39,805 bases of DNA from Fluviicola sp. (GTDB lineage: Bacteria > Bacteroidota > Bacteroidia > Flavobacteriales_D > Crocinitomicaceae), in NCBI GenBank assembly GCA_020849495.1, contig JADLGD010000117.1, positions 1 through 39,805 of the forward strand. The letters run 5' to 3'. Numbering within the stretch: the first letter of the stretch is position 1; every line of letters begins with the position of its first letter. A program made the translations under genes and the position numbers. Below, in pieces: positions 1 through 39,805 of the stretch. Under the pieces are notes generated by a model. That model had not been told where the DNA came from. It saw only the letters and a list, made by a program, of their open reading frames with translations, and made no database searches.

Positions 1-13
1 AAATGATCTTTTC

Positions 14-1237
14 TTAAGCCACTTTCAAACGAGCCACTTTGCTTTTTGAAAACTGTGCTTTCGCATATTCGATTTCAACTCTGTATTCCTTTTCCTTTTT
101 AGAAGGCAATTCATACATGGCATCTGTTAAGATTGCTTCACAGATCGAACGCAATCCACGAGCACCTAACTTAAATTCCAACGCTTTTTCTACGATGAAA
201 TCCAACACTTCCGCATCAAAAGTCAAGCGAATACCATCGATTTCAAATAAACGTGTGTATTGTTTGATCAATGCATTTTTTGGTTCAGTTAGAATGCGTT
301 TCAAACTTTTCGCTTCCAATGGTTCCAAATAAGTCAATACTGGGAAACGACCAATCAACTCAGGAATCAAACCAAATGTTTTAATATCCGTTGGGTTGAT
401 GTATTTCAAGAAGTTATCGCCATCAATTTTTTCCACATCTTGATTTCCGAAACCAATGGTTTGTGTATTCACACGACGTGCAATGATTTTTTCAATGCCA
501 TCAAATGCACCACCACACACAAACAAAATGTTTTTGGTATCAATGGAAATCATTTTTTGTTCTGGATGTTTACGTCCACCTTGAGGCGGAACATTCACCG
601 TTGAACCTTCTAATAATTTCAATAAAGCTTGTTGAACTCCTTCACCAGAAACATCACGTGTGATGGATGGATTATCACTTTTACGAGCAATTTTATCAAT
701 CTCATCGATGAAAACGATTCCATTTTGAGCTGCTTGCACATTGTAATCAGCCGCTTGAAGTAAACGCGAAAGAATACTTTCTACATCTTCACCAACATAC
801 CCCGCTTCTGTCAAAACTGTTGCATCAGCAATACAGAAGGGCACATTCAACATCTTAGCAATCGTTTTTGCCAATAACGTTTTTCCTGTTCCCGTACGAC
901 CAACCAAGATGACGTTTGATTTTTCAATCTCAACATCTTCAATTTTTGCATGGTGTAAGCGTTTGTAATGGTTATAAACAGCAACCGCAAGTGTTTTCTT
1001 TGCATCTTCCTGACCAATTACATACTCATCCAATTTTTCTTTGATGTCAAACGGTTTCAACACATTCACAGGAGCTGCATCCTTAGAAGATGCATTGGAA
1101 GTTATTTCTTCATCAACAATTGTGCGTGCTTGTACAATACAGTGATCACAAATGTGACCTGATAATCCAGCAATTAATAAACCAACCTGGCTGCGTGGTC
1201 TTCCACAGAAAGAGCAAGTTGTTTCTTTTTTCGACAT
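14..1237 (-). CDS. clpX: ATP-dependent Clp protease ATP-binding subunit ClpX
   Basis: ClpX is the AAA+ unfoldase that recognises substrates and threads them into ClpP. The 407-residue protein has the usual full length. Visible parts are an N-terminal C4 zinc-binding domain (Cys8, Cys11, Cys30, Cys33), a Walker A loop GRTGTGKT at 113-120, a Walker B segment IVFIDEID, and the IGF loop (in TQTIGFGNQ) that docks onto ClpP. The Walker A second residue is Arg where Pro is common in ClpX; the catalytic Lys and Thr are intact. It lies 75 bases downstream of clpP on the same strand, with a hairpin and T-run between them, so its level may be set partly by read-through from clpP. Identity is certain from motifs and context. 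Confidence 0.97.
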
Positions 1238-1258
1238 TCGTCAGTAGTTTTTTTCGAC

Positions 1259-1290
1259 AAAAAAGTCATTCACCATCAGGCAAATGACTT
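1259..1290 (-). terminator. Hairpin with T-run between clpP and clpX
   Basis: On the minus strand AAGTCATT (1290-1283) can pair with AATGACTT (1270-1263) across a 12-base loop, followed directly by six T residues. It has the form of an intrinsic terminator and sits between the clpP stop and the clpX start. Because the two genes are normally co-expressed, it may be a partial terminator or attenuator. Confidence 0.65.
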
Positions 1291-1312
1291 AGACAATTAA
1301 TACAAAAGTAGC

Positions 1313-1987
1313 TTATTTCGGGTTGCGAACCAAAACTTCGTCCACCATTCCGTAAGCTTTCGCTTCTTCAGATGTCATCCAGTAATCGCGATCTGAATCT
1401 GCCCACACTTTATCATACGTTTGTTTAGAGTGAGTCGCAATGATATCGTACAATTCTTTTTTCAATTTTTGAATCTCACGAGCTGTAATTTCGATGTCAG
1501 AAGCCTGTCCTTGTGCACCACCTAAAGGTTGGTGAATCATCACGCGAGAGTGTTTCAAAGCAGAACGTTTTCCATATGCTCCAGCACACAACAACACAGC
1601 TCCCATTGAAGCAGCCATACCTGTACAAATAGTTGCTACGTCTGGTTTAATGTATTGCATCGTATCGTAAATTCCCAAACCTGCATAAACAGATCCTCCT
1701 GGAGAATTCAAGTAAATTTGAATGTCTTTTTTCGCATCAACCGACTCTAAAAACAACAACTGTGCGTTGATGATATTCGCCACTTGATCATTGATTCCTG
1801 TTCCTAAAAAGATAATGCGATCCATCATCAAACGAGAGAACACGTCCATTTGCGTCATATTCAAATTGCGCTCTTCAATAATGTAAGGTGTCAATGAAGA
1901 TTCGATGTAGCTTTCCAAATGCATACTGGAAATACCCATATGCTTGGTTGCGTATTTGTTAAATTCGTTCTTATCAAACATGTTCAT
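1313..1987 (-). CDS. clpP: ATP-dependent Clp protease proteolytic subunit ClpP
   Basis: ClpP is the self-compartmentalised serine protease that degrades substrates delivered by ClpX. The catalytic triad is visible as Ser127 (in MAASMGA), His152 (in MIHQPLGG) and Asp201 (in DRDYWMTS); the spacings of 25 and 49 residues match the E. coli enzyme. The GSV segment at 98-100 belongs to the oxyanion region. At 224 residues it is slightly longer than E. coli ClpP because of an N-terminal extension of the kind seen in Bacteroidota. Met3 is an alternative start (1981). It precedes clpX in the same orientation, the standard arrangement. Confidence 0.97.
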   Translation of the reverse strand: MNMFDKNEFNKYATKHMGISSMHLESYIESSLTPYIIEERNLNMTQMDVFSRLMMDRIIFLGTGINDQVANIINAQLLFLESVDAKKDIQIYLNSPGGSVYAGLGIYDTMQYIKPDVATICTGMAASMGAVLLCAGAYGKRSALKHSRVMIHQPLGGAQGQASDIEITAREIQKLKKELYDIIATHSKQTYDKVWADSDRDYWMTSEEAKAYGMVDEVLVRNPK

Positions 1988-2093
1988 AATATTTCAAAAT
2001 CAAGTACTAAAAGTAATAGGAATTCGATGAACTCGGTGCTTTTTTGGCAGAAATTAACGAGAAAAGTTGCAACAATTGAAAGTTAAAAACTCT

Positions 2094-2885
2094 TTAAAAT
2101 TCAAAGTTGATTTCGTAGCTCGTATGTTTCCGTAAATTAATGACACGTTCATCGTCGAAAATCAAATATTGCCCTTTGATTCCAGCTAATTTACCTTCCA
2201 CGATTGGCGTTTTGTCAAAACCAACACTTTTCACCTTCTTTGGATAAGATAAAACCGGGTATTCAAACGTGAAAATCGCATCATCACCAGAAATAAAATC
2301 CCTCAAATCAAATGGCAAAACATCTTCAACCATTCCTTTTTCTTCCACCAAATCGATGTCTAAATTCAATTCGTTTTTCAACATGCGCTGCCAATTGGTT
2401 TTATCTGTCAAAACCGATTTCAAAGCAACTTCAATCATTCCAGCTGTATATCGATTGGGTGTTTCTGCCAATACAATTGTTTGATAAGCTCCTTGATCCA
2501 TCCAGCGAGTAAATTGCTGATCTGCTCGAGTGACACCAACTTTTACACTGTCTGATGCAGCCAAATAAACGACATGTGGTTGATTATGATGCTTTGCTTC
2601 CCATTCCACATCTCTTCCTTCACCTAAATGTGCTCTACACAATTCAGGATTAATGATACAAGGTGCTGCTTGTGGCGCTGCCAAGAAACAAGGGTAACAA
2701 AAACCTTGTCCAAATGAATTTTTAGTGGTTTTACCACAATTTGAACAAACGATTTTACCTGTCCATTCCATTCGAATGTGTTGACCTAACAACTCATTCA
2801 TGGCTATGGCCTGATCTAAATGTAAGGTATATTGAATGGGTGACTCGTGCGCCACTTTCATTTTTTCTAATAATCCTAAATTCAT
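2094..2885 (-). CDS. DUF2797 family zinc-binding protein
   Basis: This 263-residue protein matches the DUF2797 family, whose function is not established. The N-terminal third carries cysteine pairs typical of a zinc site: Cys47-x2-Cys50, Cys63-x2-Cys66, then Cys76 and Cys83. The stretch at about 104-155 (VVYLA, KVGVTR, a run of Arg/Trp and a downstream Glu) resembles the layout of a GIY-YIG nuclease fold; that comparison is my inference. The start codon overlaps the stop of the upstream ABC-F gene by 4 bases (ATGA), so the two are probably translationally coupled. No signal peptide is visible, so it should be cytoplasmic. Family call is good; function unknown. Confidence 0.8.
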   Translation of the reverse strand: MNLGLLEKMKVAHESPIQYTLHLDQAIAMNELLGQHIRMEWTGKIVCSNCGKTTKNSFGQGFCYPCFLAAPQAAPCIINPELCRAHLGEGRDVEWEAKHHNQPHVVYLAASDSVKVGVTRADQQFTRWMDQGAYQTIVLAETPNRYTAGMIEVALKSVLTDKTNWQRMLKNELNLDIDLVEEKGMVEDVLPFDLRDFISGDDAIFTFEYPVLSYPKKVKSVGFDKTPIVEGKLAGIKGQYLIFDDERVINLRKHTSYEINFEF

Positions 2886-4828
2886 GCTGTAGGTAAATTT
2901 TCTAATGCTTCATTGGCTTCCATCCATAAATCGGAGTAATAATCCAATTTCGACTTGGTTTCTTCAAATGACTTTAAAACAGGAGTTGTCTTGGAACTAT
3001 CCGAAAAATCCATCGTTGATAAAAGCAATTCTAATTCTGCTAATTCTTTTTCTAATTCTGAAATGCGCTCTTCATGCTTTTTAACCGTATTCTGCAATTG
3101 ATTCCGTTGGCGTTTCAATTCCTTACGTTCATCATTTGTCAAGCCTTTCTCTTCAATTACTTGCTCTTGTAGAACAACCGTTTCTTTTGGTTTAGATACC
3201 GTTTGCACTGAAGGCGATTCGCCATTTAATTTTCGTTGCAAGTATTCATGAACTCCAAAATGATGAATCTTCAAGGTTTGATCTTCGATGTCCCAAATAC
3301 GATTCGTTAAGTTTTCTAGAAACTCACGATCATGCGATACGATCAAAAACGTACCTTCATATTGCTGCAAGGCTTTTTTCAAGACTTGTTTACTCTGAAT
3401 ATCTAAATGGTTGGTTGGCTCATCGAGAATCAACACATTGGAAGGACTCAACAACAACTGACACAAAGCCAAACGTGTGCGTTCACCTCCAGATAAAACA
3501 GCCACTTTTTTATCAATGTCTTCACCTGAAAACAAAAAGGCTCCAAGAATGGAACGCAAATCTTTGCGAACTTCACCGGTGGCAACTAAATCCACCGTTT
3601 CGTAAACCGTCAGATTTTTATCCAACCGTTCAGCTTGATCTTGCGCGAAATAGGTGATTTTAACATTGTGTCCGTATTCTACTTTACCTCCATGCTCAAT
3701 TTCTTTGGTCAAACATTTGAATAAAGTTGATTTCCCCACACCATTCGGACCCAATAAAGCAATCTTTTCTCCTCGACCAACCGTAATCGAAATGTCTTTA
3801 AACAATACGCGTTGATCATAAGCCTTGCCCAATTCATCCATTTCCAATACCCACTTTCCTGGCTGAACATTTAATGGGAAAAAGATTTTCATTTTAGCGA
3901 TCGCATCACTTTCCAATTCGATGCGTTCAGTGCGTTCCAATTTCTTGATCAAGGATTGGGCAAAAGCAGCTTTATTTTTCTTTGCCCGAAATTTATCAAT
4001 GAGTTCTTGGGTTTGTTTAATGTCTTTATCTTGTTGCTTTTTAGCATCAGCTAAGCGTTCTAAATCTTCCGATCGTTGTTCTTTGTACTTGGTATAAGAA
4101 TAAGGGAAATCTAAAATCTTACCTAGAGAAATTTCCCAAGTACGATTCGTTACATTATCTAAAAACAAGCGGTCATGGGAAATGACAATAACAGCTCCTT
4201 CAAATTTCGTCAAATAATTTTCTAACCATTGAATCGAAACGATATCTAAGTGATTGGTTGGCTCATCTAGTAACAATAGGTTTGGTTTATTTACCAAAAT
4301 CTTTGCTAACTCAGCGCGCATTTTCCATCCTCCAGAAAACGAACTCAATTGTTTATCGAAATCTGTTTTTAAAAAACCAAGTCCTTGAAGGGTGGAAGCA
4401 ATTTTCTCTTCCCATTGAAAACCATCTAAAATATTGAATTGATCATTGCATGCATTTAATTCATCCAACAATGCTAAATAACTATCCGATTCGTAATCTG
4501 TTCGGCTAACAATATCAGTATTGATTTGATCGATACGATTTCTGAGATAATTGAGTGTTTCGTTGGAATAGAACAAGTAATCAAATACCGTAGCGGTATA
4601 ATCAACATGGATATCTTGCGTCAAAAAACCTACTTCTATACCTTTTTGGCGATGAATTGCACCTGAAGTAGGTTTTTCCCATTGCGCAATCAATTTCAAT
4701 AAAGTTGATTTTCCTGCACCATTTTTACCTACTAATCCAATACGATCTCCTGTATTGACTTGAGCAGAGCAATCTTCAAATAAAAATCCTTGGGGGAAAT
4801 GAATTCCCAGTTTTTCTAAAACAAGCAT
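2882..4828 (-). CDS. ABC-F family ATP-binding protein
   Basis: A soluble tandem ABC ATPase of 648 residues with no membrane segments, as in the ABC-F class that acts on ribosomes (EttA, Uup, YheS types). The first domain has Walker A GKNGAGKST and signature FSGGW. The second has GPNGVGKST and signature LSGGE. Both have LLDEPTNHLD/LILDEPTNHLD Walker B motifs. Between the domains is a charged linker like ABC_tran_Xtn, and the C-terminal ~100 residues form a Lys/Glu-rich coiled coil as in Uup. I place the start at 4828 rather than an in-frame ATG 12 codons upstream, because MLVLEKLGI is where the family begins and a -7 promoter element lies between the two candidates. Exact subfamily is not resolved. 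Confidence 0.9.
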   Translation of the reverse strand: MLVLEKLGIHFPQGFLFEDCSAQVNTGDRIGLVGKNGAGKSTLLKLIAQWEKPTSGAIHRQKGIEVGFLTQDIHVDYTATVFDYLFYSNETLNYLRNRIDQINTDIVSRTDYESDSYLALLDELNACNDQFNILDGFQWEEKIASTLQGLGFLKTDFDKQLSSFSGGWKMRAELAKILVNKPNLLLLDEPTNHLDIVSIQWLENYLTKFEGAVIVISHDRLFLDNVTNRTWEISLGKILDFPYSYTKYKEQRSEDLERLADAKKQQDKDIKQTQELIDKFRAKKNKAAFAQSLIKKLERTERIELESDAIAKMKIFFPLNVQPGKWVLEMDELGKAYDQRVLFKDISITVGRGEKIALLGPNGVGKSTLFKCLTKEIEHGGKVEYGHNVKITYFAQDQAERLDKNLTVYETVDLVATGEVRKDLRSILGAFLFSGEDIDKKVAVLSGGERTRLALCQLLLSPSNVLILDEPTNHLDIQSKQVLKKALQQYEGTFLIVSHDREFLENLTNRIWDIEDQTLKIHHFGVHEYLQRKLNGESPSVQTVSKPKETVVLQEQVIEEKGLTNDERKELKRQRNQLQNTVKKHEERISELEKELAELELLLSTMDFSDSSKTTPVLKSFEETKSKLDYYSDLWMEANEALENLPTA

Positions 4829-4831
4829 GTG

Positions 4832-4839
4832 CAAAGTTA
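4832..4839 (-). promoter_or_regulatory. Promoter -7 element for the ABC-F/DUF2797 operon
   Basis: The minus strand reads TAACTTTG, a full match to the Bacteroidota -7 consensus TAnnTTTG. It ends only 3 bases before the chosen ATG at 4828, so the transcript would have almost no leader or begin inside the start region. A TTG lies about 24 bases upstream, inside the gldN terminator hairpin. Confidence 0.55.
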
Positions 4840-4851
4840 GGGAAAGAAACG

Positions 4852-4886
4852 AAAAAGCCCTCACAACAGAAGTTATGAGGGCTTTT
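4852..4886 (-). terminator. Intrinsic terminator of the gld operon after gldN
   Basis: An 11-bp perfect stem pairs AAAAGCCCTCA (4853-4863) with TGAGGGCTTTT (4876-4886). A short inner helix (AAC/GTT) lies in the 12-base loop. On the minus strand the stem is followed by a T-run. It lies 18 bases after the gldN stop and closes the porP-gldKLMN transcription unit. Confidence 0.88.
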
Positions 4887-4903
4887 AAATTGAATATTTC
4901 TAA

Positions 4904-5917
4904 TTAGAAATGCCAAACGTCGTGTTCAAACAATCGAATCTCTTCAGTAATCTTTTCAGATTCCATCAAAGCATCAACACCAGTGCGGTAACTATCAATT
5001 GTACGGTCGAATACATTGCTTTCTTTGTAAATTGTACTATTGAACTGACGTTTCCAGAACAAGTCATCAAAACTCATCCATTGTGCATCATTTTGTTCAT
5101 TGTACACAAAGTAGTTATTCAAGATATAACGACAATGTGGGAAATACAACCAGTACTTTTCCTCCATACCAGTAATTGTTTTTTGTGATGTTGTAGGGTT
5201 AATTTCAACTCTATAAACCACAGGAGCAATTCCTAAAATACGAACATCCAATACAGAACGTTCTTTATCAAAGAACCAGTCTTCTTTCAAACGGTATTGA
5301 ACGATGTCTTTCGAATCAATCCACAATGTATCAGCTGGTGGATATTTGAAAGTAATTGTACCATCAGGTAATGTAATTTCAATTGGATCTCCATTTTCAT
5401 CAGTCAATGGAACATCTGATTGAGCACCAATTTTACCAAGATAATAAAACACTTTGTCTCTAAATAAAGAGTCTGTGTAATAATTTTTTCCTGGTTCAGG
5501 CGCAATTACGTACTTGAATTGATCTCCATCACGCATATCCTCTTGAAAAGGGTTGTATGGAGAAAACACTTTCAAATCACCATTAATGATGTGATGACGC
5601 AAGATTGTCCACAAACTCCAACGACTTGAGTTACGAACATACTGACCAGAAGGTGTATGATAATCGAACGGCAAGTAGATAGGGTGATTGATTTTCTCAC
5701 GCATATCAATTGTACGCCAAACACGTTTACTCCAAGTTACATCTGCTTCACGGACGAACTCATACGGGATCATTCTCTTTGTAGGAACGTGCTCAGTGAT
5801 ATACACACCATCCACGATTCCATCCGCAGGAACATTTACAGGTCCACCATTGATTTCCTGAGCATTCGAAGCGAATGCACCAAGTAACAACGAACTAAGA
5901 ATAATTAAACGTTTCAT
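4904..5917 (-). CDS. gldN: Gliding motility / type IX secretion protein GldN
   Basis: GldN (PorN in Porphyromonas) is a periplasmic protein that joins GldK in the ring under the outer membrane in the type IX secretion system. The 337-residue protein begins with a signal peptide (MKRLIILSSLLLGAFASNAQ) and continues as a soluble domain rich in Trp, Tyr and Phe, as in the family. I use the ATG at 5917; a GTG three codons upstream is also open, but the signal peptide starts cleanly at the ATG. It is the last gene of the porP-gldKLMN run, 23 bases after gldM, and is followed by a strong terminator. Confidence 0.95.
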   Translation of the reverse strand: MKRLIILSSLLLGAFASNAQEINGGPVNVPADGIVDGVYITEHVPTKRMIPYEFVREADVTWSKRVWRTIDMREKINHPIYLPFDYHTPSGQYVRNSSRWSLWTILRHHIINGDLKVFSPYNPFQEDMRDGDQFKYVIAPEPGKNYYTDSLFRDKVFYYLGKIGAQSDVPLTDENGDPIEITLPDGTITFKYPPADTLWIDSKDIVQYRLKEDWFFDKERSVLDVRILGIAPVVYRVEINPTTSQKTITGMEEKYWLYFPHCRYILNNYFVYNEQNDAQWMSFDDLFWKRQFNSTIYKESNVFDRTIDSYRTGVDALMESEKITEEIRLFEHDVWHF

Positions 5918-5940
5918 GATTGACACTTTTTGTTATTGTA

Positions 5941-7674
5941 TTAAATCGTAAAGTTTCCAGATTTTTTTCTCAAAATTCCATCTGGTCCTTTCACTTGAGT
6001 CATGAAGCTAATCATAGCTCCTGGCTTAGCTTGTTTCAATTGACCAATTGCTTCAGCAGTTAAGTTGTTCCCAGAACCTTTAGAAGGGCGAGATAAACCA
6101 GCTACTTGCATTTCCCAAGAAACTACTGTAAAGTTTGCTGTCAAAGGAATCTCATCACCGTATTTAGCGAAGATTCTTGTTTCAGCTTTAGAAGCTTTAC
6201 CACCGTCTGCTACAGCACCAAAATAAATATTTGGAGGAGGTAAGTTCTTAACTTTAAAAGTAAATGTTCCTAAAGAAACAGTCTTTTTAGTTTGCTTGTT
6301 GAAACCTGAAATTGAAATTGATGCTGTTTTACTAGCTCCACTAACCATTCCAATGTAGTTTTCACCTTTTTTAGACAAAGTAACACCTTGACCGTTAACT
6401 TTTGCTTCAGGATAACCAGAAGCAACAGCTGAAATCACGTTAGGATAACCTTTGTACAATACATTTAATTCAGGTAAAGATACATTTCCTTGAGGTTTCA
6501 TAATTTGAATCGTTTTTTCCCAAGGTAATGTTTTAGGAATACCCGACTTATTCAAAATTGTGATTGTACCTGTCAAGTTAATTTCAGCTCCTGCTCCTTT
6601 TACAGTAACAAATCCTTTACCTTCTTTGGTTTCGCGTAATGCTCCACCATTTACAGTAACGATTGGTTGTTTGTCAGAATCAAATGCTGCCATCAATACT
6701 TGAACTTCAACTTCTTCGTTTTGGTTTGCTACCTCTGGTCCGTAAGCCAAAGCCATAATCTTGTTGAAAGAGTATTCACCTCCACCAACACGACCTCTTA
6801 CAAGAGCAACAGCATCAGCACGAGCAGTCAAAATCTCTTTTTGCAAAGATGACAATGATGCTAAAGCAGCTACTGAAGGAGAGTGGTCGAAAGTTTTACC
6901 AATCCAGTGAACTTCACCTTCTTCGTTTTCTTCCATTTTCACACGCTCTTGTTTTGTCAATGATTGATAAATTTTAATCATTGCCTCTTGATCATCTGGA
7001 GCAGCTGTTTTCAACGATTTCTCTAATTGACTTTTCAAGTCTTTGAAATCTTTGTATTTGTTGATTTTAGGATCCTTGAACGAATACTTTTTCTCCGGTG
7101 TTGAGGACGAAGCAGCAATCAATTCAGTTAAATCAGTACGGTATTTATTGTAAGAGTCCCACAATTTTTTACCATTTCCTGAAGGATTTTTCAAATCTTC
7201 AGCAATACCCATTACAAGCATTGGCTCATCGTATTTATCCTTACCTTCTACATGCATTAAATTCATACGAGCCGGTCTTAACGGTTCTTTAGCATTGTAA
7301 GGAGTTACGATAATTGCACCCTCACCCGTTTTAGCGATGTCTTCACCACACGTTGTAAGGATTTCAGATTTCATATCATCGATCATCTTAATTTGTTCAG
7401 CTGTCATTTTGTCGATTTTATCAACAACTTCCAAAAGCTTTTTAGCTTTTTTCTGAACATCTGGTGCAGTTTTATCTTCTGCGACCTCTTTTAAGTCTGA
7501 TCTTTTTTCTTCACCACGACCGTATTCATTCAAATTTGAAATCTGAATATTTTCCTCGATCGCAACGAATGCATCCAAAATTGCTTTGGATACGTTTAGT
7601 GCCAGAAGTGCGGTAAGTACTAAGTACATCATACCGATCATCTTCTGTCTTGGGGTTTCTTTTCCACCTGCCAT
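5941..7674 (-). CDS. gldM: Gliding motility / type IX secretion motor protein GldM
   Basis: GldM (PorM) partners GldL in the inner-membrane proton-driven motor that powers type IX secretion and gliding; its periplasmic domains reach toward GldKN. The protein starts MAGGKETPRQKMIGMMY and has one N-terminal membrane helix (about residues 13-35) followed by a long periplasmic region with beta-rich C-terminal domains. At 577 residues it is longer than the roughly 515 of well-studied homologues; the extra length seems to fall in the helical first periplasmic domain (about 170-270), rich in Lys and Glu. It sits 72 bases after gldL with no -7 promoter element in the gap. Confidence 0.96.
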   Translation of the reverse strand: MAGGKETPRQKMIGMMYLVLTALLALNVSKAILDAFVAIEENIQISNLNEYGRGEEKRSDLKEVAEDKTAPDVQKKAKKLLEVVDKIDKMTAEQIKMIDDMKSEILTTCGEDIAKTGEGAIIVTPYNAKEPLRPARMNLMHVEGKDKYDEPMLVMGIAEDLKNPSGNGKKLWDSYNKYRTDLTELIAASSSTPEKKYSFKDPKINKYKDFKDLKSQLEKSLKTAAPDDQEAMIKIYQSLTKQERVKMEENEEGEVHWIGKTFDHSPSVAALASLSSLQKEILTARADAVALVRGRVGGGEYSFNKIMALAYGPEVANQNEEVEVQVLMAAFDSDKQPIVTVNGGALRETKEGKGFVTVKGAGAEINLTGTITILNKSGIPKTLPWEKTIQIMKPQGNVSLPELNVLYKGYPNVISAVASGYPEAKVNGQGVTLSKKGENYIGMVSGASKTASISISGFNKQTKKTVSLGTFTFKVKNLPPPNIYFGAVADGGKASKAETRIFAKYGDEIPLTANFTVVSWEMQVAGLSRPSKGSGNNLTAEAIGQLKQAKPGAMISFMTQVKGPDGILRKKSGNFTI

Positions 7675-7746
7675 GACTAAAAATTTTTATTGGTTTATAT
7701 TAATCAATAAATGAGTTTATTTTTTAAAGTAACAACTCTAAAAAAA

Positions 7747-8568
7747 TTAATCTCTAGAAATGGTCATTGCTTTCAACATGTTGCCATAAACTGCATTTAA
7801 GTCAGTTAAGTTTTTAGACAACATTGCCATGTTTTCTTTGTATAAACGTGTATCTTCAGCAGAAGCAGACAAATTAGACATCATCTCAGTAACTTGAGCT
7901 TGGAATTTCTCTGTAGCTTCTAAATGAGAAGAAGAACCTTTCAATTGTAATTCGTAAACATTGTTCAATGCTGCTAAGTTTTTAGAAACTTTTTGCATTT
8001 GCTCACCGAATGACTCACCTTCTTGTGTGTTAGAAGTCATACCTGAAATAGATACAGATGCTCTTTCATAAGCTTCAGACAATGCGCTTACTTTATCAGA
8101 AGCAGATTGCAATGAAGAAACATAAGAATCAGTTGCAGCTGCAGCAGAAGTAACGCCTTTCAATTGAGCAGCATTTTCTCCTAAAGCACGCATACCATCT
8201 CCTAAACGCTCTAACAATTGTCCGTCGATTTTAGCTTCTTCTAACATTTTGTCTAAGTGCTCAGTGATTCCTGTTCCACTTCCACCACGACCACCGTGAG
8301 AAGCTGCAGGCAATGCATCGTGATCTAAATCATCACTGTGTCCTAACGCCAATTCTGGGTAAACTAATTCCCAATTTGGATCTTCGTGAATCGGTTCGAA
8401 TGCTGAGAAGATGAAGATCAATGCTTCTGTACCCAAACCAACTATTAGCATTGGCCCTGCAAATGGCCAGTGCATGATTTTAAATAAGGCCCCAACGATA
8501 ACGACTGCCGCACCGAAACCGTAGAGTTTCGCCATAAACTTTTTCCATCCTTTACTTCCTGGTTTCAT
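7747..8568 (-). CDS. gldL: Gliding motility / type IX secretion motor protein GldL
   Basis: GldL (PorL) is the inner-membrane subunit that conducts protons in the GldLM motor. Two membrane helices are visible near the N-terminus (about 14-30 and 37-57), joined by the conserved KIMHWPFAGP loop. Glu48, in GLGTEALIF of the second helix, corresponds by position to the essential Glu of characterised GldL. The rest is a cytoplasmic region predicted to be helical, rich in Ala, Ser and Glu. At 273 residues it is longer than the ~215 of F. johnsoniae GldL, and the extension is in this cytoplasmic tail. It lies 60 bases after gldK in the gld operon. Confidence 0.96.
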   Translation of the reverse strand: MKPGSKGWKKFMAKLYGFGAAVVIVGALFKIMHWPFAGPMLIVGLGTEALIFIFSAFEPIHEDPNWELVYPELALGHSDDLDHDALPAASHGGRGGSGTGITEHLDKMLEEAKIDGQLLERLGDGMRALGENAAQLKGVTSAAAATDSYVSSLQSASDKVSALSEAYERASVSISGMTSNTQEGESFGEQMQKVSKNLAALNNVYELQLKGSSSHLEATEKFQAQVTEMMSNLSASAEDTRLYKENMAMLSKNLTDLNAVYGNMLKAMTISRD

Positions 8569-8628
8569 AGTTTTCTTTGTTTTTAGGTTTAACTAAAGTT
8601 TTTGTTTTGTAATTGTTTGTTGTTATTC

Positions 8629-10173
8629 TTAGCGAAGTTGGATATCGCTACGAATTTCTTCGCCACCTTCTCTTGAGAAGTCACGTCCACCGCGTCCTAA
8701 GTGAGTCATCACATTTCGGAATCCAAGGAACGATTTAGCCGTATCTTGATACTCGTATGAACGAGTTGATGTCATCAAATAATAACCGATATCTTTCCAA
8801 GATCCTCCACGAGAAACTTTACGTTTCATTGCTGGTGGATCCCAGTCCATTGCGTCATATCTGTATTCAGTATTCAAATCATGAGAGAATTCATACATGG
8901 ACTCATCGTAAGCTGTTTCACACCATTCTGATACGTTACCAGCCATACAATATAGACCCCAACCATTTGGATTGTAAGAATATGCTTTCACCGTATGGAA
9001 ACCTCCATCTTCGAAATAACGACCACGCATTGGTTTGAAGTTACCCAAGAAACATCCTGTTTCGTTACGAATGTATGGACCTCCCCATGGATAAGGTGAA
9101 TTATTCAAATCACCACGTGCTGCACGTTCCCATTCAGCTTCAGTTGGCAAACGGAAATCATTCACGAATAAATCTCCCATTGCTTGCAACCAACTGTTCA
9201 ACAATTGAGTTCTCCAAATTGAGAATGCTTTTGCTTGTACCCATGTGATACCAACAACTGGATAGTTGTCGTATGCAGGATGCCAGAAGTACATGTTCGT
9301 CATTGGATCGTGGAACGAATAAGTAAAGTCACGTACCCAACACAAAGTATCTGGGAAAATTGGAGTTTCCTCACTAATAATGAAACGTTGACGGTTGTCA
9401 TGTCCACGAATCGCACTGTTTTGTCCTTTTTTGTTGAAGAATCCCATATCCTTATCCATTCCTTGAGGCTCCTCAGTAAATGGATGTGGAGGAGTATTCA
9501 ACTGACGGTGCTCCTGAGAAACCAAGTTACCTTGATTGTCATAACCATTCGGAACAATATCAATACGTCCTCTACGAGCAGCTTCACGCAAATCAATCCA
9601 ATAGTATTTGAAAATGAATTTACGAGTATCAAACTCACGGCGTTGGTAAAAACGCTCTGGTTGCGGATAATACATATCAGCTAACAAAGGCAATAAATCT
9701 GGATCTTGGTATGAAAAACGACGATCCCAATTCAAAGCAAAAATCGCTCTGTTTTCATCACGGTTGCTTGGATCAAACTCAACATACTCCAAACCACCTT
9801 CATCGAAGTACATGTCTGTATAGTTGATGTAATCCATCGCTTCTTCATCTTCCTCTAATCCAGAGTAGATTCTTTCACGAGCCATCGAATCGCGAACCCA
9901 CTCAACAAACTGGCGGTATTCGTTATTCGTAATCTCTGTTTGGTCCATGTAGAAAGCCTGAACAGAAACCGTTTTTGCACGTGTTTGGTGCAAGAAAGGC
10001 ACATCCTGGTCATTTTCCCCCATGTTGTAGGAACCCGATGGAATATAAACCATCCCAAGAGGAATCTCTGGTTGGTATATTCTTCGACCCATCACTCCTG
10101 TTAAGTGCCCACTACGTGAGCTACAAGCAGCTAAAAAGGTCCCAATTAAACCGATAATCAACAGTCTTTTCAT
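8629..10173 (-). CDS. gldK: Gliding motility / type IX secretion lipoprotein GldK
   Basis: GldK (PorK) is an outer-membrane lipoprotein that forms a periplasmic ring with GldN. A type II signal peptide ends in the lipobox LAAC with Cys17. The body is a formylglycine-generating-enzyme-like (sulfatase-modifying factor) fold, recognisable in GMVYIPSGSYNMG near the start, RLPTEAEWERAARG, and the C-terminal GNVSEWCETAYD and RGGSW segments. In this family the fold is structural, not catalytic. The 514-residue length is slightly above the common ~460. It is the first gld gene after porP, with a promoter candidate in the 113-base gap before it. Confidence 0.96.
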   Translation of the reverse strand: MKRLLIIGLIGTFLAACSSRSGHLTGVMGRRIYQPEIPLGMVYIPSGSYNMGENDQDVPFLHQTRAKTVSVQAFYMDQTEITNNEYRQFVEWVRDSMARERIYSGLEEDEEAMDYINYTDMYFDEGGLEYVEFDPSNRDENRAIFALNWDRRFSYQDPDLLPLLADMYYPQPERFYQRREFDTRKFIFKYYWIDLREAARRGRIDIVPNGYDNQGNLVSQEHRQLNTPPHPFTEEPQGMDKDMGFFNKKGQNSAIRGHDNRQRFIISEETPIFPDTLCWVRDFTYSFHDPMTNMYFWHPAYDNYPVVGITWVQAKAFSIWRTQLLNSWLQAMGDLFVNDFRLPTEAEWERAARGDLNNSPYPWGGPYIRNETGCFLGNFKPMRGRYFEDGGFHTVKAYSYNPNGWGLYCMAGNVSEWCETAYDESMYEFSHDLNTEYRYDAMDWDPPAMKRKVSRGGSWKDIGYYLMTSTRSYEYQDTAKSFLGFRNVMTHLGRGGRDFSREGGEEIRSDIQLR

Positions 10174-10260
10174 TCTAGTTCAATTTTACAGTTCCGGATA
10201 ATCGTTAACATTCTACAGGGATCAATTTGTGATATAACGAAACCGTTTCAAAAATGGTTA

Positions 10261-10292
10261 CAAAGATTTTTAATTTTTTTTTGATTTTACAA
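10261..10292 (-). promoter_or_regulatory. Candidate promoter for gldKLMN
   Basis: The minus strand has TTG at 10292-10290, then 21 bases, then AATCTTTG at 10268-10261, a 7 of 8 match to TAnnTTTG. The -33 box overlaps the last codons of porP. The inferred start would leave a leader of about 80 bases before gldK. Either gldKLMN can be transcribed apart from porP or this is a chance match; the single mismatch is at the usually conserved first T. Confidence 0.4.
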
Positions 10293-11258
10293 CCATCTTG
10301 GGTGTTTTGATTTTGTAATCGGTGGGTTTGGTATGTAACAAAACTTCACCGACATCTCGTGCGTACCTTTGGAAACACCCGCTATTCTTCCGATTGACAC
10401 ATCATACGAATAACCTGCCCAACCGAACATACGTGCATTCTTTCTATCTTTTCTGTCTAAAAATTTATAACCCAACATTACGGCAACTGCATCTGTATAA
10501 CGAACACCAACACCTCCATAAAGTAAATTATTATAAATATAACGTGCATTCAACATAGCTGTAAACTTCACCGCATCTGTTTGGCCCATTGCTTGAATAT
10601 CCACTTCTCCTTTAGAACCTACGTTACGAATCGTGTAACCACCCATCACATAATAGTGACGCGCTAAGTTGTAATCCAAAGCTGTTGTTGCATTACTTGG
10701 CACAGCAGTTGGCGTGATTTTCAAGCCCATTGCTGGTAAATGCGTAGAAGAAAGTCCTGCGTACCAATTTTCAGCTCTTAAATACACACCAAAGTTCGCA
10801 TCAAAGTTTGTTGCAGAACTTTTTTGTGGCAATGTTCCATCGATCAATGTTTGTGGTGGAATCCATGCTGGATCCATACCGAAATTGATCATTCCAATTC
10901 CAGCACCCACTCCTAACACACCAAAAGGCAAGTTAAAATGGTAAGAGAAATTCAACGAAACATTGTTTTGGCGTGAAAAACCAATCGCATCATGCGTAAA
11001 ATTGATTCCTGCACCAGCGTTTAACCACTGAGACAAGTTCATTTCACCATTGAAAATCGCTGAATTTGGTGCTCCATTCACTTTATCCCATTGGTTGCGA
11101 TAAATTAAATTTCCACAAATTCCGTCTTCAATTCCAGTAGCTCCTGGATTCACAGCGAATTTATTATACATAAAGTGCGTCAACGCAAGGTCTTGTTGAG
11201 CAAAACTTCCTGTTGATGCAAGCACCAATGCAGACAATACAAGTAATCTTTTCTTCAT
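10287..11258 (-). CDS. porP: PorP/SprF-family type IX secretion outer-membrane protein
   Basis: A 323-residue outer-membrane beta-barrel protein of the PorP/SprF family, which anchors T9SS or adhesin-translocation components. It has a signal peptide (MKKRLLVLSALVLASTGSFAQ) followed by the family hallmark DLALTHFMYNKFAVNPG. Repeated amphipathic strands and a conserved segment ending in SVKFCY near the C-terminus follow. An open frame continues 15 codons further upstream, but the signal peptide fixes the ATG at 11258. Its place directly ahead of gldK matches the porPKLMN order of Porphyromonas, which supports porP over the many SprF-like paralogues found elsewhere in these genomes. Confidence 0.88.
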   Translation of the reverse strand: MKKRLLVLSALVLASTGSFAQQDLALTHFMYNKFAVNPGATGIEDGICGNLIYRNQWDKVNGAPNSAIFNGEMNLSQWLNAGAGINFTHDAIGFSRQNNVSLNFSYHFNLPFGVLGVGAGIGMINFGMDPAWIPPQTLIDGTLPQKSSATNFDANFGVYLRAENWYAGLSSTHLPAMGLKITPTAVPSNATTALDYNLARHYYVMGGYTIRNVGSKGEVDIQAMGQTDAVKFTAMLNARYIYNNLLYGGVGVRYTDAVAVMLGYKFLDRKDRKNARMFGWAGYSYDVSIGRIAGVSKGTHEMSVKFCYIPNPPITKSKHPRWL

Positions 11259-11433
11259 AAACAGTGTACTTAGTACGGTATGAACAATCTTGACTTTTAA
11301 CAAAATTTAGCCAATTGGCGACTAAAATAAGTATTTTTTGCAAGAAACAAAATATTTTCCTGCAAACTATTTTCGTTTTCCACAACGTAATGTTGAAGAA
11401 AGCTTTTTTTTAACACATTCTGAATGGAAACTT

Positions 11434-12591
11434 TTACCCTAATTTCTGATAAGTTCTCCACCACAAATCCGGAATCTCTCCCTGCAAAGCATTGTCATAA
11501 TCCCTTTTATTACAAGGAACCATGTGGTGTCGATCAAAACGAACGCCTTCAGAAGGAGGGTATGGCACCTCCATCCACCATCTTTCAGATTTTGGACTTT
11601 TATAAAAAATAACCTCGTGATCAATTTCTTCTAAAAAGACGGTAAATTTCAAATAGCCTTTTTTAGTTCCCATTGGGAAGTCACCAAATCTTAAAGAAAT
11701 GCCATCTAAAAAATACCAAATCATTTGTGCAACTTGAGCGTGTGCACTTTCAGATAAATCGTCGGGCATTAAATTAAAAATACCCAGGGATGTCAATTTA
11801 TCACTGATTCCTGCATATTTAGCAATCTGACACAATTCATGATTGAAAAACCCATTGGGTTCAGTGTAGTGTTTACCTTGTATATCACTCGAACGAATGG
11901 ATTGCAAATCGATGGTTAATAAATCCGTATTACGCAACAAGGGCTCCCCTACTTTAAAATCCGCATTGAATTCACCTAAACGCACCGTATCGAAATACAA
12001 TTTTTCAAATAAATCCAATTCTTCTTGCTTTACTAAAGGTGTTTGATAACCCAGAACCGAATAATTGAACAAAAAGCAAGGTCGATGCATTAATAATTTG
12101 TTCACATAAGCTTTTGAATTGATTGCTACTTCAGGATCACCAAGATCCAAGCGATTATCAATGCTCATGACATTGATCATTTGCTCTAACTCTTCATATC
12201 CTTGATACATGGCATAGGTCAAATCTTGCGTTCCACCTATAACGATTGGTATAATGTCTTTTTTTACCAATTCAGCTACAATCTGACGCAAAGCAAAATA
12301 AGTGTCCTCTACCCGCTCACCAGGCATTAAATTCCCTAAGTCGTAGATATTTTTCTTCCATGAAGCACCTTTATACAATTGATAAAAGGCAGACCGAAAA
12401 CGATCGTCTGATTTACCGTGTAATGTTTGATCTCCAAAACGAAATTCGGGTACATATAATAAAGCTACCCCGCCTTTTTGCATTTCAGGAAAACCATTTT
12501 CGTCATTTCTGATGATTTGTTCGCCTATACTCCCAGCTTCAAACGAGTCGATTTGCTCAAGTGAACTAAAGTAAATAGATAAATCCTTCAT
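11434..12591 (-). CDS. Arginase-fold protein (formimidoylglutamase-like), metal ligands altered
   Basis: The 385-residue protein has the arginase/agmatinase/formimidoylglutamase architecture, but its manganese-binding motifs are changed. The usual GGxH is GGTQ (Gln122). The usual DAHxD is DNRLD (145-149, His to Arg). The usual DxD is DLQ (Asp228, Gln230). About half of the six metal ligands are therefore lost, so hydrolase activity is doubtful. From memory, Bacteroidota relatives beside topA often carry a similar GGxQD motif, which would make this a conserved non-enzymatic branch and not local decay. The reading frame is intact. It follows topA on the same strand after a terminator and has its own -7 element. 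Confidence 0.8.
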   Translation of the reverse strand: MKDLSIYFSSLEQIDSFEAGSIGEQIIRNDENGFPEMQKGGVALLYVPEFRFGDQTLHGKSDDRFRSAFYQLYKGASWKKNIYDLGNLMPGERVEDTYFALRQIVAELVKKDIIPIVIGGTQDLTYAMYQGYEELEQMINVMSIDNRLDLGDPEVAINSKAYVNKLLMHRPCFLFNYSVLGYQTPLVKQEELDLFEKLYFDTVRLGEFNADFKVGEPLLRNTDLLTIDLQSIRSSDIQGKHYTEPNGFFNHELCQIAKYAGISDKLTSLGIFNLMPDDLSESAHAQVAQMIWYFLDGISLRFGDFPMGTKKGYLKFTVFLEEIDHEVIFYKSPKSERWWMEVPYPPSEGVRFDRHHMVPCNKRDYDNALQGEIPDLWWRTYQKLG

Positions 12592-12605
12592 GGAATTTTT
12601 TTGAA

Positions 12606-12613
12606 CAAAAGTA
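12606..12613 (-). promoter_or_regulatory. Promoter -7 element for the arginase-fold gene
   Basis: The minus strand reads TACTTTTG, a full match to TAnnTTTG, ending 14 bases before the ATG at 12591. No well-spaced TTG -33 box is seen; the nearest TTG is about 28 bases upstream. Confidence 0.5.
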
Positions 12614-12654
12614 GCCTTTCATCCACTCGGAAATAGTCTAGCAACAATTAAGAA

Positions 12655-12687
12655 TGAAAAATGCATCGTGGATAACTCCGCGATGCA
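12655..12687 (-). terminator. Intrinsic terminator after topA
   Basis: On the minus strand TGCATCG (12687-12681) pairs with CGATGCA (12668-12662), with an inner GGA/TCC helix around a GTTA loop. The stem is followed by a short T-run (TTTTC). It lies 24 bases after the topA stop. Confidence 0.75.
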
Positions 12688-12710
12688 CTCATTTCACTAG
12701 CTATTAAAGC

Positions 12711-15032
12711 CTATTTCTTCTTCTTTACAAACTTCTTTTTAGGAGCATTTGCCTGATCTGCCGCAATCACCAAACATTCTTCTAAAGTCAATTTATCTGC
12801 TTCAGTTCCTTTTGGTAATTTGAAATTATCTTTTCCAATTTTTAAATAGGCACCATAACGACCATTTAGCAATTGAACATCTTCTCTTTCAGGGAACGAT
12901 TTGATCAATTTATTGGCTTCCGCTTCTTTCTTTTCAAGAATCAATTCGGTAGCACGCTCTAAAGTCACGGTCATGGGATCATCTTCTTTCTTCAAGGAAA
13001 CGAATAATTTTCCAATTTGAACATAAGGTCCAAAACGTCCAACGTTTGCTTTTACTACTTCACCATCGATTTCACCAACAACACGTGGCAATTTAAACAA
13101 CTCCAACGCTTCATCAAGTGTAATCGTATGGATTGAATGAGATCCTGTTAAAGACGCAAATTGTGGTTTTTCACCATCTTCTTTTTCATCACCAATTTGA
13201 ATCATTGGACCAAATCGACCAATTCTTGCAATGACTTTTTTATTTGAAACAGGATGCATTCCCAATTCTCTTTCACCAGTTGCACGATCAGAATGCTCTA
13301 ACGTTTCTTCTACGCTGTGGTGGAAAGCTCCGTAAAACGACTTCAACATTTCTGTCCAATTCATTTTACCTCTAGCGATTTCATCAAATTGCTCTTCTAC
13401 ATCAGCAGTAAAGTGATAATCCAAAATATGTGCAAAGTGATCCACCAAGAAATCAGTTACGACCATCCCAATATCGGTTGGGAACAATTTATTTTTCTCT
13501 CTACCTGTAATTTCTGTTTTAGAAGATTTTTCGATCGTAGCACCTTTCAATTCGAGAATTTGGTAACTACGCTCTTCGCCATCGCGTTCTTTTTTCTCTA
13601 CGTATCCACGTTTTTGAATTGTAGAAATTGTAGGAGCATAGGTTGATGGACGACCAATTCCTAATTCTTCTAATTTTTTCACTAAAGAAGCCTCCACATA
13701 ACGAGGAGCAGCTCTTGAAAAACGTTCGGTTGCACGGATAAACTGCACATCTAATTTTTCACCTACTTCAACTGCTGGCAACAAACCTGCAGTTTCAGCG
13801 TCCTCTTCTTCGTCCAAAGACGTTTCCAAATACACTTTCAAGAAACCATCAAATTTGATCACTTCCCCTTTTGCTTGGAACACTTCTTTTACTTTATCAT
13901 TTCCAATTGCAATTGTTGTGCGCTCCAATTCAGCATGACTCATTTGTGAAGCGATTGAACGTTTCCAAATTAAATCATACAAACGCGTTTCATCCGATTC
14001 AGCATCTGTTAATGAATGTAATGCGAAATCTGTAGGACGAATTGCTTCGTGGGCTTCTTGCGCATTGGCGCTCTTGGTTGTATATTTTGATGGATTGCTG
14101 TATTGATTTCCGTAAGCCGATTTAATTTCAGCTTCTGCACCTCTCATGGCTGTTTCGGACAAGTTCACACTATCCGTTCTCATGTAGGTGATGCGTCCTG
14201 CTTCATACAAACGCTGAGCAACTTGCATAGTTCTAGAAACAGAATAACCCAATTTCAAACTGGCTTCCTGTTGCAATGTTGAAGTGGTAAAAGGAGCTGC
14301 AGGTGTCTTTTTAGCAGGTTTCTTTTGTACATCTAACACAGCGAACTGAACGCCAACGCATTGTTTCAAGAATGTTTCAACTTCTGTGTCTGTTCCGAAA
14401 TGTTTAGAAATCTCTGCTTTGATTCCTTCCTTCCCTTTTAAAAACTGACCAGCAATTCTGAAAAAAGACTCTGCTTTGAAATGCATGATTTCTTTTTCAC
14501 GCTCCACAATCAAACGCACTGCAACTGATTGCACACGTCCTGCTGACAAACTTGGACGCACTTTTTTCCACAAAACGGGCGATAACTCAAAACCAACCAA
14601 GCGATCTAAAATCCTTCTCGCTTGTTGAGCATCTACCAACGGTTTATTGATTTCTCGTGGATGCTCAATAGCATTAGTGATTGCTGTTTTGGTGATTTCG
14701 TTGAAAGTAATGCGTTTTGTTATCTTTTTTTCAAGTCCCAAGGTCTCATATAAGTGCCAAGAGATGGCTTCCCCCTCACGGTCCTCATCGGTAGCGAGCC
14801 ATACAACTTCAGCTGCTTTCGCTAATTTTTTGAGTTCTGCAACCACTGCTTTCTTGTCTGCACTAACCTCGTAATCGGGCTTAAAATCGTTTTCAATATC
14901 GATCGCTAATCCTTTTGAAGCCAGATCCCTAACGTGACCAAAACTCGATTTAACAGTAAAATCTTTTCCAAGGTATCCCTCGATGGTTTTTGCCTTTGCA
15001 GGCGACTCCACTATCACCAGGTTTTTACTCAT
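12711..15032 (-). CDS. topA: DNA topoisomerase I (type IA)
   Basis: TopA relaxes negatively supercoiled DNA by nicking one strand. The Toprim domain is at the N-terminus (VIVESPAKAKTIEGYLG; acidic triad in TDEDREGEA at 81-89), and the catalytic tyrosine is Tyr283 in GRITYMRTDSVN. The C-terminus lacks the Cys4 zinc ribbons of E. coli TopA. It carries at least three short repeats with the pattern FGPxxQIG (RFGPMIQIG, RFGPYVQIG, RYGAYLKIG) and ends in a lysine tail (APKKKFVKKKK) likely to bind DNA. The 773-residue length fits the Bacteroidota form. It is read divergently from miaB, with promoters for both in the gap. Confidence 0.97.
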   Translation of the reverse strand: MSKNLVIVESPAKAKTIEGYLGKDFTVKSSFGHVRDLASKGLAIDIENDFKPDYEVSADKKAVVAELKKLAKAAEVVWLATDEDREGEAISWHLYETLGLEKKITKRITFNEITKTAITNAIEHPREINKPLVDAQQARRILDRLVGFELSPVLWKKVRPSLSAGRVQSVAVRLIVEREKEIMHFKAESFFRIAGQFLKGKEGIKAEISKHFGTDTEVETFLKQCVGVQFAVLDVQKKPAKKTPAAPFTTSTLQQEASLKLGYSVSRTMQVAQRLYEAGRITYMRTDSVNLSETAMRGAEAEIKSAYGNQYSNPSKYTTKSANAQEAHEAIRPTDFALHSLTDAESDETRLYDLIWKRSIASQMSHAELERTTIAIGNDKVKEVFQAKGEVIKFDGFLKVYLETSLDEEEDAETAGLLPAVEVGEKLDVQFIRATERFSRAAPRYVEASLVKKLEELGIGRPSTYAPTISTIQKRGYVEKKERDGEERSYQILELKGATIEKSSKTEITGREKNKLFPTDIGMVVTDFLVDHFAHILDYHFTADVEEQFDEIARGKMNWTEMLKSFYGAFHHSVEETLEHSDRATGERELGMHPVSNKKVIARIGRFGPMIQIGDEKEDGEKPQFASLTGSHSIHTITLDEALELFKLPRVVGEIDGEVVKANVGRFGPYVQIGKLFVSLKKEDDPMTVTLERATELILEKKEAEANKLIKSFPEREDVQLLNGRYGAYLKIGKDNFKLPKGTEADKLTLEECLVIAADQANAPKKKFVKKKK

Positions 15033-15073
15033 AACTTCAAAAATTTCATTTCACAAACGATGGTGAAACGGTG

Positions 15074-15105
15074 CAAATTAATCTATTTTCCATTCAAAAA
15101 ACAAA
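15074..15105 (-). promoter_or_regulatory. Candidate promoter for topA
   Basis: On the minus strand TTTG (15105-15102) is separated by 20 bases from TTAATTTG (15081-15074), a 7 of 8 match to TAnnTTTG. It lies about 41 bases upstream of the topA ATG. Spacing and position are good; the second base of the -7 element is T instead of A. Confidence 0.5.
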
Positions 15106-15226
15106 CACCTGTGAAAATGAATGGTTCAAAATCTACCTATAAACTATAGTTTAATTTTTTTTGATAAGCTCAATATTTTTTTTTCATCAGCAACTATTAA
15201 AGAATGTGAAAGGACGCAACTGACAT

Positions 15227-15257
15227 TTTGACATCATCCACATAAAATGTATTTTTG
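15227..15257 (+). promoter_or_regulatory. Promoter for the miaB-secG operon
   Basis: TTTG at 15227-15230, a 19-base spacer, then TATTTTTG at 15250-15257: a complete match to the Bacteroidota -33/-7 consensus with ideal spacing. It ends 20 bases before the miaB ATG. This is the clearest promoter in the window. Confidence 0.75.
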
Positions 15258-15277
15258 CACTTCAATTCAATAAAGCA

Positions 15278-16720
15278 ATGTTCGAAAATCACGGAGCAAA
15301 CAAAGTCATAGACGAATCAAAACAAGGAGAGGCTACCATTATAGAAGGTGGAACTGGCGCAAAAAAATTATACGTTGAAAGTTACGGTTGTCAGATGAAT
15401 TTCTCTGACAGCGAAGTGGTGGCTTCCATCATGACGAAAGAAGGTTATACTACCACAAGAAACATTGATGAAGCAGATGTTGTATTGATCAATACCTGTT
15501 CCATCCGTGAAAATGCTGAAACACGCGTTCGCAATCGTTTGACCGAATTTAAAAAACGCAAACAAGACCAACCCAATTTAGTTGTTGGAATCTTGGGTTG
15601 TATGGCTGAACGATTGAAGCAAAGTTTATTAGAGGAAGAGCAATTAGTGGATTTAGTTGCTGGCCCGGATGCTTACCGCGATTTGCCCAATTTGGTAGAT
15701 GAAGTGGGTAGTGGACAACGTGCTGTTAACGTTTTATTATCTCGAGAAGAAACCTATGCGGATATTTCACCTGTTCGTTTAGATCAAGGCGGAGTTTCTG
15801 CTTTTGTTACCATTACGCGTGGATGTGACAACATGTGTTCGTTTTGTGTGGTTCCTTTTACAAGAGGAAGAGAACGTTCTCGTGATCCGGAAACGATTGT
15901 ACAAGAATGCAAAGATTTATTTGCAAAAGGATACCGCGAAGTCACTTTATTGGGGCAAAATGTGGATAGTTACCGTTGGAACATGTCAAGTAAAGGCGTG
16001 ATCAAAGACGAAACGAAAGCAACTACAAATTTTGCTCAGTTGATGGAGATGGTTGCATTGGTGCATCCTGATTTACGTGTACGTTTCTCCACTTCTCATC
16101 CAAAAGACATGACAGATGATGTGTTAGAAGTGATGGCGAAATATGACAACATTTGTCCTTACATTCATTTACCTGTTCAATCAGGACATACAGATGTATT
16201 GGAACGCATGAACCGTGGTTATTCTCGCGAATGGTATTTGGATCGCATTGCTGCTATTCGTCGCATTATTCCTAATTGTGCTATTTCAACAGATATTATT
16301 ACTGGTTTCTGTGGCGAAACAGACGAAGAACACGAAGCAACCGTTTCATTGATGAAAGAAGTGAAATACGATTACGCTTACATGTTTAAATATTCTGAAC
16401 GTCCAAAAACATTGGCAGAACGCAAGTTCAAGGACGATGTTCCAGAGGACGTAAAAGGTAGAAGATTGGAAGAAATCATCCAAATTCAAAATCAACATTC
16501 GAAAGAATGGAATGAAAAAGAAATTGGACAGGTTCATCAAGTATTGATTGAAGGTCCATCCAAGCGTTCGCAAGAGCATTTGTGTGGTAGAAATGGTAGA
16601 AATGCGATGGTAGTATTCCCGAAAGGCGACTTGGTAAAGGGAACTTACTGTTATGTTAAAATAAATGATTGTACTTCTGCAACTTTGATTGGTGAAGTTG
16701 TAGACGGACCAAATGCATAA
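15278..16720 (+). CDS. miaB: tRNA-2-methylthio-N6-dimethylallyladenosine synthase MiaB
   Basis: MiaB is a radical-SAM methylthiotransferase that adds the 2-methylthio group to i6A37 in tRNA. The N-terminal MTTase domain supplies the auxiliary 4Fe-4S cluster ligands Cys38, Cys74 and Cys108. The radical-SAM CxxxCxxC is Cys183, Cys187, Cys190 ([10 protein letters not shown]), followed by [10 protein letters not shown], typical of MiaB as opposed to RimO. A TRAM domain forms the C-terminal ~70 residues. The 480-residue length includes an N-terminal extension of about 28 residues before the domain starts ([10 protein letters not shown]). It is the first gene of a five-gene operon, 6 bases before the sigma-54 regulator. 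Confidence 0.96.
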
Positions 16721-16726
16721 AACGAT

Positions 16727-17974
16727 ATGAGTTTAAACATCCAACAAATCAAACAGCGTTTTGGGATCATCGGTAATGCTCCTCAGCTCAACCGTGCGTT
16801 GGAAGTTGCAATGCAAGTTGCTCCCACAGATATCTCAGTATTGGTTACAGGAGAAAGTGGTACTGGAAAAGAAATCATCCCGCAAGTGATTCATCAATTG
16901 AGCTCTCGCAAACATGCAGAATATATTGCTGTCAACTGTGGAGCTATTCCTGAAGGAACAATTGATTCCGAATTATTTGGACACGAGAAAGGATCGTTTA
17001 CAGGTGCAACAGGTAGCCGACAAGGTTATTTTGAAGTAGCAGATGGCGGAACCATTTTCCTAGATGAAGTTGCAGAATTACCGATGCAAACTCAGGTTCG
17101 TTTGTTGCGAGTTTTAGAAACGGGAGAATTCATTCGCGTTGGTTCATCAAAGGTGATGAAAACGAATGTACGCGTTGTTGCTGCAACCAATGAAAACATG
17201 CACCGCGCCATTCAATCAGGGAAATTTAGAGAAGATTTGTTGTACCGTTTGAGTACCGTCCCGATTGCATTACCTGCCTTACGCCAACGCCAAGACGATA
17301 TTTATTTGTTGTTTCGGAAATTTGCCAGTGATTTTGCTGACAAATACCGCATGCCAGCAGTTCGTTTAACACCAGATGCGATTGTTTTACTGAATGAATA
17401 CCCTTGGCCGGGAAATATTCGCCAATTGAAAAATTTGGTAGAACAGTTATCCGTTATCGAACAAAGTAGAGAAATTGACGGTCTTACTCTTCAAAATTAT
17501 TTACCCAATCAAAACGATCAATTGCCAAGTGTAATTGGTGCAAACGATACTAAAATTGACGAACGAGAATTGATGTACAAGTTTTTGTTCGATATGAAAA
17601 ATGATTTGAACGAGTTGAAAAAATTGGTCGTTGAATTATTGAATCAAAACGGAGAAATTCATTTATCTACGGATCAACGCGCAGTTGTCAATCGCATGTA
17701 TGGAGATGTGAATATTGGAGAACACCGCATGCTTCCTCCTACTCCAATCAAACCGGTAGAAAGTCAGCCCATTTACAATGTGCAAGACGAAACAGAAGAC
17801 ATAGAAATTCACGAAGACGTTGAAGAATCATTGTCGTTAGAAGACCGCGAAAAAGAATTGATTCAAAAGGCATTGGATAAACACCGAGGCAGAAGAAAAA
17901 ATGCAGCTGAAGAATTAGGAATTTCAGAACGCACTTTGTACCGAAAAATCAAAGAATACGATATTCAAGGATGA
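16727..17974 (+). CDS. Sigma-54-dependent transcriptional activator (AAA+ and Fis-type HTH)
   Basis: A bacterial enhancer-binding protein that uses ATP to open sigma-54 promoters. The AAA+ domain begins almost at the N-terminus: Walker A GESGTGKE at 42-49, the sigma-54 contact loop GSFTGA at 89-94 (Ser replaces the first Ala of GAFTGA), Walker B in [10 protein letters not shown], and the R-finger region near [11 protein letters not shown]. There is no receiver or GAF domain, so activity is not controlled by an attached sensor. After an acidic linker the last ~40 residues form a Fis-type helix-turn-helix ([20 protein letters not shown]). It overlaps lptE by 4 bases and is co-transcribed with miaB and envelope genes. 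Its targets are unknown. Confidence 0.92.
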
Positions 17975-18483
17975 TGCGAATTCTCTACATAGCGTTTCTT
18001 TTGTTTGGGCTTTCCAGTTGTTGGCCAACAGCTTTTATGAATCCGAACGATACATCTTATCCTGAGGAATGGAAACAATTTTACATCAATCCGATTGAAG
18101 TAGGAAGTCCAACAGCACCATCCAATTACGGAGCAACGTTGTCCGAAAACTTAAGAACCGGCATTCAAAACAATACCCGATTAAAATTAAGCTCAAAATT
18201 AAACGACGCTCAAGTTCAAATTTCGGGCATTGTGGCTGCTTATTCAACGGCTCCAAATGCCATTCAACAAAATGATCAAGTTGCACAAAACCGTTTGACG
18301 ATTAGTGTTAATTTCACCATTATTACACCAACAAAAGGTTTAGAAGAAATCAAGATGACCAGCACACGCTTTTCGGATTATGGCGCAGGCGAACAATTGG
18401 TCGATGTTGAAAACCGTTTGATTGAAGAAATCAATCAACAAGTAGTGCAAGACGTCATCAACAAATTACTTTCAAATTGGTAA
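17971..18483 (+). CDS. lptE: LptE-like LPS-assembly lipoprotein
   Basis: A 170-residue lipoprotein with a type II signal peptide ending in LSSC (Cys17). The mature part resembles LptE, the lipoprotein plug of the LptD lipopolysaccharide translocon. A strand segment similar to family members ([10 protein letters not shown]) comes early, followed by [17 protein letters not shown] and an amphipathic C-terminal helix. Sequence conservation in LptE is low; the call rests on length, lipobox, layout and the recurrent Bacteroidota order sigma-54 regulator, lptE, TPR-like gene, secG. The ATG overlaps the upstream stop (ATGA), indicating translational coupling. Confidence 0.78.
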
Positions 18484-18484
18484 G

Positions 18485-19447
18485 ATGAATACAGAGCACT
18501 TGGCCATATACATCCAGCAACCCCATTTAATAAAAATGGAGGATCTCCCTGTGCTCAAAGATTTAGCAGATAAAAATCCGTATGCATCTGTTTATTCATT
18601 GTTGTATATCGCTGGTGTAAAACAACACCAATCCATTGAATTGGATCTGGTCATTGAACAACAAGCTTACCGTTTAAGTGATCGCAAGCGTTTGTTTCAT
18701 TTAATTCAATCGTCTTTCACAAATCAAACTGAAGAGGTAATTCCAGCAAATGTTTCGGATTCAATTCCAGAAACTGCTGTAATCCTAGAATTACCTAACG
18801 AAGAAGTCATTGAACCGTTATTGGTAAATCAGCCTGAAGAAACGATTGTTGAATCGGCAACCATTCAAGTTGAAACAGTTCCTGAAGTTATTGAGAATGA
18901 AAACTCGGAAGAAACCGATTCAACTGAAGAAGATTTATTTGAATTTGAAACCAGTGCGTTTAGTGTTGGACAGGAATACTTTACTGAAGTTGAAGAAAAA
19001 GCTGAAATAAATTCAGAAAAAAATAGTGTTACTGAAAAACGTGAAGAAACTCCTGAAATTGTAGTTGAAAAAGCAGTAGAAAACAAAGTTATTGACACCA
19101 AACGCAGTTTCACATCCTGGTTAAAAAGCAGTGATCAAAGCGCTACTGTAAATAGCGAGAACCCATCACAAAAACCAGACAAACAAGCCATTATTGATCG
19201 TTTCTTACAAGAAGAACCAAGTATTACCAGAGCCAAAACAGACTTCTATTCCCCTTCAAAAAAAGCAAAAGAGAGTTTAGACGAGGAAACCATTCCAGTA
19301 TCTGAAACTTTGGCCAAAATATATGCTGCTCAAGGCAATTTTCCGAAGGCAATTCATGTTTATCATCAATTAAGTTTGAATTTTCCAGAAAAAAAGAGTT
19401 TATTTGCAGTCCAAATTGAAGAATTAAAGAAAAAATTAACTTTATAA
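18485..19447 (+). CDS. Acidic protein with C-terminal TPR-like motif
   Basis: A 320-residue protein without signal peptide or membrane helix. Residues 1-75 form a helical N-terminal domain. Residues about 80-200 are a low-complexity stretch very rich in Glu and Val, likely disordered. The C-terminal ~50 residues hold a TPR-like pair of helices (SETLAKIYAAQGNFPKAIHVY). It starts 1 base after the lptE stop and ends 4 bases before secG, so it is certainly in the operon. Similar proteins sit at this position in other Bacteroidota, but I know of no assigned function. The acidic linker may make it a scaffold; that is only inference. Confidence 0.75.
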   Translation: MNTEHLAIYIQQPHLIKMEDLPVLKDLADKNPYASVYSLLYIAGVKQHQSIELDLVIEQQAYRLSDRKRLFHLIQSSFTNQTEEVIPANVSDSIPETAVILELPNEEVIEPLLVNQPEETIVESATIQVETVPEVIENENSEETDSTEEDLFEFETSAFSVGQEYFTEVEEKAEINSEKNSVTEKREETPEIVVEKAVENKVIDTKRSFTSWLKSSDQSATVNSENPSQKPDKQAIIDRFLQEEPSITRAKTDFYSPSKKAKESLDEETIPVSETLAKIYAAQGNFPKAIHVYHQLSLNFPEKKSLFAVQIEELKKKLTL

Positions 19448-19451
19448 TACA

Positions 19452-19784
19452 ATGTTAGCAGTACTTTCAATTATCATTATTTTAGCAAGCATCTTACTTG
19501 TTGTTGTTGTTTTCATTCAAAATCCTAAAGGTGGAGGTTTAACTTCAGACTTCGGTGGACAGCAATTGGGTGGTGTACAACGCACCAACGATTTTGTTGA
19601 GAAAGCAACTTGGACTTTAGCAGTTGTTGTTGTTGCTTCAAGTTTCTTCTTATCATATATGATGAAACCGGAAGAAATTAAAGTTCCTCAAGGTACTGAG
19701 CAAGGACAAGGTCAACCTGGACAGGGACAACCTGGTCAAGGACAAGGTCAGCCATCACAAGGTGGAAAACCTCAAAACCAATAA
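19452..19784 (+). CDS. secG: Preprotein translocase subunit SecG
   Basis: SecG is the small accessory subunit of the SecYEG channel. The 110-residue protein has two membrane helices (about 4-23 and 55-71) joined by the diagnostic loop NPKGGGLTSDFGG. The C-terminal ~35 residues are an unusual hydrophilic tail of Gly, Gln and Pro in short repeats (GQGQPGQGQP), encoded by imperfect direct repeats at about 19696-19755. It closes the miaB operon and is followed by a strong terminator. Confidence 0.93.
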   Translation: MLAVLSIIIILASILLVVVVFIQNPKGGGLTSDFGGQQLGGVQRTNDFVEKATWTLAVVVVASSFFLSYMMKPEEIKVPQGTEQGQGQPGQGQPGQGQGQPSQGGKPQNQ

Positions 19785-19819
19785 TCAGCTTCACCAAGTA
19801 ATTGGTCAACGATATTCGA

Positions 19820-19852
19820 TGTCAGTATGTCATTCATACTGACATTTTTTTT
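19820..19852 (+). terminator. Intrinsic terminator after secG
   Basis: A perfect 10-bp stem, TGTCAGTATG (19820-19829) with CATACTGACA (19835-19844), has a 5-base loop and is followed by eight T residues. It separates the miaB-secG operon from groESL. Confidence 0.93.
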
Positions 19853-19864
19853 GCTCAAAACTGA

Positions 19865-19898
19865 AAATTTGTCGGCAAAAAGCATCTGGCACAAATTT
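19865..19898. promoter_or_regulatory. Inverted repeat upstream of groES
   Basis: AAATTTGT (19865-19872) and ACAAATTT (19891-19898) form a perfect 8-base inverted repeat with an 18-base spacer. It lies 45-78 bases upstream of the groES ATG in the only intergenic space before the chaperonin operon. It does not match CIRCE (TTAGCACTC-N9-GAGTGCTAA). It could be an operator or a chance AT-rich match. Confidence 0.35.
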
Positions 19899-19942
19899 CG
19901 AGAAGGGCGTGGCAAATCATTTTAAACAATATACTTTACAAT

Positions 19943-21873
<1,931 letters not shown>

Positions 21874-21896
21874 TTCGAAGCAAAATAATTGAAAAG

Positions 21897-21922
21897 AAGC
21901 GCTGAAATTCAGCGCTTTTTTT
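21897..21922 (+). terminator. Intrinsic terminator after groEL
   Basis: AAGCGCTGA (21897-21905) pairs with TCAGCGCTT (21909-21917), a 9-bp stem with a tight 3-base loop, followed by a T-run to 21922. It lies 23 bases after the groEL stop. Confidence 0.88.
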
Positions 21923-21934
21923 GTTGGAACAACT

Positions 21935-21942
21935 TATCTTTG
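21935..21942 (+). promoter_or_regulatory. Promoter -7 element before the candidate small RNA
   Basis: TATCTTTG is a full match to TAnnTTTG and lies just after the groEL terminator. There is no TTG at ideal -33 spacing; the closest are 8 and 11 bases upstream. The inferred start is about 21947-21950. Confidence 0.5.
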
Positions 21943-21947
21943 AACCA

Positions 21948-22062
21948 CATTATAGTTTCCCATTTATTGGGAAGCTTTCACGGTCCTTCTTCCCCCGTTT
22001 TTCGGGGATAGAACGGAACGGCACTATATATTAAAAGGCTCTGATTTTTCAGAGCCTTTTTC
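21948..22062 (+). ncRNA. Candidate structured small RNA between groEL and the M48 protease gene
   Basis: No coding frame is apparent here, but the 115-base stretch has a -7 promoter element before it, a strong terminator at its end and nested complementary segments. The outer helix pairs TATAGT (21951-21956) with ACTATA (22023-22028). Inside are hairpin TTCCCA/TGGGAA (21957-21962, 21968-21973, loop TTTAT) and a longer hairpin CCCCG/CGGGG (21993-21997, 22003-22007, loop TTTTT). The longer hairpin is extended by TTCT/AGAA (21987-21990, 22010-22013) and TCC/GGA beyond it. The 5' end is an estimate. Size and shape would suit a 6S-like RNA or another conserved Bacteroidota RNA, but I cannot assign a family by eye. 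Confidence 0.6.
22033..22062 (+). terminator. Intrinsic terminator of the candidate small RNA
   Basis: A perfect 12-bp stem pairs AAAAGGCTCTGA (22033-22044) with TCAGAGCCTTTT (22049-22060) over a TTTT loop; the T residues of the right arm continue to 22061. This is the second terminator after groEL, so it very likely ends a separate short transcript. Confidence 0.88.
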
Positions 22063-22098
22063 AATTGGTCGAACTCTTAAAAAGTTTAGCTCTCAATA

Positions 22099-22130
22099 AT
22101 TGCATACCATTAAACATTCAACTACTTTTG
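22099..22130 (+). promoter_or_regulatory. Promoter for the plus-strand M48 protease module
   Basis: ATTG at 22099-22102, a 20-base spacer, then TACTTTTG at 22123-22130, a full -7 match. It ends 22 bases before the ATG at 22153. Confidence 0.65.
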
Positions 22131-22152
22131 ATACCGATTTAATTTAATCCAC

Positions 22153-24276
22153 ATGAAATCTCTTCCTGTTTTCTTACTCAGCTTTTTTGTATTCAGTGTT
22201 TCGTTCACTTTTTCTCAAGTTGATTTCAATAATTACCGTACGCTTCTAGCAAATGGTAAGATTCCTACTGACTTTAGTACCACAACTGAGAAAAAGTATG
22301 AAAACCTATTGAACCAAAACAAAGAATTATACAGCACTACGGATAAAAAGAAATTCTTGTTGTCATCCACTAAAGCTGTTGACGAATTGTTGCATTCCGG
22401 ATTGGTTATTTATGGGGATGACATCAGTAAATATGTTGAAGATGTAGCGCATAAAGTCCTTTCAAAGGAACCGGAATTGAAAAAAGAATTGCGTTTTTAT
22501 GTTTTGAAATCGAATGTAACGAATGCATTGTCAACGAATCAAGGGATTATTTTCGTTACGACAGGTTTAATTGCCGAATTGACCAGTGAAGCGCAATTGG
22601 CTTACATTCTCGCACATGAAATTGCCCATTACAAGGAAAATCACGCATTGAAATCGTATGAATGGTCATCCAATCAACGTGGGCAATCCATCATTGAAAT
22701 GAGTACGTTTTCAAAAGAAAATGAATTTGCAGCTGATAAAATAGCTGTTGAAATGTATAAAAATGCAGGTTATGATCCGGATGAGATTTTAGGCGTATTT
22801 GACGTTTTGATGTATTCTTACTTGCCTTTTGATGAAATTCCGATAGACAAACAATACATTGGAGGAAATAAAATTTATTTTCCTGAAGGAGTTTGGGGAA
22901 AAAAGACTTATCCTATTACTGCTGAAGAAAATTACGATGATTCAAAAAGCACTCACCCCAATATTAAAAAGCGCAAAGAAGAGGCTGAAAAAACAGCAAC
23001 ATCATTATCGAATTGGGGAGACGCTGTTCATTATTTAGGAAAAGAAAAATTTGAATACATCCGCAACATCGCACGCTTTGAAAGTGTTCGAATCGATGTG
23101 TCTGAGAACAATTATACAAACGCTATTTATTCCATCTTTTTATTGGAGAAAGAATTTCCAACATCTAATTTTTTAGCTGAAATGAAAGCTTTAAGTTGGT
23201 TAGGTATATATCAATACACTGCAAATTCTAAGAAGTCATCTATTCTTCCTAAAGCGCGCTTAATGGAGGGAGAAATCGCACTATTCCAAGATTACATTAA
23301 AAACTGTAACAAAGAAGCGATTACTGTTTTAGCAATTCGTAACATGTATGATTTATCGAAAGCATACCCAGAAAACTTATTGATTCAAGATGCTAAAAAA
23401 CAATTGTTTACCAGCTTAAACGGCACATCTAATTTCAATTGGAAAAACTACTCTAAGCGCAGTTTTGAAGAAAGTGCAAAGTTGGCAATAGCTGCAAAAG
23501 ATTCAGCCAATTTGAAAGCAAATAACGCAACTACGACTACAGAAACGAATTCGAAATACGATCGCATTAAAACTAAAAAATCGATTGACACCCCTGAATC
23601 GTTTGATTCGACCGCTTACTACATGTATGGTATCTATGACATCATCAATGATTCCGTATTTATTGCCAGTACAAATTTTAGCAAGCCTGAAAGTGATTCA
23701 AAATCCAATTATTTTGATCAATTAAACCTTATTTCTTGTTCCATTAGAACCAGTAATTATACACCAGAAGAAAAACAGGAAAAATACCTTGACAACTTGA
23801 TACAAGGAATTGAATTAGCTACCAATTCAAGCATTTCAATTTCAGAGAAAGCAAGTTCAGAAGAATTAAACACAACGGCAGAATTCAATCAAGAAGTGGT
23901 CAATGCTTGGTTGCGTTCAGAAATTGAACAAGCTCAATCAATTCCACTATTAGCAACCGATTATTATTTGATCAAAGAAATGGAAAAAAGCAGTGGAACA
24001 TCTATGATCGGATTTGTTACCATGGAGTATTTTTACGATCCCAACTTAACGCCTGTGATCATCGCCGCTTCAACTGTTATTGGTTTACCAGTTGCCATAT
24101 TGGTTATGGCTCCCATGCAATTTATCCAAGGAAATAAAACGGACATTAAGTTTTCTTTTTACAACATCAGTCTTGGTAAAACGGAAACGATTATCATTGG
24201 TTTTAACAATAAACCAAGCAAGTTACACATCGCCAATCACATTAACGCTTACCTAAAGCAGACTAAAAAGAATTAA
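22153..24276 (+). CDS. Secreted M48-family metalloprotease (copy A)
   Basis: A 707-residue exported protein. The signal peptide (about 1-22, ending FTFSQ) is followed by VDFNNY, shared with copy B. The N-terminal ~250 residues form an M48-type zinc protease domain: HEIAH at 155-159 supplies two His ligands and the catalytic Glu, and NEFAAD gives the third ligand Glu191. The C-terminal ~450 residues match no family I recognise. They are helical and Lys/Glu-rich, with a hydrophobic stretch near residues 635-660 (VIIAASTVIGLPVAILVMAP) that could be a membrane helix. The barrel-like gene follows after 1 base. It has its own promoter. Substrate and role are unknown. Confidence 0.85.
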   Translation: MKSLPVFLLSFFVFSVSFTFSQVDFNNYRTLLANGKIPTDFSTTTEKKYENLLNQNKELYSTTDKKKFLLSSTKAVDELLHSGLVIYGDDISKYVEDVAHKVLSKEPELKKELRFYVLKSNVTNALSTNQGIIFVTTGLIAELTSEAQLAYILAHEIAHYKENHALKSYEWSSNQRGQSIIEMSTFSKENEFAADKIAVEMYKNAGYDPDEILGVFDVLMYSYLPFDEIPIDKQYIGGNKIYFPEGVWGKKTYPITAEENYDDSKSTHPNIKKRKEEAEKTATSLSNWGDAVHYLGKEKFEYIRNIARFESVRIDVSENNYTNAIYSIFLLEKEFPTSNFLAEMKALSWLGIYQYTANSKKSSILPKARLMEGEIALFQDYIKNCNKEAITVLAIRNMYDLSKAYPENLLIQDAKKQLFTSLNGTSNFNWKNYSKRSFEESAKLAIAAKDSANLKANNATTTTETNSKYDRIKTKKSIDTPESFDSTAYYMYGIYDIINDSVFIASTNFSKPESDSKSNYFDQLNLISCSIRTSNYTPEEKQEKYLDNLIQGIELATNSSISISEKASSEELNTTAEFNQEVVNAWLRSEIEQAQSIPLLATDYYLIKEMEKSSGTSMIGFVTMEYFYDPNLTPVIIAASTVIGLPVAILVMAPMQFIQGNKTDIKFSFYNISLGKTETIIIGFNNKPSKLHIANHINAYLKQTKKN

Positions 24277-24277
24277 C

Positions 24278-25051
24278 ATGAAATACTATTTATCCATTCT
24301 ACTTTTCGTCGCATTTTCAGCAATTGCGCAAAAAGAAAACCCTGGTTTTTTAGGGAATAAAAACATCGTGGAAATTAGTGGTATTGGTCATTTTAGATTG
24401 ATTAATAATTTAATCAGAAGTGATTATCACTACATGGAATCGAATGGCCAATTGGTCAATAAAAAAAGATGGTTTGAATATGGCGGACAAATTGGCTTGG
24501 GTAGAACGGTATCCAAACGCCTTATGATTGGGTTACAAGCGTCTATTTACAAACAATATGTCGCTCCTGGAGAAATATATTATGAGAAGCCAGGTTTAGG
24601 ATCATTTTTTTCTAAACATGAAATCATTGATGTACAATCCATCACCATCGCACCACGCATTGAATTTGCGGCAAAAAGAGCCATTTTACCGATTGGCGTC
24701 AGTCACTGCTTGAGCTTTGGATACACCATGAATTCAATTAAAAAACGTGATTATTTAATCAATTACGATGAATACGGTATCAATCAAAATGAAAAAGTCA
24801 ATTACAACACAGAACCTACTTACAAAGAATTATCAATCGGATACAGTATCAAATCACGTGTACCTATTACTAAAAGTTTATTGTTCTTTTATTCCTTCAA
24901 TTATCAATTGAATTTACCAATGAGTGCAGACAACAATGTGTTGAGCATGCTGTTTGGTAGTTTAAATTTTAGTGGTGTCGAAGGGCAAGTTCAAAAATCA
25001 CGTTTGTATACACTTTTCACAATGAATGCAGGTTTGAGTCTTTCATTTTAA
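24278..25051 (+). CDS. Outer-membrane beta-barrel-like protein paired with M48 protease (copy A)
   Basis: A 257-residue protein with a signal peptide (MKYYLSILLFVAFSAIAQ). The mature part has alternating aromatic and polar segments typical of beta strands and ends in a C-terminal Phe (AGLSLSF), as outer-membrane barrels do. I do not recognise a named family. It is clearly related to the gene at 25480-26298: both begin the mature chain with GFLGNKNIVEI or GYFGRKTMIEI and share an APRIEF/MPRLIF segment followed by a Gly-rich strand. It starts 1 base after the protease stop, so the pair is co-translated. An outer-membrane location is inference. Confidence 0.7.
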   Translation: MKYYLSILLFVAFSAIAQKENPGFLGNKNIVEISGIGHFRLINNLIRSDYHYMESNGQLVNKKRWFEYGGQIGLGRTVSKRLMIGLQASIYKQYVAPGEIYYEKPGLGSFFSKHEIIDVQSITIAPRIEFAAKRAILPIGVSHCLSFGYTMNSIKKRDYLINYDEYGINQNEKVNYNTEPTYKELSIGYSIKSRVPITKSLLFFYSFNYQLNLPMSADNNVLSMLFGSLNFSGVEGQVQKSRLYTLFTMNAGLSLSF

Positions 25052-25061
25052 AAAGGCTTAT

Positions 25062-25069
25062 TACATTTG
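25062..25069 (+). promoter_or_regulatory. Promoter -7 element for the ferredoxin gene
   Basis: TACATTTG fully matches TAnnTTTG and lies 14 bases before the ferredoxin ATG. A TTTG at 25033-25036 is 25 bases upstream, slightly farther than ideal. Confidence 0.5.
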
Positions 25070-25083
25070 TAAAAAATTATTTC

Positions 25084-25407
25084 ATGGCAGATATTACAGT
25101 AACAATAATTGACAGAGAAGGTGTTTCACACGAATTGCTAGCTCCAACAGACATGAACATGAACATCATGGAGTTGTGTAAATCGTATGAGTTACCTGTG
25201 AAAGGTGAATGTGGAGGAATGGCAATGTGTGCAACTTGTCAATGTTACTTAGAATCTGACACCCATTTAGAAGAACAAAGTGACGCTGAATTAGACATGT
25301 TGGATCAAGCATTCTATGTAAAACCTAACAGTCGTTTAGGATGCCAGATTCCAATTTCTGAAGAAATCGATGGGATTGTATTGCGTTTAGCTCCAGAGGC
25401 AGAATAA
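25084..25407 (+). CDS. 2Fe-2S ferredoxin, adrenodoxin type
   Basis: A 107-residue electron carrier. The cluster ligands are Cys43, Cys49, Cys52 and Cys87, with spacing CxxxxxCxxC then a distal Cys in RLGCQI: the vertebrate/adrenodoxin (Isc-type) pattern, not the plant type. The fold segments ITVTIIDREG and PVKGECGGMAMCATC agree. It is acidic, lacks a signal peptide and should be cytoplasmic. It has its own -7 element and stands alone between the two inverted protease-barrel modules, with no functional link to them visible. The physiological partner is unknown. Confidence 0.92.
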   Translation: MADITVTIIDREGVSHELLAPTDMNMNIMELCKSYELPVKGECGGMAMCATCQCYLESDTHLEEQSDAELDMLDQAFYVKPNSRLGCQIPISEEIDGIVLRLAPEAE

Positions 25408-25479
25408 TAGTATCTACTTGGATGTAAGATCAAACTTCCATCCAAATGTGATCAATAATTTCCGAATTGATACTGTGAA

Positions 25480-26298
25480 TTATAAGCAAAAGGTCAATCC
25501 AAGATTCAGTTCCATGATTCCAAACTGTCTGCGCTGATTGATTTTTTCCCACGCTTCTTTTCCTGATAGCCAGTATTGCGTTTGGTCATAATCTCTGTAC
25601 GCTTTCTTTTTGAAAAGTGTATTGTAGGAGTAGCGCACCCCGAAGTGGAAGAGTAATTGTTTTGAAATGGGATAATTCATTCGCACACCATACATCCATT
25701 TCAAACCTTTCAATTCCTCTACACGTTCATCTAAGAAGAAATCCTGAACATCTTGCACGGAATAAATCCCTGCAGTGTCAACAGCCAGATCCGGTTTTCT
25801 ATTGTTAAAAGCAATCATCGAATACCCTACTCCAATTTCATGTGTGATTCCTGCTGGAACGCGACCTTGTTTTGTAGAAAAGATAAGACGAGGCATGATG
25901 ATTCGTTCTGTTAACGACATGTGCACCGCTTTCGCATTGATTTCTTCGGTGATTGTTTGACCTAAATCATTCACAAATTGACGACCAATAGTAGTTCCTT
26001 TAATCGGATTAAAAGCATAGTACTTTTGTTGGTATTCCATAGCTACGGCAGTATTTTCAGATAAAACAACGCCAAAACTAGCTCTGAAATTAGCGTCCAC
26101 TAAATTCAATGACTTTTGAAATTCACCACCTTTTTTGATGTAGCCTTTATCCTGTCCGAAAATATTTTGAAACAGCGGAAAAGCTCCCCCACCTCCAATT
26201 TCGATCATGGTTTTTCTACCGAAATAACCTTTTTCTTGACCAACGATTTGGAAAGCAAGAATAGTAACGATGAGTAAAGTGAAAAGTGATTTAATCAT
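25480..26298 (-). CDS. Outer-membrane beta-barrel-like protein paired with M48 protease (copy B)
   Basis: A 272-residue paralogue of the copy A barrel-like protein, with a signal peptide ending about residue 20 (FQIVGQ) and mature start EKGYFGRKTMIEI. Strand-like alternation continues to the C-terminus (LGLTFCL). Its start overlaps the stop of the upstream protease frame by 8 bases. That protease is interrupted by a premature stop, and this gene depends on the same nadE-led transcript, so its translation may be reduced. The frame itself is intact, which suggests it is still under selection or that the protease lesion is recent. Confidence 0.68.
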   Translation of the reverse strand: MIKSLFTLLIVTILAFQIVGQEKGYFGRKTMIEIGGGGAFPLFQNIFGQDKGYIKKGGEFQKSLNLVDANFRASFGVVLSENTAVAMEYQQKYYAFNPIKGTTIGRQFVNDLGQTITEEINAKAVHMSLTERIIMPRLIFSTKQGRVPAGITHEIGVGYSMIAFNNRKPDLAVDTAGIYSVQDVQDFFLDERVEELKGLKWMYGVRMNYPISKQLLFHFGVRYSYNTLFKKKAYRDYDQTQYWLSGKEAWEKINQRRQFGIMELNLGLTFCL

Positions 26299-28546
26299 TT
26301 TTTTCTTGCTTTAATTGATGAAATAATGCGTTTAAACGTAGTTCAATGAATTTTTTATTGGCTAAATCATCTGATTCGTAATTTTGATCAATGATCAATT
26401 CACCTGTTTCTAAATTCAACACATAAACGTTCCAATGCGTATGATGGCCGGATAAAATGGCAATCGGAAAATAGACCATTCCTATAGGGAAAATCAAGGT
26501 CCCTAGCAAACCAGAACCTAAGGTAATTCCTGAATCGTATTCATGACTGTATTCTAACAACATCAATTTATTGGTGCCGTATATTTTTCTCAAACTGTCT
26601 AATTGTTCCAAATCCAAAATGAACGATTTTGCGCCATTGAATAGTACTCGTCTTTCCAAACTACGCATCAATTGCGCAAGATTGTTGTAATCATCAGCTG
26701 TCATTTTTTGTTGGTTACTGCGATCCAATTGAATGACATTGATGCGCATTTCAGCAGCAACTTTATTGACGGAAGCAATGACAACATCTTCCAATTTATC
26801 TGACTTTTTGTAATTCAAGGTTTGATAGCGTTCAATTTCATAGACCAGTGGATTGACCATTAACACTGTATCCATGTCTAAATGCAATTTCTCATCGTAT
26901 TCTTCTTGATAATACGCATCAATTTCATCATCGGTCATTTCAAAAAGCTCATCACTTTCTTGTTCTTTTTCCTTGTAGCGATTCGTGAAATAATCCAAGC
27001 GTTTTTTAAACGTAGAATCACTTATTAAATCAGAAATGCCGTACAAATAAAACTTAGTAGAATCAATTCCTGCATCAATTGTAAATCCTGATTTTTGATT
27101 TTTAATTGTTTGGTATTTATCCCAATTCTGATTCGTTGTTCCTTTTATCGCTTTGATTGAATCATTTTCTTTTTTCTCTTTCGCCAGTTGGTCGATTGCT
27201 TCTTGAAACGTGTTTTTGGAGAATTGATCAAATTCAAACTCATCATTAAACGCAGCAAATTCAATTGCTTTATCCCATAATTGATTAGCAAAACGATCGG
27301 TGGTATCTTTTTTGAAATTGTCTTTGATGATGCGCAAGCCCATTGCTAATTTTGCTTGACTAGGTAATTTCAAAAGCGTACGAGCTAAGACGGATATCTG
27401 TCCTTCGTAATCGTAAATTCCTTTATCTTCATAGTCATTGTAAAAATCAAAATCAAAGCTAAATTCATCCACTTTCTCTTTGTAGATGTAATCCAACCAA
27501 ATTTGAGACTTACAATTGCGTAGAAAACGTGAGTTTGGATACTTGTTTTCCATGATATAAATACCATACAATGCATCAATCGATTCTCCGGAATAGATAT
27601 GATTTTGTATGTATTCAAAACGGCAGATATCGCGTACTTCTTGGAATGTTTGTTCTTCAAAATTCAACGTCGTACCCCAATTCGAAAATTTAGCAATCTC
27701 CGTTTGCAGTTCTTCTGTTCGCTTTACGATGTTCGGATGAGAAGTCAATCGATCATTGTAATTGGTTTTAGCAGAAATTTCATTTACTTCATGCTTGAAC
27801 ACATTTTCTGGCACAAACATGTATTGGTTATTGAAATAAGACTTATCGAAAGCCAATTCTTCAAACGGCAAATAAGAATAGATCAAGACATCAAAGGTTT
27901 TGACGATTTCTTCCGAGTTATAGCCTGCTTCATTTTATAACTTCACTCCGTTTAAATCTGCTTCAAACTCATTGTCACGCGAGTATTTACTAAAGAATCG
28001 TACTTTTTCATTGTAAGTCAAGCCAGAACTTGTCGTTGTATAATCAAACAAATCCAAAACGTGTTTTTCTTTGTAATGAATGATTTCATGAGCTAGTACA
28101 AAAGCTAATTGCGCTTCGTTGGTCAATTGAGCTATTAATCCTGTCGTTACGAATACCATTCCTTGATCAGTAGAAAAGGCATTTGCTTCATTGGTATTGA
28201 ACGTATAGAAGCGCAACTTTCCTTTCAAGGATTCATCGTTAGCTACCAAACGGTCACCAATGCGCTGTAAATACAAGGAAACAGGATCTCCAAAAGTCAC
28301 CAAGCCAGATTTAAGCAAACCATCAATGGTATAATTGACTTGTTCAACAAACAGTTCTCGTTTTTTAGGAGAAAGGTCGTCCAAACGCTCTTTATCAGCT
28401 TGTTGAATTTTTTGTTGCGTTGCAGTTGAAAAATCAGCTGGAACAGCTCCTTGAGACCGTAAACTTTGGTAATTATTGAAATCTACTTGTGCTTGTAAAA
28501 CATTTACAACAACAAGGGCAATCGTGCATACAAGAAATTGTTTCAT
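26291..28546 (-). pseudogene. M48-family metalloprotease (copy B), interrupted by one in-frame TAA
   Basis: This is a paralogue of the protease at 22153-24276. Read on the minus strand from the ATG at 28546, it gives a signal peptide (ending VLQAQ), the shared VDFNNY, HEIIH at 153-157 and NEFEAD, then stops at codon 204 (TAA at 27937-27935). The same frame continues without shift for 547 codons to 26291 and stays alignable with copy A. At the stop, copy A has VEMYKNAGY and copy B has VKL-stop-NEAGY, so TAA replaces a Tyr codon by one base change. Without the stop the product would be 751 residues. The 203-residue fragment keeps all three zinc ligands but little else. The gene overlaps nadE by 4 bases. 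A sequencing error cannot be excluded. Confidence 0.82.
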
Positions 28547-29322
28547 ACTTTTAAAGAATCAGGTAGTATACAAACGGGAATTGCTTGCATTTTGTGTTTG
28601 TTAGCCGAATTAAATTTCGTGTAAATCGACAAAACTTCAGATTGTCTAGTTGTTAGTGTTGAAGAATCGCCTTTAAAATCCATTGCCCATTCCAGTTCAG
28701 GATAAGTTGCGCCGATTTGATCTTCGTCAGAACGTCCATCTTCCCATAATCCATCAGTAGGAGCAGCAGACTGGATGGAATCAACGATGTTTAAGCTTTT
28801 TGACAATTCAAACACTTGTGTTTTGGTTAAATCAGCTATTGGACTTAAATCCACACCACCATCACCGTATTTTGTAAAAAAGCCAACTCCAAAGTCTTCT
28901 ATTTTATTTCCAGTTCCAGCTACCAATAAACCATACGTTTGACCAAGCGCATACAAGGTTGTCATCCGTAAACGCGATCTTGTATTGGCCATTGCAAGAA
29001 AATGTTCTGCCGTTTGATTTGGTAAGGTATTTTCTAAAACAGTAAATGTTTCCGTTAAATCAATGGTATGCGTCTCCACATTTGGGAAACGTTCCAAGAG
29101 CCATGCAATGTGTTCATTAGCACGGTCAAATTCTGCTTTGGTTTGACGAATAGGCATCGTTACAGCCACCACTTTTTTACCTGTTAAGGCACAAAGTGTA
29201 GAAGTCAACGCAGAGTCAATCCCACCAGAAATTCCGATGATAAAACCATTCACCTTTGCCTTATCAGCATACGATAACAGCCAATTTGAAATAAAATCAA
29301 TTACTTGTTTTTCTTTATTCAT
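28543..29322 (-). CDS. nadE: NAD+ synthase, ammonia-dependent type
   Basis: NadE converts deamido-NAD to NAD+ with ATP. The 259-residue protein has only the synthetase domain, without an N-terminal glutaminase, so it uses ammonia. The PP-loop is SGGIDS at 32-37; other signatures are GTGNKIEDFGVGFFTKYGDG and PTDGLWEDGRSDEDQIG. Its stop overlaps the start of the M48 copy B gene. In Flavobacteriales nadE often lies beside gldB-gldC, as it does here (about 1 kb away, opposite strand). A 7 of 8 match to the -7 element (TACTTTTA) lies at 29363-29356. Confidence 0.96.
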   Translation of the reverse strand: MNKEKQVIDFISNWLLSYADKAKVNGFIIGISGGIDSALTSTLCALTGKKVVAVTMPIRQTKAEFDRANEHIAWLLERFPNVETHTIDLTETFTVLENTLPNQTAEHFLAMANTRSRLRMTTLYALGQTYGLLVAGTGNKIEDFGVGFFTKYGDGGVDLSPIADLTKTQVFELSKSLNIVDSIQSAAPTDGLWEDGRSDEDQIGATYPELEWAMDFKGDSSTLTTRQSEVLSIYTKFNSANKHKMQAIPVCILPDSLKV

Positions 29323-29360
29323 TCTTAAAGTTCTTCGCTGTTGAATCCAAGGATTTAAAA

Positions 29361-29397
29361 GTAAAAAAATCCCGTTACTTCATGAAGTAACGGGATT
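29361..29397 (-). terminator. Intrinsic terminator after the barrel gene at 29419
   Basis: AATCCCGTTACTTC (29368-29381) and GAAGTAACGGGATT (29384-29397) are perfectly complementary, with an effective 4-base loop. On the minus strand a run of seven T residues follows. It separates the barrel gene from nadE. Confidence 0.9.
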
Positions 29398-29418
29398 GAT
29401 ATATCTATTAATTTGTAA

Positions 29419-30234
29419 TTAGAACAAAATACCAACTTTCAAACACAATTGAGATAGGTTTGATTTTGGACGGAAATAATCACTATCAGTAGTAGGATTT
29501 AAATAATCTGTTGTATACAAAGACATATTGTCAACATTTTTACTTGGATTATGAACTGGTGTAATGCCATAATAGTATCCAATTTCACCAAACACTCTCG
29601 TGTTACCAGTAAAATTCCATTGAGCACCTACAGTTAACCCTAGAGAAGAGCGGAATCCCCAAACGTCATTCCCCCATTTGTTTTTCATTGCAGTGTTATC
29701 TTGAGAAGTTCCTGTAGTCTCAGTAACAATATTTCCTGGGAAAATTTTTCCTTCATCATTAGAAGAAGATTTCAACAAAACACTTGTACGTAAACCAAAT
29801 TTACCGTAGTAAACGAAGTCTCCAATTGGATTTGTTTCAAAACTCATCATTGTTGGAATAGTTACATAAACATTTTTGTATTTACGCGCATCCAATTCAT
29901 AGAATTTTGTGTCAGTTGTAGACGTTTCATCATAATTTAAAAACTGTGTATCATTGAAACGGTAGATAGTTGGTTGAGTCATACTGTATTTCAATGATTC
30001 AAAATCGAATTCAACACCAGTAGCAAAACCAATGCTTCCATTCCCTTTGAATAACAAATTCAAACCGATTGAATTTTGAACGCCTGCACCATCTTTAGCG
30101 ATGTTTTTAGTACCAGGTTTAGTGAAATTTAATCCAAATTGATAAGACAAACCAGCAGTTACTTTTTTGTCAGACTGTGCTTGTGATCCGAAAGCGAATC
30201 CGAAGATTGCTAGTGATAGTATGATTTTTTTCAT
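29419..30234 (-). CDS. Outer-membrane beta-barrel (porin-like) protein
   Basis: A 271-residue protein with a signal peptide (MKKIILSLAIFGFAFGSQAQ). The mature part contains repeated amphipathic strands, for example VTAGLSYQFGLNF, GSIGFATGVEFDF and RVFGEIGYYYG, and ends with hydrophobic KVGIL-Phe, typical of outer-membrane barrels of the OmpA-like/PorT-like beta-barrel class. I cannot assign a specific role. It is a single-gene unit with its own -7 element and terminator, divergent from gldB. Confidence 0.78.
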   Translation of the reverse strand: MKKIILSLAIFGFAFGSQAQSDKKVTAGLSYQFGLNFTKPGTKNIAKDGAGVQNSIGLNLLFKGNGSIGFATGVEFDFESLKYSMTQPTIYRFNDTQFLNYDETSTTDTKFYELDARKYKNVYVTIPTMMSFETNPIGDFVYYGKFGLRTSVLLKSSSNDEGKIFPGNIVTETTGTSQDNTAMKNKWGNDVWGFRSSLGLTVGAQWNFTGNTRVFGEIGYYYGITPVHNPSKNVDNMSLYTTDYLNPTTDSDYFRPKSNLSQLCLKVGILF

Positions 30235-30254
30235 CGTATAAAAATTACTGGGTT

Positions 30255-30262
30255 CAAATATA
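30255..30262 (-). promoter_or_regulatory. Promoter -7 element for the barrel gene at 29419
   Basis: The minus strand reads TATATTTG, a full TAnnTTTG match, 20 bases before the ATG at 30234. The -33 region has no clear TTG. It faces away from the gldB promoter, whose -33 box begins 2 bases further on. Confidence 0.55.
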
Positions 30263-30264
30263 AG

Positions 30265-30296
30265 TTGTTTCGATGATATTAGAATGATTATTTTTG
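30265..30296 (+). promoter_or_regulatory. Promoter for gldB-gldC
   Basis: TTG at 30265-30267, a 21-base spacer, then TATTTTTG at 30289-30296, a full -7 match, 20 bases before the gldB ATG at 30317. It overlaps an alternative upstream ATG at 30284, which argues against that start. Confidence 0.65.
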
Positions 30297-30316
30297 ATGT
30301 ATTCTTAAGATATTCA

Positions 30317-31333
30317 ATGAAATCATTAAAAATAATTGGCGGATTGGTGTTGGTTGCGAGTATTTATGCTTGTTCTAACGACCCCTTAGACGTATCCATA
30401 GATGCTAATAAGCTCGAAATCAAGTACACGAATTTAGATTCGTTGATGAATAACGCATCTGATGACAGGCTACTTTCAACCTTATTTGATCAGCGTGTTC
30501 GCATTCCGAATGTGATCGACTATCAAGTTTCTTTTTGCATGCAGGCGGGTATGATAACGGATACAAGCGCTTTGCAAAAACTGAAAGAATATCGAAACAT
30601 TACCTATGTGAAGCGTTTGGAGAAACGCATCGAGGAGAAATTCTCAGATTTACCAAAACGTCATCAAAAAATAGTCGATGGATTTAAACATATACAAGTC
30701 CATTTACCCAAAGCAAAAATGCCCAAAGAAATCATTTACACGAATTCCAATTTCGCATCCAGTGCATTTTGTACACAAGATGAAATTACGATGGGACTTG
30801 AACGTTATCTTGGAAAAAACACGGACGTCATCAAAGAATTGCCTCAAAATCAATTTTATGATTGGATCAAAGAGGCAATGGACGATCAGTATTTTGAACG
30901 CGATGCCGTATGCGCTTGGATTTTAACGCATATTGTTGAGGAAAAAGAAGCAGCTAACAACATTGAAACAGCCATTATTTGGGGAAAAATATTGTACCTC
31001 ACTGAAGCTGCTTTTCCAAATGACCCCAAACACATCATCATTCGTTATTCCGAAAAAGATTATCAATGGGCTTTAGAGAATGAACGTGCCTTTTGGGATT
31101 TTTTGATTCAACAAAAATTATTGTTCACCGCCAATGAAGCAGACAAGGCTAACTTATTCAGTGAAGCACCTTTTACAGCTGGATTACCGATGAAAGATGC
31201 ACCCGATCGTTTGGGACAATTTTTAGGATGGCGCATCATTCAAAGCTACATGGAACAAAATGATGTAACTTTGCAGGAATTAGTGGCTTTGCCTTACACA
31301 GAATTATTACAGTTTTACGAAATTAACGAATAA
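30317..31333 (+). CDS. gldB: Gliding motility lipoprotein GldB
   Basis: GldB is a lipoprotein needed for gliding in Flavobacterium; its biochemical role is not known. This 338-residue copy has a type II signal peptide with Cys19 after ASIYA. The body contains the family segments with PNVIDYQVSFCMQ, PKEIIYTNSNFASSAFC and LGQFLGWRIIQSYM near the C-terminus. I place the start at 30317 because the signal peptide starts there and the promoter overlaps the ATG 11 codons upstream. gldC follows after 6 bases. Location near nadE and next to gldC supports the identification. Confidence 0.92.
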   Translation: MKSLKIIGGLVLVASIYACSNDPLDVSIDANKLEIKYTNLDSLMNNASDDRLLSTLFDQRVRIPNVIDYQVSFCMQAGMITDTSALQKLKEYRNITYVKRLEKRIEEKFSDLPKRHQKIVDGFKHIQVHLPKAKMPKEIIYTNSNFASSAFCTQDEITMGLERYLGKNTDVIKELPQNQFYDWIKEAMDDQYFERDAVCAWILTHIVEEKEAANNIETAIIWGKILYLTEAAFPNDPKHIIIRYSEKDYQWALENERAFWDFLIQQKLLFTANEADKANLFSEAPFTAGLPMKDAPDRLGQFLGWRIIQSYMEQNDVTLQELVALPYTELLQFYEINE

Positions 31334-31339
31334 CACAGC

Positions 31340-31684
31340 ATGGAAGATATCGTATCAAAACGTTCAGCAATTGAAATTAAAGTTGGTTTGAATGCCAATA
31401 ATTTACCTTTAGAAATGCACTGGTCAGCTAGTGATGGTCAAATAGAAAATGCTCCAGCTAAAGCTATGTTTCTTTCACTTTGGAATCCTGAAGATAACAA
31501 TACCATGAAAATAGATTTATGGACGAAAGAAATGTCGGTTGAAGAAATGAAGCAATTTTTTCATCAAACATTATTGACCATGGCTGATACGTTTGAACGC
31601 GCTACTGGAGAAAATTTAATCAGTGAAGACTTGCGTGATTATTGCTTTCACTTTGCAGAAAAAATGGAAATCATGCCTAAATAA
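31340..31684 (+). CDS. gldC: Gliding motility protein GldC
   Basis: GldC is a small cytoplasmic protein, found next to gldB, that enhances but is not strictly required for gliding in Flavobacterium. The 114-residue product matches the usual ~110 length and family pattern: a start rich in charged residues, then EIKVGLNANNLPLEMHWSA, KAMFLSLWNPEDNNTMKIDL and a C-terminal helix ending DLRDYCFHFAEKM. There is no signal peptide. The gene ends inside a hairpin that also terminates transcription. Confidence 0.92.
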   Translation: MEDIVSKRSAIEIKVGLNANNLPLEMHWSASDGQIENAPAKAMFLSLWNPEDNNTMKIDLWTKEMSVEEMKQFFHQTLLTMADTFERATGENLISEDLRDYCFHFAEKMEIMPK

Positions 31685-31696
31685 GGCATGATTTTC
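31670..31696. terminator. Bidirectional terminator between gldC and the glycoside hydrolase gene
   Basis: ATCATGCC (31670-31677) pairs with GGCATGAT (31685-31692) across a 7-base loop that contains the gldC stop codon, followed by TTTCT on the plus strand. The neighbouring gene converges from the other side and ends at 31696, so the same hairpin probably serves both. Confidence 0.7.
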
Positions 31697-33828
31697 TAAT
31701 CTTTCACTACTAAACTGAACCAAAACATTGGGTTCATATTCGCTGGGTCTGTAACCGTCAAAACTGGATGTTTAAGTACTAAGTTCTTTTTTGATTTAAC
31801 ACTATCTCTTCGAAACTCTTTTCCAGTATCAAAAGCATACCAAACAATCTCAACGGTTTTCCCTTTTTTCAACCCTTCAACAACTAAGTCTTTTCCATTT
31901 TTGTAGGATACATCAACCAATTTGGAAAAAGTAGGGTCTTTCGGAAATCTAGTAATTAAAGTACTATCAGTTGCTTGTGTGTAGTAATTAAACGTTCTGT
32001 TTTTAACGTATCCAACACTCAAGTTTGCTTCTTCTGAAATGTAATACTGAAGTTCTTTTGTGCTTTTTTTATCTTTCCAAGATTTCTTTTCCATTTGTCT
32101 CCCTTGGATCCAATTGCCCTTGCTTTGAAATAGCACATTCTTAAAAGCATTACTATTTGTAAAATCTTCTGAAGCAACAATATTGTACAAAACGGTTTCA
32201 TGGCCGTAGTACCAACCAATCCATGAATAAAACCCAGCTAAACCAACAAAAGGGAAAGACATCATATCGATTCTTTGCTGAGCATAATTTGAAAATTCAT
32301 CTACCCCATCACTTGGCCCTCCTTCAAAAATCATGACTGGTTTGTTTGTTCTTGAGGATAACATATTTACTAATCGATACATGGAATTTTCATTCTCTTC
32401 AACGACATTGTTATCACCTGATTTTGTGATTACCAATTTATCAGGAATGGATGTGTATGGATTGAAACCAATCACATCGATAAATGGTGAATAGATACTT
32501 GAATCGATGTATTTATCACCATCATATATTTTTCCTACATGAATATCTACACCAATCAATTGCTTTACATGTGGCAATTGCTGGCGGATAAATTGCGCCA
32601 TTCGTGTATGATAATTCAATATTGCTTTTCGGCAAGCTTCTCCTTCTTTGGTATCTGTCATTGAAGGTTCTACATGTGTCAATTGATCTAGGTGCCAAGG
32701 TTCACTCAACAATTCAAACATGTAGATATTAGAAGAATAGCCATATCTAGCCATGTAATATCGAATTCGTTGTTCGTGGTATAACAAATCCATTTCATTG
32801 GTAAACATTTCGTGTGGCTCTTTTTTCTTCCCATCAGAATAACAATAGGCTGGAAAGCGACTATCATCTTCGAAAGAGCCATCACTTCTGTATTGTGACC
32901 AATCCCAATCAAACATGTCATAATTCCCATACTTCATGAAGGGTTCTTGCTGCATTAAATTGAAACTGAAAAACATATCATTTGCTTCACAATAATTCAA
33001 CAATGAATCTTGCTCCCAAGCATAATGCAAGCGATTAAAGTAATTCCCTTTTACTTCAAATTCAATCAAACTTGCCCATCCAGATTGTAACGTTCGAAAG
33101 TACTTACCACCTTGTTGATGATAATTATCAATGTCCTTGAAATACGATAAATATGATTTTGGTTTTGTTACCGTATTTGTTGTAAACGGATCAAAGGCTT
33201 CCTTTCCATTAGCATCTCTTGTCGTATGATAATTATTTACACCTTTCATTGGATAAGGGAAATTTGGTCCAACAGGGACTATCAAATCATTCCCTTGAAC
33301 AAAATTACGCTTGTTTTCATGCACTTGAATAAACCCTTTTTTACCAGAATCAATAACAGAAAACTTTAAAACAGCTTTTTGTGCTTGAGGCTTTTGTTTA
33401 ACTTTATAATTGATAGTGCAAGTCCAATCACCTGGAAATGGAGCAGCAAAACGAATACGCATATTGTCCTTTACATCAATTCCAACATATTCGTTTTTTA
33501 AGGTGTCTCGTCTAAAATCTCTGTAAAAAAATGCAGGCACAACAACGATTTGGTTTGTTTCTGCATGAGTAAAAACGCCTTGAACGTCTAAATCCCAAGC
33601 AAGAAACGGGTTGACCTTATCACCATTCGGAACACGCATTCCCATCAAAAAATTCATGATTTTCTGTTGGTCTGCTGCTGGAAGTTCAACTCCAATTTCA
33701 ACTTTTTCGAAAGTCCCAAATACTCCACCTTTTACATTATTAGTAAAATGAACAAGCAGTTCGTTGGTTTGTGAAAAAGCACTTCCTAATAAAACGAACG
33801 AAAAAAATAAACTCAACAACTGTTTCAT
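31696..33828 (-). CDS. Secreted glycoside-hydrolase-like protein with DUF5060-type N-terminal domain
   Basis: A 710-residue exported protein with a signal peptide (MKQLLSLFFSFVLLGSAFSQ). Residues about 25-160 form a beta-sandwich like DUF5060 (FEKVEIGVEL, GDWTCTINYKV), followed by FIQVHENKRNFV, which leads into a TIM-barrel glycosidase domain (about 185-560). The likely acid/base is Glu376 in FELLSEPWH and the likely nucleophile is Glu502 in VMIFEGGPSD, the positions expected in clan GH-A. A C-terminal beta domain follows. No T9SS C-terminal sorting domain is evident. The ATG at 33828 is preferred over a TTG three codons upstream. It follows the S46 peptidase after 24 bases. The substrate is unknown. 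Confidence 0.8.
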   Translation of the reverse strand: MKQLLSLFFSFVLLGSAFSQTNELLVHFTNNVKGGVFGTFEKVEIGVELPAADQQKIMNFLMGMRVPNGDKVNPFLAWDLDVQGVFTHAETNQIVVVPAFFYRDFRRDTLKNEYVGIDVKDNMRIRFAAPFPGDWTCTINYKVKQKPQAQKAVLKFSVIDSGKKGFIQVHENKRNFVQGNDLIVPVGPNFPYPMKGVNNYHTTRDANGKEAFDPFTTNTVTKPKSYLSYFKDIDNYHQQGGKYFRTLQSGWASLIEFEVKGNYFNRLHYAWEQDSLLNYCEANDMFFSFNLMQQEPFMKYGNYDMFDWDWSQYRSDGSFEDDSRFPAYCYSDGKKKEPHEMFTNEMDLLYHEQRIRYYMARYGYSSNIYMFELLSEPWHLDQLTHVEPSMTDTKEGEACRKAILNYHTRMAQFIRQQLPHVKQLIGVDIHVGKIYDGDKYIDSSIYSPFIDVIGFNPYTSIPDKLVITKSGDNNVVEENENSMYRLVNMLSSRTNKPVMIFEGGPSDGVDEFSNYAQQRIDMMSFPFVGLAGFYSWIGWYYGHETVLYNIVASEDFTNSNAFKNVLFQSKGNWIQGRQMEKKSWKDKKSTKELQYYISEEANLSVGYVKNRTFNYYTQATDSTLITRFPKDPTFSKLVDVSYKNGKDLVVEGLKKGKTVEIVWYAFDTGKEFRRDSVKSKKNLVLKHPVLTVTDPANMNPMFWFSLVVKD

Positions 33829-33852
33829 GGAGACCAATTAAGTATAAACCAA

Positions 33853-35973
33853 CTATTTTACTAAGACCATTTCGTCAACAAGATGACTTGCACCACAGTA
33901 AATATCCATAACCCACATGACGTATCGAATATCTACAACGATATTACGACAACGTTTAGGATCGAAATAATAATCACTCATGGTACTTTCCCAACTTCTA
34001 TCAAAATTCAATCCCATTAAGTTGCCATTTGCATCTAGTACTGGTGAACCAGAATTCCCTCCTGTTGTGTGGTTAGAACCCGTAAAACACACCCATAACT
34101 CTCCGTTTTGAGCATATTTTCCATAGTTTTTGGTTTTGTATAAATCAACCATTCGAGCTTCCAATTCAAAGTCTGGATTTCCAGTATTGAATTTATCGAT
34201 CATCCCTTTCAAGGTTGTATGCTCAGTATAAGCCATTCCATCTACTGGAGCAGAACCTTCTAATTTTCCATAAGTGACGCGCAAAGTGGAATTTGCATCC
34301 GACCATTGTTTCAAATCGGGGAACATGATTTGTTTTCCTTTGACAAACTCTTTCAATAAAGCGGTCATGTTATAACTGTATTCGCTTGCAGCAGGTTCAA
34401 TTTTATCTTTCCAAGTTGACCAACATTTTTTGAAATGCGCATATCCTGGATCTTTCGCCAATTTAGCCAACGATTTTTCAGAGAACTTACCTAAAAAAGC
34501 CAAGTATTTTTCTTTGCTTACAAACACCGATTTCGCATAAATTGTTGCACTCAATTTAGGATTTGAAAGGCCATCGATGGTGAAATTAGAACTCAAATAA
34601 CCTGAAAATTCTTTGGTTAAAATATCAAAGATTTGTTGATCAACTTTTACATCATAATCCTTAAAGAATCCATCTGCCCCTTTTTTCAAGTTCTCAATTT
34701 TCTTTTCTAACTCACCTGATTCTTTGTACTTCGAATAGTTACGTTCAATATCTTCTAAAGCTCTACACAATCTAAAATATTCAGGTCCAACATATAAGTA
34801 TTCATAAAACAACACATCATGGAACTCGAAATTACTTTTATCTGCAACCAATTGATTCATCGTTTTTACCAATCCAGCATATTGCCCCCATTCGTCTTTG
34901 GAATTTGCTCTTTTTTCGTATTCTGCTTCGAATATCACTTTTAAGTCAACCGCTCCTAGCTGTTTTAAACCATCAATTTGTCCGATGTTTTTCTTCCAAG
35001 CATTTGCAATACGTGCTTGTTTCGCCATGTATTGAATACGTGTTTTATCAGAAGTTTTCATCGCTGCATCTATTACCGACAACGATTTTGTACGCATGGA
35101 GATTTCCATTGGTCGTTGTTTCTCAACGATGAACTTTAAATTTCCAGAAGAAAGGTGTTGCTCCGTAAACCCTGGAAAACCGTAAACCATTGTAAAATCG
35201 CCAGCTTTGCGATCATTGAATGCTACTTTCAAGAAATTAATGGGCTCGTAAGGTTTATTGTTTTCATTGTAATCTGCTGGTTTATTATCTGCTCCTGCAT
35301 AAATTCTAAAAACAGAGAAATCACCTGTATGACGCGGCCAAACCCAATTATCCGTATCGCCACCAAATTTACCTATTGAACTAGGTGGAGCACCAACCAA
35401 ACGCACATCTGTAAAGACTTCTTTTACCATTAAATAAAAACTATTCCCGTAATCAAAAGCCTGAACATCCGCTCGGTAATGCGTATTTCTTGTAGCATCT
35501 TCAATCAATGTTTTCATATTGCGTTTCATGATTTCATTGATTTTATTGCCATCTTCCAAACCTTCTGTACCAAAAAGCATTGCAGCGGTCACATCATCAA
35601 TACGAACAATTCGTGTAGCTGTCAAACCAGGATTTGCCAATTCATCCGCGTACGTTTTTGCCCAAAAACCATTTTTGAGGTAATCATTTTTCTCCGAAGA
35701 ATGTTGTTGTACTTGAGATAATCCACAATGGTGATTCGTCAATAACAAACCTTTATTGGAAACCAACTCAGCCGTACATCCGCCACCAAAATGCATGATT
35801 GCATCTTTTAAAGAAGATTTATTAACACTGTAAATATCAGCTGCAGTCAGTTTCATCCCTTTTGCTTGCATATCTGATTCGAAAGCAGATAGCAATGATG
35901 GAATCAACATACCCTCTTCGGCTCTTGCCATAAAACCAAAGCATATCAATAAAGGAGTGATGAATTTTTTCAT
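33853..35973 (-). CDS. S46 family dipeptidyl-peptidase, DPP11-like
   Basis: A 706-residue periplasmic peptidase of family S46, which removes dipeptides from the N-termini of oligopeptides during protein scavenging. The signal peptide ends near MARAE. The chymotrypsin-like triad is His82 (LLTNHHC), Asp218 (HTGDFSVFR) and Ser641 (TGGNSGSPV). Arg659 (in NFDRSWES), 18 residues after the serine, occupies the position that decides specificity: Arg gives preference for Asp/Glu (DPP11), Gly for hydrophobic residues (DPP7). DPP11-type specificity is therefore inferred. It probably forms an operon with the downstream glycoside hydrolase and has a -7 element upstream. Confidence 0.93.
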   Translation of the reverse strand: MKKFITPLLICFGFMARAEEGMLIPSLLSAFESDMQAKGMKLTAADIYSVNKSSLKDAIMHFGGGCTAELVSNKGLLLTNHHCGLSQVQQHSSEKNDYLKNGFWAKTYADELANPGLTATRIVRIDDVTAAMLFGTEGLEDGNKINEIMKRNMKTLIEDATRNTHYRADVQAFDYGNSFYLMVKEVFTDVRLVGAPPSSIGKFGGDTDNWVWPRHTGDFSVFRIYAGADNKPADYNENNKPYEPINFLKVAFNDRKAGDFTMVYGFPGFTEQHLSSGNLKFIVEKQRPMEISMRTKSLSVIDAAMKTSDKTRIQYMAKQARIANAWKKNIGQIDGLKQLGAVDLKVIFEAEYEKRANSKDEWGQYAGLVKTMNQLVADKSNFEFHDVLFYEYLYVGPEYFRLCRALEDIERNYSKYKESGELEKKIENLKKGADGFFKDYDVKVDQQIFDILTKEFSGYLSSNFTIDGLSNPKLSATIYAKSVFVSKEKYLAFLGKFSEKSLAKLAKDPGYAHFKKCWSTWKDKIEPAASEYSYNMTALLKEFVKGKQIMFPDLKQWSDANSTLRVTYGKLEGSAPVDGMAYTEHTTLKGMIDKFNTGNPDFELEARMVDLYKTKNYGKYAQNGELWVCFTGSNHTTGGNSGSPVLDANGNLMGLNFDRSWESTMSDYYFDPKRCRNIVVDIRYVMWVMDIYCGASHLVDEMVLVK

Positions 35974-35989
35974 GAATCTTAATTTTTGT

Positions 35990-35997
35990 CAAATATA
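35990..35997 (-). promoter_or_regulatory. Promoter -7 element for the S46 peptidase
   Basis: The minus strand reads TATATTTG, a full TAnnTTTG match, 16 bases before the ATG at 35973. A TTTTG lies 12 bases upstream, closer than the usual -33 distance. Confidence 0.55.
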
Positions 35998-36019
35998 CCA
36001 AACCATGAGCAAAAGAGCA

Positions 36020-36050
36020 TTGTCAGATTGATTCCTTTTTAGCACATTTG
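36020..36050 (+). promoter_or_regulatory. Candidate promoter for the membrane protein at 36055
   Basis: TTG at 36020-36022, a 20-base spacer, then CACATTTG at 36043-36050, a 7 of 8 match to TAnnTTTG. It ends 4 bases before the GTG start codon, so the transcript may be leaderless. Confidence 0.45.
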
Positions 36051-36054
36051 CATT

Positions 36055-36702
36055 GTGGAATTTATCAGCTTAGTATTTCGACTTGGAGTCGTATTAGCCA
36101 TTTTCAGTTTTATCTGGGGAATCCTTCGTTTTTTATTAACGATTTTAAGAGGTGGTTTACCCTTATCTTACCCTTTCAAAATTGGTTTAAAAACACTGCA
36201 ATACTTTTTGATTGCTGAATTGACTATTTTATTTTGCATTGAACAAAACGATGGTGATTTACAACGAATCATTCTCACGGGTCTGATTCTATTGATGTAT
36301 TTCATTGGAAAAGTTCAGAATATGCAATTCAAAATGATGATGATTCAAATTCAAGGCAGAGGAATGCAAACACCAGAAAAACCAAACATGCGTTTAGAAT
36401 TTGGGATTGTTCTTCTTGCGATGAGCTTGTTTACGTTCTTGGCGCTGTATCCTGATTATGCTTACAATGGTGTTTCAAAATGGTTCTACACAAGTATCAT
36501 TGATATTGAAACGACACCTATTTTCGGATTCATTTTTAAAATTGTTGGTTTCTTCTTCTCACTGGGAATCCTTTTCAGAATGGTCAATTCCATTTCGATG
36601 ATTCTTTCTGGAAAAGCATTTGGTAATCGTGATAACGGTTCTAAAAACAACCCAACGAATGATGACCCAAATCACTTTGATGATTACGAGGAAATTTCTT
36701 AG
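36055..36702 (+). CDS. Integral membrane protein of unknown function
   Basis: A 215-residue hydrophobic protein starting with GTG. About five membrane helices are visible (roughly 4-28, 43-60, 69-86, 114-132, 155-178), with a charged, Asn/Asp-rich C-terminal tail after residue 190 that is probably cytoplasmic. I do not recognise the family. The start is chosen because no ATG lies in the first part of the open frame and the promoter candidate lies directly before it. The stop codon overlaps the converging coaE stop (shared bases at 36699-36702), so the two genes leave no room for a terminator between them. Confidence 0.75.
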   Translation: MEFISLVFRLGVVLAIFSFIWGILRFLLTILRGGLPLSYPFKIGLKTLQYFLIAELTILFCIEQNDGDLQRIILTGLILLMYFIGKVQNMQFKMMMIQIQGRGMQTPEKPNMRLEFGIVLLAMSLFTFLALYPDYAYNGVSKWFYTSIIDIETTPIFGFIFKIVGFFFSLGILFRMVNSISMILSGKAFGNRDNGSKNNPTNDDPNHFDDYEEIS

Positions 36703-37283
36703 TGTTGCTTATTTGAAAGTCGTTGAATTAGCTTTTGCACTTCATTTTTGAGATCACTTTGGTTGTGATTTTCAATCACATAATCTGCTAGTTTGATTTT
36801 TTCTTCGTCGCTCATTTGCGCATTGATTCTAGCTTCAACGGCACTTCTTTCCATGCCATCGCGAGCTAGCACACGAGCGATTCGTTCCTCTTTTGGTGCT
36901 GTGATCAAAACATTCAAATCGGTCTGTTTGTAAATGCCCGTTTCAAAAAGTAAAGCTGATTCTTTGAAAATTAAATCTTGTTTTTGCTCCTTCATCCATT
37001 TTTCAAAGTCTGAAGCAACTGCAGGATGAACGATGGCATTGATTTGCAATCTTTTTAGTGGATCCTCAAAAATTTGTTGTGCTAAAAAAGAACGATTCAA
37101 TGTTCCATTTTGAAACGTTTGTTTGCCAAAAAGTGCCAATAATTGATTCTTTACATCCAAATCGTTTTCCATTAACCATTTTGCACGATCGTCTGAATAA
37201 TAAACTGGAAAGCCAAAAGATTCAAGCAATTGACACACCGTTGTTTTTCCGGAACCTATTCCACCAGTAACCCCTATTAGCAT
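36699..37283 (-). CDS. coaE: Dephospho-CoA kinase
   Basis: CoaE phosphorylates the 3'-hydroxyl of dephospho-CoA in the last step of CoA synthesis. The 194-residue protein has the P-loop GGIGSGKT at 7-14, the nucleotide-binding segment YYSDDRAKWLM, and the C-terminal ARVLARDGM...AQMSDEEK region with the typical Ile-Glu-Asn near the end. It lies 43 bases after the siaC-like gene and a terminator, and converges on the membrane-protein gene. Confidence 0.96.
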   Translation of the reverse strand: MLIGVTGGIGSGKTTVCQLLESFGFPVYYSDDRAKWLMENDLDVKNQLLALFGKQTFQNGTLNRSFLAQQIFEDPLKRLQINAIVHPAVASDFEKWMKEQKQDLIFKESALLFETGIYKQTDLNVLITAPKEERIARVLARDGMERSAVEARINAQMSDEEKIKLADYVIENHNQSDLKNEVQKLIQRLSNKQH

Positions 37284-37289
37284 CTTTTC

Positions 37290-37320
37290 AAAAAAAATCC
37301 CCGTCTTTTAGGACGAGGAC
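37290..37320 (-). terminator. Intrinsic terminator after the siaB-siaC pair
   Basis: On the minus strand GTCCTCGTC (37320-37312) pairs with GACGGGGAT (37305-37297), including G-T wobbles, over a 6-base loop, and is followed by eight T residues. It lies 6 bases past the SiaC stop. Confidence 0.8.
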
Positions 37321-37326
37321 TGAGAT

Positions 37327-37710
37327 TTAAATTTCTTCAACTTCAATGATATTGAACGGGAGTCCGATAATGGCTTGATAATCTTGCCCAGCTTCCTCCA
37401 TATCTTCATCGTCTTCTTCGAAATACCAATTCACAGAAACTTTGGTACGTTCTCCAGAAATGGTTTCTAATTTTTTGAATAGATCCAAAATACATTTGGA
37501 AGAAGAAGTATTGAAATACTCTAATTTCACATCCACAATTGTTTCACCAACTGGAGATTTTCCATAAGCATCGATCCAATCATTCAACGGTTTGTAAAAT
37601 TCAACCGAATTTTCAGGAATTGAACGTCCTTTCAATTCTAGTTTGCCAGCTACTGCATCAAAATGAATAGAAGGTGTTTTTGCTGAACCTTCAAGGTGTA
37701 AATTTTCCAT
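37327..37710 (-). CDS. SiaC family regulatory phosphoprotein (DUF1987)
   Basis: A 127-residue cytoplasmic protein of the SiaC/DUF1987 family, which adopts a STAS-like fold and acts as a phospho-switch. The motif YFNTSSSKCILDLF places Thr68 at the same number as the threonine phosphorylated by SiaB in Pseudomonas aeruginosa SiaC, so the phospho-site appears conserved. The C-terminal part has an acidic patch (FEEDDEDMEEAG). The gene starts 6 bases after its partner kinase gene. In Pseudomonas, unphosphorylated SiaC activates the diguanylate cyclase SiaD; no cyclase is present here, so the output is unknown. Confidence 0.9.
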   Translation of the reverse strand: MENLHLEGSAKTPSIHFDAVAGKLELKGRSIPENSVEFYKPLNDWIDAYGKSPVGETIVDVKLEYFNTSSSKCILDLFKKLETISGERTKVSVNWYFEEDDEDMEEAGQDYQAIIGLPFNIIEVEEI

Positions 37711-37716
37711 ATTCTT

Positions 37717-38274
37717 TTAATCTATTTTAATATTCAAACAGAAAAAACTGTTTACATCATTAATGGGTAAAAATTGGTATTCCAACTTATTCCCTGATTT
37801 TCTTGCAATATCAATCATCCCTAAACCTGCAGTGCCTTTTTCAGACATTGCACCATTGTTTAAGGTATCTTGATAGTATTTTTTCAATTCGTCTTTATCC
37901 ATTCCATTAATCAAATCGAGACGGCTTTTCAATTCTGCTGCACTTGCCGCATCGATGTAATTACCCGTTTGAATCATGAAATGATCGTCTTTTTTAGAAA
38001 TCATAAACAAAGCAGATTTCGATTCGATTAGTTCAAGATTACGTTCTGATTGGTCTGTAACGTCAATGTGATGATATAGGTTTTGTAAACACTCTACCAA
38101 TACATTAAAGACTTTCTTCTTTGTTTTCGGAGATTCTTCCATGTAATCCATTTTGGACTCCATGATAGACAAAACTGAAGTCAACAAATCTGATGTAACA
38201 ACACCTTTAAATGATAACAAGATGTTCTCTCGCTCCATAGTAAGGTACAATTCGTAGATATCGTTTTTTATCAT
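37717..38274 (-). CDS. SiaB family protein kinase
   Basis: A 185-residue GHKL-type (histidine-kinase-like ATPase) protein of the SiaB family, which phosphorylates SiaC on a threonine. The N-box is Glu61-x3-Asn65 in VECLQNLYHH and the glycine-rich lid is GTAGLG at 147-152. It is cytoplasmic and has no sensor domain. It is transcribed with the SiaC gene and has a -7 element 19 bases upstream. The matching phosphatase (SiaA) is not in the window. Identification rests on motifs, length and adjacency to siaC. Confidence 0.88.
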   Translation of the reverse strand: MIKNDIYELYLTMERENILLSFKGVVTSDLLTSVLSIMESKMDYMEESPKTKKKVFNVLVECLQNLYHHIDVTDQSERNLELIESKSALFMISKKDDHFMIQTGNYIDAASAAELKSRLDLINGMDKDELKKYYQDTLNNGAMSEKGTAGLGMIDIARKSGNKLEYQFLPINDVNSFFCLNIKID

Positions 38275-38293
38275 CAGTTTGTTTCAGCGTCAA

Positions 38294-38301
38294 CAAATAT
38301 A
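38294..38301 (-). promoter_or_regulatory. Promoter -7 element for siaB-siaC
   Basis: The minus strand reads TATATTTG, a full TAnnTTTG match, 19 bases before the SiaB ATG at 38274. The -33 region has only weak candidates. Confidence 0.55.
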
Positions 38302-38452
38302 AGAAACCAAATGAACTAGAAACCTGATTGGTAGAAAAAAATGAGTAAATGGTGGTTCCCAAGCTATCGTTGGTCAGATTAATTAGGTTGAATCACATTC
38401 GTAAAGTTCAGCTTCTATTCTAAAAAATGGGATGCATTCAGTCTAAAATCAT

Positions 38453-38460
38453 TACTTTTG
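38453..38460 (+). promoter_or_regulatory. Promoter -7 element for the methyltransferase gene
   Basis: TACTTTTG fully matches TAnnTTTG and ends 5 bases before the ATG at 38466, giving a near-leaderless transcript. It lies inside an in-frame extension to an upstream ATG (38427), which is evidence against that earlier start. Confidence 0.55.
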
Positions 38461-38465
38461 CAACA

Positions 38466-39209
38466 ATGATGCATTTAGAAAACAAAAACGAGTGGTTTGC
38501 GAATTGGTTTGATTCACCCTATTACCATCTTTTGTATGATAATCGGGATGAAAACGAAGCTGCTAACTTTCTGGAGCGATTGACAGATTACTTAGTTATT
38601 CCAACATCAACACATATTTTAGATTTAGCTTGCGGTGCAGGGCGACATTCACGTGTTTTACACCGATTAGGATTTACTGTTTCTGGTTGTGATCTTTCCC
38701 CCAATAGCATCCAAGAAGCTACAGAGAAAGCTCAAGATGGGATGGATTTCTTTGTACATGACATGCGTGAAACATTGCCTCAACAGTACGATGCTGTTTT
38801 CAATCTATTCACGAGTTTTGGATATTTTGACCAATTGAGTGACAATCTAAAAGTGTTGAACAGTATTCACAAAGCCTTGCCTTTAAACGGATTATTGGTC
38901 ATAGATTTCATGAACGCTACAAAAGTGATCCATGAATTGAAATTACGCCAAGAACTGATCAAGCAAGGAATTACTTTTCATATTAAACGAGAAGTAAATA
39001 ATGGTAGAATTGTAAAGACAATTGCTTTTGAAGCAGAAGGACAATCTTATTTCTTTCAAGAAAAAGTACAAGCGCTTCGCCTTTCAGATTTCCAAGAATT
39101 ATTGCAACAAGCAGGTTTCGAAATACAAACAACATTTGGGTCGTATGAATTAGATCCATTCAACGAACAAACATCCGACCGCTTAATTTTAATTTGTCGC
39201 ACGAAATGA
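38466..39209 (+). CDS. Class I SAM-dependent methyltransferase
   Basis: A 247-residue cytoplasmic methyltransferase. SAM-binding motif I is ILDLACGAGRHSRVL near residue 50, followed by the acidic loop SGCDLSPNS and the motif IV region DAVFNLFTSFGYF. The middle is a generic methyltransf_25/11-type Rossmann fold; the C-terminal half has strands that may shape the acceptor site. The substrate cannot be predicted. I start at ATG 38466 (38469 is an equal alternative) because the promoter -7 element overlaps the longer frame. The stop overlaps the ZIP transporter start by 4 bases. Confidence 0.88.
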   Translation: MMHLENKNEWFANWFDSPYYHLLYDNRDENEAANFLERLTDYLVIPTSTHILDLACGAGRHSRVLHRLGFTVSGCDLSPNSIQEATEKAQDGMDFFVHDMRETLPQQYDAVFNLFTSFGYFDQLSDNLKVLNSIHKALPLNGLLVIDFMNATKVIHELKLRQELIKQGITFHIKREVNNGRIVKTIAFEAEGQSYFFQEKVQALRLSDFQELLQQAGFEIQTTFGSYELDPFNEQTSDRLILICRTK

Positions 39210-39805
39210 CACCCGTTTTAACCAATACCCTTTTATTATTACTTTCTGTTGTTTTGGGCGGAATGCTTGTTGTTGCTTTAGAAAAAAAGAACCAACAAAA
39301 ACTCATTAAACTTTCGCTTGCATTTAGTGGTGGATTTTTATTGGCAATTGCCTTTTTGCATTTTTTACCCGAGTTGTATCATGAGAACATGACTAAAATC
39401 GGTATTTGGATCTTAGTAGGTTTTCTCGTGCAATTGTTTTTGGAATATTTCTCAGGAGGTATCGAACACGGCCATATCCATGTGCACGAAAAGAAAAAAA
39501 TCCCTTATGGTTTATTGATCTCCTTGAGTATTCATTCTTTCATTGAAGGCATTCCATTGGTTGGTTTAGAGCACGGTCATGAACACCATGGTCATTTAAT
39601 TGGCGAACACCAAAACTCACTGTTACTAGGAATCATTTTACATCAATTTCCAGTTGCTATTGCATTGATGACCTTATTGAGAAAATCACAATTGAGCAAC
39701 TCAACCAGTTGGGTATTATTGATGGTATTTGGCATCATGACACCTGCAGGCATGTTGACAGGATATGTTCTTCAACTGAACGAACCATTCCCTTATATGG
39801 ATGTT
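39206..39805 (+). CDS. ZIP family metal transporter, partial at window end
   Basis: The first 200 codons are in the window; the gene continues past its edge. The protein begins MTPVLTNTLLLLL and has at least five membrane helices. The ZIP signature helices are visible: LSIHSFIEGIPL (HSxxEG) in one and LHQFPVAIAL (HxxPxA) in the next, which form the intramembrane metal site. Two His-rich loops (EHGHIHVHE and EHGHEHHGH) probably bind zinc or a similar cation. It overlaps the methyltransferase by ATGA, so the two are coupled. Substrate is probably Zn2+ or another divalent metal, inferred from the family. Confidence 0.9.
   Translation, partial: MTPVLTNTLLLLLSVVLGGMLVVALEKKNQQKLIKLSLAFSGGFLLAIAFLHFLPELYHENMTKIGIWILVGFLVQLFLEYFSGGIEHGHIHVHEKKKIPYGLLISLSIHSFIEGIPLVGLEHGHEHHGHLIGEHQNSLLLGIILHQFPVAIALMTLLRKSQLSNSTSWVLLMVFGIMTPAGMLTGYVLQLNEPFPYMDV

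Follow-up and report, generated by a model that had tools for sequence, protein, structure and literature searches.

A structured RNA family downstream of groEL in Fluviicola and related Crocinitomicaceae, with a candidate protein-binding internal loop

In Enterobacteriaceae an sRNA is released from the 3′UTR of the glutamine synthetase mRNA (PMC9731577). Rfp18 of Flavobacterium psychrophilum is conserved within Flavobacterium and is reported to act on protease mRNAs (PMC9723704). Two further RNAs invite comparison (PMC2864571): 6S-Flavo (RF01685), which is found in Bacteroidetes and has a model of 108 positions, and Pseudomon-groES (RF01721), which was found in Pseudomonas, is named for groES and is listed as probably cis-regulatory.

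The RNA described here resembles each of these in part. Like the 3′UTR-derived sRNAs, it is a small RNA located where a housekeeping or stress gene ends. It differs from the glutamine synthetase sRNA in that no Rfam relation was found, Hfq was not detected in the genome, the core is strongly structured with an invariant loop, and the RNA is sometimes detached from the gene. With Rfp18 it shares independent transcription (predicted here), structure and flavobacterial conservation; the two are set apart by description only, the available part of PMC9723704 mentioning no groEL link for Rfp18. It occurs in the same phylum as 6S-Flavo, but has no match to RF01685 and a different fold. Like Pseudomon-groES it is a structured RNA tied to groES/groEL, but it has no Rfam match, and it follows groEL. 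The literature searched, with subscription papers lying outside that search, contained no account of this RNA.

The window is a stretch of 39,805 nucleotides from Fluviicola sp. (GenBank assembly GCA_020849495.1, contig JADLGD010000117.1), in which the groES and groEL genes are followed by a compact series of hairpins (Table 1). The initial annotation had described a groEL terminator, a −7 box, two internal hairpins and a 12-bp terminator, and all of these are present in the sequence. We propose, with a probability of about 0.5, that the region encodes a member of a new family of ~115 nt RNAs located beside groESL, which would act in trans as a protein platform and would be an autonomous gene in Fluviicola.

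Table 1. Features of the groEL locus and of the predicted RNA (positions in the window)
Feature	Position	Strand	Basis or remark
groES	19943-20221		upstream of groEL; ORF list
groEL (543 aa), constant upstream neighbour of the RNA	20242..21873	+	ORF list
groEL's own intrinsic terminator, AAGCGCTG/CAGCGCTT with T run	21892..21923	+	sequence, fold
−7 box TATCTTTG, exact TAnnTTTG, the RNA's own predicted promoter	21935..21942	+
Predicted transcript of ~115 nt: hairpin 1, core hairpin, AUAUA linker, terminator hairpin	21947..22062	+	extent inferred
Hairpin 1, TTCCCA/TGGGAA stem	21954..21976	+	sequence variable, stem in most relatives
Core hairpin with CCCCG/CGGGG; closing pair C21981-G22020 invariant, helices covarying	21981..22020	+	alignments A1/A2
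Invariant internal loop: YUUC (21989-21992) facing AUAR (22008-22011)	21989..22011	+
Internal-loop mismatches U21991.U22009 and C21992.A22008; closing pair C21993-G22007
Conserved unpaired linker, 3′ end YAUAUA	22021..22031	+	A2 columns 69-74
Terminator hairpin AAAAGGCTCTG/CAGAGCCTTTTT, 12-bp, T run	22033..22062	+	sequence, fold

The + strand of the whole RNA stretch folds with −50.3 kcal/mol (z −7.1 to −8.1 relative to dinucleotide shuffles), and none of 200 shuffles folded as well. Removal of the terminator left z at −5.05, and the middle hairpin alone gave z = −3.06. The structure therefore exceeds chance, as the initial annotation had supposed. The minimum-energy fold of the + strand consists of three separate hairpins. 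It does not contain the outer helix (TATAGT/ACTATA) that had been thought to close both internal hairpins, because the G and T of this helix sit in hairpin 1. The helix is not conserved either: the exact sequence occurs in only 2 of 103 relatives, and in these relatives pairing of the outer flanks within a species is no stronger than pairing across species (mean run 3.97 and 3.87, respectively; top permuted mean 4.10). The closing helix was rejected.

A DNA search of relatives revealed a core of ~55 nt that also follows groEL elsewhere in the family. A covariance model (R1), built from 12 sequences, matched 101 of 150 sampled Crocinitomicaceae genomes at E ≤ 0.1, and the RNA was nearly always present in a single copy per genome. 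The window's own genus, Fluviicola, and the genus Crocinitomix both carry it. Of 249 genomes sampled from the order, a second model (R2) matched 91, which belong to just two families, Crocinitomicaceae and one other (f3, 13 genomes); the R2 search elsewhere in the class gave nothing convincing. Covariance-model E-values are rough, but the matches are credible because wherever the groEL end is in view (101 of 101 loci) the RNA follows groEL in the same orientation, and the model carries no groEL information. Two matches (L119 at G000:C52 and L202 in G604) were treated as chance and L196 was excluded as uncertain. Exact-pattern matches in Marinicaulis, Prevotella and a Methanoperedens MAG were also attributed to chance; they fail the model and have no groEL. 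The RNA is missing behind groEL in one genus (g7; five genomes checked directly, L209-L213) and in genome G026, and is therefore not essential throughout the family. The natural loss behind groEL in g7 may be of help in finding the function of the RNA.

In an alignment of 81 distinct sequences, which was fitted to the model and so favours the modelled structure, 94.3% of the cells of the core hairpin were standard pairs, compared with 76.8% after shuffling, and the covariation score was 0.516 compared with 0.202. Compensatory changes in relatives, a check named in the initial annotation, were found in the form of 184 cells with double changes against 52 in the shuffled alignment; 11 of the 13 core pairs show them. 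With slid partners, pairing dropped to 31-46%. RNAalifold recovered the same core stem unaided. The stem is also visible in the first alignment, which was made from sequence only (91% versus 82%), and motif-only anchoring, which does not cover the apical pairs, yielded more pairing than expected in the outer section of the core. Among 103 relatives hairpin 1 has 96 distinct sequences, yet in 85 of the 103 it is at or above the 95th percentile of shuffled sequences. Some relatives have a weak hairpin 1 or none, e.g. Crocinitomix and G032, whose divergent RNA lacks it. At the position of the terminator hairpin most relatives have a hairpin followed by a T run. Hairpins 1 and 3 are terminator-like in many relatives, which would suit tandem terminators with nothing but chance structure between them. 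This reading, to which we give practically no weight, is already refuted by the covariation of the middle hairpin, which also has an invariant internal loop.

Conservation of the core is concentrated in a few positions. In the internal loop (YUUC/GAUAR) neither the two U columns nor the adjacent C-G pair vary among the 80 distinct rows, the A is kept in 78 of them, and the outermost C-G pair of the core is likewise constant in 80 of 80. Columns 69-74 of alignment A2 (YAUAUA) have T in 71, A in 80, T in 80, A in 79, T in 71 and A in 75 of the 80 rows; the AUAUA tail opens with AU in every distinct row. The pairs of the core helix are free to change while the loop letters are constant. Judged from the sequences, loop letters that stay constant within interchangeable helices are the trace expected of a tertiary contact or a protein site. 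Two other interpretations of the sequence were rejected. A small protein was dismissed on the evidence that there is no ATG in 21947-22031 and that the loops vary by single bases, and CCTCCTT as an anti-Shine-Dalgarno-like motif is not kept in other clades.

The Rfam scan named as a check in the initial annotation (Rfam 15) found no match at the gathering threshold in the window. Permissive scans gave scattered weak matches only, mostly to terminator-like stretches, and nothing credible. The 6S-Flavo model did not match the region at E ≤ 10, nor 19 relatives at E ≤ 1. Neither RF00013 (6S) nor RF01685 had a match in the genome, but RF01685 was silent in every control genome as well, so its absence from this genome is not proven. 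The bacterial small SRP RNA (RF00169) was rejected as an identity for the region; the SRP RNA of this genome was found, above the cut-off, at C133:9416-9513. 6S and 6S-Flavo were rejected for this locus; the fold is three hairpins in place of a long rod whose centre opens into a large bubble. A 6S RNA that has diverged in this lineage would supply the 6S gene left unaccounted for by the two models, and the silence of RF01685 in all controls makes the missing 6S weak evidence; moreover, the covariation outlines a core hairpin of 13 pairs interrupted by a small internal loop, unlike the 6S architecture, and 6S matches were not obtained at permissive thresholds. We consider a divergent 6S very improbable. 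The initial annotation had offered a 6S-like RNA (6S-Flavo), another known Bacteroidota RNA or a new RNA; the first two are unsupported, and the lack of any Rfam match speaks for the third. It is almost certain that the region represents a real structured RNA family that is undescribed in Rfam.

In F. psychrophilum the TAnnTTTG box is located at −12 to −5 (PMC9723704), which places the predicted start in the window near 21947. An exact box ending 9-15 nt before hairpin 1 was present in 19 of 95 distinct upstream regions, whereas 0.37 would be expected. Elsewhere in the 70 nt scanned there are just two more exact boxes, which end 6 and 7 nt before hairpin 1. Covariation, synteny and this position-specific promoter box together make a strong case for the separate small structured RNA proposed initially. 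In many relatives the core begins just 20-40 nt after the groEL stop, and there is no clear box of the RNA's own. In these the groESL transcript probably ends with the RNA, which could act there only inside the groEL mRNA. In one locus (L071, G167) a full −7 box, TAATTTTG, lies immediately before the RNA and begins with the TAA stop of groEL.

In its position behind a coding gene, in the same orientation, the RNA resembles the 3′UTR-derived sRNAs, the detached Fluviicola copies being the exceptions. The next downstream gene is on the opposite strand in 58 cases and on the same strand in 30, and a role as leader of that gene was rejected on account of this mixture. Within Fluviicola three arrangements occur: the RNA is adjacent to groEL without a clear box (G009, G010, G011), adjacent with a box (G000, G002, G005, G006, G008), or detached from groEL by 0.8-3.4 kb (G001, G003, G007, G012, G013). 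The gap is filled by one or two opposite-strand ORFs of 464-510 aa in G001, G007, G012 and G013, and by a same-strand ORF of 190 aa in G003. The four copies separated by opposite-strand genes keep both the structure and their own promoter box. In one Fluviicola clade (L045, L050, L057, L061, L062, L063, L066) the third hairpin has no T run and is followed by CTTATAA; in the detached loci of this clade CTTATAA is near the end of the convergent gene.

These arrangements bear on the possibility that the RNA is a cis-acting 3′UTR element of the groESL mRNA, serving stability, 3′ end formation or as a protein site, of which the free Fluviicola copies are an offshoot. The strict same-strand position downstream of groEL in 101 of 101 loci fits such an element, as does its frequent location right behind the groEL stop, after a hairpin with a U run. 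The fold and the −7 box are, however, retained across ~1.6-3.4 kb containing opposite-strand genes, so that the RNA is unlikely to be only an element of the groEL 3′UTR. In addition, groEL of the window has its own terminator ahead of the RNA, and 19 of 95 upstream regions have the exact promoter box in a fixed position. We regard the cis element as quite unlikely.

The RNA probably acts in trans, chiefly because it is kept where opposite-strand genes part it from groEL. It may do so by pairing with mRNAs through the UUUCUCG linker or the CGnC..AUAUA linker; as Hfq was not detected in the genome, an RRM protein might assist. Such an antisense sRNA would agree with the independent promoter box and terminator, with the two RRM proteins encoded in this genome, and with the small RNAs of Flavobacterium that are thought to pair with mRNAs (Rfp18; PMC9723704). 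Against it, the best conserved unpaired stretch consists of A/U only, a poor seed, and the conservation is centred on an internal loop within a helix. Pairing of the RNA with the start region of groEL, the mRNA target compared, was no better than that of shuffles (mean z 0.08, n=69), and antisense control of groEL through this region was rejected (for groES there were five cases only). We think an antisense sRNA unlikely, and estimate that the main action would be through a protein at the invariant loop rather than base pairing by about two to one.

A trans-acting protein platform is favoured because the invariant part is a loop within a helix of freely changing pairs. The core hairpin would be the candidate binding site, holding or delivering a regulator, and the linkage to groEL would couple the supply of the RNA to chaperonin expression. 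In genomes without the box the RNA would be the 3′ end of the groESL transcript, released or acting in place, and in Fluviicola it would have become an autonomous gene. The short spacing without a clear box in many relatives weighs against this reading, as does the missing RNA in g7 and G026. More doubtful is the broader claim of a new class of protein-binding regulatory RNA, made together with GroEL in the absence of detectable Hfq, that has escaped from groESL in Fluviicola; if true, it would be a visible case of a 3′UTR element turning into a free sRNA.

The findings enlarge the small set of sRNAs described for this phylum by a well-supported RNA family, here in a genome without detectable Hfq. 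The link to groEL allows a direct test of chaperonin-coupled RNA regulation, and with three states side by side in Fluviicola it can be studied how an sRNA gene arises from the 3′UTR next to it.

Some database records carry titles at odds with their content. The complete genome of locus L169 (CP034120.1), titled Glaciecola amylolytica THG-3.7, has a groEL 94% identical to that of the window together with an RNA of the Fluviicola type, and the name of the record looks wrong. MAGs titled Chryseobacterium gleum or Candidatus Kuenenia (L160, L164, L171, L175, L180, L182) contain a Crocinitomicaceae groEL and the RNA; these are probably mislabelled or mixed bins.
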